Source of the DNA: an uncultured Alphaproteobacteria bacterium
GTDB lineage: Bacteria > Pseudomonadota > Alphaproteobacteria > HIMB59
NCBI GenBank assembly: GCA_902521795.1
Contig: CABYSX010000003.1
Span: 1 to 64,000, forward strand
DNA: 64,000 bases
Reading direction: 5' to 3'
Below, piece after piece: positions 1 to 64,000 of the stretch. Position 1 is the first letter of the stretch. Each line of letters opens with the position of its first letter. A program made the translations under genes and the position numbers. The notes under the pieces were generated by a model. That model was given only the letters and a program-made list of their open reading frames with translations, did not search any database and was not told the origin of the DNA.

Positions 1-905
1 GTATTGTCAAACATTTCATCTGTTTCTGTAGGAAATCCAGCGATTATATCTGCACCAAATGAAACATCTTCTCTAATTTTTTTACAATGCTGAACAAATT
101 CAGATACATCTTTTGCGTTATGTCTTCTTTTCATTCTTTTAAGTATCATGTCATCACCAGATTGAATACTGAGGTGAAGATGAGGCATCACTCTTTGATC
201 TTTCAATACTTCATCAAATTGCTCATCAATCTCTACACAGTCTATTGAAGATAGACGTAGACGTTGTAATTTAGTTTTATCTAAAATATCTAAAATTAAA
301 TTGCTCATGCTATATCGGTGCTCAAAATCACTCCCATAGTCAGATATATCTACTCCTGTCAAAACTATTTCTTTGACTCCGTTCTCGACAACTCTTTCAA
401 CTTCGTCAATTAAGTAAAAAGGATCAAAGCTCCTATTATTACCCCTTCCAAAAGGAATAATACAAAACGTACATCTATGATTACAACCTTGTTGAATTAC
501 AAGGCTTTCTCTGATGCTAAGATTATTAATATCTAAAGATGGGCGGATGTCTTGAGGTGAATCAAAGATGTCCTCTTTAAAATCAATTTTGGACTCTTCA
601 TTAGACAAAGATATCCAGGTTTCTGATTTTAGCTTACTAATATTATCAATAACTTTATCAACTTCACTCATTGATGAATATTTATCAGGTGATATTTGAG
701 CGGCGCACCCTGTCATTACAATTTTTTTATAAGGATTTTCTTTTTTAATTCTTCTAATAGTTTGTCTTACTTGTCTTTCAGTTTCATTTGTAACTGCACA
801 TGAATTTATAACAATTATATTTTCATTATTATTAGATAGTAATTCCTCAATTTTCTTTCCTTCAAAATTATTTAGCCGACATCCAAAATTAACTACCCTA
901 GACAT
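1..905 (-). CDS. mtaB: tRNA-threonylcarbamoyladenosine methylthiotransferase MtaB-like radical SAM protein, C-terminus beyond window edge
   Basis: Manual minus-strand translation from ATG at 903-905: MSRVVNFGCRLNNFEGKKIEELL...INSCAVTNETERQVRQTIRR...QQGCNHRCTFCIIPFGRG (CxxxCxxC radical SAM motif); absent from the ORF track because it runs off the edge. Confidence 0.88.
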   Translation of the reverse strand, partial: MSRVVNFGCRLNNFEGKKIEELLSNNNENIIVINSCAVTNETERQVRQTIRRIKKENPYKKIVMTGCAAQISPDKYSSMSEVDKVIDNISKLKSETWISLSNEESKIDFKEDIFDSPQDIRPSLDINNLSIRESLVIQQGCNHRCTFCIIPFGRGNNRSFDPFYLIDEVERVVENGVKEIVLTGVDISDYGSDFEHRYSMSNLILDILDKTKLQRLRLSSIDCVEIDEQFDEVLKDQRVMPHLHLSIQSGDDMILKRMKRRHNAKDVSEFVQHCKKIREDVSFGADIIAGFPTETDEMFDN

Positions 906-1718
906 TTATATATTAATGGTTGATTTATAAACTAATTCAGCTGGACCTTGAAGATATACCATCTTATCTTGAATTTCTGTTTTTAACTTTGATTGTTCTG
1001 TAATTATTTCAATTTTAGAGGATACAATATCGTTATAGTTTAAAACAAATGCTGTCGCACACGTTCCTGAACCACAGGCAAGCGTATGCCCGCCACCCCT
1101 TTCCCAAAATAATACTTTGATTTTAGATTTATTGAGTACCTGAACAAAAGTAATATTTGCCTGATCAGGGAAAATTTTATTTTTTACAAGCAAAGGTCCT
1201 AGATGATTTAAATTAATTGATACTAAATTTTTCACTAACACCACACAATGAGGATTGCCAATATTTGCTGTCATTATTTTTACTAATCCAGGTATTTTAA
1301 TACCTTTAATATGAATACCTTGGGTGTCCATTTTTTTTGATAAGGGTATTTTCTGCCAATCTAAAGTTACTTCTCCAACATTGATTTTGTATTCTTTTTC
1401 AGTTTTTTTACCTTGATGGATAAATTTATGACTTTTGATAATTACGTTTTTAATTTTCTTTTCTTCAACTAAAAATTTATAGACACAACGCAGCCCATTG
1501 CCACAATTTTTTCCAAGTGAGCCATCTGAATTATAAAAAGCAACTTGATGGTACGCTCCAACTTTTTTCAATAAAATCAATTGATCACAGCCTATGCCAA
1601 ATCGTCTGTCACATAGTTTTTTAATAATTTTCTTTGATTTTCTAATTAAATCAACGTTTTTATCTATTATTACAAAGTCATTTCCTGCCCCATGAGCTTT
1701 CATAAAAGGTATTTTCAT
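906..1718 (-). CDS. dapF: diaminopimelate epimerase
   Basis: MKIPFMKAHGAGNDFVIID, NSDGSLGKNCGNGLRC, ACGSGTCA motifs; start moved to the internal ATG (1718) from the track start at 1748. Confidence 0.93.
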   Translation of the reverse strand: MKIPFMKAHGAGNDFVIIDKNVDLIRKSKKIIKKLCDRRFGIGCDQLILLKKVGAYHQVAFYNSDGSLGKNCGNGLRCVYKFLVEEKKIKNVIIKSHKFIHQGKKTEKEYKINVGEVTLDWQKIPLSKKMDTQGIHIKGIKIPGLVKIMTANIGNPHCVVLVKNLVSINLNHLGPLLVKNKIFPDQANITFVQVLNKSKIKVLFWERGGGHTLACGSGTCATAFVLNYNDIVSSKIEIITEQSKLKTEIQDKMVYLQGPAELVYKSTINI

Positions 1719-1767
1719 AGACCCGCTATAGTGATATAAAAACTTCACTTAATAAAGGAAAAATTAG

Positions 1768-1808
1768 TCGGCCGATGAGTATCATTCGCCGATTTTTTTT
1801 ATTTTTTA
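1768..1808 (+). terminator. intrinsic-terminator-like hairpin plus U-tract directly before ffh
   Basis: TCGGC (1768-1772) / GCCGA (1788-1792) with inner GATGA/TCATT pairing, followed by TTTTTTTTATTTTTT. Confidence 0.55.
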
Positions 1809-1809
1809 G

Positions 1810-3162
1810 ATGCTAGAAAATATAACAAATAAAATAACTGGAATTTTTCAAGGCCTCTCAAATAAAGGTGCTATTACTGAAAAAGATTTAGAGTTAACTT
1901 TACGTGAAGTGAGAGTGGCTCTATTAGAAGCAGATGTTTCTCTAAGAGTATCTAAAGATCTAATTAAAAAAATTCAAGACAAAGCGCTTGGCCAAAAGGT
2001 AATTGAAAATGTTCAGCCAGGACAACAGGTTATTAAAATTGTTAGTGATGAGCTTACAGAAATTCTTGGCACACAAAGCAGTGAACTAAATTTTAAAAAC
2101 AAACCCTCAATCTTTTTAATGTGCGGTTTGCAGGGTGCAGGTAAAACAACATCGATTGCAAAGCTTGCGCATTACTGTCAAAATTCTCTCAATAAATCTG
2201 TAGCACTAGTATCAACAGACTTAAGAAGACCCGCAGCGATTGAACAACTACGTATTTTATCTCAGAAAAATAATATTCAATTTATTGAACCAGTTAACCA
2301 AAACATAAAAGATATTGTCAATAATGCATTGGAACAAAGCAATAAACTTTTATCAGATATTCTTATAATCGATACCTCTGGTCGTATCAGTACAGATGAG
2401 GAATTACTTTTAGAACTTAAAACTATTCACGATATCGCAAAACCACAAGAAAACTTACTTGTATTAGATTCTATGATGGGTCAGCAAGCTTTAAGTGTTG
2501 TAGAGTCTTTCAACTCCACTGCCCCACTTACGGGATTTATCTTAACAAGACTGGACGCAGACCCAAGAGGAGGAGTTGCGCTCTCAGCAAAATATCAAAC
2601 AGGTTTGCCTATTCGTTTCTTTGGATCTGGAGAAAACATTGAAGATTTTGAAGTTTTCCACCCAGAGAGAATTGCTTCAAGAATACTTGGCATGGGAGAC
2701 GTTGTATCACTAGTTGAAAAGGCACAGAAAGACTTTGATGAAAAAGAAATGGAAAGTCTACAGTCCCAGATGTTGAGTGGGAAATTTAATATGAATGATC
2801 TTTTGAAGCAATTTTCACAAATGAAAAAAATGGGAGGTATGTCTGGACTGATGTCACATATGCCAGGTGTAAGCAAAATTAAAAATATGATGGAAAGTGG
2901 AGATTTTGACGAAAAAGTTATTGATCATCAAATAGCAATTATTTGTTCAATGACTAAAGATGAAAGAGTTGACCCCGACTTACTAAAGGCTTCAAGAAAA
3001 AGAAGAATAGCAACTGGGTCTGGAAGACAAGTACATGAAGTCAATAGGCTTCTCAAACAATTTGAGCAAACTAAAAAACTTATGAAACAAGCTCAAAAAC
3101 CGGGTTTTGCAAATAAAATTAAAAGTTTATTAGGCGGAAACCAAATGCCAACGATTGATTAA
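1810..3162 (+). CDS. ffh: signal recognition particle protein Ffh
   Basis: GLQGAGKTTSIAKLA, DTSGR, TRLDADPRGG, Met-rich M domain. Confidence 0.97.
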   Translation: MLENITNKITGIFQGLSNKGAITEKDLELTLREVRVALLEADVSLRVSKDLIKKIQDKALGQKVIENVQPGQQVIKIVSDELTEILGTQSSELNFKNKPSIFLMCGLQGAGKTTSIAKLAHYCQNSLNKSVALVSTDLRRPAAIEQLRILSQKNNIQFIEPVNQNIKDIVNNALEQSNKLLSDILIIDTSGRISTDEELLLELKTIHDIAKPQENLLVLDSMMGQQALSVVESFNSTAPLTGFILTRLDADPRGGVALSAKYQTGLPIRFFGSGENIEDFEVFHPERIASRILGMGDVVSLVEKAQKDFDEKEMESLQSQMLSGKFNMNDLLKQFSQMKKMGGMSGLMSHMPGVSKIKNMMESGDFDEKVIDHQIAIICSMTKDERVDPDLLKASRKRRIATGSGRQVHEVNRLLKQFEQTKKLMKQAQKPGFANKIKSLLGGNQMPTID

Positions 3163-3180
3163 ATATAGAAGGGAGAGATC

Positions 3181-3792
3181 ATGGCGACTAAAATAAGACT
3201 AGCAAGAGGGGGTTCAAAGAAAAGACCTTTTTACAGAATAGTGGTGGCTGACGAAAGAGCACCTAGAGATGGTAATTTCATTGAAAAAATAGGTAACTTT
3301 AATCCAATGGTGCCGAAGGATCACAAAGAAAGAGTTATGCTAAGCAAAGAAAGAGCTGAGCACTGGTTAAAAGTAGGAGCATTACCAACAGAAAGAGTTC
3401 AAAAAATTCTCTTTGAATTAGGAATGATGGAAGCCCCAAAAATAACTGATAAGACGAAAAAACATTTACCAAAGGCAAAAGCTCAGGAAAGAGTTAAGTC
3501 TAAAGAGGAAGCGGCATTAAAAGCAGCTGAGGATGCAAAAGCTGCTGAAGAAGCGGCAAAAGTAGAAGCAGAAAAACCTGCTGAAGAGACATCCACTGCA
3601 GATGAGCAATCTCCTGTTGAAGAAGCTGCAACTGAAAAACCAGCTGAACAAGAGGTAAAATCAGAAGAAACACCAGAGCCTGAGGAGAAGAAAGAAGAAG
3701 CCCCTGAAGTGGAAGAACCTAAAGCAGAGGAGGTTTCAACCGAGGCTGCTGAAGACAAAACTGACGATAATAAAGAGGAACCTAAAGAATAA
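3181..3792 (+). CDS. rpsP: 30S ribosomal protein bS16 with long acidic C-terminal extension
   Basis: [31 protein letters not shown]..; about 110-aa Glu/Ala/Lys/Pro-rich tail. Confidence 0.95.
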
Positions 3793-3799
3793 TTTTCTT

Positions 3800-4297
3800 G
3801 TGACTTCCTTTAACAAAAATTTCATTCAAGTTGGCGTAATTGGCAGACCAAAAGGAACTAAGGGTCTGCTAAGGTTTCACAGTTTTTTAAATGATGATCG
3901 TGATGTAAATCAGTTTAAAGAATTTTATTTAGACGACGAAAAAATTATTGAATTAAAACTCGTCTCTTTCGATAAAAAAAGCCCACTTATAACAATCAAT
4001 GAGATAAACAATAGGACGGATATTGAAAAGTTTGTTAATGAAAAAATTTTTTTAAAAAAAGAACAATTATCACCTGTAAAAGGTAATGAATATTACTTTC
4101 ATGATTTAGAGGGATTAGATGTAATGGATAATAAAGACCAGAAAGTAGGTGAAGTATCTTCAGTCGTGAATTTTGGAGCAGGAGACTTACTGGAAATATA
4201 TTTTACGAAGAGCATGAAAAAAGAATTTTTTAGATTCACTGAACAAAACTTTCCTTTGGTAAACATCAAAGAAAAAAAAATAATAATTAAAAATTAA
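3800..4297 (+). CDS. rimM: 16S rRNA processing protein RimM
   Basis: VGVIGRPKGTKGLLRFHSF; position rpsP-rimM-trmD; GTG start. Confidence 0.92.
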   Translation: MTSFNKNFIQVGVIGRPKGTKGLLRFHSFLNDDRDVNQFKEFYLDDEKIIELKLVSFDKKSPLITINEINNRTDIEKFVNEKIFLKKEQLSPVKGNEYYFHDLEGLDVMDNKDQKVGEVSSVVNFGAGDLLEIYFTKSMKKEFFRFTEQNFPLVNIKEKKIIIKN

Positions 4298-5022
4298 TGA
4301 TCACATTTAATATCCTCACTTTATTCCCAGACGCTTTCCCTGGTATTTTACAACATGGTTTGCTAGGCAAGGCTCTTTTAAAAAATCATTTTAAAATCAA
4401 TACTATCAATATAAGAGACTATAGTGATCTGTCTGCTAACTCTGTAGATGATAAACCATTTAGCGGCGGCGCTGGGATGATTTTAAGACCAGATATAATT
4501 TCTAAAGCTATTGAGGCAAACTTTAATAAGGATGAGCTAGATACCTTTACAAAGATTTGTTTTTCTGCAAAAGGTAAAAATTTTTCTCAAATTGATTTAA
4601 TTCAAAATAAGTCAAATCAAAATTTTATTTTATTAAATGGTAGATATGAGGGAATAGACCAAAGAGTGATTAACTATTATGAATTCCAAGAGATCTCAGT
4701 TAGTGATGTCATTTTAAATGGAGGTGAAGTGGCATCGTTATTGTTTATTGAGGCATTTATGAGATTACAACCTGGTGTCTTAGGTAACGAAGATACTCAC
4801 TCTAATGAGTCTTTTCAAAATGAACTAGTTGAACACGATCAATATACAAGACCAAACCCATGGGTAGCTCCTGACCATACAGACATAGAAGTCCCAACTG
4901 TTCTTTTAAGTGGTAATCATGCGGATATAGATTTATGGAAACACCAGAATTCAAAGGAAAATACTGAAAAAAACAGGCCAGATTTATTTAAAAAGTATTT
5001 AAAAAAAAACAAAAATGAGTAG
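4297..5022 (+). CDS. trmD: tRNA (guanine-N1)-methyltransferase
   Basis: FNILTLFPDAFPGIL, GGAGMILRP, GRYEGIDQRV, SVSDVILNGGE. Confidence 0.96.
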   Translation: MITFNILTLFPDAFPGILQHGLLGKALLKNHFKINTINIRDYSDLSANSVDDKPFSGGAGMILRPDIISKAIEANFNKDELDTFTKICFSAKGKNFSQIDLIQNKSNQNFILLNGRYEGIDQRVINYYEFQEISVSDVILNGGEVASLLFIEAFMRLQPGVLGNEDTHSNESFQNELVEHDQYTRPNPWVAPDHTDIEVPTVLLSGNHADIDLWKHQNSKENTEKNRPDLFKKYLKKNKNE

Positions 5023-5072
5023 AATATGGCGCTCTAATACCACCCACAAATTAGTATTGGATGGAGCACACA

Positions 5073-5672
5073 ATGAATGAAATAATTAAAAATTACGAAC
5101 AATCACAAATACAGCAAATTTTAAAAAGCTCAAAAGTTTCAGATTTCGCACCCGGTGACACAGTAAAAGTTAATGTAAAAATTAAAGAGGGAAACAAAGA
5201 AAGAGTTCAGGCATTCCAAGGCGTATGTATCGGTAAAAAAAATAATGGCCTTAACTCATCTTTCACTGTTAGAAAAATTTCTAGTGGTGAGGGCGTAGAA
5301 AGAGTTTTTCCACTATACAGTAACGTTATTGACTCAATTGAACGTATCAAAGTTGGAGATGTTAGAAGGGCAAAATTATATTACCTCAGAGGCCTATCTG
5401 GTAAAAAAGCAAGAATTGCTGAGAGAACAGATGGTCGAGCATATGATGATAAACAATATGTATCTTCAATAGAAGACGTCAAAGAAGTTATAGAGGAACA
5501 GATTGAAGAAAAAAAACCCGAAACTCCTGTAACTGAAGAGGCACCTGTAGAAGTTGCTAAAGAGACCAAAACAGAGGAAGCATCTCCTCAAGAAGACTCT
5601 AAAGCTAAAGAGGAGCCAAAAGAAGAGATACCTGCTGAAAAAAAAATAGAAGAGGCTGAAACTAAAAGCTAA
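5073..5672 (+). CDS. rplS: 50S ribosomal protein bL19 with long acidic C-terminal extension
   Basis: [42 protein letters not shown]; start moved to internal ATG 5073; about 60-aa Glu/Lys/Pro tail. Confidence 0.94.
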
Positions 5673-5685
5673 GTTAAGTAGTATC

Positions 5686-7095
5686 TTGAGCAACCAAGGC
5701 CCAAAAACACTTTTTGATAAAATTTGGTCTGAGCATCTCGTCGGTCAAAGAGAAGATGGAACAAGTCTTTTATATATTGATCGTCATTTAGTCCATGAAG
5801 TAACCAGTCCCCAAGCCTTTGAAGGATTAAAAATCTCTAATCGTCCTGTGCATCGACCAGAAGCAACCATAGCTGTTGCAGACCATAATGTTCCTACAAT
5901 AAATAGACAAAATATTGAGGATCCACAAAGCAAAATACAAGTTGAAACTTTAGCAAAAAATACCAAAGAACATGGAATACAATATTTTGATTTAATGGAT
6001 CAGAGACAGGGTATTGTTCATATAATTGGACCAGAGCAAGGGATTACCCAACCTGGAATGACAATAGTCTGTGGGGATAGCCACACCTCTACCCATGGAG
6101 CATTTGGGGCACTGGCTTTTGGTATTGGCACAAGTGAAGTAGAACACGTATTAGCTACACAAACAATAGTTCAAAACCCCGCTAAAAACATGAGAATATC
6201 AGTAAATGGCGACCTTCCTTTTGGCGTCAATTCAAAGGATTTAATCCTATATATAATTGGAAAGATTGGAACAGCGGGTGGAACTGGACATGTAATCGAA
6301 TATGCCGGATCCTCTATTATGGGACTTTCTATGGAGGGAAGAATGACCATATGTAATATGAGTATTGAAGCCGGAGCACGTGCTGGTTTAATCAGCCCTG
6401 ATCAAACAACTTTCAACTATATTCAAGGAAGACCTTATGCTCCAGGTGCTGATCATTGGGATCAAGCATTGGAATACTGGTCGTCTCTCCCATCAGATAA
6501 TGATGCTAACTATGATCATGAAATTGTTATTGATAGCTCTGAGATTGACCCAATGGTGACGTGGGGCACTAGTCCTGAAGATGTTGTATCTGTAAAAGGA
6601 TTGGTACCAAACCCAAGTAGTGCTCAAACAGAAAATAAAAAGAAAAGTATTGAGAGATCCCTTGAATACATGGGTCTTAAACCTGGAACAAAAATAACAG
6701 ATATAAAATTAGATAAAATATTTATTGGCTCTTGTACCAATGGTCGAATTGAAGACCTTAGAAAAGTTGCTTCTATTGTTAAGGATAAAAAAATCGCTTC
6801 ACATGTTCAAGCTATGATAGTCCCAGGATCAGGTTTGGTTAAAAAGCAAGCAGAAGAAGAGGGAATAGATATAATTTTAAAAGATGCTGGCTTTGAATGG
6901 AGAGAGGCTGGATGCTCTATGTGCCTTGGTATGAATCCTGATCAATTAAAACCTGGCGAAAGATGCGCCTCAACTTCAAATAGAAATTTTGAAGGTCGAC
7001 AAGGTCGAGGTGGAAGAACTCATTTAATGAGCCCAGAACTTGCGGCAGCTTCCGCTATTACTGGGAACATTTCAGATATAAGAGATTTCACTTAA
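5686..7095 (+). CDS. leuC: 3-isopropylmalate dehydratase large subunit
   Basis: [55 protein letters not shown] start. Confidence 0.97.
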
Positions 7096-7096
7096 G

Positions 7097-7705
7097 ATGG
7101 ATAAGTTTAATTCTTTAAAAGGGATCGCAGCCCCTTTACCAATAGTAAATATTGATACAGATATGATCATCCCGAAGCAATTTCTTAAGACTATAAAAAG
7201 AACTGGTCTTGGGGTTAGCTTATTTTATGAGATGAGATATGATAATGATGGAAATCTAATAAAGGATTTCGTATTAAATACATCGCCTTTTGATCAATCT
7301 AAAATATTAGTAGCAGGAGATAACTTTGGATGTGGTTCTAGTCGAGAACACGCTCCTTGGTCTCTTAAAGATTTTGGAATTAAGTGTGTAATTTCAACAA
7401 GTTTTGCTGATATTTTTTATAATAATTGCTTTCAAAATGGAATTTTGCCGATTGTTGTCAGTCCTGATCAACTTGATCAATTAATGATGGCAGCTACAAA
7501 TCAAATAGAGTTCAGCATCGATCTCCCGGAGCAAACTGTTAAAGCTGGCAATCATTCAATTAATTTTGAAATTGAAGAGTTTAGAAAAGATAGACTTTTG
7601 CAGGGATTAGATGACATAGGCATTACTCTTGGATACCAAGACAAAATTAGTGCCTATGAAGAAGACAAAAAAAATAAAAAACCTTGGTTATTTAAGGACA
7701 ATTAA
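7097..7705 (+). CDS. leuD: 3-isopropylmalate dehydratase small subunit
   Basis: [29 protein letters not shown]. Confidence 0.97.
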
Positions 7706-8788
7706 ATGAGCTCTAAAATTCTAGTTTTACCTGGTGACGGGATAGGTGTGGAAGTTGCAGACCAAACAATCCGAGTTATTGAAAAATTAAATGAACAAGG
7801 TCTTGATGCCAATTATGAAAAAGATTTAGTTGGAGGGGCCTCTTATGATGTCAACGGTGAGCCTTTAACAGAGGCTGTCTTAGAAAAAGCAAAAAACTCT
7901 GATGCTATCTTATTGGGAGCAGTTGGTGGATCTAAGTGGGATGATGTAGAAAGATCAAAGAGACCTGAAGCCGGACTATTAGGTTTGAGGAAAGAGTTAG
8001 AACTTTTTGCAAATTTGAGACCTGCCCTTGTTTTTGATGCACTTGTTGATGCTTCAACTTTAAAAAATGATGTAGTTAATAATTTAGATATAATGATAGT
8101 AAGAGAATTAACTGGTGGTGTATATTTCGGTCAACCTCGAGGAATTGAGGATACATCAAATGGTAAAAAAGCGATCGACACACAAGTTTACCATGACTAC
8201 GAAATTAATAGAATTGCCAGAGTCGCCGTTGATTTAGCTAGTAAAAGAAATAATAAAGTTACTTCTGTTGAAAAGGCTAATGTTATGGAAACAGGTGTTC
8301 TTTGGAGAGAGGTTGTAAAAGAAACTCATAAAGATTTTTCTAATATTACCCTAGAAAATATGTTAGCCGATAACTGTGCCATGCAGTTAGTTAGAAACCC
8401 AAAACAATTTGATGTAATAGTTACAGATAACCTTTTTGGTGATCTTCTTAGTGACTGTGCTGCCATGTTAACTGGGTCACTGGGAATGTTACCATCAGCA
8501 TCATTAGGGGCAGAAACAAATGGAAAAAGATATGGTCTTTTTGAACCCGTTCATGGAAGTGCTCCAGATATTGCTGGTCAAGATAAAGCAAACCCTATTG
8601 CTACTATTTTAAGTTTATCAATGATGTTGAAATATAACCTCAATAAACCTGAATTATCTAATAAAGTAGAAAATGCTGTTCAACAAATCCTCTCTGAGGG
8701 TTATAGAACAGGAGATATTTACACAGATGAAAACCAAACACTTGTTTCTTGCTCTAAAATGGGTGATTTAATTATAGAAAGAATTTAA
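7706..8788 (+). CDS. leuB: 3-isopropylmalate dehydrogenase
   Basis: ILVLPGDGIGVEV, RELTGGVYFGQPR, TDNLFGDLLSD. Confidence 0.97.
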   Translation: MSSKILVLPGDGIGVEVADQTIRVIEKLNEQGLDANYEKDLVGGASYDVNGEPLTEAVLEKAKNSDAILLGAVGGSKWDDVERSKRPEAGLLGLRKELELFANLRPALVFDALVDASTLKNDVVNNLDIMIVRELTGGVYFGQPRGIEDTSNGKKAIDTQVYHDYEINRIARVAVDLASKRNNKVTSVEKANVMETGVLWREVVKETHKDFSNITLENMLADNCAMQLVRNPKQFDVIVTDNLFGDLLSDCAAMLTGSLGMLPSASLGAETNGKRYGLFEPVHGSAPDIAGQDKANPIATILSLSMMLKYNLNKPELSNKVENAVQQILSEGYRTGDIYTDENQTLVSCSKMGDLIIERI

Positions 8789-8789
8789 C

Positions 8790-9821
8790 TTGGCTTCTTC
8801 AAAAAAACCTAAAATTGCTGTTGTCGGAGCGACTGGAAATGTTGGAAGAGAGGTCTTAGATATAATCGATGAAAAAGAAATTCAATACTCTGATTTAATC
8901 GCTTTAGCTTCATCCCGCTCTAAAGGAAGTACAATTGATTATGGAGAAAACAAGTCTGTAGTAGTAGCTGATTTAGCCGAATATGATTTTTCAGATACTG
9001 ACATAGCCATTTTTTCTCCTGGAGCAAAAGTATCTAATGAGTTTGCTCCTAAGGCAGCTAAACAAGGATGTATAGTCATCGATAATACTTCGCACTTTCG
9101 AACAGACCCAGATGTTCCATTAGTGGTTGCTGAAGTCAATCCAGAGGCCTTAAAAGATTTTAGAAAAAAAAATATCATAGCTAATCCAAACTGCTCAACC
9201 ATGGGGATGCTAGTTGCAATTAAACCTTTACACGATCAATTTAATGTAAAAAGAATTGTTGTTTCAACTTACCAATCAGTTTCAGGGGCTGGCAAGGAAG
9301 CTGCTGATGAATTATTTAATCAAACAAAATCAATTTATGCGAATGAAGCAGTCGTCAAAGAGAAATTTACTAAACAAATTGCTTTTAATGTTATCCCGCA
9401 CATTGATGTTTTCTTAGAGGATGGACAAACTAAAGAAGAGTGGAAAATGTTCAACGAAACAAAAAAAATACTTGATCAAAACATTGAATTAACAGCAACC
9501 TGTGTTCGTGTTCCAGTTTTTGTTTCTCATTCTTTAGCAGTAAATGTTGAATTTAATAAACCTTATGATGAGGACCAAGTAAGGGAAATTTTTAAAAAAT
9601 CACCAGGTTTAAAAATGATTGATTATCGGGCTGATGAAGGATATGTCACCCCTATTGAGTCTGCAGGCTTAGATCCAGTTTATATCAGTAGAATTCGAAG
9701 AGATCCTACTATTCCAAATGGTTTAAACTTCTGGTGTGTTTCTGATAATTTAAGAAAAGGTGCTGCTTTAAATACCGTACAAATTGCAGAAATACTAATT
9801 AAAGATTATTTAAGTTCTTAG
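8790..9821 (+). CDS. asd: aspartate-semialdehyde dehydrogenase
   Basis: VVGATGNVGREVLDII, NPNCSTMGMLVAI, YQSVSGAG; TTG start. Confidence 0.95.
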   Translation: MASSKKPKIAVVGATGNVGREVLDIIDEKEIQYSDLIALASSRSKGSTIDYGENKSVVVADLAEYDFSDTDIAIFSPGAKVSNEFAPKAAKQGCIVIDNTSHFRTDPDVPLVVAEVNPEALKDFRKKNIIANPNCSTMGMLVAIKPLHDQFNVKRIVVSTYQSVSGAGKEAADELFNQTKSIYANEAVVKEKFTKQIAFNVIPHIDVFLEDGQTKEEWKMFNETKKILDQNIELTATCVRVPVFVSHSLAVNVEFNKPYDEDQVREIFKKSPGLKMIDYRADEGYVTPIESAGLDPVYISRIRRDPTIPNGLNFWCVSDNLRKGAALNTVQIAEILIKDYLSS

Positions 9822-10599
9822 CTCTAAATTTTCTTCTCTCTAATTTTGCATAAGCTTTGTTTTCAAGCAAGATACTATAGATATCATTTGTAACATTTTC
9901 TAAAATCTCCCTAGTTGTATTTTTTTTGGATATATAGTGCGCATACAAAGCAGTAGACTGATCGCCCGCTCCATGAAATCGTTCTTTAAAATTTATATAA
10001 GGTGTTTCAATTATAAAAATGTCGTTTTTGTTACATAATATATTTATTAATTTTTTATTTTTTGGCACGCTCCTAATTAATACTTGGCTATTAAATCTCT
10101 TAGTGAAAGATTTAAGGTCAGCTATAATTTCCCCTAGGTTATAATTATTTACATCTTTATTATTTAAGTAAGACCACTCAAAGAAATTTGCTGAGATGTA
10201 TTTGACTTTTGTCATTATTTTTTTAAAAAAATTAGCAACATCTTTTTCTACGTAAAGCCCTATTCCAATATCTCCCATGACAGGGTCTAATATAACTCTA
10301 TTTTGTATTTTAATTATTTTACTGATTAATTTTGAAACTTTTAAATTGGGTGTGTAGCCTATAATCGTCAAATCATTTAAACTTAATTTATATGTTTGCT
10401 TTACCTTATTAAAAATTATCCATGGATTTAAATTATTATCACTAATTTGAATTGTATTTTTAACACCTTTATGAGAGGTTAAAATCACAGTGGGTATTTC
10501 ATAAAATTTGTAACCCCTACTACTTAAAATTGAGCGAGCTGCATGATTTCCAACTTTGTCATTTAAGACTGTCGACTGAACACTGACTATATTCTTCAT
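9799..10599 (-). CDS. pyridoxal kinase-like PfkB-family protein
   Basis: VSVQSTVLNDKVGNHAA, ILDPVMGDIGIGLYV, FHGAGDQSTALYAHYI. Confidence 0.8.
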   Translation of the reverse strand: MKNIVSVQSTVLNDKVGNHAARSILSSRGYKFYEIPTVILTSHKGVKNTIQISDNNLNPWIIFNKVKQTYKLSLNDLTIIGYTPNLKVSKLISKIIKIQNRVILDPVMGDIGIGLYVEKDVANFFKKIMTKVKYISANFFEWSYLNNKDVNNYNLGEIIADLKSFTKRFNSQVLIRSVPKNKKLINILCNKNDIFIIETPYINFKERFHGAGDQSTALYAHYISKKNTTREILENVTNDIYSILLENKAYAKLERRKFRAKNLNNL

Positions 10600-10689
10600 G
10601 TTTTATGTTGTTATTTCTTCAATGGTTGTCATTAGATCAACAATAATATAAAAAATACGCATTAAGAATTTTAATTAAAGGAAATAAAT

Positions 10690-11283
10690 ATGACTTTTGA
10701 ATTACCTAGCTTACCTTATGCAAGTGATGCTTTAGCTCCATATATGTCATCAGAAACTCTTGATTTTCATCATGGCAAACATCATCAAACATATGTAACA
10801 AATTTAAATAATCTTGTGAAAGATACTGATATGCAAGACTCTTCTCTTGAAGAAATAGTTGTAAAATCAAGTAAAGATCGATCTATGGCAGGAATTTTTA
10901 ATAATGCAGGCCAACATTGGAATCACATTTTATTTTGGCAATGCATGAAACCTAATGGCGGTGGCTCAATGCCATCCGAATTAGAAAGCAGAATTACATC
11001 TGACTTAGGCGGAATTGACCAATTCAAAGAGGCATTTATCCAAGCTGGAATTACACAATTTGGTTCTGGATGGGCTTGGCTTGCTATTGATAATGGCAAA
11101 TTGGTTGTCACCAAATCACCTAATGCTTCTAACCCCTTGGTTGATGGGATGAAGCCAATCCTAGGCTGTGATGTATGGGAACACTCTTATTATATAGATT
11201 ACAGAAACAAACGACCTGATTACTTAAAAGCTTTCTTAGATAGCATGGTAAACTGGGAATTTGTTGCTTCCCAATTAGATTAA
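10690..11283 (+). CDS. sodB: superoxide dismutase (Fe/Mn)
   Basis: FELPSLPYASDALAPYMS, HHGKHHQTYVTNLN, DVWEHSYYIDYRNKRPDYL. Confidence 0.95.
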   Translation: MTFELPSLPYASDALAPYMSSETLDFHHGKHHQTYVTNLNNLVKDTDMQDSSLEEIVVKSSKDRSMAGIFNNAGQHWNHILFWQCMKPNGGGSMPSELESRITSDLGGIDQFKEAFIQAGITQFGSGWAWLAIDNGKLVVTKSPNASNPLVDGMKPILGCDVWEHSYYIDYRNKRPDYLKAFLDSMVNWEFVASQLD

Positions 11284-11289
11284 ATTTAA

Positions 11290-11312
11290 GGGCTGCTTGT
11301 AAAAAGCAGCCC
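11290..11312. terminator. bidirectional intrinsic terminator between sodB and hsp20
   Basis: GGGCTGCTT-gtaaa-AAGCAGCCC perfect 9-bp stem between convergent genes with flanking A/T runs. Confidence 0.8.
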
Positions 11313-11321
11313 AAATTTTAT

Positions 11322-11771
11322 TTAAGCTGATAAAAGTTTAGAATTAGTGTTAACTTTTATTCTCCTTGGTTTTTGGTGTTCGGGTATCTCTCTTTCGAGA
11401 TTTATACTTAACAGACCATTTTTTAAATCAGCCTCTATAACTTTTACAGTATCAGCTAATTCAAATTTTCTTTCAAAATTTCTGTTGGCAATTCCTCGAT
11501 AAAGGTATTCTGATTTATTATCAGTTTTATCATCACCCATTTCTCCTTTAACAGTTAATAAATTTCCCTCTTGTGATATATCAATCTGGTCGTCACCAAA
11601 TCCAGCCACTGCCATAGTTATTTGGTAAATATTTTTGTCATGTTTGACAATATTGTATGGTGGATAGGAAGACCCTTTGTTATTTGTAGAAAAAACAGTA
11701 TCAAAAAGTCTATCAAACTCATCGAAACCAACTGATGATCTCCATAGGGGAGATAAGTCAAATGTAGTCAT
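11322..11771 (-). CDS. Hsp20-family small heat shock protein (IbpA-like)
   Basis: MTTFDLSPLWRSSVGFDEFDRLFD, PPYNIVKHDKNIYQITMAVAGF, YLYRGIANRNFERKFELADTVKV. Confidence 0.93.
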   Translation of the reverse strand: MTTFDLSPLWRSSVGFDEFDRLFDTVFSTNNKGSSYPPYNIVKHDKNIYQITMAVAGFGDDQIDISQEGNLLTVKGEMGDDKTDNKSEYLYRGIANRNFERKFELADTVKVIEADLKNGLLSINLEREIPEHQKPRRIKVNTNSKLLSA

Positions 11772-11851
11772 AATTAACCTCCTTAAGCGTTAATTGTTAA
11801 TTGCAGTTTTTTAAAACCTGCGTTAATTAAGAAATTCCTAATGGCAATTTC
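11772..11851 (-). promoter_or_regulatory. structured hsp20 5'UTR, candidate RNA thermometer
   Basis: AATTAAC(11772-11778)/GTTAATT(11789-11795) encloses the AAGGAGG Shine-Dalgarno; further hairpins GCAG/CTGC (11803-11821) and GAAATT/AATTTC (11831-11851). Confidence 0.5.
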
Positions 11852-11860
11852 TCCTGTTAT

Positions 11861-11890
11861 TTATTTGGTATTTTAAATTAGAATTTCAAG
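11861..11890 (-). promoter_or_regulatory. sigma32 (RpoH)-like promoter of hsp20
   Basis: minus strand CTTGAAA (11884-11890), 15-nt spacer, CCAAATAA (11861-11868). Confidence 0.5.
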
Positions 11891-11939
11891 ATATTTAAAT
11901 AGACTATTTATTCATTTTTTTTGATGATAAGTTCTTTCA

Positions 11940-12911
11940 ATGTATTCAATTGTTGCTGAGAAGCCTGGTGATATAAGCGTTCTTCAAAAAAAAAGTATTG
12001 ATTTCTCTGAGCCTAAGTCAAATGAAGTATTGATCAAAAATAGAGCAATTGGGGTCAATTTTATTGACATTTACTTTAGGGCAGGATTATACCCTTGGCC
12101 AGTAGACACAGATCTTGTTCTTGGCTCTGAGGGTGCAGGGGAAGTAGAGGCCGTAGGCCTAGATGTTAAGAATTTTAAAATAGGCGATCGTGTAGCATAC
12201 GCACAGCCAAACAATGCTTACTCAACTCATAGAATAATATCTGAAGACCTTGTAGTCTCCATACCTGATGGCATATCTTATGATCAAGCTGCTGCTTCAA
12301 TTCTAAAAGGATTAACTGTTAAATACCTTCTTTGCGACAGCTTTAATTTGCAAAGCGATCATGAGGTCTTATTTCATGCTGCAGCAGGAGGTGTGGGATT
12401 AATTGCAGGACAATGGATAAAAGAAATTGGTGCAAAATCAATTGGTACTGCAGGTAATTCTGAAAAATGTATGTTGGCAAAGCAAAGAGGATTTGACGAA
12501 GTTATAAATTATTCTGAAAAAAATTTCTTAGAGGAAGTATTAGAAATTACAAATAATAAAGGCCTTGATGTGGTTTATGATAGTGTAGGTAAAGATACTA
12601 TGTTTAATTCATTTAAATGTCTAAAAAAGCATGGGATGTTAGTTAGTTTTGGCCAATCATCAGGCCCCTATAAAGATATACAAATGACTGATTTGGCTTT
12701 TGGATCTTTTTATTTAACTAGACCAACACTTTTTCATTTTTATGCAAACAGAAACTGGCTTGAAAACGCAAGTCAGAAATTATTTGAAATGATAGTTAAG
12801 GATAAAATTAAATTAGATAAAATGACAAAATATGATCTTGATAATGTAGCTGATGCTCACACGGATATGGAAAATAGAAAGACTTCGGGTTCTATTATCC
12901 TAAAGATTTAA
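11940..12911 (+). CDS. NADPH:quinone oxidoreductase (zinc-independent MDR family)
   Basis: GVNFIDIYFRAGLYPWP, GSEGAGEVEAVG, HAAAGGVGLIAGQW. Confidence 0.9.
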   Translation: MYSIVAEKPGDISVLQKKSIDFSEPKSNEVLIKNRAIGVNFIDIYFRAGLYPWPVDTDLVLGSEGAGEVEAVGLDVKNFKIGDRVAYAQPNNAYSTHRIISEDLVVSIPDGISYDQAAASILKGLTVKYLLCDSFNLQSDHEVLFHAAAGGVGLIAGQWIKEIGAKSIGTAGNSEKCMLAKQRGFDEVINYSEKNFLEEVLEITNNKGLDVVYDSVGKDTMFNSFKCLKKHGMLVSFGQSSGPYKDIQMTDLAFGSFYLTRPTLFHFYANRNWLENASQKLFEMIVKDKIKLDKMTKYDLDNVADAHTDMENRKTSGSIILKI

Positions 12912-14241
12912 CCTCACTAAATACCTCTTTTAAAGTTTTCTCTAAAGTTTCAAAGATTATATCCATTTCCTCCTCAGTTGTAATAAAAGGCGGACACAAA
13001 ACAATAGAAGGACCAAGCGGTCTACATATCAAACCGTTTTCGATACACTTATTAGCAACGCGCTCACCAATAGAAATTGAATCATCAAAAGGAATTTTTT
13101 TCTTTTTGTCTTGAGCCATCTCTAAAGCACCCATTAAACCTATGCCGCGCGACTCACCTATAAATTCTAAATCTTCAAATTTTTTTAAACCACCCATGAA
13201 TATAGGTTCAAGGTGTCTAACATTTTCAATCATCTTCTCATTAATTATAATGTCTATTGCTTCTAAGGCGAGGGCACAACCAACGGGGTGTCCGCCAGCA
13301 GTGAAGCCATGAAAAAATTCCTCTGCTTGATAAGAAGCCTCCATCATTTCTTTTGTCATTTTCTCTCCTAAAATGACTGCACCAAGGGGAAAGAACCCTG
13401 AAGTTATACATTTTGATGCAATGATAATATCTGGATTAATGTCATATGTTTCAGATCCCCATAAATTACCGGTTCTACCAAAACCACAAATTACCTCATC
13501 AGCGATAAATGGAATATCGTATTTATTTAAAATCTTTTGAACTATTTCAAAATATCCTTTTGAAGGAGGTATGACACCTCCTGCACCCATCACAGGTTCG
13601 GCAAAAAATCCAGCCACTGTATCAGGCCCTTCCTTTTGAATTAAATTTTCTAAATCCTCACCCATTCTTTTTGTAAACATTTCCTCGCTCTCATTTTCTA
13701 AACAATATTTCCAATAATGAGGACAGGCAGAATGAATAAATCCATCTAAAGGTAAACCAAATTCACTATTATATGGTTTTCCAGTCATTGATGCTGAAAC
13801 AGCTGTTACACCATGATAAGAATTTATTCTAGTAATTATTTTTCTTCTATTAGGATAACCTTTCCTTTTATTTATAAACCACAATAATTTTACAGTGGTA
13901 TCATTTGCTTCAGAGCCTGAATTTGTAAAAAAAACCTTACCATCTGTAAAAGGAGAGATTTCAATTAATTTATCTGCAAGCTCTACCGCTGGCTCAGAGA
14001 TCCTTCCAAAAAAAGCATGATAGCCTGAAAATTTTTCATACTGTTTTTTTGCAGTCTCCACCATTCTTGGGTGATCAAAACCAACTACTGAGTTCCACAA
14101 ACCTGAATTGGCATCCAAATATTTTTTTCCATCTTGATCGTAAACATAGATGCCTTTTGCTTGGTTAAGAACAATAGGACCAAGTGAATTTAAATTCTTA
14201 AGATCTGTGAAGCCATGTAAAACTCTATCTGTATTAATCAT
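12895..14241 (-). CDS. class III PLP-dependent aminotransferase (omega-transaminase family)
   Basis: FFTNSGSEANDTTVKL, NSYHGVTAVSASMTG, FIADEVICGFGRTG, KCITSGFFPLGAV. Confidence 0.93.
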   Translation of the reverse strand: MINTDRVLHGFTDLKNLNSLGPIVLNQAKGIYVYDQDGKKYLDANSGLWNSVVGFDHPRMVETAKKQYEKFSGYHAFFGRISEPAVELADKLIEISPFTDGKVFFTNSGSEANDTTVKLLWFINKRKGYPNRRKIITRINSYHGVTAVSASMTGKPYNSEFGLPLDGFIHSACPHYWKYCLENESEEMFTKRMGEDLENLIQKEGPDTVAGFFAEPVMGAGGVIPPSKGYFEIVQKILNKYDIPFIADEVICGFGRTGNLWGSETYDINPDIIIASKCITSGFFPLGAVILGEKMTKEMMEASYQAEEFFHGFTAGGHPVGCALALEAIDIIINEKMIENVRHLEPIFMGGLKKFEDLEFIGESRGIGLMGALEMAQDKKKKIPFDDSISIGERVANKCIENGLICRPLGPSIVLCPPFITTEEEMDIIFETLEKTLKEVFSEVKSLG

Positions 14242-14243
14242 CT

Positions 14244-14369
14244 TTAATCTACAACCTCATATAAATTTTCTAAATAAGGAATATTTCTAAACGGTATATC
14301 TACTAACTCTGTATCAGCTAGAAAGTATCCAATAAAAAAAAAGAGTATCATGAAAATTAACTTGAGCAT
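14244..14369 (-). CDS. small membrane-anchored protein, 41 aa, unknown function
   Basis: Manual minus-strand translation MLKLIFMILFFFIGYFLADTELVDIPFRNIPYLENLYEVVD*; stop lies just upstream of the aminotransferase start; below ORF-track length cutoff. Confidence 0.55.
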   Translation of the reverse strand: MLKLIFMILFFFIGYFLADTELVDIPFRNIPYLENLYEVVD

Positions 14370-14391
14370 TCTTAAAAAAGGATAATATAGA

Positions 14392-14497
14392 AATCAAAAA
14401 AGGGTTAGAACAATTTGTCCTAACCCTTTTAGAAAGAAGTGGCCCACTAAGAAAAAAGCCGCTTCTATAAGGCTGTAAAAAGAGATTAATCTCTTAA
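14392..14497 (-). ncRNA. candidate small RNA or attenuated leader, unknown family
   Basis: minus-strand TTGATG (14525-14530), 17-nt spacer, TATAAT (14502-14507); palindrome AAGAGATTAATCTCTT, second hairpin, then 11-bp hairpin GGGUUAGGACA-AAU-UGUUCUAACCC followed by UUUUUU. Confidence 0.6.
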
Positions 14498-14601
14498 AAT
14501 CATTATAAATAGGCTCAAAAACAACATCAAGAAAATTGAAATAACCACAATATATAGAATAAATTAGATCTATATGCTACTAAACTTAGTTAAATCAAAA
14601 A

Positions 14602-16092
14602 ATGAACTTCTTTAGATTCCCAGAAAGTATCCCCACTATTTTTTACACCATCATTTGGATATGCTTGTTAGTAGCAATCAGTTTAGGTACACCTTACTAT
14701 TTTACTGATGATTTAAATTTATTAATTTCTTTAAAAAATAATAATTTAGTTTCAAATTTTTCAGATTTTATAAATCCACATTTAATATTATTAAATCTTT
14801 CTATCAAGATATCTAATGTATTTGCCTTAGATAATTACCTTTTATTAAGATTTCTAAATTTTATTTACTTAGGATTAATAATTTTAGTCACCTATAAAAT
14901 TATTAAATTAAAATTTTATGATCTTCATTATTTAATGCCACTTACTGCAGTATTATTGAGTGGTACGATTTTAATTTCAATAACAACCATTAATGGCCCT
15001 CTTCTTTCTGGATTAATTACTTTATTAATAATTTATTATTTAATAAGAATTTTTGATGAAGAAAAGATTTTAAATGTACTTTTTTTTATTCTTTTTAGTT
15101 TAATTGCTCTAATTTTAAATAATTTCTTCTTTATTATTTTAATCTCATTTTTGACTATATTAAAATTATTTAATTTAAAATTAGAAAAGAAAAAACGATT
15201 GAGCTTAATTTCTTATCTTTGCTCAATATATATAATAGCTTTAATATTTTTAATTATTCAGGGTATTGATGAAACAGATAACCTTTCTACCTTTAACTAT
15301 GATTTATCTATTTTGATGCAGAGAGTTATAGAGAGTATTATTTTTTTACTTCCCTTAATAAGTCTGTTGATTATTGCTATATTTTATAATGTTTTCAAAA
15401 GAGTTAATTGGAACAAGGATTTAATAACATTTTTTTCATTAATAATTATTTCTTGGTTTTTATTTATTTTTTCAAAGAAATTCAATTTATCAATACTGGT
15501 GTTTATGTTACCAATAATGTCCATTTACATTTTTAGAACATTAGAATTTGTAGAGTTAAAATGGTCAAAAATTTTTTTAATTAGTCTTATTTTAATACCA
15601 GCTATCATTATTTATTTTGATACATCTCTTTATCAAAATATGTCAGACATACCCCATATTAATTATCTCTTCTATACTTCGATAATTTTAGCCTCATTAA
15701 TTAATCCTTTTTTTTCATTGCAGAAAAAATCTATAACTGCCGTATATAAAACTATCTCATTTTCCCTAATTTTAAGTTTATTTTTTTCCATGATATTTTT
15801 TTATTCTCAATATATGTCAAAAACATTAAGTTTTGTCATATCTGATACTTTAGTAAATGAGCTTAATTGTGATATACAAAAAACTGAATTTATATTAGAA
15901 AAAGATCATCCATTGGATTTTATGTTATTTTTTAGTGATAAGATCGATCCAGATTATTTTTCTGATTGTCAAATAGCACTAACATTTAGCTCGATTGATA
16001 GTACTCCAATAGACGATAGGGATGCTATAAATAAAACTATATTAGATTTAACATCAAAATCTTATATTAATCTTAACTTTAAAAAATTATGA
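14602..16092 (+). CDS. polytopic membrane protein, possibly GT39/ArnT-like glycosyltransferase
   Basis: Many hydrophobic segments; YYFTDDLNLL near the N-terminus; downstream gene is a lipid phosphatase. Confidence 0.5.
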   Translation: MNFFRFPESIPTIFYTIIWICLLVAISLGTPYYFTDDLNLLISLKNNNLVSNFSDFINPHLILLNLSIKISNVFALDNYLLLRFLNFIYLGLIILVTYKIIKLKFYDLHYLMPLTAVLLSGTILISITTINGPLLSGLITLLIIYYLIRIFDEEKILNVLFFILFSLIALILNNFFFIILISFLTILKLFNLKLEKKKRLSLISYLCSIYIIALIFLIIQGIDETDNLSTFNYDLSILMQRVIESIIFLLPLISLLIIAIFYNVFKRVNWNKDLITFFSLIIISWFLFIFSKKFNLSILVFMLPIMSIYIFRTLEFVELKWSKIFLISLILIPAIIIYFDTSLYQNMSDIPHINYLFYTSIILASLINPFFSLQKKSITAVYKTISFSLILSLFFSMIFFYSQYMSKTLSFVISDTLVNELNCDIQKTEFILEKDHPLDFMLFFSDKIDPDYFSDCQIALTFSSIDSTPIDDRDAINKTILDLTSKSYINLNFKKL

Positions 16093-17531
16093 CTTTTTTA
16101 AAACAATTAAATGCTCAAGAAAAAAAAGTAAGTATTTATTTATTAATTGGTGCTCTTTTTTTCTTGTTATTCGATTACTCTATAGCTTCATTCTTTCATA
16201 GTTTAAACTATCAAACCAAGTCACTTTTCGGAACGCTTACTCATTTTGGAGACTCTTTATATTTTTTTATACCCACTATTTTAACATGGGCACTAGTCAA
16301 AATAATTAAAAGTAAAAATCAGATTATCAATACTATCAGTGAGATAAGTTTATTTATTTTTTTAAATATTTTATTAAGCGGTATAGTCACACAAATATTA
16401 AAACATGCTATTGGAAGACCAAGACCAGTTTTATTTAATGGGTTTGAACAAAAATCTTTAAGCATTATAAGTTTTGACTCGAAGTGGCATTCATTCCCAT
16501 CAGGTCATACGGCAACTATATTTGCATTTATCTTTTGTATGGTTCTATTGTTTCCAAAAATAAAAAATATTCTGATAACAGTTGCCATTATAATTGCTTC
16601 TACAAGGGTTATAGTCGGCGCTCATTTTATAAGTGATATTTTCGGAGGAGCACTAGTTGCATACCTTTCCTCAATATTTATCTCAAAAAATTTAGCTAGT
16701 AAAAAAATATTGTTTACAACAGAAGGTGAAAAACTTATCCCAAATTCAAATGTAAATATAATTTCAAGTTATATTGCTAAAGTTTATAAAAATATTTTTT
16801 CTCTTTATTTGAATTTTAATTTTTACTTTAAAACCCTCACAATAACTCTTTTGCTTTCTATTGTTTTCTTCTTATTCCCAACGTTGGACATTACGGTTAG
16901 TGGTTTATTCTTTGGACAGGACGGTAAATTTATCGCCACCGAGTCTGATTGGTTTATTTACTTTATTCGCAAAATGCTTCTACCACTCATGGCATTACTA
17001 GTTTTCTTTGTTCCTATAGCTGCAGTTATTAAACAAATTTATTTTAAAGAAAAAATCTTAAATATTCCTGTTAGGGAATGGGCTTACTTATTTTCTTGTC
17101 TCATAATTGGAACGGGTATTGTTGTCAATTCTATTTTTAAAAATCTATGGGGGCGAGCAAGACCCAATGACACAATCCAGTTTGGCGGCCAAGAGCCGTT
17201 TACCATACCATGGCTAAATGTTGATTATTGTAACACTAATTGTAGTTTTGTCTCAGGAGACGTATCTTTCTTTACACTGTCATTGGCTTTATTAATAATT
17301 TTTAATAAGACCTCATGGAATACTTTTGCATATGCCACTATTCTTTTAATTTCACTATTAAGAATTATGGAGGGAGATCATTTTTTGAGTGATACTGTTA
17401 TGAGCTTTATTATTACATACGTAATTGTTATAGGGTTAAAAGACATCTTTAAAAATTTTCCAGAGGATCTAAACTTAAATCAAATTAAAAAATTTTCTTT
17501 GCAGTCCAAAAATAAATCAAAATCTGATTAA
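16089..17531 (+). CDS. tandem PAP2-superfamily phosphatase (two PAP2 domains)
   Basis: Domain 1: KHAIGRPRP..FPSGHTA..RVIVGAHFISDIFGG; domain 2: KNLWGRARP..CSFVSGDVS..RIMEGDHFLSD. Confidence 0.88.
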   Translation: MTFLKQLNAQEKKVSIYLLIGALFFLLFDYSIASFFHSLNYQTKSLFGTLTHFGDSLYFFIPTILTWALVKIIKSKNQIINTISEISLFIFLNILLSGIVTQILKHAIGRPRPVLFNGFEQKSLSIISFDSKWHSFPSGHTATIFAFIFCMVLLFPKIKNILITVAIIIASTRVIVGAHFISDIFGGALVAYLSSIFISKNLASKKILFTTEGEKLIPNSNVNIISSYIAKVYKNIFSLYLNFNFYFKTLTITLLLSIVFFLFPTLDITVSGLFFGQDGKFIATESDWFIYFIRKMLLPLMALLVFFVPIAAVIKQIYFKEKILNIPVREWAYLFSCLIIGTGIVVNSIFKNLWGRARPNDTIQFGGQEPFTIPWLNVDYCNTNCSFVSGDVSFFTLSLALLIIFNKTSWNTFAYATILLISLLRIMEGDHFLSDTVMSFIITYVIVIGLKDIFKNFPEDLNLNQIKKFSLQSKNKSKSD

Positions 17532-17567
17532 ATTTCAAATTTTAAATATTATATGTTAGCATAAGCT

Positions 17568-18432
17568 ATGAGACGTTTCTTTGGTCTTTTTATTGTTACT
17601 TTATTATTTCCATTTTTATTAATTGCTGAAAATTTAATTCCTGAAAAATTCCATGGAACTTGGAGCAATGATTGTTCAAAAGAACAGGATGTTTTTATCA
17701 TAAGTGAGAGTGGTTATTTCAATCTTTATGAAAGTCAGGACGAAATAGACGAGTATACCTATTTCTATCTTCAGTTTACAGACTCAAAGACATATGAAAA
17801 TTGGACTTATCTAGATGGTGAAATATTTGAATTCAAAAATGTTTTTATGAAATTGGATAATGATATTTTAGAGGTTGTGTTTGAAGAATTAGACAACCTT
17901 GAGGGATCTTATGATTTTTTAAATAATACAAATAATACATTTACATATGCAAAATGTGACAACACTCCTGCCAGCATAACTCTATTGTTTGGAGAGGTTT
18001 TATCTTATATGAACTCAAAAGCATCTCTATCTTGTTCTAATTTTAGCAAAAATAAAGGAAAGTGTTTTGAAGATCTATTTAGTTTTTTTAGATATTTCTG
18101 AAAATAAAGCTCTCTCAAATGCAGAGATTAATAGAGCATCAAAGCTTTTAGTTTTCTTTAGTACCGTTAATGGACAAGAATTTAATGAAGCAGGAATGTT
18201 TGGAATAATTTCAAGTTATGCCATTACTCCTTTACTTACAAAAGTAATTTTAACTAATTTTGATTTTGATAATAGTGCAGATCTAACATTGGAAGAAATG
18301 CTTCAAGATAGAGAAAGTTTATTTGATTTAGATTTTAGTAAAAATGATCAAATTGATATTGATAACCAAAAAATTAATAATCAAATCAAAGATTTCATAA
18401 ACAAACTTCAAGGACTGGGAAGTCTTTTATAG
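17568..18432 (+). pseudogene. secreted EF-hand protein, split by one-base homopolymer frameshift
   Basis: ORFs 17568..18101 and 18067..18432 join if the T7 run in agTTTTTTTaga is T8, giving FEDLFSFFLDISENKALSNAEI..DFDNSADLTLEEM..DFSKNDQIDIDN. Confidence 0.65.
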
Positions 18433-18439
18433 TTATATT

Positions 18440-18514
18440 TGGCGGTTCCGCAAGGATTCGAACCCTGACTAAATGATCCGAAGTCATTTGTGCTATCCGT
18501 TACACCACGGAACC
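18440..18514 (-). tRNA. tRNA-Arg(TCG)
   Basis: Minus strand GGTTCCG..AATGA-CTTCGGA-TCATT..GGTTCGAATCC..CGGAACC-G-CCA; anticodon TCG; CCA encoded. Confidence 0.92.
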
Positions 18515-18557
18515 AATTATTGATTTTATTAATTTTTAAATCCTTTAAAATAGAATA

Positions 18558-18797
18558 ATGACTACTTTATCTAGTTCTATTTTCTATATTCTAACAGGAT
18601 GGACCTGTGCAATAAATATATACAAATTCTTTTACCAAAAAAAATTAAAGGACTTTTCAAATAATAAAGATCAGCAAAATGATGGCCAATTGAATGAAAT
18701 GAATTCACATTTCAAAAAAGCAGATAAATTGGGTAAAATTTTTCTTACACTATGGTGTTTTTCTGCAGTGTGGTTTTTCTATAATTTAAATGCATAA
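18558..18797 (+). CDS. hypothetical small membrane protein
   Basis: Open frame with two hydrophobic segments. Confidence 0.5.
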   Translation: MTTLSSSIFYILTGWTCAINIYKFFYQKKLKDFSNNKDQQNDGQLNEMNSHFKKADKLGKIFLTLWCFSAVWFFYNLNA

Positions 18798-18809
18798 GGC
18801 AACAAAGAA

Positions 18810-19025
18810 ATGATTAACCCAGTATTTGATAAAAAAAAACATATAAAGTGGGAGTATAGAATTTACACTCAATACTTAGACGATGAAGAATTAGAGTCAG
18901 AAAACGATTGGCTCAATAAAGGCGGAAAAGAAGGTTGGGAGTTAGTAAACGTCATAAAAGAAAAATCAGACGTCCCATCAAAACATAAAATGATTTACTA
19001 TTTTAAGAGAGAGAAGATTTCCTAA
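18810..19025 (+). CDS. DUF4177-like small protein
   Basis: WEYRIYTQYL..LNKGGKEGWELVNVIKE..MIYYFKR. Confidence 0.6.
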   Translation: MINPVFDKKKHIKWEYRIYTQYLDDEELESENDWLNKGGKEGWELVNVIKEKSDVPSKHKMIYYFKREKIS

Positions 19026-19048
19026 TAATTTCCTTGATAATTAATTAA

Positions 19049-19129
19049 ATGAATGAATATAGATATTTAATCTTTGGAATAGTTATAATTATAATTACTT
19101 ATATATTGTATTTAGGCCTAACAACTTAA
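19049..19129 (+). CDS. 26-aa single-pass membrane peptide overlapping ybgC-like start
   Basis: Manual translation MNEYRYLIFGIVIIIITYILYLGLTT*; stop TAA overlaps the next ATG (taATG). Confidence 0.45.
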   Translation: MNEYRYLIFGIVIIIITYILYLGLTT

Positions 19130-19527
19130 TGTTTCAATACACTCTTAAAATATATTACGAAGACACAGACGCTGGTGGAGTAGTGTATTATGCAAATTAT
19201 TTGAAATTTATTGAGAGAGCGCGCACCGAAATGATTAATAAATTAGGTTTCACACTCACCACATTACTTAAAGAATATGATCGACTTTTTTTAGTTAAAA
19301 AAATTGAATGTGATTATATTGAATCTTGTAAACTTGAGGACACACTAAATGTTCAAAGTAATATTTTGGTTCTTAAAAATGCCTCATTTGAACTTGAACA
19401 AAATCTCTTAAAACAAAATAAAATAATTTTTAGATCCAAAATTGTGATGGTTTGTGTTAACTCCCAAGGAGCCCCTAGTAAGATTCCTAACGAGCTTCAT
19501 AGTCTTATGAAAAATAAAGATGGATAA
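19129..19527 (+). CDS. YbgC-family acyl-CoA thioesterase
   Basis: YYEDTDAGGVVYYANYLKFIERARTE hotdog-fold motif. Confidence 0.92.
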   Translation: MFQYTLKIYYEDTDAGGVVYYANYLKFIERARTEMINKLGFTLTTLLKEYDRLFLVKKIECDYIESCKLEDTLNVQSNILVLKNASFELEQNLLKQNKIIFRSKIVMVCVNSQGAPSKIPNELHSLMKNKDG

Positions 19528-21439
19528 ATTATTTGAACCAACTAATAAATTTATTAAATCAACAAATCTTTATAAATTTCAAATATATTTAGAGAAAAAA
19601 TTTCTTAAAAAGTTTTCAAGTTACAATAAGCTTTGGCAGTGGAGTAATGATAATCCAGAAAACTTTTGGGAGTCTATAGTTGAATATTTTAATATTGACC
19701 TAGAGAAGAAAGGATCATTCAAATCCTACAATAAAACAAATTACTTTTGGAATTCTACTTTTTTTAAAAACTGTAATCTTAACTACTATGATTTAATTTA
19801 TAAAAATAATTCACCTGATATAGCAATTGAATTTATTGGAGAAAATAAATACAAAGAAGTAATTACCTATGCTGATTTGAACAAAAGAGTCAATGCTTTA
19901 AGCAACTTTTTTCAAAGCCTAGGCATTAAAAAAGGTGATGTAGTAGTTGGATATCTTCCAAATATACCCGACACAATAATTAGTTTTTTATCAGCTGCTA
20001 AAATAGGTGCGGTTTGGTCTTCTTGTTCCGCTGATTTTGGAACACAGGCTGTGATCGATAGATTTTCTCAATTAAAACCTAAACTGCTAATTATCGCTGA
20101 TCACTATTTTTACAATGGCAAAAGATTTGATTATTCAAAAAATTTAAGATTATTAAAACAAAGCTTAAATAATCCAAGAATTTTAAAAACTAATTATCCT
20201 TCCAACAAGAACACCTCTCAGTTTAAAAAAATCATCGCTCAAAAAAAATATAAAAAAATAGATCAATATGTTTTATTAGATTTTAACCACCCTCTTTATG
20301 TTCTATTTTCTAGTGGAACTACAGGGCTTCCCAAATGTATTACACACGGTCACGGTGGCTCACTTCTTCAGCACTTAAAAGAATTAGCACTACATACTAA
20401 CGTTAAATCAAAAGATAAGATGCTCTTTTTAACAACATGTGGTTGGATGATGTGGAACTGGACTGTTTCAAATTTATTATTGGGATCTACAATTGTTCTT
20501 TATGATGGCTCTCCATTTTACCCAAATACTAATCGAGTTATTAGTATGACAAAAGATACTAAATCAACAATGTTAGGTGCTGGTGCAAAGATTTATGAAA
20601 CCATCCAGAACAAATACAAATCCAATAAAAAAAATGTTTTAAAAAAAATTAGCTGTTTTATATCTACTGGCTCTCCTCTGAGCCCAGATACTTTTAAATT
20701 TATAAATAAATATTTAAACTCTCAGTCATTCATACACTCAGTGAGTGGCGGTACTGATATTGTCTCATGTTTTATGTTAGGTATACCAACCCTACCTGTA
20801 TATTCTGGTGAAATTCAAGGACCAGGTCTTGGTATGAACATTGATGTTTATAATGAAAAGGGCAAATCGACAAAAAAAACTGGTGAGTTAGTTTGTAAGA
20901 CCCCCTTTCCATCTAAGCCTATTTACTTTTGGAATGATAAACTGCATAGAAAATATAAATCTGCTTATTTCGAAAAATTTCCAAATATATGGGCCCACGG
21001 AGATTATGTAAAAAAAACAAATAATGGAGGTTATGTAATATTTGGAAGGTCAGATGCTACATTAAACCCAGGTGGAGTAAGAATAGGTACCGGTGAAATT
21101 TACAATAGTTTGCAAAAATTTCACTGGATTGAAGATTGTTTGGCAACAGGATATATCACTGAAAATGACGAAAAAATTGTACTTTTTCTTAAATTATCAA
21201 ACTCAAAAATTACTATTGATTTTAGAGAGGTATTGAAAAAACATCTCAAAACATCCCTAAGTCCAAGACATGTTCCCTGGAAGGTATTTGTGGTGAAAGA
21301 TATTCCAAGAACAAAAAGTGGAAAAAACTCTGAAATACTTGTCAAAAAAATCATCAATAATGATAAAGTGCAAAATTTAGGATCATTAGCAAACCCTGAA
21401 TCAGTAAGTGAATATAGGATGATAAATGTAAATGAATGA
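19520..21439 (+). CDS. acetoacetate-CoA ligase (acetoacetyl-CoA synthetase)
   Basis: LFSSGTTGLPKCITHGHGG, CGWMMWNWTVSNL, GRSDATLNPGGVRIGTGEIY. Confidence 0.9.
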   Translation: MDKLFEPTNKFIKSTNLYKFQIYLEKKFLKKFSSYNKLWQWSNDNPENFWESIVEYFNIDLEKKGSFKSYNKTNYFWNSTFFKNCNLNYYDLIYKNNSPDIAIEFIGENKYKEVITYADLNKRVNALSNFFQSLGIKKGDVVVGYLPNIPDTIISFLSAAKIGAVWSSCSADFGTQAVIDRFSQLKPKLLIIADHYFYNGKRFDYSKNLRLLKQSLNNPRILKTNYPSNKNTSQFKKIIAQKKYKKIDQYVLLDFNHPLYVLFSSGTTGLPKCITHGHGGSLLQHLKELALHTNVKSKDKMLFLTTCGWMMWNWTVSNLLLGSTIVLYDGSPFYPNTNRVISMTKDTKSTMLGAGAKIYETIQNKYKSNKKNVLKKISCFISTGSPLSPDTFKFINKYLNSQSFIHSVSGGTDIVSCFMLGIPTLPVYSGEIQGPGLGMNIDVYNEKGKSTKKTGELVCKTPFPSKPIYFWNDKLHRKYKSAYFEKFPNIWAHGDYVKKTNNGGYVIFGRSDATLNPGGVRIGTGEIYNSLQKFHWIEDCLATGYITENDEKIVLFLKLSNSKITIDFREVLKKHLKTSLSPRHVPWKVFVVKDIPRTKSGKNSEILVKKIINNDKVQNLGSLANPESVSEYRMINVNE

Positions 21440-22584
21440 TGTTTTTATAATAGATGCAGTCAGAACACCCATTGGCGCCTATCTTGGAAACTACAAAAAA
21501 ACTGAGTCAGTAGATTTAGGAGTTTCTTGCCTTAAGGATTTATTTGAAAGAAATAAAAAAATTAATACAAAGGAAATAGAAGGGCTTGTTTTGGGACAGG
21601 TCTTAACAAGTGGTCTTGGTATGAATACAGCCAGACAAGTTGCTTTAAATTCAGGAATGCAACAGTCCTCTTTCGCTTATGTTGTAAATCAAGTTTGTGG
21701 TAGTGGCATGAGAGCCACCATGGACGGGTCATCTAAAATTTATTCTGGGGAGACTGACTTATTAATTGTTGGAGGTCAGGAGAGTATGTCTAGAGCACGT
21801 CATGCTTATTTAAGTAGGACAGGTGAAAAAAAGTTAGGGAATAATGTTTTTATCGACACCTTAGTGAACGATGGACTAACAGACGCATTTTCAAAAGAGC
21901 ATATGGGCATAACTGCAGAAAATGTTTCACGAAGATATACTGTCACTAGACAAGACCAAGATCAATTTGCTTATCAGTCATATCTGAAAACATATAAGGC
22001 TATAAAAAATAACTATTATAAAAATGAATTGATTAAATCAAATTACAAAGATGAGGTACGCAAAGACACAACACTTGTTAAGCTCGGCCAACTTAATGCT
22101 GTTTTTAAAAAGTCTGGCACTGTTACTGCTGGAAATGCCTCTTCGCTAAACGATGGTGCTAGTTTTTTAGCCTTAGCTTCTGAGAAGTATATTAAATCTA
22201 ATAAAATCAGGCCTATAGCAAAAATTCTATCTTGGGCTTCATCAGCCGGAAACCCTGATTATATGGGTATAACTCCTATTATAGCAATTCAGAAATTAAT
22301 GAAGAAAATGGGTGTTAATATTGGTTATTTTGATCTCATTGAGATTAATGAGGCTTTTGCTGCAACCTCAGTTGCAGTTCAACGATCACTAAAAATAGAT
22401 CCAAACAAATTAAATATTGCTGGGGGGGGCTATTGCACTAGGTCACCCAATTGGTTGTTCTGGTGCGAGAATAGTCACAACCTTGGCTCATCAATTAAGA
22501 CGAACAAAACAAAAAGTTGGTGTCGCAAGTATGTGTATTGGTGGCGGACAAGGGTTAGCAATTGCCATTGAAAAACTTAATTAA
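21432..22584 (+). pseudogene. acetyl-CoA C-acetyltransferase (thiolase), frameshifted near C-terminus
   Basis: DAVRTPIGAYLGNYK, NQVCGSGMRATM, EINEAFAAT; G8 run at 22432-22439 breaks [47 protein letters not shown], restored with G7. Confidence 0.85.
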
Positions 22585-22593
22585 AATATATCT

Positions 22594-23484
22594 GTGAGTG
22601 TTTCTCTTAAAGCAGCTATATTTTTATGTTTTGCTTCCTTATTTTGGTCAGGTAATTTTATAATTGGAAGATTATCTTCAGTTGAAGACTTAGTATCACC
22701 TTTATCTTTAGCATTTTATAGGTGGGTAATTGCTTTTGTTATTTTAACTCCTTTTTGTTTAAAAAAAGCCTTAAATGATTTACCTCTTCTAAAGAAACAA
22801 CCTGGTATGATTTTTTTAATAGTTCTAACTGGGCCAACTCTTTTCAATACACTTACATATTTAGGTTTAACTGCTACAACAGTTATTAATTCTTTGTTGG
22901 TAATATCAACAACCCCAATGCTAATAATACTTTTAAATAAATTTATTTATAAACATCAAACGAATTTGTTTCAAATGCTGGGTGTAATAATATCACTAAT
23001 CGGTGTTAGTTATGTAATTACAAAAGGTAATTATCAAAACATTTTTGATTCAAAATTTTATTCTGGAGATCTATTTATATTACTTGCGGTAGTTTCCTGG
23101 GCTTTGTATTCAATATTCCTAAAAAAAAATGAGACAGGAGTCTCAGGGTTTAGTTTTTTATATCTATCATTTGTATTTACAGTAATTTTACTATCACCTG
23201 TATTTTTATATGACATTATTATCCTAAATAATTTCATTAATTTTGATCAGAAAACTTTATTAGTAATTGGTTATACGGGTACGTTTCCTAGCATCCTTTC
23301 TTACATGTGTTGGAATACTGGTGTTGCCTTAATTGGCCCCAATAAATCTGGTCCTTTTCTTCATTTAATGCCTATTTTTGGAGGAATCCTCGCATATTTA
23401 GTCTTTCAAGAGACGCTGCAGAGCTATCATTACGCTGGAATTTTGTCAGTGATTATTGGTATAATGATAGCTAATAAAAAGTAA
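22594..23484 (+). CDS. EamA/DMT-family transporter
   Basis: Ten-TM-like EamA pattern; FWSGNFIIGRL, ISLIGVSYVITKG. Confidence 0.85.
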   Translation: MSVSLKAAIFLCFASLFWSGNFIIGRLSSVEDLVSPLSLAFYRWVIAFVILTPFCLKKALNDLPLLKKQPGMIFLIVLTGPTLFNTLTYLGLTATTVINSLLVISTTPMLIILLNKFIYKHQTNLFQMLGVIISLIGVSYVITKGNYQNIFDSKFYSGDLFILLAVVSWALYSIFLKKNETGVSGFSFLYLSFVFTVILLSPVFLYDIIILNNFINFDQKTLLVIGYTGTFPSILSYMCWNTGVALIGPNKSGPFLHLMPIFGGILAYLVFQETLQSYHYAGILSVIIGIMIANKK

Positions 23485-23517
23485 TTAATTATTTCTTTGG
23501 ATAGGAGGGAAATATTT

Positions 23518-24645
23518 ATGGCTAAAAAGACTAAAAATAGCAAATCAATAAAAAGAAGAAATTTTCTGAAAGGTGCCGGTGCTGCAGCACTTGGCGCTGC
23601 AGCAGTTTCTTCGTTCCCAGCTCCAGCTATATCTGGCGGACACATGGAATGGATCGCATGTTCTGCTTTCGGTAAGGCTAGTGGACTGGGAAAAGCTATC
23701 GACCGATTTGCTAGTTATATAAACAATGCTTCTGACAAATTAAAAATCACAGTCTACCACGGTGGTGAATTAGTACCACCTCTTGAGTCTCTTGATGCTG
23801 TTAGATCAGGTGCAGCTCAAATGGCTTACGGTGCAGGGTATTACTGGACTAACATAAGCATGGCTCCTTCATTCTCTGCAGCACTACCTTTCGGTTTAAC
23901 TGCTCAAGAGCAAAATGCATGGTGTTATTATGGCGGTGGCATTGAAGCAGCTGACAAAGCCTATAACTCTATTGGTGTTAAATTTTTGCCAATGGGTAAT
24001 ACTGGAAATCAAATGGGAGGTTGGTTTAACAAAGAAATCAATTCTCTTGCAGATTTTGAGGGTTTAAAAATTAGAATGCCGGGTCTTGGAGGTGAAGTAT
24101 TAAAATCCTTCGGAGCAAATACAGTGCTTTTAGCAGGTGCAGATGTTCTTCCATCTCTTGCTTCAGGTGCTATTGATGCAACGGAGTGGATTGGTCCTGC
24201 AGCTGACTTGGGCAAAGGTTTACATCAAGCAGCAGAATTTTATTATAACCCAGGTTGGCATGAGCCAGCAACTATCTTAGATTGTTCAATTGATATGTTT
24301 GAGTGGGAGAAGCTCGATGATGCAACTAAAGAACTCATAACTGTTGCATCAAAAGCTGTAAACATGGAAGTGCTCTCATTTTTTCAAGCAGTAAATGACA
24401 GCTCTTATCAGAAACTCATCAATGAACATGGTGTTCAAATGAGACAGCTACCAGATCCTGTTATGAATGCGTTAGGGCAAAGAGCAGGTGAGGTTTGTAG
24501 TGCTATCGCTGCTGAAGATCCTGTCTCTCAAGCACTTTTTTCACACATTGTTGAATTCAGATCTTCTATCTTGAGATGGACAAATACATCTGAGAAAGAG
24601 TACATGAGAGTAAGAAGCCTACCATTTACTTACCCATCGGCATAA
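23518..24645 (+). CDS. TRAP transporter substrate-binding protein (DctP/TakP-like), Tat signal
   Basis: KRRNFLKGAGAAALGAAAVSS twin-arginine leader; DATEWIGPAADLGKGLHQAAEFYYNPGWHEP; AGGAGGG Shine-Dalgarno before ATG 23518. Confidence 0.92.
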   Translation: MAKKTKNSKSIKRRNFLKGAGAAALGAAAVSSFPAPAISGGHMEWIACSAFGKASGLGKAIDRFASYINNASDKLKITVYHGGELVPPLESLDAVRSGAAQMAYGAGYYWTNISMAPSFSAALPFGLTAQEQNAWCYYGGGIEAADKAYNSIGVKFLPMGNTGNQMGGWFNKEINSLADFEGLKIRMPGLGGEVLKSFGANTVLLAGADVLPSLASGAIDATEWIGPAADLGKGLHQAAEFYYNPGWHEPATILDCSIDMFEWEKLDDATKELITVASKAVNMEVLSFFQAVNDSSYQKLINEHGVQMRQLPDPVMNALGQRAGEVCSAIAAEDPVSQALFSHIVEFRSSILRWTNTSEKEYMRVRSLPFTYPSA

Positions 24646-24656
24646 ATTTTTAAATT

Positions 24657-24690
24657 AAAATCATCCCCGTTAATTTTCGGGGATGATTTT
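24657..24690. terminator. bidirectional intrinsic terminator between dctP and dctM
   Basis: AAAATCATCCCCG-ttaatttt-CGGGGATGATTTT perfect 13-bp stem plus T-run, between convergent genes. Confidence 0.9.
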
Positions 24691-24694
24691 TTCT

Positions 24695-26071
24695 CTAAAA
24701 CATTTCATTTGGTAACCAAGTAGCGATCTCTGGATAAAAACCAACAATTAATATTGCCAATATTTGAATTCCAATAAAAGGAATTACTCCTTTGTACATA
24801 TTTTTAGTTTGAATACTGTTTGGTGCCACCCCTCTTAAAAAAAATAAGGAAAAACCAAAAGGAGGTGTTAAAAAACTTGTTTGTAAATTCAATGAAATAA
24901 GAATGCCCAGCCACAAGGGATCTGCTCCATTTGCAATCAATATTGGACCTACTAAAGGCACTATAACAAAAATTATTTCTATATAATCTAGAAAGAAGCC
25001 CAAAAGGAAAATGACAATCATTACCAAAATAAGGGCTGCATAAAGACCTCCTGGTAAATTTCCTAGAAAATGTTCTATCATTTCATCACCACCAAAGCCA
25101 CGAAATACTAATGAAAACATTGATGCCCCAATTAAAATTATGAAAACAAAAGAACTAAGTTTTACAGTCCCTAAAGCAGTCTCTTTAACATTCTTAAAAT
25201 TTAACTCTCCCTTTAAAAGTGCTATAACGGCTGCACCTACAGCACCAACAGAAGCTGACTCTGTGGGTGTTGCAATACCAAAAAGTATTGAACCCAAAAC
25301 TAGTATAATAAGAGTTATTGGAGGAATAACTGATTTAGCTGCTTCGATATAAATCTCTGCTCTTGATCTGCTTGTTTCAACTGGCGGGCAAGATAGAGGA
25401 TTAAATCTAGCGTAAAAGAAAATAAATATTATAAATAAGACCACCAACATAAGCCCAGGCAAGATAGCGCCAGCGAATAAATCAATTGCTGTTACAGGAT
25501 CAGGGGCTAAATTACCAACTAACATCGCTGCTTCTTCGTTTGCGCCTTGTAAAATTGTTGCAAGTAATACTAAAACAATTGAAGGAGGTATTATTTGACC
25601 CAATGTTCCTGCAGCACAAATAGTTCCTGTAGCTATTTTTTGGTCATAGCCAGCTTTCATCATTGAGGGTAAGGAGAGCATTCCCATTGTCACAACTGTT
25701 GCTCCAACAATTCCTGTGGAAGCAGCAAGTAACATACCTACTATTACTACTCCGATACCCAGACCCCCTTTTGTTGAGCCAAAAAGCTCGCCAATAGACT
25801 GCAAAAGACCTGCAGCTATTTTTGTCTTTTCTAACATTATTCCCATAAAAATAAACAGAGGTACCGCTACAAGAGGCTCATTAATCATTGTGCCGAATAT
25901 GCGTTGAGGAAAAAACCCAAGCATTCTAAAATTAAATATTTCCAAAGCATCTCCGAGAAAACCAAACATAAGAGCTGTTCCCGCTAGAGTGAAAGCTACA
26001 GGAAAACCAAAGAGCAGTAATCCCAATGTTGTGACAAACATTACAATTGCTAAAATTTCAGGACTAATCAT
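24695..26071 (-). CDS. TRAP transporter large permease (DctM)
   Basis: FPVAFTLAGTALMFG, AASTGIVGATVVTMGMLSLPSMMKAGYD, GTLGQIIPPSIVLVLL. Confidence 0.95.
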   Translation of the reverse strand: MISPEILAIVMFVTTLGLLLFGFPVAFTLAGTALMFGFLGDALEIFNFRMLGFFPQRIFGTMINEPLVAVPLFIFMGIMLEKTKIAAGLLQSIGELFGSTKGGLGIGVVIVGMLLAASTGIVGATVVTMGMLSLPSMMKAGYDQKIATGTICAAGTLGQIIPPSIVLVLLATILQGANEEAAMLVGNLAPDPVTAIDLFAGAILPGLMLVVLFIIFIFFYARFNPLSCPPVETSRSRAEIYIEAAKSVIPPITLIILVLGSILFGIATPTESASVGAVGAAVIALLKGELNFKNVKETALGTVKLSSFVFIILIGASMFSLVFRGFGGDEMIEHFLGNLPGGLYAALILVMIVIFLLGFFLDYIEIIFVIVPLVGPILIANGADPLWLGILISLNLQTSFLTPPFGFSLFFLRGVAPNSIQTKNMYKGVIPFIGIQILAILIVGFYPEIATWLPNEMF

Positions 26072-26595
26072 GATTTTTTTCTAGAGTCATCGAAGCTTGT
26101 AAGCGTTTGCAAAGACTTTATTACATTTGAAATTAATTGGATAAATAAGACTAAACAAAACCATAGTATTGCACTTTTTAAAATATATAAGGCAGGCATA
26201 CCACCAGCCTCTCTTGAGACTTCCCCCATTAAAAAAGAACGATATACAAAAGGATAGCTATAACTCCAGATGATATACAAAAAAGGTAGTAATAAAAAAA
26301 TATTACCTAAAAGATCAACAATCGCTTTATACTTTTTTGAAGCCTCTCTATAAAAGACATCAATTCGTACATGTTCATTCGCTAAATAAGTAAAGCCAGC
26401 TCCTAGCATAAATATAAAACTATGAAGCCATACATAAACCTCTTGCATCCAAATGAAACCAATATTGAAGCCGTACCTAAGCACAACAACTGTGAATACT
26501 ACTATTACCATCGAGAAAACAAAAAATGCACAAAGGTATCCAACAAATGTATTAAAACGATCAATATATTTGGATATTTGAGCTAAAACAGACAT
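26068..26595 (-). CDS. TRAP transporter small permease (DctQ)
   Basis: Four TM segments, WMQEVYVWLHSFIFMLGAGFTYLANEHVRIDVFYR; start moved to MSVLAQISKY (26595). Confidence 0.88.
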   Translation of the reverse strand: MSVLAQISKYIDRFNTFVGYLCAFFVFSMVIVVFTVVVLRYGFNIGFIWMQEVYVWLHSFIFMLGAGFTYLANEHVRIDVFYREASKKYKAIVDLLGNIFLLLPFLYIIWSYSYPFVYRSFLMGEVSREAGGMPALYILKSAILWFCLVLFIQLISNVIKSLQTLTSFDDSRKKS

Positions 26596-26889
26596 AGCTC
26601 GTGAGTATACATAGACAATATAAATAATAAAAAGGGTAAATTCATAGGTCGTGGTGCCAACTTTAAAAATAAAGCTTCTCTCATGCGGGGTGAGATTCGG
26701 CACATTTAAACAAAATGTTCACGACCTGCACAGATATTAATTGATTTTATAGCGTTTTCAGACCGTTAATTTTTATTTCAAGCATATTTGATCAACACTT
26801 TTTCCACAATTTGATTAATTGATATAATGCATGAATTAATAAAATAATAGCTTTTTACTATAAGATTTTTTTGAATATATTTCCTCTTT

Positions 26890-27255
26890 ATGGCTCCACT
26901 ATCACCACATTTACAGATTTATAGGCCTTTTTTAACTATGATATTTTCTATTTCCAGCAGAATAGGCGTCATAGCATTTGCATTTTCAATTCCTTTTTTT
27001 GCAATTTGGTTAGGAAGTGCAAATACACTTCCTCAGCTTAATGTTCTATTAACAATATTCTTCAACTTTTTACCAGTAAAGTTGATATTCGTTTTTTGGT
27101 TTTTTATTTTTAATCATCATTTATTAAATGGTTTTAAATATTTTTTATGGTCGTTCGCCATTGGAATGGAAATTAAAAATGTTTATTTAACTACATACAT
27201 TATATTAGTAATGAATATTATGATGACATTAATTTTCACTTGGATGTTATTCTGA
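26890..27255 (+). CDS. sdhC: succinate dehydrogenase cytochrome b556 subunit
   Basis: PLSPHLQIYRPFLTMIFSISSRIGVIAF; upstream of sdhDAB. Confidence 0.9.
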   Translation: MAPLSPHLQIYRPFLTMIFSISSRIGVIAFAFSIPFFAIWLGSANTLPQLNVLLTIFFNFLPVKLIFVFWFFIFNHHLLNGFKYFLWSFAIGMEIKNVYLTTYIILVMNIMMTLIFTWMLF

Positions 27256-27566
27256 TGAAAGCCTCGCAAAAATGGAAAATTGAGAGAATTTTATATCTTG
27301 CATTAATTCCCATTAGTTATTGGTTCATATTATTTTTTATAAATTCTCATTCTGACTCAAATTCTTTAAATGTCTTATTATCAAATACATCCAATAAGAT
27401 TTTGTTGTCAATTTTTTTTATTATATCAATGTTTCATATTAGAATTCAATTGGGTAAAGTTTATGAGGATTATTTTAAATTTAAGCAAATGAAATTTTAT
27501 TCTCTCTTGACAGACTGTGCTATAGGTTTTTCAATTTTAATTTTTTTACCGGTATTATTTTTTTAA
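27240..27566 (+). CDS. sdhD: succinate dehydrogenase membrane anchor subunit
   Basis: Three-TM protein between sdhC and sdhA. Confidence 0.8.
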
Positions 27567-27567
27567 C

Positions 27568-29346
27568 ATGAATTTCACTGATCATAAATTAGATGTTGTT
27601 GTTTTAGGTGCTGGAGGCGCGGGCTTAAGAGCTGCTCTGGGATGTTCTGAGCAAGGCCTCAAGACCGCATGTGTTTCAAAAGTTTATCCTACAAGAAGCC
27701 ATACTGTGGCAGCTCAAGGGGGTATAGGTGCAGCGCTAGCTAACATGGGTGAAGATAGTTGGCAATGGCATATGTTTGACACTGTAAAAGGCTCTGACTG
27801 GCTTGGTGACCAAGACAGTATTGAATATCTATGCGCAAATGCAGTTGACTCTATTGTTGAGTTGGAACATTACGGCATGCCATTTTCTAGAACTGAGGAT
27901 GGTAAGATATATCAAAGACCTTTTGGTGGGCACATGACAAAAAATGGTAAAGGCGAACCTGCAAGTCGAGCTTGTGCTGCAGCTGATAGAACTGGACATG
28001 CATTACTTCACACGTTATATCAGCAAAGTCTCAAAAATAACGTTGATTTTTATAACGAATACTTTGCCATAGATTTATTAAAAGATGATAACGACGCAAT
28101 TTGTGGACTCTTAGCAATCAACATTGAGGATGGGTCATTGCACCGCTTTATTGCAAAAATGACAATTTTAGCTACCGGAGGTTATGGAAGAATATTTCAA
28201 TCCTCCACAAGTGCACATATTTGTACAGGTGATGGCGCAGGTATTGCTCTCAGGGCAGGACTTCCGTTATCTGATATGGAGTTTATTCAGTTTCACCCCA
28301 CTGGAATATATGGTGTTGGCGTTTTAATATCAGAGGCAGCTAGAGGTGAGGGGGGTATTTTAAAAAATAATGAGGGTACAAGGTTTATGCTTGAGTACGC
28401 CCCAAATGCCAAAGACCTTGCAGCTAGAGATGTTATTTCAAGATTCATAAGTAAGGAGATCAGTGCTGGTAGAGGATGTGGACCTAATAAAGACTATATA
28501 AATCTTCATTTAGAGCACCTTGATGCTGATATGCTTGCTAAAAGATTACCTGGTATCTCTGAGTCAGTTAGAGCATTTTGTGGAAGAGATATTTCCAAAG
28601 AGCCAATTCCAGTTATTCCAACTGTTCACTACTGTATGGGAGGCATCCCAACTAATTTTAAAGCAGAAGTTTTGAAACCTAATGACACGAATACAGAAGA
28701 AGTATGTGAGGGATTAATGGCAATAGGTGAAGCAGCATGTGCATCAGTTCATGGAGCAAATAGACTTGGAACTAATGCTCTTGCAGAACTTGTTGTTTTT
28801 GGAAGAGGTGCAGCCATACAAGCAGGACAAGTCATTGATAGTAACGAGTCATTGAGGATGCCATCCCACTCACAAACAAATTTAATAATAGAAAGACTTG
28901 AGTCAATCAAAAATAATAAAGGCGATGTATCGGTTGGAGAGTTAAGAGAAAAAATGCAAAAAACTGTCCAGAAAAGATTTGGTGTTTACAGAGAGAGTGA
29001 AACTTTAAAACTGGGCAACGACGAATTGTATTCAATGTCCCAAGATCTTAAACATATTAAAGTTAAAGATCAGTCAGATGTTTTTAATACAGATTTGGTT
29101 GAAGCTTTAGAGCTTCATAACTTAATGCAGGTCGCTGGCAGTGTTGGTGTTTCAGCTGAACAAAGAACTGAAAGTAGAGGTGCACACGCCAGAGAAGATT
29201 TTCCAGAAAGAGATGATGAAAATTGGCTTAAACACACACTTTTTTGGGGAGATGCTACAGATTATAAAGTCACTCACAGGCCTGTAAGAATGACAACATT
29301 AAGCAATCAAATTTCTGTCATACCTCCACAAGTAAGGGTTTACTAA
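27568..29346 (+). CDS. sdhA: succinate dehydrogenase flavoprotein subunit
   Basis: [49 protein letters not shown]. Confidence 0.98.
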
Positions 29347-30147
29347 ATGGTACAACTCACTCTTCCTAAAAACTCAATTCCAGTTAAAGGAAAATCATAT
29401 TCTAATGTAGATCTTATTGATGAACAGTCCCAACAAAACCATGACATCAGGATTGTAAATGTTTACCGATGGTCAGGTGAAGAAGATACGCCCCCTCAAA
29501 TAGATCGATTTGAAATTGATGTAGCTAAAGCAGGGACAATGGTTTTGGATATATTAAATAAAATTAAAGCTGAGGTTGATCCAAGCCTAACTTTTAGAAA
29601 ATCATGCAGAGAAGGTGTTTGTGGATCATGTGCAATGAATATAGATGGTGTCAATACACTTGCATGCCAGAAACATATAGAGGAATGCTCTGATGAAATT
29701 AATATATACCCTCTTCCCCATATGAGAGTTTTAAAAGATTTAGTGGTAGATTTGAAAAAAGCTTTCGAACAATTTAAATCTATAAAACCATGGTTAAATA
29801 AAAAATCTCCAAATAATGAAAGAGAAAATATACAGTCAGTCGAAGATAGAGATAAGCTAGATGGCAAATGGGAATGTGTAATGTGCTTTTCTTGTAGTAC
29901 CTCTTGTCCAAGTTATTGGTGGAATGAAGATGAATATTTAGGACCTGCTGTGTTACTACAAGCAAACCGCTGGATAAAAGATAGTAGAGATGAAGAGAAA
30001 AAAGAAAGGTTGAATGAGTTGGATGATAGTCTTAAACTATATAGATGCCACTCAATCATGAATTGTACCAACTCCTGTCCGAAAGGATTAAACCCAGCTA
30101 AAGCTATAGCTGAAATAAAACATGAAATATCCAAAATGGATAAATAG
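29347..30147 (+). CDS. sdhB: succinate dehydrogenase iron-sulfur subunit
   Basis: [52 protein letters not shown]. Confidence 0.98.
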
Positions 30148-31091
30148 TGAATAAAATTTCACTAATTGGTGCTGGAAACATTGGCGGTACCCTCGCTCAT
30201 TTAGCCGCTTTAAAAAAACTCGGAAATGTAACACTAATAGATGTTGTAAAAGGAATGCCCCAAGGAAAAGCTTTAGATCTTAGCCAATCTTCGGCTGTTG
30301 AAGATTTTACAGGGTCGATAGAGGGCACAAATGATTTTTCCAAAATGATGGGATCTGACGTCATTATCATAACTGCTGGTTTGCCTCGTCAACCTGGAAT
30401 GAGTAGGGATGATCTTTTAGAGACCAATGGGAAAATAATTAAAAAAATAGCTCTAGATATAAAAAAATATGCCCCAAAAGCATTTGTTATTTGTATCACA
30501 AACCCCTTAGACGCAATGGTATACGTACTTCAAAAATATTCAAAACTTCCAAAAAATATGTGTGTTGGAATGGCAGGAGTATTAGACTCTTCTCGAATGA
30601 AATATTTCTTATCAGATGCTTTGAACGTTTCTGTAAATGATGTTGAAACATTTGTATTAGGAGGACATGGAGATGACATGGTTCCTCTTATAAACTATAC
30701 AACAATTGGAGGAGTGCCTTTAATGGACTTCCTAAAGCTTAAAAAATTTCCTTATTCAAAAATTGAGAAAATAGTTAATCGCACAAGAATGGGTGGAGGA
30801 GAGATAGTGAAATTACTTAAAAGAGGATCTGCTTTTTATGCACCTGCAAGTTCAGCCATTCTGATGGCAGAGGCATTTTTGTTTGATCAAAAAAAACTAT
30901 TACCCTGCGCAGCTTTTATTAATGGTCAATATGGTCTTAGCAATATGTATATGGGTGTTCCTACAGTTATTGGAAAAAAAGGAATTGAAAAAATTATTGA
31001 GGTAAAACTTACCTCTAAAGAAAAGTTAATGCTAAAAAAATCTGTTAAATCTGTTCAGGGATTGGTATCAGCAGTCGATAAGCTTTTATAA
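30147..31091 (+). CDS. mdh: malate dehydrogenase
   Basis: [45 protein letters not shown]. Confidence 0.96.
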
Positions 31092-31142
31092 TTAAAAATA
31101 AAATGACTTTTTTATGAGATAAGCGTATACATTATCTTATTA

Positions 31143-33992
31143 ATGAGATCTTATAATTCATTTCTCACAACTAATAATGCTTCCCAAGTTATTTCTATTT
31201 ATAAGGACTATATAAAAGACCCAAATCTAGTTGATAAAAGTTGGCATGATTTTTTTAATACTCTTGCACCTGAAGAAATTTCCATATTAGCTGATTATCA
31301 AAAAATTGATTGGTCACAAACTTCAAGAGGTAAAGACTTTAATCAGACTTCGCTTGACCAAGCAATTACTGACTCTTTGAGACTAGTAATGATGATTAGA
31401 GCCTACAGAGAAATAGGCCACCTAATTGCTGACTTAGACCCTTTAGGTTTAATGATAAAAAATAGTCCATCAGGTTTGGACCCTGAATATTATGGTTTTC
31501 AAGAAAAAGATTACGACCGTAAGATTTTCTTATTTGGTTATTTAGGTTTCGAAAAGGCAACTGTTAAAGAAGTTTTTGAAAAGCTACAATCTATATACTC
31601 TGGAACTCTAGCAATTGAATACAAGCACATACAATCGGCTGAAGAATATAAATGGCTTAAAGATAGAATTGAAGAGAAAAAGGACATGCAACTTACTCCA
31701 AGGGGTAAAAGGACGATATTAGAAAGATTGGTTTCAGCAGAATACTTTGAAAAATTTTTAGATACCAAATACAGAGGAACAAAAAGATTTGGTCTTGAAG
31801 GTGCTGAGTCTACGATACCTGCCTTAGAACAAATTTTAAAAAGATCATCGGAGTACGGCGTCGAAGATTTTTCATTTGCTTGCGCTCATCGTGGCAGACT
31901 GAACATTTTAGCAAATATAGTTAAAAAACCTCATGTACAAATATTCGGTGAATTTATCCACGGTGGGGAAAATGCTTTAAGTGACCAAGGGTCTGGTGAT
32001 GTAAAATATCATTTAGGCGCAAGTTCAGACAGAAGTTTTGGGGGTAATTTAATTCATGTTAGTATGGCAGCAAATCCCTCACATTTGGAAGCAGTAAATC
32101 CAGTAGTTGCTGGTAAAATTAGAGCAAAACAAAGACTTATTAGAGATAATAATAATACAAGAGTTTCTGGTCTCTTAATTCACGGAGATGCTGCAATTGC
32201 TGGTCAAGGAGTTGTAGCTGAAACTTTTACAATGTCACAGCTAAATGGTTATAGAATTGGTGGATTAATACATTTCATAATTAACAACCAAATTGGTTTT
32301 ACCACAAGTCCTCAATATAGTCGTTCAGCACCATACTCCTCAGAAATTGGAAAAATTGTTCAGTCACCGATCTTTCATGTAAATGGGGATGACCCTGAGG
32401 CTGTAGTATTGGCCTCAAGAGCTGCAACAGAATTTAGAAATACTTTTAAAAAAGACACAATGGTTGACATGTTTTGTTATAGGAAACACGGTCATAATGA
32501 AGGAGATGAACCTTCATTTACCCAACCTTTGATGTACGAGACTATTAAAAAGAAAAAATCAGTTGCAAGTATTTATGCAAATAAACTTTTAGAGCAGGAG
32601 GTTGTAAATCAAAAACAAATTGACTATTTAAAAGATCAGATTTGGTCTGATCTTGAAAAAAAATTTGAGAAGGCAAAAAATTATAAATTGAAAACAAAAT
32701 TATGGATGGGCGGTCAATGGAGCGGTTTAAGCCGTGCTCCTAAAGACCCCTTAAGAAGGGGAAAAACCTCTGAGTCTGAAAAGTCTTTAAAAGATACAGG
32801 TATAAAAATAACTAATATCCCAGATAATTTTAATTTGCACCCAAAATTACAAAAATTTAATAATGCTCGCATCAAAGCTATAAAAACTGGAAAAGGGATT
32901 GATTGGTCTTTCGCAGAAGCTTTAGCGATAGGAAGTTTACTAAAAGAGGGATATCAAGTTAGACTCGCAGGTCAAGACTCTGGAAGAGGTACTTTTAGCC
33001 AAAGACACTCTGTTTTTTATGATCAAAAAACTGAAGAGAGGTATATTCCTTTAAACAATATTTCAAAAAAACAAAAAGAATTTGAAATAGTAGATAGTTT
33101 TTTGTCTGAATTAGGAGTACTTGGTTTTGAGTATGGATATTCACTAGCCGATCCCAATACACTTGTTATGTGGGAGGCTCAGTTTGGAGATTTTGCTAAC
33201 GGTGCACAAATTATTATCGATCAATTTATAACCTCAAGTGAGAGAAAATGGATGCAGATGAGTGGTTTGGTTATGCTTTTACCCCACGGTCACGAAGGCA
33301 TGGGCCCTGAGCATTCAAGTGCAAGAATAGAAAGATTTCTTCAAATGGCTGCTGAAGACAACATTCAAATTGTAAATTGTACAACTCCAGCTAGCTATTT
33401 CCATGCTTTAAGAAGACAGATACATAGAAATTTTAGAAAACCATTAATAGTATTTACACCAAAGTCTACATTACGTCATCCAAATAACATTTCTCGTATT
33501 GAGGAATTTACAGGTAAAACATCTTTTCATAGAGTAATTGACGATGACATTAAAAATCCAAAAAGAGTTGTTTTCTGCTCTGGTAAAATATTCTATGAGT
33601 TAGATGATTATAGATCTGAGCATAAAATCAAAGATGTTAAAATCATAAGAATTGAACAGATATACCCTTTCCCTTTTGACAGATTATCAGAAATACTTAT
33701 GAAATATAAAGACTGTGAAATGATTTGGGCTCAAGAGGAACCAAAAAATATGGGCACTTGGGGATTTGTAAAAAGTAGAATAAGACATGTATTTGTTCGA
33801 AATAATTACGAGAAAAAAATACATTATGTTGGGAGGCGCCCTGCAGCAGCTCCAGCAACTGGTATTTCAAAAAGACATATCACTAACCAAATGCTCATTA
33901 AAGAATTAGCACTTAAATCACCATTAAAAAGTGTTATAAAGGAAAGAAGTGGTGTGAGTTTTATGAAATTTAAAAACCTTCCAAAAGAATAA
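31143..33992 (+). CDS. sucA: 2-oxoglutarate dehydrogenase E1
   Basis: [46 protein letters not shown]. Confidence 0.97.
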
Positions 33993-35077
33993 TGAAAAAT
34001 ATAACTGTACCTGAGCTTGGTGAATCTATAATCGAGGGAACAATTACATCATGGTTAGTAAAAGAAGGTGAAAACTTTAAATCTGGAGATAATTTAGCTG
34101 AAATAGAGACTGAAAAAATTACAATTGAAATTCCCGCTCAATCCTCAGGAAAGTTAACTAAGATCATTGCTCCTGTTGGTGCTACGGTAAATGTTGGTCA
34201 GTCTATTGCTGAGATTAATGATGAGATTATAGTGGATGAAAGCTCTGAAAGCAAAATTAATCAGATTGAAGAGAAGAAAGAAACTGCAAAGGAAGTAAAA
34301 CTACCTAATAAGCCTGATATTATTGAGAAAACTGAGAACTCTCCAAGCTCTGAAAATAATCTTCAAAATTTTGATATTGAAACAAGAAATCAAAATGAAA
34401 AAACCATTCCAATGTCCAAGCTTAGACAAACTATTGCTAGAAGATTAAAAGATGCACAAAATACTGCAGCAATTCTTACAACATTTAATGAAGTTGATAT
34501 GTCGGCTATTATGTCTTTAAGAAAAAAAGAGCAAGCATCTTTCAAAAAAAAATATGGTGTCAAACTAGGCATTATGTCTTTTTTTGTTAAAGCCTGTACG
34601 GAGGTCCTAAAAGAAATACCAGAGATAAATTCAGAAATTTATGAAAATAAAATTATTTACAAAAATTATTTTGATATAGGAATAGCAATTGGATCAGAAA
34701 AGGGTTTGGTTGTTCCAATAATTAGAGATGCTGGAAATCTATCAAATGGTGATATTGAAAAAGGTATCATCGACTTAGCTCAAAAGGCAAATTCAAATAA
34801 ACTTACAATGAAAGACTTATCAGGTGGAACTTTTTCAATTACAAATGGAGGAATATATGGCTCAATGATGAGCACACCCATTATTAATCCCCCTCAAAGT
34901 GCTATATTAGGCATGCACTCTATTATAGATAGACCCATTGCAGTAAATAAGAAAATTGTCATAAGGCCAATGATGTACATAGCCCTAAGCTATGATCACA
35001 GGCTTATTGACGGCAAGCAAGCAGTTACTTTTTTAGTAAGACTTAAAGAGCTTTTAGAAAATCCAGTAATTATTTAA
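33992..35077 (+). CDS. sucB: 2-oxoglutarate dehydrogenase E2, apparently lacking PSBD
   Basis: Lipoyl domain [30 protein letters not shown]; catalytic domain [16 protein letters not shown]. Confidence 0.95.
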
Positions 35078-37701
35078 TTTTTTAAAATATTTTTCAAAAC
35101 AAAATTCAATATACCATCAGCCTTGTAGTATTGTAGCTCATTGATGGTATCAATTCTTAATGTACATTCTAAAATTTTAGTACCCTCATCACTTTTAATA
35201 AATATTTCCAAATCTTGTAAAGGCTTAGTTTTATTAGAGAGTTTTATATCTACAAGGTCAGAGGATTTTATATGTAAATCATTAAGTTTGTGGCTATTAA
35301 GTTGTATTGGAAGGATACCCATTCCAACTAGATTTGATCGATGTATTCTTTCAAAGCTCTCTGCAATAACTGCTTTAATGCCTAACAATTTTGTTCCTTT
35401 TGCTGCCCAATCGCGAGATGAACCAGTTCCATATTCTTGACCTGCAAAAACGACAACATTTTCAGACCTTTTTGCATATTCCATAGCAACCTCATATACA
35501 CTCATTTTCTTTTTATCAGGTTCTAGAATTGAGTATCCTCCTTCAACATCAGACAGTAATTGATTTCTAATTCTGATATTAGCAAAAGTACCTCTTACCA
35601 TTACTTCGTGATTACCCCTTCTTGCCCCATATGAATTAAAATCATTTTGTCGTATTTGTCGCTCCATAAAATAGTTTCCTGCAGGACTTTCTACTTTGAT
35701 AGCTCCAGCAGGTGAGATGTGATCTGTGGTAACACTGTTTCCTAAAAGTAATAAAGGTCTTGCATTTTCAATATGTGTAATTTCTTTATTATCAGACTGA
35801 CCAGTAAAAAAAGGAGGTTGCTGCACATAGGTTGATGACGGATTCCATTTATATAAGTCTCCAGAAGATGTATTAATTTTTTGCCATTCTTTAGGCCCGT
35901 TTAAAGCAGTAGAGTATTGCTTTTTAAACATTTCAGGTGATACATTTTTTTCTACTGCTTCACGAATTTCATTATTGCTTGGCCATATATCCTTTAAGAA
36001 AACCTCGTTACCTTTTGTGTCGATACCAAGTGAGTCTTTCGTTAAATTTAAATGCACAGATCCAGCTAATGCATAAGCTACAACTAATGGAGGAGAAGCA
36101 AGATAGTTTGCTTTAACATGTGGATTAACTCTTCCCTCAAAATTTCTATTCCCTGAAAGCACTGAGGCAACTGTCAAATTATTTTCTGTAATGCATTCTG
36201 CAATATCTTTATCAAGAGGTCCCGAATTTCCAATACATGTAGTGCACCCATAACCAACTAAATGAAAGCCTAATTGATCCAAATATTTATTCAAACCTGA
36301 TTTATCTAGATAATCAGTAACAACTTTTGATCCGGGTGCCAAAGATGTCTTGACCCAGGGCTTTACTTGTAACCCTAATTCACATGCTTTTTTTGCGACT
36401 AGTCCAGCTGCAACTAAAACATCAGGGTTTGAGGTATTAGTGCATGAGGTAATAGCAGCAATAACAACATTTCCATCTTGCATCTTGTAATTATGGTTTT
36501 CTACTTTCCTTTCAATAGGTTTATTCTTCGAAAACTCTTTAAAGTTCAAATTTACACTCTCTAGATTAATTCTATCTTGTGGTCTTTTAGGCCCAGCCAA
36601 AGACGCTTGAACATTTTCAAGACTCAAATGAACGGTTTCATTATAATCACAAGTGTTATCAGCCCATAAACCTTGAATTTTATTATATTTTTCAATAATT
36701 TCTATCAGAGCTGAGCTCCTAGAAGTTAATTTTAAATATTTAATGGTTTCCTCATCAACTGAAAAAAATCCACAGGTTGCTCCATATTCAGGGGCCATGT
36801 TGGCAATAGTTGCTCTGTCAGCAAGTGATAAGTTTTTTAGACCATCTCCATAAAACTCAACAAATTTTCCAACCACTCCTTTTTCTCGAAGCATTTGAAC
36901 AATTGTAAGAACTAGATCTGTCGCTGTAACTCCTTCATTCAACTTTCCAGTTATCTCAAAACCAACAACCTCGGGTAAAAGCATAGATACAGATTGACCT
37001 AGCATCGCAGCTTCAGCTTCAATTCCACCCACTCCCCATCCAAGTACTCCTAGCGCATTTACCATAGTAGTATGACTATCAGTTCCAACTAACGTATCAG
37101 GATACAAAAAATTTTTTTCATCTTGTTCTTTACTCCATACAACCTCTGCCAAATACTCTAAATTAACTTGATGACATATCCCTGTACCAGGGGGTATCAC
37201 CCTAAAATTTTTAAAAGCTTGTTGTCCCCATTTTAAAAATTCATATCTCTCTATATTTCTTCCGAATTCCATATCAACATTTTTTTGAAAGGCTTTTGGA
37301 CTTGCAAAATAATCAACCATTACAGAATGATCTATTACCAAATCAACTTGTGACATGGGATTTACTTTGGAAGGGTCCTTTCCTTTTTTTGAGACAGCAT
37401 CACGCATTGCTGCTAAGTCAGCAACTGCAGGTACACCAGTAAAATCTTGCATTAAAACTCTAGATGGAAGAAAAAAAACTTCATGTTTTTTTTCTGGGTT
37501 TTCCAAAACATTTCTAATTAGATTTACGTTGACATCTTCACCGTCTTCTAATCTTAATAAATTTTCAATAAGTATTTTTTTTGATTTAGGGAGGGTTTTT
37601 AGTTTTGGAAATTCATCTTCTAATAAGGATAAATTATAAAAGTTATATTCCTTTCCATTTAGAGAAAACCTATCTAAAGTCTGAAAACTATTAACTGACA
37701 T
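35074..37701 (-). CDS. acnA: aconitate hydratase A
   Basis: [54 protein letters not shown]. Confidence 0.97.
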
Positions 37702-37756
37702 AATAACTAATTAATATCATTAATTAGTATATTTTTTTATGCATAATGCTGATTAA

Positions 37757-38647
37757 TTATCTTTTAAATTTATCTTTTAGTAAGTCATACAATTTTTGTG
37801 AGTCATAACTGAGATCTCTCCCCGATCTTTTAATTAAGCCGATTGTTCTGGTTACGGATGGATCTATTAGAGGTCTAAACGATAAAGAGGTATAGTCTTT
37901 AGAAATGGCCAGTTTTGGGGCTAATGTTATTCCTAGTCCTTGTTCAACCATATTTAAGGCAGTAGGAATATGTCTTACTTCATAAGCCCAATCCATATCT
38001 TCTTTTTGAAGTGCGAGAGCATTTTCAATATAAATTCTGCTTCCTGAACCTTTCCATATTGATATAAAATTTCGATCTTTGATTTCTGATAGTTTTACTT
38101 TTCTTTTTCTTTCTAATTTATCTCCTTTTGGAAATGCAACTACGTAATCTTCCACAAATAGTTTTTCAAAATTGATACCTGGCTCTTGAATACCTGTAAA
38201 ATTGATACCAAAATCACACTCTCCTCCTAAAACACTATCAACAACATTATTTGATGACCTCTCTATGATTTGAACTTTACATCTAGGTTCAATTTCTTTG
38301 AAAGATTTTAAGGCAGAAAATAATATATTTCTGAGAGCTGAATGAACTACCCCAATTTTAATTATTGATGGAAAACTATATTTCTCATTAAGTGTTTTGG
38401 TTGCTGTTTTAACTGCTTCTATAATACCTCTTGCTCGGTCATAAAAATTTCTTCCAGAATAAGATAATTGAACTTTTCTTGTGGTTCTATCAAAAAGGGT
38501 GGTTCCTAACTCGTGTTCTAACTTCTGAATTCTTCTTGAGAGCGCAGGTTGAGATAAATTTAAATTATTTGCCGCCTTAGCAAATGAATTTGTTTCAGTT
38601 AGTTCAATAAATGCTTCTATATCACCAATTTCAATATTTATGCGCAT
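37757..38647 (-). CDS. LysR-family transcriptional regulator
   Basis: FAKAANNLNLSQPALSRRIQKLEHELGTTLFDRTTRKVQLS HTH; substrate-binding C-domain. Confidence 0.94.
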   Translation of the reverse strand: MRINIEIGDIEAFIELTETNSFAKAANNLNLSQPALSRRIQKLEHELGTTLFDRTTRKVQLSYSGRNFYDRARGIIEAVKTATKTLNEKYSFPSIIKIGVVHSALRNILFSALKSFKEIEPRCKVQIIERSSNNVVDSVLGGECDFGINFTGIQEPGINFEKLFVEDYVVAFPKGDKLERKRKVKLSEIKDRNFISIWKGSGSRIYIENALALQKEDMDWAYEVRHIPTALNMVEQGLGITLAPKLAISKDYTSLSFRPLIDPSVTRTIGLIKRSGRDLSYDSQKLYDLLKDKFKR

Positions 38648-38672
38648 GTAACATAAATATCAAAATATAATT

Positions 38673-40163
38673 TTATTTGCTATTCTTTTTTGTAGTAGTT
38701 TTCTTTACAGCCTTTACCCATCCTTGATAAAGATACTTAACTTCCTTTTTATGGAGTCTTGGTTTAAATATTTTTTCACTTTGCCATTTTTTTGATATTT
38801 CTTCAGTATTCTTGATAATTTTTGAAGAAAGCCCTACAAGATAAGCTGCCCCCAATGCAGTCGTCTCAGTTATTTTTGGTCTATCACAATTTAGGATTAA
38901 AATATTCGATAAAAATTGAAGAAATTTTTCATTTGTCACCATTCCGCCATCAACTTTAATTTGTTTAATTGGTAAGCCACTATCTTTCTCCATTGCAATT
39001 ATCAAATCTTTAGTTTGATATGCAACACTATCTATTGCAGCTTTAACATATTCAGCTACTCCTGTATTTCTTGTCATGCCAAAAATAGCTCCTCTCGCTT
39101 CACCATCCCAATATGGAGCTCCTAAACCTACAAAAGCAGGAACAAAATAGATTTGTTGACTATGATCGCTTTGAGAATATAAAACCTCTGTTTCTTGTGC
39201 CGTTTTTATAACTTTAAGGGAGTCTCTTAGCCATTGAATTGCAGCACCAGCAACGAAAATTGACCCCTCCAAGGCGTAGGTAGTCTTATTGTTAATTCTA
39301 TATGCAATTGTTGTAAGTAAATTGTTTTTAGAAATTTTTGGCTTCTGTCCGATATTCATGATCATAAAGCAGCCAGTGCCATATGTAGACTTAATAGATC
39401 CTGGTTTAAAACATGCTTGACCAATTGTTGCGGCTTGTTGATCACCAGCAATGCCTCCTATGTTAATTTTATCTCCAAAAAAAGTTGTATAACCAAAATC
39501 GTCTGCACTATCTTTAACTATAGGAAGAATTTTACGAGGAATATTGAAAATTTTAAGTAACTCTTTTGACCAGCAGTTTTTTTTGATGTCGTATAGCATA
39601 GTTCTCGAAGCATTTGTGGCCTCAGTAAAATAAGACCTTCCATTTGTTAACTTCCAAAGCAGCCAAGTATCTATAGTTCCAAATAAAAGCCTATCTTCTT
39701 TTAAAAGTTTTTTTGATAACTCTATGTTATCGAGTATCCATTTAATTTTAGTAGCTGAAAAATATGAATCAATTACAAGACCAGTTATTTTTTGTATCTT
39801 TTTTGCAAATCCTTTTTTAGTTAAGTCTTTGCAATAATTTACTGTTCTTCTGTCTTGCCAAACAATAGCTCTATAAATAGGTTTACCTGTTTGCTTATCC
39901 CATACGACAACAGTTTCCCTTTGATTAGTTATTCCTATGCCCAATATCTGGCCTGAATTAGCTTTAGCTTTCTTAATCGCATTTTGTGAGGTTTGTATAA
40001 CAGAATTAAATATCTCCTCTGGATCGTGTTCTACACAACCATCTTTTGGAAAGTACTGCTTAAATTCTAATTGATCACTAGAGATAATTTCAAAGTTTTT
40101 ATTAAAAATTATTGAACGTGTAGAAGTTGTTCCTTGATCAATTGATAGAATAAATTTTTTCAC
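38673..40163 (-). CDS. glpK: glycerol kinase
   Basis: SIDQGTTSTRSIIF, GITNQRETVVVWDKQTG, KIKVDGGMVTNEKFLQF. Confidence 0.96.
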   Translation of the reverse strand: MKKFILSIDQGTTSTRSIIFNKNFEIISSDQLEFKQYFPKDGCVEHDPEEIFNSVIQTSQNAIKKAKANSGQILGIGITNQRETVVVWDKQTGKPIYRAIVWQDRRTVNYCKDLTKKGFAKKIQKITGLVIDSYFSATKIKWILDNIELSKKLLKEDRLLFGTIDTWLLWKLTNGRSYFTEATNASRTMLYDIKKNCWSKELLKIFNIPRKILPIVKDSADDFGYTTFFGDKINIGGIAGDQQAATIGQACFKPGSIKSTYGTGCFMIMNIGQKPKISKNNLLTTIAYRINNKTTYALEGSIFVAGAAIQWLRDSLKVIKTAQETEVLYSQSDHSQQIYFVPAFVGLGAPYWDGEARGAIFGMTRNTGVAEYVKAAIDSVAYQTKDLIIAMEKDSGLPIKQIKVDGGMVTNEKFLQFLSNILILNCDRPKITETTALGAAYLVGLSSKIIKNTEEISKKWQSEKIFKPRLHKKEVKYLYQGWVKAVKKTTTKKNSK

Positions 40164-40184
40164 CTTTGTATAATATCATAAGTA

Positions 40185-41618
40185 CTAAAGGTGTCTTTTT
40201 AAAATAATTTCTAATTTATCCTTTGCTTCTTTGGGAAAATTAATACCAAGCTTTGTTCTCCTAAAAAGGATATCTTCTGAAGTTCGAGCCATTTCTTCTT
40301 TAATGAGATATTTCACTTCGAATTCATAAAAGTCGCCAAAAATCAACTCTCCACCAGTTTCAAATTCATTATAATACTCGTTAAGTTTTGATATTTTATT
40401 TCCATAAGTTTCAACAAGACGTCCAATTATTTTCTCTGAAATATTTATATTATCTATTTCATTATTATGAGCACCCGGTAGTAACTCATTGTAAGTCCAT
40501 GATTTGCTTGAGAAGTAAAGGTACTTTGATAATTTTTCCATAACTTGTTCAGAGAGTTTTCTATATGTCGTAAGCTTTCCACCAAAAACAGTAATTATCG
40601 GTGCTCCTTTAATATCATCAATTTCAAAAGTGTAGTCTCTTGAAATTTTTGAAGCCTTTTGATTATTATCTTCAACCAATGGTCTTACTCCTGAATATGT
40701 CCATATTATATCATTGTTATTTATTTTCTTTTTTATGAACGAATTGACTGAATTAATCAGATAGGTTCTTTCTTGATCAGTAATCTTTGGGTTCTCAAAA
40801 CTTTCAACTTCATGATCAGTTGTGCCAATTAAAGTGTAATTTTTTTTATAGGGTATCATAAAAATTATACGTTTATCACTTAATTGAAGTATATATGCTT
40901 GGTCACCGTCATATATTTTTTTTACTACTAAGTGGCTTCCTTGGACAAGTCTCAATTTTTTTTTAGATTTAATCCCAAAAATATTGTTTAAAACCGAAAT
41001 TGTGTAAGGACCCGTTGCGTTAATAATCACCTTTGATTTTAAAATTTCTCCATTCTCCAAATAAACTGACCAGTATTCATTATCCCTTATAACTTTAGTA
41101 ATATTTGTATTTACATATATCTTTGCACCTCTATTGATTGCATCTTCAGCATTAAGTAGAGCTAGTCTTGAATCATCAACAAATAGGTCAGAGTACATAT
41201 ATCCACCTTTAAAATTTTCTTTTAATGGGTTTTCATCAAATTGTTGATTTAAATAAATAAATTTTGATCTTTCAAATGAGGATTTGCCACCCAACCTATC
41301 ATACAAAAATAATCCCATTCTTATCATCCAACTTGACCTTAAACTTGGAACATGAGGTAAAACAAATTTTATTGGTTTTGTAATGTGGGGAGCAATTTTT
41401 TTTATAATATCTCTTTCTTTCAGAGACTCCCTGACTAATTTAAAATCATAGTTTTCTAAATATCTTATACCCCCATGGATTAATTTAGTGGACCATGAAG
41501 AAGTTTGTGAAGCAATATCACCCTTTTCAATGAGGCAAGTATTTAAACCTCTCCCTACAGCATCTCTAGCTATGCCTACACCATTAATACCACCGCCTAT
41601 AATTAATACGTCGTACAT
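40185..41618 (-). CDS. glpD: glycerol-3-phosphate dehydrogenase (FAD)
   Basis: DVLIIGGGINGVGIARDAVGRGL, SSWSTKLIHGGIRYLE. Confidence 0.95.
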   Translation of the reverse strand: MYDVLIIGGGINGVGIARDAVGRGLNTCLIEKGDIASQTSSWSTKLIHGGIRYLENYDFKLVRESLKERDIIKKIAPHITKPIKFVLPHVPSLRSSWMIRMGLFLYDRLGGKSSFERSKFIYLNQQFDENPLKENFKGGYMYSDLFVDDSRLALLNAEDAINRGAKIYVNTNITKVIRDNEYWSVYLENGEILKSKVIINATGPYTISVLNNIFGIKSKKKLRLVQGSHLVVKKIYDGDQAYILQLSDKRIIFMIPYKKNYTLIGTTDHEVESFENPKITDQERTYLINSVNSFIKKKINNNDIIWTYSGVRPLVEDNNQKASKISRDYTFEIDDIKGAPIITVFGGKLTTYRKLSEQVMEKLSKYLYFSSKSWTYNELLPGAHNNEIDNINISEKIIGRLVETYGNKISKLNEYYNEFETGGELIFGDFYEFEVKYLIKEEMARTSEDILFRRTKLGINFPKEAKDKLEIILKRHL

Positions 41619-41789
41619 TACCTATGAACATCATATATAAAATCAAAAATGTAAAGAGAGGGTAAGTCTATTTTCTTAGTTTTTAGTTAATATTCTTTAG
41701 TTTATTATTGACTTAGACAAATATAATGTTCTTTCTAATTCAAAACATCCAAGTAAGATGAACATTCTAAATAAAATTAATTTTAATAG

Positions 41790-42758
41790 ATGTCTAAAAA
41801 AATTTTAATTGTTGGCGCTGGCGCTTGGGGAACAGCAATTGCAAATGTTCTCTCAAAAAATAATAATAAGGTTTATCTTTGGACTAGAGACAAGAGTTTG
41901 TCTATCAAAATAAATTCAAATAAAATCAACCAAAAGTACTATAAAAATTTCAAATTATCCAAAAAGCTTAAGTCTATATCAGGCAGCTTTATTACTAGAG
42001 ATTATCATTATATTTTTTATATTTTACCTGCAAGTGCATTTGATAAATTTTGCGAAGACTATTTTAAAAATCAAAAAATTAATAATTTAGTAATATGCTC
42101 AAAGGGTGTCAGTAAAAATGGAGAATTCATTTCAAATCTGATAACAAAAAAACTAAATATTAATAATTATCATTTTTTATCTGGACCAAGCTTTGCAGAT
42201 GAGGTGCTATATGGAAAACCCACTGCACTGAGCCTATCAAGTAAAAAAGTCAATAAAAACATTGGAAATATTTTTAAAGATACAAATATTAGAATTTATT
42301 ATTCAGAATGTTTAAAGACTCTTGAGTTTCTTGGTATTATTAAGAATATATATGCTATTGGGGCAGGTATCCTTGATGCAGAGTCATTAGGTCAAAACGC
42401 TAGATCAGCATACTTAACAAGATGTGTAGCTGAAATAAAGAGCATGATAAAATATCTAAATTTAAATGAGAATATGATTTATAGCCTTGGAGGAATAGGA
42501 GATTTAATTCTTACCTGTAGCTCAAATAAATCAAGAAACTATAATTTTGGTTTTAGTTTTGCAAAAAAGAGTAAAAATAAAATAATACCTAGTTTTAAAA
42601 CCATAGAAGGACTTAACAGCTGCCTAACTATAAAAAAAAATAAAAAAATAATAATTGATAAACTTCCAATAATAAATTCTATCATAAAGACCATAAATGG
42701 GAGTCCGCCAAAAAAAGAAATAAAAATTTTACTTAACAGAAGCTTTAAAAATGAATAA
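41790..42758 (+). CDS. gpsA: NAD(P)-dependent glycerol-3-phosphate dehydrogenase
   Basis: ILIVGAGAWGTAIANVLSKN, LSGPSFADEV, KNIYAIGAGI, GGIGDLILTC. Confidence 0.95.
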   Translation: MSKKILIVGAGAWGTAIANVLSKNNNKVYLWTRDKSLSIKINSNKINQKYYKNFKLSKKLKSISGSFITRDYHYIFYILPASAFDKFCEDYFKNQKINNLVICSKGVSKNGEFISNLITKKLNINNYHFLSGPSFADEVLYGKPTALSLSSKKVNKNIGNIFKDTNIRIYYSECLKTLEFLGIIKNIYAIGAGILDAESLGQNARSAYLTRCVAEIKSMIKYLNLNENMIYSLGGIGDLILTCSSNKSRNYNFGFSFAKKSKNKIIPSFKTIEGLNSCLTIKKNKKIIIDKLPIINSIIKTINGSPPKKEIKILLNRSFKNE

Positions 42759-43157
42759 TTAACGGTAAATACGTTTTAATTCCAAACCTATTTTTTTAAA
42801 TTTTTTCTTAAAACTATAAAATTCTTTATTATGTTTTGCTGAATTTTGTTTCAGTACTAACTTTTGATAATAATGAACCATTTCGTGACCCAGTATTTCT
42901 ACAAACTCTTGAAAATTTTTAAATTTATTATGAAGAGTTATTTTATAGCAATATTTTGTAGCATAAGGATTAAACTCAAATAATCCAAGAGCACCGTGTA
43001 TTCTTCTAATACTAATAAATGGTTTTTTTAAACGATTATTAAAAAGCTCTCTATTTAATATTTTATATACAGTTGGGATTTTATTAGCTCTTGGCTTGAA
43101 TATTCTCTCATTACCATAATGTTGGATGAGCGTTGCTAAACTTTTTGTTCTTGGCAT
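42759..43157 (-). CDS. SprT-like putative zinc metallopeptidase
   Basis: HEMVH (HExxH) motif; basic small protein. Confidence 0.65.
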   Translation of the reverse strand: MPRTKSLATLIQHYGNERIFKPRANKIPTVYKILNRELFNNRLKKPFISIRRIHGALGLFEFNPYATKYCYKITLHNKFKNFQEFVEILGHEMVHYYQKLVLKQNSAKHNKEFYSFKKKFKKIGLELKRIYR

Positions 43158-43204
43158 AAATTTAGAGATACAAGTATTATTTATTAAAAAAAAATCAAGT
43201 TAAT

Positions 43205-43432
43205 TTAACTAGGTGTTTTTAATAAATATTCTATGTGCAAGATTATCTCATCAATCTTGTCATCAGATATATCTTTGTAGCTCTGACCAAATTTTTCTTT
43301 AATACTAAGAGCTATATGTGCATATGCATTTCTACCATTAGGATGATATCGAGATGGTTTTAAAAGGGGTTGAAGTTCATCACCACTAGATTGAATTTTT
43401 TTCCATACTTTCTTTCTATTAAATTCATTCAA
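43205..43432 (-). CDS. hypothetical protein
   Basis: 75-aa ORF; TTG start overlaps the stop of the upstream small ORF. Confidence 0.55.
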   Translation of the reverse strand: MNEFNRKKVWKKIQSSGDELQPLLKPSRYHPNGRNAYAHIALSIKEKFGQSYKDISDDKIDEIILHIEYLLKTPS

Positions 43433-43533
43433 AGAGATAGGCCGCCAGGAAAAAAATATTCAAGTAAAAGTCTGATAACTGCAAAACTAATTCCACAAAA
43501 AATAATTATTGTGATTAACTGTTTATTTATCAT
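43429..43533 (-). CDS. 34-aa single-pass membrane peptide
   Basis: Manual translation MINKQLITIIIFCGISFAVIRLLLEYFFPGGLSL*; stop overlaps the next gene start. Confidence 0.45.
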   Translation of the reverse strand: MINKQLITIIIFCGISFAVIRLLLEYFFPGGLSL

Positions 43534-43553
43534 GATGTATACAATTAAATATT

Positions 43554-43943
43554 ATGAAAAATGTTATCATTATTTTTTCTTTAATTCTTCCTAATTTATT
43601 ATTTGCTGATATTTTAGAAAAATTTCCTCTTGCTTGTATTTGTGATAAAAACATAAATGCACTTAAGTACTTTGATTGCAAACAAAAAGTTTCTGGTACC
43701 CAATTAAATATCATTAAGAATCAAAAAAGTGACAATATCTTTATGTTTAGTAGCTTTGATGAAAAAAAATACCAATTAGTTGAAAAAGAACTTTTAAATT
43801 TAGTTTTTGATTACAATACAGAAGATTATATTTCTTCTATATCAATCAAAGATAATTTAGATTTAGTTTTTTCAATATCCTATAAGGAATATAATAAAAA
43901 ATGGTCTTACGATTTAAAGTGTGTTTCATTAAAAAAAGAATAA
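43554..43943 (+). CDS. hypothetical secreted protein
   Basis: MKNVIIIFSLILPNLLFADI signal-peptide-like start; three Cys. Confidence 0.55.
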   Translation: MKNVIIIFSLILPNLLFADILEKFPLACICDKNINALKYFDCKQKVSGTQLNIIKNQKSDNIFMFSSFDEKKYQLVEKELLNLVFDYNTEDYISSISIKDNLDLVFSISYKEYNKKWSYDLKCVSLKKE

Positions 43944-43962
43944 GGTTCCAATTTGTTTATAA

Positions 43963-44835
43963 ATGTTAGATAGAAAATTTATTCTTCCTTCGGCCATTTC
44001 TTTTACTGGTTTTCTTTTTTTGGTGTCAATGGACGCCGTGATTAAAATTTTAGGTGAAACCTATTCTGTCTTACAATTGTTATTTTTAAATGCATTATTT
44101 TCTCTAATACCACTTCTGTTTTTCATCTGTAAAAATCATGGTTTTCATTTTTACAAGAACCAAAATTATACTTTCCAAGTTATAAGAGGTATTGTTCATA
44201 CAATCGGATTTCTTTTTGTTTTAAAAGGAGTTTTGTTATTGCCACTTTCAGTGGTTTATCCAGTTCTATTTACTTCTCCTTTAATGTTACTGGTGATGTC
44301 TCATTTTTTTTTGAGTGATAATATCAATATAATAAGAGTCTCAGCTATTTTAATTGGTTTTTTAGGTGTTGTTATTTCAGCAGAGCCATTCGGCACAAAA
44401 ATTGTCTCAGCCCAAGGAGTTTTATATGTCTTTTTAGGTGCTTTTTGTATTGCTATTACTCATTTAATAACAAGAAAATACAACTATTTAACTTCCTCAT
44501 ATTCAGCAGCATTTTTTAGTATGACTGTAAGTGTGATAATCTTTTTATTTTCGATAAAATTTCACTTTGAAACAATGACTTTTAGTCATTTACTTCTATC
44601 TTTTCTAGGCGGTGTATTTGCTGGTCTTGGTATTAGCGCAGTAATTTATGGATCTCGAAAACTTCCTTCTTCAGTATTTGGCCTATCAAGTTATATTCAA
44701 ATAATTTTTGGTGTGTTATTAGGCTGGATTATTTTTAGACAGCTACCTACTCTGTATAATTATATTGGAATAGTAATAGTCATATCTGCAGGATTGATGC
44801 TTTTTTATTTTGATAAAAGTAAAAAAAATAGTTAG
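43963..44835 (+). CDS. EamA/DMT-family transporter
   Basis: Multi-TM EamA-like protein; ILIGFLGVVISAEP. Confidence 0.85.
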   Translation: MLDRKFILPSAISFTGFLFLVSMDAVIKILGETYSVLQLLFLNALFSLIPLLFFICKNHGFHFYKNQNYTFQVIRGIVHTIGFLFVLKGVLLLPLSVVYPVLFTSPLMLLVMSHFFLSDNINIIRVSAILIGFLGVVISAEPFGTKIVSAQGVLYVFLGAFCIAITHLITRKYNYLTSSYSAAFFSMTVSVIIFLFSIKFHFETMTFSHLLLSFLGGVFAGLGISAVIYGSRKLPSSVFGLSSYIQIIFGVLLGWIIFRQLPTLYNYIGIVIVISAGLMLFYFDKSKKNS

Positions 44836-45868
44836 AGCCTTGATATCTTTAGTAATATTATTCGTAATTTCATATTTAATTTTTATCTTTCCATTTGATA
44901 TTCTATCATCTTGGTTGGGTTACCCGTCAAAGTTACATGAGTCATTACTTGCAACCTCAGTAGTTTTCGCGCTTTGTCTTTATTATTTTAGATCCAAAAG
45001 TACAAATAAAATAATAAAGTTTTTTGTATATGAAGGATTTGGAATTGGAACAGTATCCTTTTTTATTATCTTACCTCTAATAGCACTTAGTTATTTTCAA
45101 ATTTTAGTCAACTACAAATTAGTGATTATTTTTTTCTCTATACAAATACCAGCTATTATCTATGGATATATGAACTCTAAAAAATTGAAGATAAAAAGAC
45201 TATTGATTAAGTCAAATCTTATTAATAAAAGCATTAATTTTGTATTCATTAGTGACGTCCATATAGGCTCAAATCATCCCTCCTCATTAAAAAAATTAGT
45301 ATCTAAAATTAACTCACTCGACTTTAATTTCTTGGTGATCGGGGGGGATTTAATTGACAGTAGTGCCTTTCAAATCAATGATCTTTATGAACTAAAAAAA
45401 ATAGAAAAGCCTATATTCTTTGTCACCGGAAATCATGAATACTATATTCAAAATCATAAAGAACATCATCAGGACTTAAAATCAGTTGGAATAAAAACCT
45501 TAGAGAATGAGTCATTGCAATTAGATGGAATAAATATGATCGGACTTTCTGATAATATTACAAATAAATCAAAAATTGAGTATGTTGAGAAACTCTCAAA
45601 AAAAGATTTATTCAATCTTTTAATAGTTCATAAACCATCTATTTGGAAAAAGGTATCTAATAATGCTAATTTAATGCTCTCAGGGCATACTCATAATGGA
45701 CAAATTTTCCCTTTTAATTTTGTAGTAAAACTTCAATTTCCTCAAAATTATGGTCTGTATAAAAATAAAAAAAATCATTTGTACGTAAGCTCTGGATCAG
45801 CTACTTGGGGTCCGAAAATTAGGATTGGCTCCAATAATGAAATTATTCATATAGAGTTAAAAAAATAA
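44810..45868 (+). CDS. membrane-anchored calcineurin-like metallophosphoesterase
   Basis: FISDVHIGS, GGDLIDS, VTGNHEYY, LSGHTHNGQIFP. Confidence 0.92.
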   Translation: MIKVKKIVRALISLVILFVISYLIFIFPFDILSSWLGYPSKLHESLLATSVVFALCLYYFRSKSTNKIIKFFVYEGFGIGTVSFFIILPLIALSYFQILVNYKLVIIFFSIQIPAIIYGYMNSKKLKIKRLLIKSNLINKSINFVFISDVHIGSNHPSSLKKLVSKINSLDFNFLVIGGDLIDSSAFQINDLYELKKIEKPIFFVTGNHEYYIQNHKEHHQDLKSVGIKTLENESLQLDGINMIGLSDNITNKSKIEYVEKLSKKDLFNLLIVHKPSIWKKVSNNANLMLSGHTHNGQIFPFNFVVKLQFPQNYGLYKNKKNHLYVSSGSATWGPKIRIGSNNEIIHIELKK

Positions 45869-45913
45869 TAATTTCTTTATTGGATAAAAATTTACATTAT
45901 GTATGCTTTTTGT

Positions 45914-46402
45914 ATGAGAATTATACTCATCTATTTTTTACTAATGGGAATTTTATTTGCTGATAGCCATATTTTAGAACAAGAAAATTTTGAAGCTTGG
46001 CAATTTACCTGTGTAGAAGAGCAACAACAAAAAATTTGTGATTTAAGAGAGTTAGTATTTGACCCAAATTCAGAAGAAGTTGTTAGTTATTTATCAATAA
46101 CTATTAATCCTGATAATTTAACTCAGATGCAAATAGCTTTTCCTCATGCAGTAAATTTAAAAAGCCCAGTCTCATTACAAATTGATGAAAAAGATCCTTT
46201 AGAATTAAATTATGCATATTGTAATCAAGCAGCTTGTTATGTTGCAGAAATAATTGGAGAAAATTTTGTTAATTTTTTTAAGGCAGGAAATCAAATAAGT
46301 ATAAAAATATTACTTCTTGATAATAGGGAAGCTACCATAACATATTCGCTATCTGGGTTTACAGCTGGTTATAATAAATTATCGTCTTCTATAATTAATT
46401 AG
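45914..46402 (+). CDS. invasion-associated locus B (IalB)-family protein
   Basis: Signal peptide, FEAWQFTCVEEQQQKICDL, YCNQAACYVAEI. Confidence 0.75.
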   Translation: MRIILIYFLLMGILFADSHILEQENFEAWQFTCVEEQQQKICDLRELVFDPNSEEVVSYLSITINPDNLTQMQIAFPHAVNLKSPVSLQIDEKDPLELNYAYCNQAACYVAEIIGENFVNFFKAGNQISIKILLLDNREATITYSLSGFTAGYNKLSSSIIN

Positions 46403-47933
46403 AACTATTAAATTTAATTTTATTTTTTATTAATATTAAACAAATTAAAGAAGGGACAACCATCAGAGCTGTAATAATGAAAAATAATCCCCAGTCACCA
46501 CCTAATCCATCCACTAGAGCTCCTGAGGAGGATGCCAATAGTGTCCTTCCTGCTGTTCCAACAGATGCTAATAAGGCATACTGTGTAGCAGTAAAACTAC
46601 GATCAACTAGTAGAGAGATAAATGCAACAAAAGCAACTGTTGCAAATGCAGCTGCTAAATCATCTAATATTACCGCAAAAGCAAAAAGGGTTTTTGACGG
46701 GCCCACCCAAGCGAGTATAGAGAATAAAATGTTTGTAGCAGCCATTGCAATACCTGCGATTATTAATGTTTTAAAAATACCAGATCTCATGGCGATAGCT
46801 CCACCAATGAGAGTAAATACAATGGTCGTAATCCATCCTAACGCTTTTGAAAAAATAGCAATATCACCCTTTGAAAAGCCTATTTCTTTGTAAAATACTA
46901 AACTCATTCTTCCTAAAAAAGCTTCACCAATTTTAAATAAAAATACAAAAGCAAGAATAGCTATGCCTATTTTCACACCATTAATGCTAAAAAAACTATT
47001 TAAAGGGTTTGCTACTACATTATTTAAATAGTACAGGGTTTGTGAAATGGGATTATCTTCGCCAAATTTTTCTATATAAAATGAGAAAAGGTAAAATGCT
47101 CCACCTAAAATAACAAAGGTTAAACCCCCATTAGTAAACCAAATTTTTTCGAAGAACTTTCCAGTTAAAAAACATAAAACCCCTATAGAAGCAAATAAAT
47201 ATCCAGCATTCCTAACACTATTAACATTTGAATTTGATGAATCTGTATTTGTAATTTCCTGAAATCTCTCTTTATTTGACTCGGGAATAAAAGTTAAACC
47301 TACATTACATAGAACTATAATGGCCATTAAAAAAATAAATGTAACCTGCCAATATTGCTCCACACCTGATATCTCAAGTCTCTCAGCTATTTCAAGACAA
47401 ATGAACCCTCCGAGCTTAAAACCAGTCCACCATCCTACGACAGCCATTGCTGCACCTGCAGCCATGCTTGAAGTTTCATCTTTTTTTATTTGTTCAATTC
47501 TTAGAGCATCAATAGTTATATCTTGAGTTGCAGATGAAATAGCAATAGCCAATCCAACTCCTATAATTAAGGCTAAGTTTTGAGTTGGCTCTAAGGCACT
47601 CCAAATAATAAGACAAATTAAGATGACAGTTTGCATCAACATAATAATTGATTTTCTGTGACCAAATTTATTAGTTAAAAATGGAAGTTTTAATCGATCA
47701 ATTATTGGTGCCCATAAAAAATTGAATGCATATACACCAAAAATAAGTCCAGCCCAACCTATTGTACTTCTACTTAGGCCCTCTTCCTTTAACCATAGAG
47801 AAAGTGCACTTGCAATTAATACCCAGGGAAAACCACTTATTATACCTAAGAGAAGAATTCTTATCATTCTCCTGTCATAATATGCACCAAACAATGATCT
47901 TAATTTATTAGAATCTAATGATACAGAACTCAT
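46395..47933 (-). CDS. AmpG-like MFS permease
   Basis: LLGIISGFPWVLIASALSLWLKEEGLSRSTIGWAGLIFGVYAFNFLWAPIID. Confidence 0.88.
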   Translation of the reverse strand: MSSVSLDSNKLRSLFGAYYDRRMIRILLLGIISGFPWVLIASALSLWLKEEGLSRSTIGWAGLIFGVYAFNFLWAPIIDRLKLPFLTNKFGHRKSIIMLMQTVILICLIIWSALEPTQNLALIIGVGLAIAISSATQDITIDALRIEQIKKDETSSMAAGAAMAVVGWWTGFKLGGFICLEIAERLEISGVEQYWQVTFIFLMAIIVLCNVGLTFIPESNKERFQEITNTDSSNSNVNSVRNAGYLFASIGVLCFLTGKFFEKIWFTNGGLTFVILGGAFYLFSFYIEKFGEDNPISQTLYYLNNVVANPLNSFFSINGVKIGIAILAFVFLFKIGEAFLGRMSLVFYKEIGFSKGDIAIFSKALGWITTIVFTLIGGAIAMRSGIFKTLIIAGIAMAATNILFSILAWVGPSKTLFAFAVILDDLAAAFATVAFVAFISLLVDRSFTATQYALLASVGTAGRTLLASSSGALVDGLGGDWGLFFIITALMVVPSLICLILIKNKIKFNSSN

Positions 47934-47970
47934 AAATTACATGATATTGAAAATTGTAGGAATGAAAACT

Positions 47971-48489
47971 TTAATCGCTAAGAGAACTTAGCCATTTTAT
48001 TAAATCTGCCCTATCTTGGTCTTTTTTTATACCGTTATAATTCATTTTGGTACCTGCAATATATTTTTTTGGTTTTAATAAAAATTTGTTTAGTTCTTCA
48101 ACATTCCAATCACCACCAAACTCTACCAATGCACCTGAATATGCAAAACCTTCCATAGATCCTTTTGACCTATTTACTATACCCCACATTGCGGGACCTA
48201 CTTTATTCTCTCCACCTTTAACTTGCGTATGACATGAAGCACACTTTTTAAAAATCTTTTCTCCGTTTTCCATATTTGCAGAGGCAAGCATAGGTGTTAT
48301 TTCGGGGAGAACTTCAAAAATATCTATTTCTTCTTTAATCTCTGAAGAAATACCTCCTTCAGGGACTTCAATTTTATATGCTAATTCATCTGGAAACTCT
48401 GGGTGAATAGCCATATCAGCAACTTTTGAGAATACAGCAGCGAGTAAGAGAGCAAGAATTATTGCCCCTAGAATTTTATTAGTTTCCAT
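47971..48489 (-). CDS. membrane-anchored cytochrome c
   Basis: N-terminal TM; CASCHTQVKGGENKVGPAMWGI heme motif; GTKMNY distal Met. Confidence 0.93.
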   Translation of the reverse strand: METNKILGAIILALLLAAVFSKVADMAIHPEFPDELAYKIEVPEGGISSEIKEEIDIFEVLPEITPMLASANMENGEKIFKKCASCHTQVKGGENKVGPAMWGIVNRSKGSMEGFAYSGALVEFGGDWNVEELNKFLLKPKKYIAGTKMNYNGIKKDQDRADLIKWLSSLSD

Positions 48490-48549
48490 ATTAAAAAGAG
48501 AAGTCTATGTTTAAAAATATACCACTTAAAACGGATATTTGTCGCATTA

Positions 48550-49269
48550 ATGAATGATACTTTAGTTATTATACCCATAAGATTAAAGGCATCTAGATTC
48601 CCAAATAAGCCTTTTGCTCAAATTGGAGACTTACCAATGCTCCATTATGTATATAATCGTGTATCAGTTTTCACTGAAAATTTATACTTAGCTATATGTG
48701 ACCAAGAGGTAAAAAATTACTGTGAAAAAATGGACCTTCAATATGTTATGACCAATCCTGGTCATTTATCTGGGAGTGACCGCATTGGAGAGGCGGTAAA
48801 AAAAATAGAGGAAGACATCAAATTTAAGTATGTCATTAATGTCCAAGGAGATATGCCATTTATTACAGAAAATCATGTAAACTTATTAAAGGAAAGACTG
48901 TTACAATTTCAAATAAGCACTTTAGCTTGTCCATTCATAAACTTAAATGAAGTTAATAATAACTCAAAAGTAAAAGTCTTAATTGATAAAAATAATTGCG
49001 CCTTAGATTTCTATAGAGTTTTAAATAACGAATTTAAAGTTAATGAAAATATCTTTCATCATATTGGGGTCTATGGATACCATAAGCAATTTTTATATGA
49101 TTTTATCTCATTACATCCAACAAAAAGAGAGCTTGATGAGAAACTGGAACAACTTCGAATTATTGAAACCAATAAAATTGGAATTTCTATTGTAAAAGAG
49201 GATATTTTGGGAGTTGATACAAAAGAAGATTTAGATAGAGTAAATCGTCTAATTTTAAAAAATGAATAA
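48550..49269 (+). CDS. kdsB: 3-deoxy-manno-octulosonate cytidylyltransferase
   Basis: IIPIRLKASRFPNKPF, SGSDRIGEA, INVQGDMPFI. Confidence 0.92.
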   Translation: MNDTLVIIPIRLKASRFPNKPFAQIGDLPMLHYVYNRVSVFTENLYLAICDQEVKNYCEKMDLQYVMTNPGHLSGSDRIGEAVKKIEEDIKFKYVINVQGDMPFITENHVNLLKERLLQFQISTLACPFINLNEVNNNSKVKVLIDKNNCALDFYRVLNNEFKVNENIFHHIGVYGYHKQFLYDFISLHPTKRELDEKLEQLRIIETNKIGISIVKEDILGVDTKEDLDRVNRLILKNE

Positions 49270-50101
49270 AATAATATCTTTTCAAGGTGTTGAAGGAGCT
49301 TACAGTCACTTGGCTGTTCAAGAGTTTTTTCCTGGAGCAGAGCCATTACCTTGTAAAACATTTGAAATTGCTTTAAATGAAGCTGAGTTAGGAAATGTAG
49401 ATTACGCTATGATTCCTATCGAGAATTCAGCTGCAGGCAGAGTAGCTGATATCCACCGACTAATACCCAAATCTAATTTGCATATTAACTTTGAACATTT
49501 CCAAAAGGTTGAACATAAACTTTTAATTCATCCAGATAGTAAAATAGAAAATATTAAAAATATAATTAGTCATGAACAAGCTTTGGCTCAATGTAGTGAT
49601 AAAATTCAAAAATTGGACTTAGATATTTTAATAGGTGCTGATACAGCTGGTTCAGCAAAAAAAATTTTTGATGAAAAAATATATGATACAGCTGCGATAG
49701 CTTCAAGTTTGGCAGGTAGTATCTATGGTTTAAAGGTAATTGATGAAAATTTTGCAAACTCCGTAAATAATATTACAAGATTTTATGTAATGTCTAAAAA
49801 TGAAAACCTAAAGTTTGATGAGGACAAAACTTATATATCCTCTTTTTTATTTTCTGTAAATAATACACCAGGGTCTTTGTTTAAAGTGATGGGAGGATTT
49901 GCAACTAATAATGTTAATATGATTAAACTAGAAAGTTATAACTATGGAGCTGATTTTGTAATTACACAATTTTATTGTGAAATTGAGGGACATCCTGATC
50001 AAGAAAATACCAAGTTTGCACTTGATGACATGGATCATTACTGTTCAAAAGTTAGAAAATTAGGAGTTTTTGAGAAATCCCCTTATCGAGTAAGACAATA
50101 A
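49262..50101 (+). CDS. pheA: prephenate dehydratase
   Basis: ISFQGVEGAYSHLAV, NTPGSLFKVMGGF ACT domain, KLESYNYG. Confidence 0.93.
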   Translation: MNKIISFQGVEGAYSHLAVQEFFPGAEPLPCKTFEIALNEAELGNVDYAMIPIENSAAGRVADIHRLIPKSNLHINFEHFQKVEHKLLIHPDSKIENIKNIISHEQALAQCSDKIQKLDLDILIGADTAGSAKKIFDEKIYDTAAIASSLAGSIYGLKVIDENFANSVNNITRFYVMSKNENLKFDEDKTYISSFLFSVNNTPGSLFKVMGGFATNNVNMIKLESYNYGADFVITQFYCEIEGHPDQENTKFALDDMDHYCSKVRKLGVFEKSPYRVRQ

Positions 50102-50138
50102 CTTCATATTTCTATCTAATACTGTTATAAGATAATTT

Positions 50139-50230
50139 GAGAATTACATGGGCAATTTTTTATGCCAATCCGGTCAGGTTCGAAAGAAAGCAGCCGTAAC
50201 ATAAGGGGTTGGGTCGTGTAATTCTCTTTT
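50139..50230 (+). ncRNA. ffs: small bacterial SRP RNA
   Basis: GAGAATTACA (50139-50148)/TGTAATTCTC (50217-50226) closing stem; CCGGTCAGGTTCGAAAGAAAGCAGCC conserved domain; T-run; upstream of dnaX. Confidence 0.93.
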
Positions 50231-50239
50231 GAACCTGTA

Positions 50240-51844
50240 ATGAAACATCAATCAAATATCCTTGCATTAAAATATAGACCTTCAAATTTTCAAGACCTTA
50301 TTGGCCAAGAGTATTTGGTTGAGACCATACAAAAGTCTATAGAGCAGAATAAGATACCAAATGCTTACATTTTTACTGGTATCCGAGGTGTGGGCAAAAC
50401 CACAACTGCAAGAATAGTAGCAAAAATGTTGAACTGCACTGTGTTTGATAAAAATAATAATCCTGATTTAACTAATTGCGAACAAGCTAAAGCTATTACT
50501 GAAGACAGACATCCAGATGTAATAGAGATTGATGCTGCTTCAAACACAAGTGTTGAAAATGCCAGAGAGATTATTGAAAACGTAAAATATAATCCTGTAT
50601 TAGGAAAATATAAAGTTTACATAGTTGATGAAGTACACATGCTATCTAAAAGTGCATTTAATGCCCTCCTCAAAACACTTGAAGAACCTCCCCCTCATTC
50701 AAAATTTATATTTGCAACTACTGAGATATCTAAAGTACCAATTACAATTCTATCGAGGTGTCAAAGATTTGATTTACGACGTGTTGATAAGAAGACGTTA
50801 TACAATTTTCTTATAAATATTTCTAAAAAGGAAGACATTTCGATCTCCAACGATGCATTAAATATGATTGTTAAAGCTAGCGATGGTTCCGTAAGAGACT
50901 CATTAAGCATATTAGATCAAGCAAATATTTTTAAATCAAAAAAAGAGATACAAGTCGAAGAAATAGTTAATATGTTAGGTTTTGCAAAGCAAAGTGATTT
51001 ATATGAGTTAACAAAATTTGTTCTTGATAATAATCTTTCTAAATTAATATCAATGCTCGATGAAATGTATCAAAGAGGCTCGGAGACAACTAAAGTTATC
51101 GAAGACTTAATGAATATAATAAACTGGTCATGTAAATTAAAAATTAATAACGAGCTCTTAAAAGATGAGTTTTTAACTGAAGAAGACAAGAATTTCGCTT
51201 CGTATGTTCTTCAATTTGATCAAGGCAAATTAAATATTTTTTGGCAAAGTTTAATGAAAGGATACGATGAAATTAAAATTTCTCCTCAACCTCACTCTAC
51301 ATTAGAAATGATACTTCTCAGGTGTGCATTTTTGTTAAATGATAACCAACGATCAGACTCAGAAGAAAAAAAAAAGTCTGAAATAAATCAACATACAAAT
51401 CAAACTTCACCTAATCTTGATCGTGTAATTCAAAATAAAGTTAATCAAGTATCCGATTTATCCCTAAAAGATAAAATAGATCTGCACCAACATTTTTTTC
51501 AATTTTATGGGAAAAACTTCTCTCCATTAATGGCTGGAATTATAATAGAAAATTGTGAGATAACTGAATTTTCTGAAGAAAATAAAATATTAAAAATAAA
51601 TGTTATTGATGAAAACTTTAATGGAAGTGAAGAGTTGTACAGAAATTTGAAAACTGAATACACACTTGAAGTGATTGTAAAAAAAGAAATTGTAACTCTA
51701 GAAGAAATAAAGTCTTTTTACAAAAAAGAGCTAATTGATCAAGAGATGGAAACGGAGGAATTTAAAAAAGTTCTTGCTAAATTTCCTAATGCAAAGATTA
51801 TAGACATAGAAGAAATAGAAAGAGGTGATGACAATGATGGGTAA
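50240..51844 (+). CDS. dnaX: DNA polymerase III subunits tau/gamma
   Basis: LALKYRPSNFQDLIGQ, GIRGVGKTTTARI, IDEVHMLSKSAFNALLKTLEEPP. Confidence 0.97.
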   Translation: MKHQSNILALKYRPSNFQDLIGQEYLVETIQKSIEQNKIPNAYIFTGIRGVGKTTTARIVAKMLNCTVFDKNNNPDLTNCEQAKAITEDRHPDVIEIDAASNTSVENAREIIENVKYNPVLGKYKVYIVDEVHMLSKSAFNALLKTLEEPPPHSKFIFATTEISKVPITILSRCQRFDLRRVDKKTLYNFLINISKKEDISISNDALNMIVKASDGSVRDSLSILDQANIFKSKKEIQVEEIVNMLGFAKQSDLYELTKFVLDNNLSKLISMLDEMYQRGSETTKVIEDLMNIINWSCKLKINNELLKDEFLTEEDKNFASYVLQFDQGKLNIFWQSLMKGYDEIKISPQPHSTLEMILLRCAFLLNDNQRSDSEEKKKSEINQHTNQTSPNLDRVIQNKVNQVSDLSLKDKIDLHQHFFQFYGKNFSPLMAGIIIENCEITEFSEENKILKINVIDENFNGSEELYRNLKTEYTLEVIVKKEIVTLEEIKSFYKKELIDQEMETEEFKKVLAKFPNAKIIDIEEIERGDDNDG

Positions 51845-52160
51845 TATGGGTGGCATGATGAAAAAAGTTCAGGAAATGCAAACAAAAATGCAAGAAATGC
51901 AAAAAGAATTAGAAACAAAAACCGTTGAAGCAGAGTCTGGTGGCGGAATGGTTAAAGTTACTATGAATGGAAAACAAATTGTTCAATCTATTGACATAGA
52001 TCCATCCTTATTATCATCAGATGAAAAAGAAGTCTTAGAAGATTTGATCAAAGCAGCATTGAACCAGGCTAAAGAAAAAGTCGAAGAAATGTCAGCTGAA
52101 GAAATGAAGAAGATTACTGGAGGAATACCCCTTCCCCCAGGTATGAAGATGCCATTTTAA
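51825..52160 (+). CDS. YbaB/EbfC nucleoid-associated protein
   Basis: Follows dnaX; GGGMVKVTMNGKQIVQSIDIDPSLL. Confidence 0.94.
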   Translation: MMTMMGNMGGMMKKVQEMQTKMQEMQKELETKTVEAESGGGMVKVTMNGKQIVQSIDIDPSLLSSDEKEVLEDLIKAALNQAKEKVEEMSAEEMKKITGGIPLPPGMKMPF

Positions 52161-52161
52161 A

Positions 52162-52758
52162 TTGTCTCAAGACGAACTTCAAAAATTAATTAATCTCATT
52201 TCAAGGTTGCCTGGGATTGGTCAGCGCTCCGCACAAAGAATTGCATTATATTTAATTAAGAATAAGCAAGAACTGATGCTGCCCTTAGCTGAAAGTGTAA
52301 AAGATACTGCATCAGCAGTAAAAAAATGTACCAACTGTGGAATTTTAGATGTAATCACCCCTTGTAAGATCTGCTCATCAGAAAATAGATTTAAAACAAC
52401 TATCTGTATTGTCGAAGATATGGCAGATGTGTGGGCATTTGAAAGATCTGGATATCATAAAGGACTTTATCATGTCATTGGAGGACTCTTATCAGCTTCA
52501 AAGAATTTCACAGAACAGGATCTGAATTTAAATAAACTCAAAGAAAGAATTATAAATAATCAAGTACAAGAAATCATTTTGGCACTAAGTGCTACTATTG
52601 AGGGTCAAACTACTGCCTTAGTAATAAAGGACAAACTAGAAAGTCAAAATATTAAAATTACTCAACTAGCGTATGGTGTTCCCGTAGGAAGTGAAATACA
52701 TTATCTAGATGATAATACTTTAGGAGCAGCTTTAGAGTCTCGCAAAAACTTAGGCTAA
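52162..52758 (+). CDS. recR: recombination protein RecR
   Basis: LPGIGQRSAQRIALYL, CxxCG zinc motif, Toprim IVEDMADVWAFE; TTG start. Confidence 0.96.
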   Translation: MSQDELQKLINLISRLPGIGQRSAQRIALYLIKNKQELMLPLAESVKDTASAVKKCTNCGILDVITPCKICSSENRFKTTICIVEDMADVWAFERSGYHKGLYHVIGGLLSASKNFTEQDLNLNKLKERIINNQVQEIILALSATIEGQTTALVIKDKLESQNIKITQLAYGVPVGSEIHYLDDNTLGAALESRKNLG

Positions 52759-52834
52759 ATTATCTAGAACTAAAACTAATCAACTATGATTTATTGTCTC
52801 AAATAACTTTATAAATTAAACTATATTAAATGCT

Positions 52835-53347
52835 ATGTTAAAGCTCATTTATGCACCTGATCCAATATTAAAAAAAGAGAGTGTGTCTATACCTCAAGTA
52901 GACGATCACCACAGAGAATTAATAAAACAAATGTATGAAGTTATGTATTCTGCAAATGGTGTAGGTTTAGCTGCTCCACAGATAGGTTTAAATATTAGAA
53001 TATTTGTCCTCGATGCCGGTTCCAGAGATGAAGAAAAAAAACCTATTACAATTATAAATCCAAAAATTATTTCATTAGAAAAAAATACAGTACCATATGA
53101 GGAAGGATGTTTATCTTTTCCAGAACATTTTGCAGAAATTGATCGTCCTGAAAATATTAAGATAGAATATCTAGATGAAAATAATTCTAAAAAATCCTCT
53201 TCGTTTAAAGGTTTTGAGTCAAGAATTATACAACATGAACTAGATCACTTGAATGGTGTTTTATTTGTTGACCATTTAAGTCGTTTAAAGAGAGATGTCA
53301 TTATAAGGAAGATGAGAAAGTATAAAAAAGAAAAAGAATTAATCTAA
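52835..53347 (+). CDS. def: peptide deformylase
   Basis: GVGLAAPQIGLN, EGCLSFP, QHELDHLNGVLF. Confidence 0.97.
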   Translation: MLKLIYAPDPILKKESVSIPQVDDHHRELIKQMYEVMYSANGVGLAAPQIGLNIRIFVLDAGSRDEEKKPITIINPKIISLEKNTVPYEEGCLSFPEHFAEIDRPENIKIEYLDENNSKKSSSFKGFESRIIQHELDHLNGVLFVDHLSRLKRDVIIRKMRKYKKEKELI

Positions 53348-54277
53348 ATGAAAAAACAACGCATTGTTTATTTTGGCTCACCAGAATTTTCCCTTCCTCC
53401 TTTAAAGACACTTTACCTTGGCGGTTATGAAATAGTTGGAATTTACACTCAAGAACCAAAAAAAAAATTTAGAGGACAAAAAAAATATAATACTCCAGTA
53501 CAACAATGGGCAGAGAGTCAACTTCTTCCCGTTTTTACCCCCGAAAAACTCGATGATACATCTTTAAAAGATTTTAAATCGTTAAAGCCGGACGCTGCAA
53601 TACTTTTTGCTTATGGAAAAATAGTTCCATTAAATTGGCTAAATACACCTTTACATGGCTTTATTAATATACATGCCTCACTCCTTCCAAAGTGGAGAGG
53701 GGCAGCGCCTGTTCAAAGGGCTATTGAAAACAATGATAAAAAAACAGGTATTAGTATTATGAAAATGAATGATCGAATAGATGAAGGCCCAATATTAGCC
53801 CAGCAGGACATTGAAATAAAGAATACTACTGATGGAAAGCAATTAATTGATCAAATAAGTTATGAGTCTTGCTCGTTATTATTTAACACACTAAAAAAAT
53901 ACTTCCTCGGTCAAGTGTCATTAAAAGAGCAAGATCATTCACTATCTACATACGCAAAAAAAATAAATAAAACTGAAACACAAGTAGATTGGGGATTATC
54001 AGCAAATATAATCGAAAAAAAAATAAGAGCTTTTTACCCATCACCAGCAATGTGGTTTAAACATAAAGGTCACAGATACAAAATTTTGAAAGCTAAAATT
54101 TCAAATAAACAGGACATAGAGGGAAAAATAATTAATTTACCTCTTACCGTAGCATGCAGTGAGCAAAGTTTAGATATTTTAGAAATTCAAGCCGAAGGAA
54201 AGAAGCCATTAAATATTAAAGAATTTGCTTTAGGCAATAATCAATTTCAATTAAATGAAAGAATTAATAATGGCTAA
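53348..54277 (+). CDS. fmt: methionyl-tRNA formyltransferase
   Basis: VYFGSPEFSLPPLKTL, NIHASLLPKWRGAAPVQRAI. Confidence 0.97.
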   Translation: MKKQRIVYFGSPEFSLPPLKTLYLGGYEIVGIYTQEPKKKFRGQKKYNTPVQQWAESQLLPVFTPEKLDDTSLKDFKSLKPDAAILFAYGKIVPLNWLNTPLHGFINIHASLLPKWRGAAPVQRAIENNDKKTGISIMKMNDRIDEGPILAQQDIEIKNTTDGKQLIDQISYESCSLLFNTLKKYFLGQVSLKEQDHSLSTYAKKINKTETQVDWGLSANIIEKKIRAFYPSPAMWFKHKGHRYKILKAKISNKQDIEGKIINLPLTVACSEQSLDILEIQAEGKKPLNIKEFALGNNQFQLNERINNG

Positions 54278-55007
54278 CATAAAACTTACAATTGAATATC
54301 ATGGTTTGCCATATTGTGGTTGGCAATATCAGAAAAATGAAAAAACTATTCAAGGTGAAATAGAAAGGGCAATATTCAAATTTTCTGGTGAGAAAAAAAC
54401 AATACAAGGTGCTGGGCGGACAGATGCTGGAGTTCATGCTATTGGACAATGTGCTAGTTTCGAGTTAGATAAAAAATTTGATGATTACCAAATTTTAAAT
54501 GGAATTAATTTTCATCTTGGCACTGAAAAGATTAGGATCACAAAAGTTGAAAATGTAGATGATGAATTTAATGCACGTTTTACTGCGAAAAGTAAAATTT
54601 ATAATTATCAAGTATTTAATAGTTTAGCACCATCAGTAATTGAAAATGACTTTAGCATACATGTTCGACAACCTTTAGATTTAGACTCAATGAGAAACGC
54701 AATTAGGTTTTTAATAGGAAAACATGATTTTTCTTCATTTAGAGCACAAGGTTGTCAAGCTAACAAACCAATTAGAACCATTGATGAAGCTTCAATTGAT
54801 ATCGTAGATCAAAAAATAATTTTTATATTTAAAGCTCAGTCTTTTCTTTATCAACAGATTAGAATAATGGTTGGATCTTTATTAGAAGTTGGTTCAAAAA
54901 ATAAAGATATAAATTGGATAAGTGAATTAATTGACGCTAAAGATAGAAAACTTGCTGGACCAACAGTTCCCTCAAAAGGATTGATTTTAAAGGAGATTAG
55001 CTATTAA
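54270..55007 (+). CDS. truA: tRNA pseudouridine(38-40) synthase
   Basis: IEYHGLPYCGWQYQ, GAGRTDAGVHA; start moved to ATG 54270. Confidence 0.95.
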   Translation: MANIKLTIEYHGLPYCGWQYQKNEKTIQGEIERAIFKFSGEKKTIQGAGRTDAGVHAIGQCASFELDKKFDDYQILNGINFHLGTEKIRITKVENVDDEFNARFTAKSKIYNYQVFNSLAPSVIENDFSIHVRQPLDLDSMRNAIRFLIGKHDFSSFRAQGCQANKPIRTIDEASIDIVDQKIIFIFKAQSFLYQQIRIMVGSLLEVGSKNKDINWISELIDAKDRKLAGPTVPSKGLILKEISY

Positions 55008-56052
55008 AATCCTTATATACACTCAATGTTTTGCTCCAAAAATAGGGGGCATAGAGTCTGTAATGACAAACATAGCTCAGTATGCATACATTTCTCAAAA
55101 CAAGGTAACAGTTTTATCTGATGGCTCTAAACTTTCATCTTCAGATTTTGATAATAAATGTAAATTTAAAATTTTTCGTTTTGACCAAATTAAATTTCTG
55201 AGAAAAAGGATTAAATCAAGTTTTGCTCACAATTTCTTAAAAGAAAATAAGATTGATTTAATCTTTTTCGATAGTTGGAAATCACTAGAGACACTAAATA
55301 CATCGACAAATGCAAAAAAAATTTGCTTAGTTCACGGTAATGAAATTTTAAACTTAAGGAAAAAAGATAGAATTTTAAATTCAATAAACAAAGCAGACTT
55401 GATAATTTTTAACTCTAATTATACAAAAAATAAAACAATTAAAAATTTCAAAATTTCAAAAAAAATTGATCAAAAAATTATTTATCCAGCATTCATTGAA
55501 AAGATCTTTAAAATTAAAATAATTAAAAGAAAATATGATTTATGTACTGTTGCTAGGTTAGAGTATAGGAAAGGTCATCATTTAGTATTTGAAGCAATGT
55601 CTATTCTAAAAAATAAACACGACATTTTACTTAAATACGCTATTCTTGGAGATGGCCCAGAATTATCAAGGCTCAAAGATTTGGTAATTAGGTATTCTCT
55701 TCATGGTCAAGTAGAATTTATAAATCAGAGTTGCCCAGTTGAAAAAATTTTCAAAAATTCATCTGTCCATATCATGCCAACTTTAACAACACCTGAGAGT
55801 GTGGAAGGTTTTGGTATATCTAATATTGAAGCAGCATCTTATGGACTACCTTGTATAGTTAGTAATAGTGGAGGTACACCTGAATCAGTTGGGGATAATG
55901 GAATTATTGTTAAAGAGAATAGTCCAAAAGAACTAGTAAACTCAATTATTGATATTTTTAAAAAGTATAAAACATATAGTAAAAGAAGTTATATATTTGC
56001 AAACAAATTTGACTCTCAAAAAAAGATAAAAGAATATTTAAATATTTTGTAG
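55003..56052 (+). CDS. GT4-family glycosyltransferase, probable ATT start
   Basis: Frame open upstream of the track start: (I/M)KILIYTQCFAPKIGGIESVMTNIAQYA; AAGGAG at 54990-54995 is 7 nt before ATT 55003; VEGFGISNIEAASYGLPCIVSNSGGTPE. Confidence 0.82.
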   Translation: MKILIYTQCFAPKIGGIESVMTNIAQYAYISQNKVTVLSDGSKLSSSDFDNKCKFKIFRFDQIKFLRKRIKSSFAHNFLKENKIDLIFFDSWKSLETLNTSTNAKKICLVHGNEILNLRKKDRILNSINKADLIIFNSNYTKNKTIKNFKISKKIDQKIIYPAFIEKIFKIKIIKRKYDLCTVARLEYRKGHHLVFEAMSILKNKHDILLKYAILGDGPELSRLKDLVIRYSLHGQVEFINQSCPVEKIFKNSSVHIMPTLTTPESVEGFGISNIEAASYGLPCIVSNSGGTPESVGDNGIIVKENSPKELVNSIIDIFKKYKTYSKRSYIFANKFDSQKKIKEYLNIL

Positions 56053-56514
56053 AACTTCTTCGTAGCTTGTTTTTTTTAATTCTCCTGGTTCATCACAGAT
56101 TAATCTAATAATTTTAAGATTATCTATCAGTATAACAGAGCGAATAAGTCTATGACCCATAAAGCTTTTTTCATGATTTCTAATTAATTTAGAAGACTCT
56201 AAAAATTCATTATTACCATCAGATAAAAATAAGATTTTTGAAGCCCCTAATTCTTTTCTCCACAAATCTAGCACATAGGGATCATTAGTAGTCATACAGC
56301 AAATCAGATCTATTTTTTTTTCAGACATTAAATTTTTTGCACCATTGATGAAGGGGGGAAGGTGTTGTATGTGACAGGTTGATGTGAACGCGCCAGGAGC
56401 ACAAATTATTAATGTCCTTTTAAATTTAAGGTTATCATGTAGCCCGAAATTCTTAGTCCCATCTGCAGAAACAGATCTTAAAATAATATCAGGAATTAAA
56501 TCTCCCTCTTTCAA
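56038..56514 (-). CDS. Prx5-like peroxiredoxin/redoxin
   Basis: PGAFTSTCHIQHLPPF. Confidence 0.85.
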   Translation of the reverse strand: MKEGDLIPDIILRSVSADGTKNFGLHDNLKFKRTLIICAPGAFTSTCHIQHLPPFINGAKNLMSEKKIDLICCMTTNDPYVLDLWRKELGASKILFLSDGNNEFLESSKLIRNHEKSFMGHRLIRSVILIDNLKIIRLICDEPGELKKTSYEEVLQNI

Positions 56515-57674
56515 TTATGGAAAAAGTTTTCTAATGTTTTAAGATATATTTTTTCAGTAGTTTTAAGATCATCCACTGAAACACATTCATTAACTTTGTG
56601 AAGTGTTTTATTAATCGTTCCAAATTCAAAAACAGGACAAACTTCCTGCATAAATCTAGCATCTGATGTTCCGCCACCAGTATCTTGACTTGCCTCTAAT
56701 CCAGTTACATCTTTTATTGCTTTAATACAATGCTTTGTAAATGGGCTATCAAAAGCTTGGAAGGGCATACCTCTAAAAGTTAATTTCAAATTATATTTAC
56801 AATTGTTCTCTGAGCAAATCTTAGTTAAATGTTTGTCAAAATAGTTTTGTATTTTTGCTTGATCCCAATTATCATTAAATCGCATGTCACCTACAGTAAT
56901 TAATTTTTCAGGGATAACATTTTTTGCTTTATTATTTAAATTTATTTGGGTGAACTGAAGAGTTGAAGGTTCAAAGTATTCCGCTCCATCATCAAGTTTC
57001 TGATCATCGAAAAAAGAGATTAACTTAGACATGCAATGCAGTGGGTTTTGAGCTAGTTGAGGGTAAGCAGCGTGTCCTTGTTTACCAATAATTTCAATTT
57101 GAACATCTACAGCTCCTTTTCTTCCCACTTTTATTTGATCACCAATTACTTTCTCTGAAGATGACTCAGTAGCTATTGAGCCATCAATCCTTATATTATT
57201 TTCTTTTAACCATTTTACGACCTTCTTCACTCCGTTAACAGAGTCAGCCTCTTCATCTCCTGTGATAATAAAACTTATTGTGCCGTTAAAATCCTTGTTT
57301 TCCTTAATAAATTTAAAAACACTCACCATACTAGCTGCAGTACAACCCTTCATATCCTCAGATCCACGACCATAAAGATACCCATCTTTAATTGTTGGCT
57401 TAAAAGGATGAGTGTCCCAATCTTCTAAGTTACCAGGAGGCACTACGTCAACATGACATAAAAAATTAAAATGTTTTCCATTGGTGTTGGTTGGTCCATA
57501 TGTAGCCATGATATTTATGACTTCGTAGCTTCCATCCCCATCAAAATTTAATTGTTTAGTTACAAAACCATTTTCTTCAAATGTTTTAATTAAAAAGTCA
57601 AAAATATCTTGCTTCGCAGGAGTAACAGAATCAAAAGATATTAATTTTTTTGATAGTTCTATTGTGTCTAACAT
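56511..57674 (-). CDS. dapE: succinyl-diaminopimelate desuccinylase
   Basis: FLCHVDVVPPG, GRGSEDMKGCTAA, ITGDEEADSVNGVKK. Confidence 0.95.
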   Translation of the reverse strand: MLDTIELSKKLISFDSVTPAKQDIFDFLIKTFEENGFVTKQLNFDGDGSYEVINIMATYGPTNTNGKHFNFLCHVDVVPPGNLEDWDTHPFKPTIKDGYLYGRGSEDMKGCTAASMVSVFKFIKENKDFNGTISFIITGDEEADSVNGVKKVVKWLKENNIRIDGSIATESSSEKVIGDQIKVGRKGAVDVQIEIIGKQGHAAYPQLAQNPLHCMSKLISFFDDQKLDDGAEYFEPSTLQFTQINLNNKAKNVIPEKLITVGDMRFNDNWDQAKIQNYFDKHLTKICSENNCKYNLKLTFRGMPFQAFDSPFTKHCIKAIKDVTGLEASQDTGGGTSDARFMQEVCPVFEFGTINKTLHKVNECVSVDDLKTTEKIYLKTLENFFHN

Positions 57675-57675
57675 C

Positions 57676-58506
57676 TTAATCTCTTAACAATTCATTAACT
57701 GAGGTTTTTGATCGAGTTTTTTCATCAACAGTTTTAACAATAACAACACAGTACAAAGATGCATCACCTTTTGAACTTGGAAGACTACCTGGTACAACAA
57801 CTGAATAAGGAGGAACTTTTCCCATATAAATTTCTTTAGTTTCACGATTATAAATTTTAGTTGAAGCTCCAATAAATACCCCCATAGATAATACTGAACC
57901 CTCTCCAACTATCACACCCTCTGCAACTTCAGATCTAGCACCAATAAAACAATTATCTTCAATTATTACAGGGTTTGCTTGTAAGGGTTCTAACACTCCT
58001 CCTATACCTGCACCACCTGAAATATGACAATTTTTTCCAACTTGCGCGCAAGAACCAACTGTTGCCCAAGTGTCTACCATAGTTCCTTCATCAACATAAG
58101 CACCTAGGTTAACAAAACAGGGCATTAAGACAGCACTCTTTGCAATAAAAGCTGACCTCCTTACAACACAGTTAGGAACTGCTCTAAAGCCAGCTGATTG
58201 AAAATTTTCCGATGTCCAATTTTGAAATTTTGAGGGAACTTTATCCCACCATGAAGTATTCCCATGGCTGACACTTGGGCCACCGCTAATCATTTCCATA
58301 TCCTGTATTCTAAAACTTAAAAGTATCGCTTTTTTAAGCCATTGATTGACGTGCCAAATATCATCTTTTTTTTCGCATACTCGAAGCTTTCCTTGATCTA
58401 ATAAGTTAAGAACATTCTCTATACTTTTTTTTGCTTCGCTATCCTCAATAAAATTAATTTGATCTCTTTGATCCCATAACTTTTCAATAACTTCTTGATT
58501 GCTCAT
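57676..58506 (-). CDS. dapD: tetrahydrodipicolinate N-succinyltransferase
   Basis: Hexapeptide repeats; [43 protein letters not shown]. Confidence 0.96.
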
Positions 58507-58513
58507 ACTACCT

Positions 58514-59197
58514 TTATATTACGTTTTTTAAGAAATTTTCCAAATCATCAGTAACATGAGAAATATAACCTTTTTCATCAATAATTTTTTGAATATCTGT
58601 TTGTTGGTTAACATCTTTATTTAAGTTGTATTCTAAATTATTCGTTACCCAAACTGTTTGCCATCCCATATTATGAGGCTCTTTTAAATTGATATGAAGA
58701 TCTTCAAACATGGCCGTTGAGCTGTTGTCTAAATTAAATTTCTCCTGAAATGAGTCATAAACTTCCTTATGGGGTTTTGGCATATAATTACTCTCTGAAA
58801 TATCAAAACATCCATCAAAAATATCTGTCATATTAAGCTTTTCTAATACTTTTTCGACATGTTCGAAGTTAGCATTTGTAAAAATATATTTTTTTCCATT
58901 CAAGTTTTTTAATATTTGTGCCAATGGAATATTTGGCTGAACTACTTCATAATTAATTTGATGAACGTAGTCTAAATATTCATCAGGGTTAACTTGATGC
59001 TCGATCATAAGTCCTCTAAGCGTCGTTCCATACTGATGATAATATTTAGATCTTAGAGCTTGAGCATCTCCAGAGGCTAAATTTAATTTTTCCTCAATAA
59101 ACCTTCCCATTAGAATGTGAACCTTATCAAACAAACCACACTCTGCTTTATAAAGGGTGTTATCTAAATCAAAAACCCAGTTAGTAATGTTATTCAT
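58514..59197 (-). CDS. HAD-superfamily hydrolase (pyrimidine 5'-nucleotidase-like)
   Basis: [26 protein letters not shown]. Confidence 0.88.
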
Positions 59198-59240
59198 AAT
59201 CGTGTTAAACTAATGTTTATTCTAAAAAAGCCAAGAAGAT

Positions 59241-59816
59241 TTACAAAAATTCAAAAACTTTTTTTTGAATTTCAAATACATTATTATTTGTTTTTGAACT
59301 AACTATGAAGTTCTCAAATTTATCATTTAATTCGTCTATAAAAGGTGACTTTTCTTTTATTTTTTTATCACTCTTAGTGTAACAAATAATAACTTTGTCT
59401 TTTATCTCTCTCATGGAGTCAATCATCTCTATATCTATTTTTTTTGGCCCCAACGAATTATCAATTAAAACAAATATTTTCTTTAAGTTTTCACGAGATG
59501 TTAAATATTGAGATACAAGATCTGATATTTGAAAGGCTTCTTTTTGAGATATCTTTGCAAATCCATAGCCTGGAAGATCAACAACCATCATTGAATCCCC
59601 ATGATTAAAAAAATTAATTTGTCTTGTTTTACCTGGTGTATTAGAGATATGCGCTAGTTTTTTCATAAAAATTGCATTAATAAGACTTGATTTTCCAACA
59701 TTAGATCTGCCAATAAAAGCTATTTCAGGAAAGCTTACGTTAGGATATTGACGAGGTTGTGTTGCGCTTAGTAAAAACGTAGTTTGTTTTTTAAAGTAAT
59801 TTGAGACAAGGCTCAT
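59241..59816 (-). CDS. engB: YihA/EngB ribosome biogenesis GTPase
   Basis: EIAFIGRSNVGKSSLINA, NTPGKTRQINFF, DLPGYGFA. Confidence 0.96.
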   Translation of the reverse strand: MSLVSNYFKKQTTFLLSATQPRQYPNVSFPEIAFIGRSNVGKSSLINAIFMKKLAHISNTPGKTRQINFFNHGDSMMVVDLPGYGFAKISQKEAFQISDLVSQYLTSRENLKKIFVLIDNSLGPKKIDIEMIDSMREIKDKVIICYTKSDKKIKEKSPFIDELNDKFENFIVSSKTNNNVFEIQKKVFEFL

Positions 59817-61504
59817 TAACTCTTCATAATTTTTCTTTGTATTATGTATTGTTGGGCCATTGATAATACATTATTTGTTGTCCAATAAATAACTAGCCCT
59901 GCCGCAAAGCCACCTAAAATAAAAGTAAATACGATTGGTAATAAACCAAAAATTTTTGCTTGCATCTTGTCTACTGGGGCAGGATTTAATTTAAATTGTA
60001 CATACATCGAGATACCCATTAAAATTGGCCAAATACCCACATTTAGAATTTGTAATATACCCGGAACATTCCAATCTACAAATCCAAATAGAGTAAGTGC
60101 TCCTAAAGGGTCAGGTGCAGAGAGGTCGTGTATCCATCCTATAAAAGGAGCATGCCTCATTTCAATAGTCACAAACAAAACTTTATACAAGGCAAAAAAT
60201 ACTGGTATTTGTAAAAGAATTGGTAAGCAACCAGCAATAGGGTTTGCCTTCTCCTTTTTATATAAAGCCATCATTTCTTTTTGCATTCCAGCTCTATCAT
60301 CACCATATTGCTCCTTAAGTCTTTGCATTTCAGGCGCTAGTTTTTTCATTTTAGCCATTGATTTAAAAGACTGTTGTGCAAGAGGAAAAAAACAAATTCT
60401 CATAAGAATTGTAAACAATATAATAGACCATCCAAAGTTCCCCACGTATCCAAATATAAACTCTAAAACATTAAAAATAGGCTTGGTTAAAAAATAAAAC
60501 CAACCAAAGTCTACTGAGCGATCAAATCCATCAAAACCATATTCCTCCATGTATTTATCAATAACATTTACAATTTTTGGTCCTGCAAAAATCTTAAAAT
60601 TATGAGATATACTAGCATTGTTAGAAACAGATATTTTATCTCCAACAATATCAGTTTGAAAATTATCTACACTATCCACAAAATTATAACTGTACGTTTG
60701 TTGAACAGGTTCGTTTTGATTAGGGATTATAGCTGTTTGCCAATACTTATCAGTCATCCCAATCCAACCTCCAACAGAAGAATGTTTAATTTTTTTATCG
60801 TCTTTTAGATCGTCATAATCATATTCCTCTAAAACACCATCAGTTATTGATAAGGGTCCTTCATGTAAAATGAAGAAATTTTGCATTTCAGGAATACCTT
60901 GTCTTTTGGACAGACCATAAGGGTAAAGGTCAAAAGAAAGACCAGAATTATTTATAACCCTTTGATCAACATTAAATAAATAGTTTTCATCAAGAGAAAT
61001 TATTTTCTCAAAAGTAATATTCTGATCACTTGTCCAAGTGAGTTTTACAGGATCATTAATACTAATTGAGTTTTTATCAGCAGACCAAATACTGTTGCTA
61101 TCAGGTAGTTCAATTGTACTATCAGAACTTACCCATCCAGTATCCAAATAATAAGCATTATCTGATCCTAAAGGGTTCAAAAATTCAATTAAGTCAGATG
61201 TTGGATCTAGAGTCTCTCTAAATTCTTCTAAGGTTAAATCATCAATTAGCCCACCATTTAAGTTTATAGAGCCTTTAATTTTTGAATTATCAAAATCTAC
61301 TCTTCCCGTTGCATTTATTACTTCATTCCTCTCAGCTAAAACAGTAGTTGTAGATTTTTGAATACTGAGATCAACCAGGCTTTCACCATTTGCTTGTTCT
61401 TCGGTAATTGGTGTTCTCTCTGGTTGAGGTACTAGTAATTGAAAACCAAAAATGATTGCCATTGAAATAATGATTGCTAAAAATAAGTTTTTTTGGTTTT
61501 CCAT
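59816..61504 (-). CDS. yidC: membrane protein insertase YidC
   Basis: NLFLAIIISMAIIFGFQLL; C-terminal GCLPILLQIPVFFALYKVL. Confidence 0.97.
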   Translation of the reverse strand: MENQKNLFLAIIISMAIIFGFQLLVPQPERTPITEEQANGESLVDLSIQKSTTTVLAERNEVINATGRVDFDNSKIKGSINLNGGLIDDLTLEEFRETLDPTSDLIEFLNPLGSDNAYYLDTGWVSSDSTIELPDSNSIWSADKNSISINDPVKLTWTSDQNITFEKIISLDENYLFNVDQRVINNSGLSFDLYPYGLSKRQGIPEMQNFFILHEGPLSITDGVLEEYDYDDLKDDKKIKHSSVGGWIGMTDKYWQTAIIPNQNEPVQQTYSYNFVDSVDNFQTDIVGDKISVSNNASISHNFKIFAGPKIVNVIDKYMEEYGFDGFDRSVDFGWFYFLTKPIFNVLEFIFGYVGNFGWSIILFTILMRICFFPLAQQSFKSMAKMKKLAPEMQRLKEQYGDDRAGMQKEMMALYKKEKANPIAGCLPILLQIPVFFALYKVLFVTIEMRHAPFIGWIHDLSAPDPLGALTLFGFVDWNVPGILQILNVGIWPILMGISMYVQFKLNPAPVDKMQAKIFGLLPIVFTFILGGFAAGLVIYWTTNNVLSMAQQYIIQRKIMKS

Positions 61505-61505
61505 A

Positions 61506-61760
61506 TTATTTTTTTACAGGATCGTACCCCGATGAACCTAAAGGGTTACATTTTAGAATTCGAAGAGTTCCTTTTGTTATCCCTTTTAAAACACCAAATT
61601 CTTGAATAGCTTCAATTGTATACTGAGAGCATGTCGGAAGATGTCTACAAGTGTTGGGTAACATAGGTGATATAAATAACTGATAGATTTTTATAGGAGT
61701 AATAAAAAGTATCTTCCAGAGTTTTTTAATATTATTTTTCATATGATATGAATTTTTCAA
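61506..61760 (-). CDS. yidD: membrane protein insertion efficiency factor YidD
   Basis: YQLFISPMLPNTCRHLPTCSQYTIEAI. Confidence 0.95.
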   Translation of the reverse strand: MKNSYHMKNNIKKLWKILFITPIKIYQLFISPMLPNTCRHLPTCSQYTIEAIQEFGVLKGITKGTLRILKCNPLGSSGYDPVKK

Positions 61761-62061
61761 TATCTTGTTTTAAATCAATAAAAGGTACTTTCAAAACTGT
61801 TTTTTTTAGTATTAACACAAATTTAACTTGATTTAATGTGTTTATAAGATTGCTCGTACGAATTGCTTCTCTGGTTCTTCTTTTAGCTCTATTCCTTTCA
61901 ACAGCATTTCCAAGCTTTTTACTGGCAATAATACCAACTAGAAAAGACTCTAAATTAGCATCATGGAGAATATAACCATTAAAATATGAACTTTTAAAGT
62001 AGTGACCTTTATTTCTAATTTGAGAAAATTCGGATGATTTTTTTAGAGTTGGGAGTCTCAA
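61732..62061 (-). CDS. rnpA: ribonuclease P protein component
   Basis: KKLGNAVERNRAKRRTREAIR; TTG start. Confidence 0.94.
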   Translation of the reverse strand: MRLPTLKKSSEFSQIRNKGHYFKSSYFNGYILHDANLESFLVGIIASKKLGNAVERNRAKRRTREAIRTSNLINTLNQVKFVLILKKTVLKVPFIDLKQDIEKFISYEK

Positions 62062-62064
62062 TAA

Positions 62065-62199
62065 TTAGGCTGATAGTCTAGATCGACCTTTAGCTCTTCT
62101 TGCATTAATAACTTTACGACCGCCAACAGTTGCCATTCTAGACCGAAAACCGTGTCTTCTTTTTCTAACTAATTGGCTGGGTTGATATGTTCTTTTCAT
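62065..62199 (-). CDS. rpmH: 50S ribosomal protein bL34
   Basis: Manual translation [44 protein letters not shown]; below ORF-track cutoff. Confidence 0.98.
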
Positions 62200-62272
62200 T
62201 ATTATTACACCTAAAAAATAGGTTCCTACATTTAACAATTATTGATATGAAGTCAATAAATAAAAACAAATT

Positions 62273-63103
62273 ATGCTGATAATTAAAGATATTTCTAATT
62301 TGCAGTCCTATTTGAGCGCTTATCAAAATCGAAAATATTCAATTGGTTATGTGCCAACAATGGGAGCTCTTCACAAAGGACATGGTGAATTAATCAAGCA
62401 ATCAAAAAAAAATAACCACAAAACTATTGTCAGTATTTTTGTTAATGAAAAACAATTTAGTAGTAAAGAGGATTTTGAAACCTATCCAAGGAATAAAGGT
62501 TTTGATTATGATTTCTGCATAGATAACGAAGTAGACATACTATTTGAACCCTCATCTGAGGAAATATTTAAAAATGATGAAACTCTATTAAAGAATAAAA
62601 ATTTTAAAGATATTCTTTGTGATAAATTTAGAAGAGGACACTTTGACGGTGTTATCACTGTTCTTGATAAATTTTTTTCCATTATAAAAAGTAATAAAGT
62701 TTATTTTGGCGAAAAAGATTATCAGCAACTAAAGATCATTGAGAAATTTATTGAAGAAAAATACAAATCTTTAGACTTAGTTTCTGTCCCAACACAAAGA
62801 CACGAAGAGGGAATAGCTTATTCATCAAGAAATGAAAAGCTAAGTAAAAAGCAAACTCAAGATTTTGTAGATTTTCATAAAAAAGTTAAAAATTTTATAG
62901 GTTCTCTTGAAGAGTCTTTAGATATTGAAACAGCTAACCAAAAAGCAAATGATTTTATGAAATTACAAAATATTGATAAATTTGATTATTTTGAATTCAG
63001 AAATTATACTGACCTAAGTTTTGTCGGTACTGTATCTCATGCCAGACTTTTCTATGCAATCTATAAAGGTAAAATTAGATTAATTGATAATTTAAAAGTT
63101 TAA
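62273..63103 (+). CDS. panC: pantothenate synthetase
   Basis: GYVPTMGALHKGHGELI, FRRGHFDGVITVLDKFF, YFGEKDYQQL, SSRNEKLS. Confidence 0.93.
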   Translation: MLIIKDISNLQSYLSAYQNRKYSIGYVPTMGALHKGHGELIKQSKKNNHKTIVSIFVNEKQFSSKEDFETYPRNKGFDYDFCIDNEVDILFEPSSEEIFKNDETLLKNKNFKDILCDKFRRGHFDGVITVLDKFFSIIKSNKVYFGEKDYQQLKIIEKFIEEKYKSLDLVSVPTQRHEEGIAYSSRNEKLSKKQTQDFVDFHKKVKNFIGSLEESLDIETANQKANDFMKLQNIDKFDYFEFRNYTDLSFVGTVSHARLFYAIYKGKIRLIDNLKV

Positions 63104-63105
63104 AT

Positions 63106-63180
63106 TGGCGGTTCTGCAAGGATTCGAACCCTGAATTCTTGATCCGTAGTCAAGTGTGATATCCGTTTCACCACAGAACC
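63106..63180 (-). tRNA. tRNA-Arg(ACG)
   Basis: Minus strand GGTTCTG..CTTGA-CTACGGA-TCAAG..GGTTCGAATCC..CAGAACC-G-CCA; anticodon ACG; CCA encoded. Confidence 0.93.
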
Positions 63181-63275
63181 TTAATCTAAGTATATCACCA
63201 TAATTCAATCGTTGTACTTAATCCTACGAAACTCATTACGGAGCCATTACGGGCAACGAATGAAGAAGGGATATA

Positions 63276-63430
63276 ATGGGAAGTATAACTAAACGAAAGA
63301 TGAAAGATGTAAAGGGCAATCGCTATGTCTTATTTCAAGCATAGGTGAACATGAAGGGACAAAGATATTCTCGAGCTTTTCAATATATGCGGGAAGCAAG
63401 GAGTTACATTAGCGAACAAAAGGGATTATT
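63276..63430 (+). pseudogene. truncated tyrosine-integrase N-terminal domain remnant
   Basis: MGSITKRKMKDVKGNRYVLFQA*VNMKGQRYSRAFQYMREARSYISEQKGL with in-frame TAG (63342-63344). Confidence 0.6.
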
Positions 63431-63515
63431 CAGTAGAAGTTGTTTGTCGGGGGGAGGGAACAACGTTGTGTTTCCTCCACCCTTAGTGTTGCAGAGGTGT
63501 GAAATCTTCAAACCT

Positions 63516-63920
63516 CTAGTTAAAGGGGTAAAGTTCCCAAACTGCTTTGCCATCTGCATCGGCTTCGTAAGTAAATGCGTAAAATTTACCATTCAGTTCA
63601 GATAACGCTTCAGATGTGGTTTCGAATATAGCGCCGCCTCTAAAAGAAGTGCCTCCATCTTTCCTCTGGTTTCCGACACCCGTAGCTTTATATGTGGCGA
63701 CACCTTCTGCACACATTACAACCCCAGCATAGGCATTTCCTGCCCATGAACCATCTGGTCTCATTTCGGCTGTAAATGCGCCCATAGACTGAACATCATG
63801 ACCTAGCATCGTTCCGCTCCCTTCAGCAGTAATGTCCATAGCAGGTAAACCATATTTACCAGAGTCTATTGGCTTATTAGTTTCCTGTAATGTCATTGTT
63901 CCAATTTTATCACCAAGCAT
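63516..63920 (-). CDS. conserved-looking hypothetical protein
   Basis: 134-aa ORF MLGDKIGTMTLQETNKPIDSGKYGLPAMDITAEGSGTMLGHDVQSMG..; GGAGATTAACAATG Shine-Dalgarno-start. Confidence 0.75.
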   Translation of the reverse strand: MLGDKIGTMTLQETNKPIDSGKYGLPAMDITAEGSGTMLGHDVQSMGAFTAEMRPDGSWAGNAYAGVVMCAEGVATYKATGVGNQRKDGGTSFRGGAIFETTSEALSELNGKFYAFTYEADADGKAVWELYPFN

Positions 63921-64000
63921 TGTTAATCTCCTTTTCTAAAATTTATAAAGTAAATGATTATAATAATTACTTGTTTATAATAAATTTAAATTACAGAACC

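Follow-up and report, generated by a model that had tools for sequence, protein, structure and literature searches.

A conserved adenine run in dnaX of a marine alphaproteobacterial genus and its probable role in recoding a short clamp-loader subunit

The role of the gamma subunit of the clamp loader, and the way in which cells make it, form a long-standing question in replication biology. The dnaX gene described here raises that question for a marine alphaproteobacterial lineage: the frame that encodes the long subunit, tau, runs through ten consecutive adenines directly behind the clamp-loader core, with a stop codon one codon away in the -1 frame. Is this arrangement an accident of base composition, or a site at which one gene is recoded to give two proteins, and if the latter, is it RNA polymerase or the ribosome that slips? 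The gene lies in a window of 64,000 nucleotides (the whole stretch of DNA that was analysed) from an alphaproteobacterial genome of 1.2 Mb and 31% GC, and the named relatives, 77–86% identical in DnaX, come from the AG- series of marine single-cell genomes. Comparison with relatives suggests that two clamp-loader proteins, one long and one short, very probably arise from this gene through a slip of one or the other machine.

The dnaX gene and the layout of the tract

A family search assigns the product to DnaX (TIGR02397 dnaX_nterm, 419 bits) and places gamma domain III (PF12169) at residues 238–367. With the end of this domain near residues 362–367 and the tract at codons 376–379, the site lies directly behind the clamp-loader core, right after domain III as an earlier sequence-only reading of the locus had placed it. 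The A10 run, the in-frame A_AAA_AAG heptamer and the immediate -1 stop which that reading reported are all present at its site (Table 1). From position 51362 the zero frame reads GAA GAA AAA AAA AAG TCT GAA ATA AAT, and a -1 shift would add a single valine to 379 residues, giving a predicted gamma that ends in EKKKV and has the length of about 380 residues that had been estimated. The 373-residue gamma chain of Escherichia coli (1jr3_A) aligns over the same core, and the C-terminal 133 residues of tau have no relative among solved structures. The sequence features of dnaX genes with a recoded gamma are found here: domains I–III before the site, a tau tail after it, a shift-prone tract and a near stop.

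Table 1. Positions of the dnaX features in the window
Feature	Positions	Strand	Basis
dnaX, clamp-loader subunit tau in zero frame, 534 aa	50240–51844	+	ORF and TIGR02397; PDB relatives are E. coli gamma/tau
Clamp-loader core, domains I–III, aa 6–362, retained in the predicted short product	50255–51325	+	alignment to gamma/tau chains of E. coli, among them 1jr3_A
A10 tract, proposed slippage site	51366–51375	+	A10 in 42/43 same-genus genomes, A11 in 1/43
In-frame heptamer A_AAA_AAG, alternative ribosomal shift site	51370–51376	+	AAG in 42/43, AAA in L032
-1 frame GTC TGA, one sense codon then stop, predicted 380-aa gamma	51376–51381	+	GTC 51376–51378, TGA 51379–51381
+1 frame AGT CTG AAA TAA, second quick stop, TAA at 51384–51386	51375–51386	+	kept in 31/43
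Linker and C-terminal region specific to tau, not part of predicted gamma	51377–51841	+	translation

Downstream of dnaX follow ybaB and recR (family search) and then def, fmt and truA (named from their translations). A small SRP RNA (RF00169, 55.9 bits) lies directly upstream at 50137–50231.

In the mechanism proposed here, the A10 tract would act as a programmed recoding site through which one dnaX gene gives rise to two proteins. Messages whose count of A's matches the template, or exceeds it by a multiple of three, would be translated into the 534-aa tau. One extra A from a slip of RNA polymerase (A11) would make ribosomes read GAA AAA AAA AAA GTC TGA and stop, and the product would be a 380-aa gamma with domains I–III and without the tau-specific tail. 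A slip of the ribosome at the heptamer predicts the identical protein, EKKKV-stop. We infer from sequence that slippage occurs, as we do its rate and the use of gamma in the clamp loader.

Conservation of the tract and of the -1 stop

Within a single genome, such a site is of a kind that chance supplies. The genome-wide background was taken from samples of 464 kb of the window genome and 400 kb of G030, a closed genome of 1,410,127 bp from the same genus. The window-genome sample holds 25 A10 runs in ORFs against 27.2 expected from codon shuffling, as well as 72 in-frame A_AAA_AAG heptamers, and a -1 stop falls within two codons of about 20–23% of codon positions. Runs of at least 11 A's are depleted in both samples (in the window genome, 4 observed in ORFs against 14.7 expected), while A10 is depleted in ORFs of G030 (9 against 19.8 expected from codon shuffling) but not in the window genome. 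The window itself holds another A10, in fmt (CCA AAA AAA AAA at 53458–53467). As the window genome does not avoid A10, and fmt and other genes carry it, slippage, if it happens at all A10 runs, cannot do great harm. The dnaX site is unremarkable in one genome alone and does not go beyond chance; the evidence is its conservation.

The comparison set consists of 43 same-genus dnaX genes that cover the site, at 65–100% amino acid identity, with 42 as rows of the alignment and one (L013), which has an in-frame TAA upstream, read separately. All 43 carry the tract, as GAA AAA AAA AAG in 42 and as GAA AAA AAA AAA (A11) in L032, and in every one of them exactly one codon precedes the stop in the -1 frame. 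This stop is TGA in 40 genes and persists as TAA in L027, L031 and L032, where the tract is followed by altered codons (TCT AAA, CTT AAA and TCT AAA, respectively); it has thus been preserved across different codons (TCT, CCT and CTT; GAA and AAA). The sequence-only reading had named loss of the tract in close relatives as grounds for giving up its proposal of a recoded gamma subunit, and this full retention of tract and stop speaks in favor of the proposal instead. The same reading treated the two shifted frames as equivalent truncations. Both stops are indeed present in the window, but the +1 stop after three codons is kept in only 31 of the 43 genes and comes later in the remaining genomes, which rules out the +1 frame as the selected frame in this genus. 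With the quick +1 stop not conserved, the -1 frame, reached by a ribosomal -1 shift or by one extra A in the mRNA, appears to be the one under selection.

Two dnaX genes carry irregularities of another kind, the TAA of L013 and a frame broken near residue 125 in G062 (G062:C2:115642), both of which are possibly assembly errors.

The constraint is visible at the level of nucleotides. Synonymous diversity over codons 375–381 is 0.025 of expectation, the lowest of any window of dnaX, against 0.74 for the whole gene, and a tree-neighbour test over codons 376–381 counts 2 synonymous changes where 31.6 are expected (nominal p ~2e-6, for one of several hundred windows). Lysine is encoded by AAG in 18% of cases in these dnaX genes but in 38 of 39 at codon 379. 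The A10 in fmt serves as a control: close relatives share it, but among 12 divergent genomes, all of which retain the dnaX tract, 6 have an fmt run of 6 or 9. Taken together, the conservation of the tract and its -1 stop is, on this comparison of sequences, far beyond chance.

Could the conserved object be a peptide? The tract might encode only a lysine-rich linker that binds a protein or contacts DNA, and play no part in recoding. The invariance of EKKK among linker residues that are hypervariable on both sides is what such a linker would give, and a constraint on Glu-Lys-Lys-Lys may act on the amino acids. It would leave unexplained why these codons are frozen at their synonymous sites too, with the rarer AAG kept for the third lysine, and it predicts nothing of a -1 stop built from different codons in 43 of 43 genes. 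Only three codon boundaries (309, 380 and 513) have a -1 stop in every sequence, and those at 309 and 513 involve near-invariant residues, unlike 380. A linker peptide without recoding is therefore a very improbable account of the tract. Less probable still is that any short DnaX arises by proteolysis of tau, with the A tract incidental. Caulobacter crescentus, also an alphaproteobacterium, makes its gamma in this way, through ClpXP (PMC5422525), but proteolysis leaves the nucleotide-level conservation of both tract and stop without a reason. We are thus highly confident, on comparative sequence grounds, that the A10 tract is a recoding site of some kind that would yield the 380-aa gamma.

A second block of suppressed synonymous change occurs in dnaX at 51761–51802 (codons 508–521, FKKVLAKFPNAKII), just before the start of ybaB, with 21 synonymous changes against 81 expected over codons 511–521. 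The gene may hold a signal for ybaB-recR here, or codon constraint may be strong; no promoter-like site is listed within the block.

Slippage by RNA polymerase or by the ribosome

The sequence-only reading considered transcriptional slippage at least as likely as a ribosomal shift, and the comparative data place it first: recoding at this site probably proceeds mainly by slippage of RNA polymerase. The tract is a homopolymeric run of at least nine A's, as in Thermus-type sites, with a length of 10–11 in all 43 genes, and in the window nearby stops lie in both shifted frames, after one codon in -1 and after three in +1. Within the hypervariable linker, invariance reaches beyond the heptamer to codon E376 and the first two A's of K377, so it is the length of the run that seems to be conserved. 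In E. coli reporters, A9 and A11 runs give 40% and 63% shifting (PMC3711429). Insertions outnumber deletions at A7–A11 (PMC6260861), and an inserted A gives the -1 frame. The one gene with A11, L032, reads A_AAA_AAA, which is less shifty than A_AAA_AAG (PMC5009743); its tract would therefore be good for polymerase slippage and poor as a ribosomal heptamer.

The competing route is the one known from E. coli dnaX, a -1 shift of the ribosome at A_AAA_AAG, in which the sole tRNA-Lys(UUU) would pair weakly with AAG and both tRNAs would slip one base back to meet the TGA one codon on. This would directly predict AAG, which is kept at the site in 42 of 43 genes although AAA is 4–5 times commoner for lysine. 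Transcriptional slippage can explain the AAG only as fixing the length of the run at ten. The ribosomal route also suits the preservation of a single stop direction (-1) in the genus, which counts against transcription, and the closed relative G030 indeed has a single tRNA-Lys gene, with anticodon UUU. Further, across the gene samples of the window genome and G030, the dnaX tract is the only run of at least ten A's in A_AAA_AAG phase. Other genes carry A10 as well, and long runs are avoided only from A11 in the window genome or from A10 in G030, which is likewise a point against transcription.

What the ribosomal route lacks is a conserved stimulator. The sequence-only reading saw no clear stimulatory Shine-Dalgarno sequence or strong hairpin, and the genus bears this out: no upstream Shine-Dalgarno element is conserved, with even GGAG in only 1 of 42 sequences, and for a downstream stem-loop the mean fold z is -0.1 to -0.3 and RNAalifold gives no pair in the genus sequences. 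In E. coli, heptamers without a stimulator shift only 2–10 times a 0.055% background (PMC4066793). The frozen Glu376 and Lys377 lie outside the heptamer, and the A run persists in other alphaproteobacterial lineages in which AAC or AAT replaces AAG. A mainly ribosomal mechanism is for these reasons considered unlikely, though well ahead of the linker peptide and of proteolysis. What remains of our estimate within recoding goes to a mixture of the two routes.

Comparable tracts and known dnaX systems

Slippage of RNA polymerase at dnaX has a precedent in Thermus thermophilus, where transcriptional slippage at A9 produces gamma from shifted mRNAs (PMC1088944, PMC5009743). As in the window, the Thermus gene is a single tau ORF with a run of at least nine A's after the core and near stops in the shifted frames (PMC1088944, PMC5009743), and its shorter gamma lacks the tau tail, like the product predicted here. 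The run in the window differs in being A10 rather than A9 and in ending in AAG, which makes it a ribosomal heptamer as well; moreover, only the -1 stop is conserved in the window genus, and slippage there is predicted from sequence. The E. coli gene shares the in-frame heptamer, the one codon before the stop in the -1 frame and a sole tRNA-Lys(UUU) (seen for the window genus in G030), whereas the window has neither a conserved Shine-Dalgarno element nor a stem-loop, a run of ten A's rather than six, and its shift site right after domain III. The two-ORF dnaX genes found by GeneTack, a set with nine A10 species, in which gamma is encoded in frame 0 and tau arises by -1 recoding (Antonov 2013, PMC3711429), have the same kind of A10 tract, but the window gene is a single ORF, open for 534 aa, with gamma and not tau as the recoded product. 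In Caulobacter, the same protein of the same class of bacteria reaches the same outcome of a short and a long DnaX, by proteolysis instead and with no slippery tract described.

The sister family f2 (40% identity) and the Pelagibacteraceae have no comparable tract at the homologous place. A relaxed pattern applied across 385 alphaproteobacterial genomes, a non-exhaustive search in which conservation within families is judged on these few genomes, found dnaX tracts in 17, with 4 from the window genus and 13 from six further families (f23, f39, f48, f51, f70 and f91), and all other matches were not dnaX. An earlier, stricter pattern that required Leu before Arg had found dnaX tracts in the window genus only, its other matches again not being dnaX. 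In f48 (4 of 4 sampled) and f51 the tract is GTA AAA AAA AAC with an immediate -1 stop, while in f91, f23 and f39 the quick stop lies in the +1 frame; across all six families the tracts (L351–L365) are of A9–A10 and lie behind dnaX domain III, with -1 or +1 by family. In Bartonella, an A_AAA_AAG followed by a quick stop was considered as an E. coli-type site and set aside, as it is not conserved within its own group and is probably due to chance.

Two further clades illustrate the range of layouts. In the Marinicaulis clade (L306–L316; GC 56–69%), 11 of 11 genomes keep an A9 tract, [CT]TA AAA AAA AA(T/C/G), and in all 11 the frame entered through one inserted A ends no more than one codon past the lysines, at a stop built from different codons; the tract includes a TTA or CTA leucine codon, which is rare in these GC-rich dnaX genes. 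The L213 clade (L213, 1501–2643, and nine relatives, L287–L295; GC 43–50%, 73–98% identity) has nine or ten A's ending in AAG, a zero-frame stop within one codon of the tract (within three in L291) with EKKKS* in most, and a tau C-terminal region that continues in the -1 frame, much of it missing in L295. As read from these sequences, the layout is inverted, with the stop in frame 0 and tau in frame -1, which matches the GeneTack two-ORF arrangement exactly, with the same GAAAAAAAAAAGTCT. Mixed shift direction is a criterion for transcriptional slippage (PMC3711429). Since most of the other alphaproteobacterial tract lineages lack AAG and their directions differ, slippage of the polymerase is the better fit for them and, by extension, for the window genus.

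The openly available literature yielded no paper linking dnaX with HIMB59, or with SAR11 and frameshifting; alphaproteobacterial slippage together with dnaX appeared in one paper only, in passing. The trick itself is known from Thermus and E. coli and seems not to have been reported before for this marine alphaproteobacterial group.

The recoding reading is well supported, the support being comparative throughout. Its wider interest lies in the recurrence of such sites, in both layouts, across the Alphaproteobacteria: poly-A recoding of dnaX has, on balance, probably recurred in the class, with relatives that switched between gamma by slippage and tau by slippage and that stand beside lineages trimming DnaX by ClpXP. 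For annotation pipelines there is a warning in this, in that the split dnaX of the L213 clade is probably no pseudogene. The site in this ocean group, apparently HIMB59/AEGEAN-169 (PMC10308909), along with those of the other families, provides natural replicates in which the same end product is apparently reached through slippage in either direction or with the layout inverted, and through proteolysis in Caulobacter. Such repeated evolution of gamma, if true, would argue that gamma is useful to the cells that make it.
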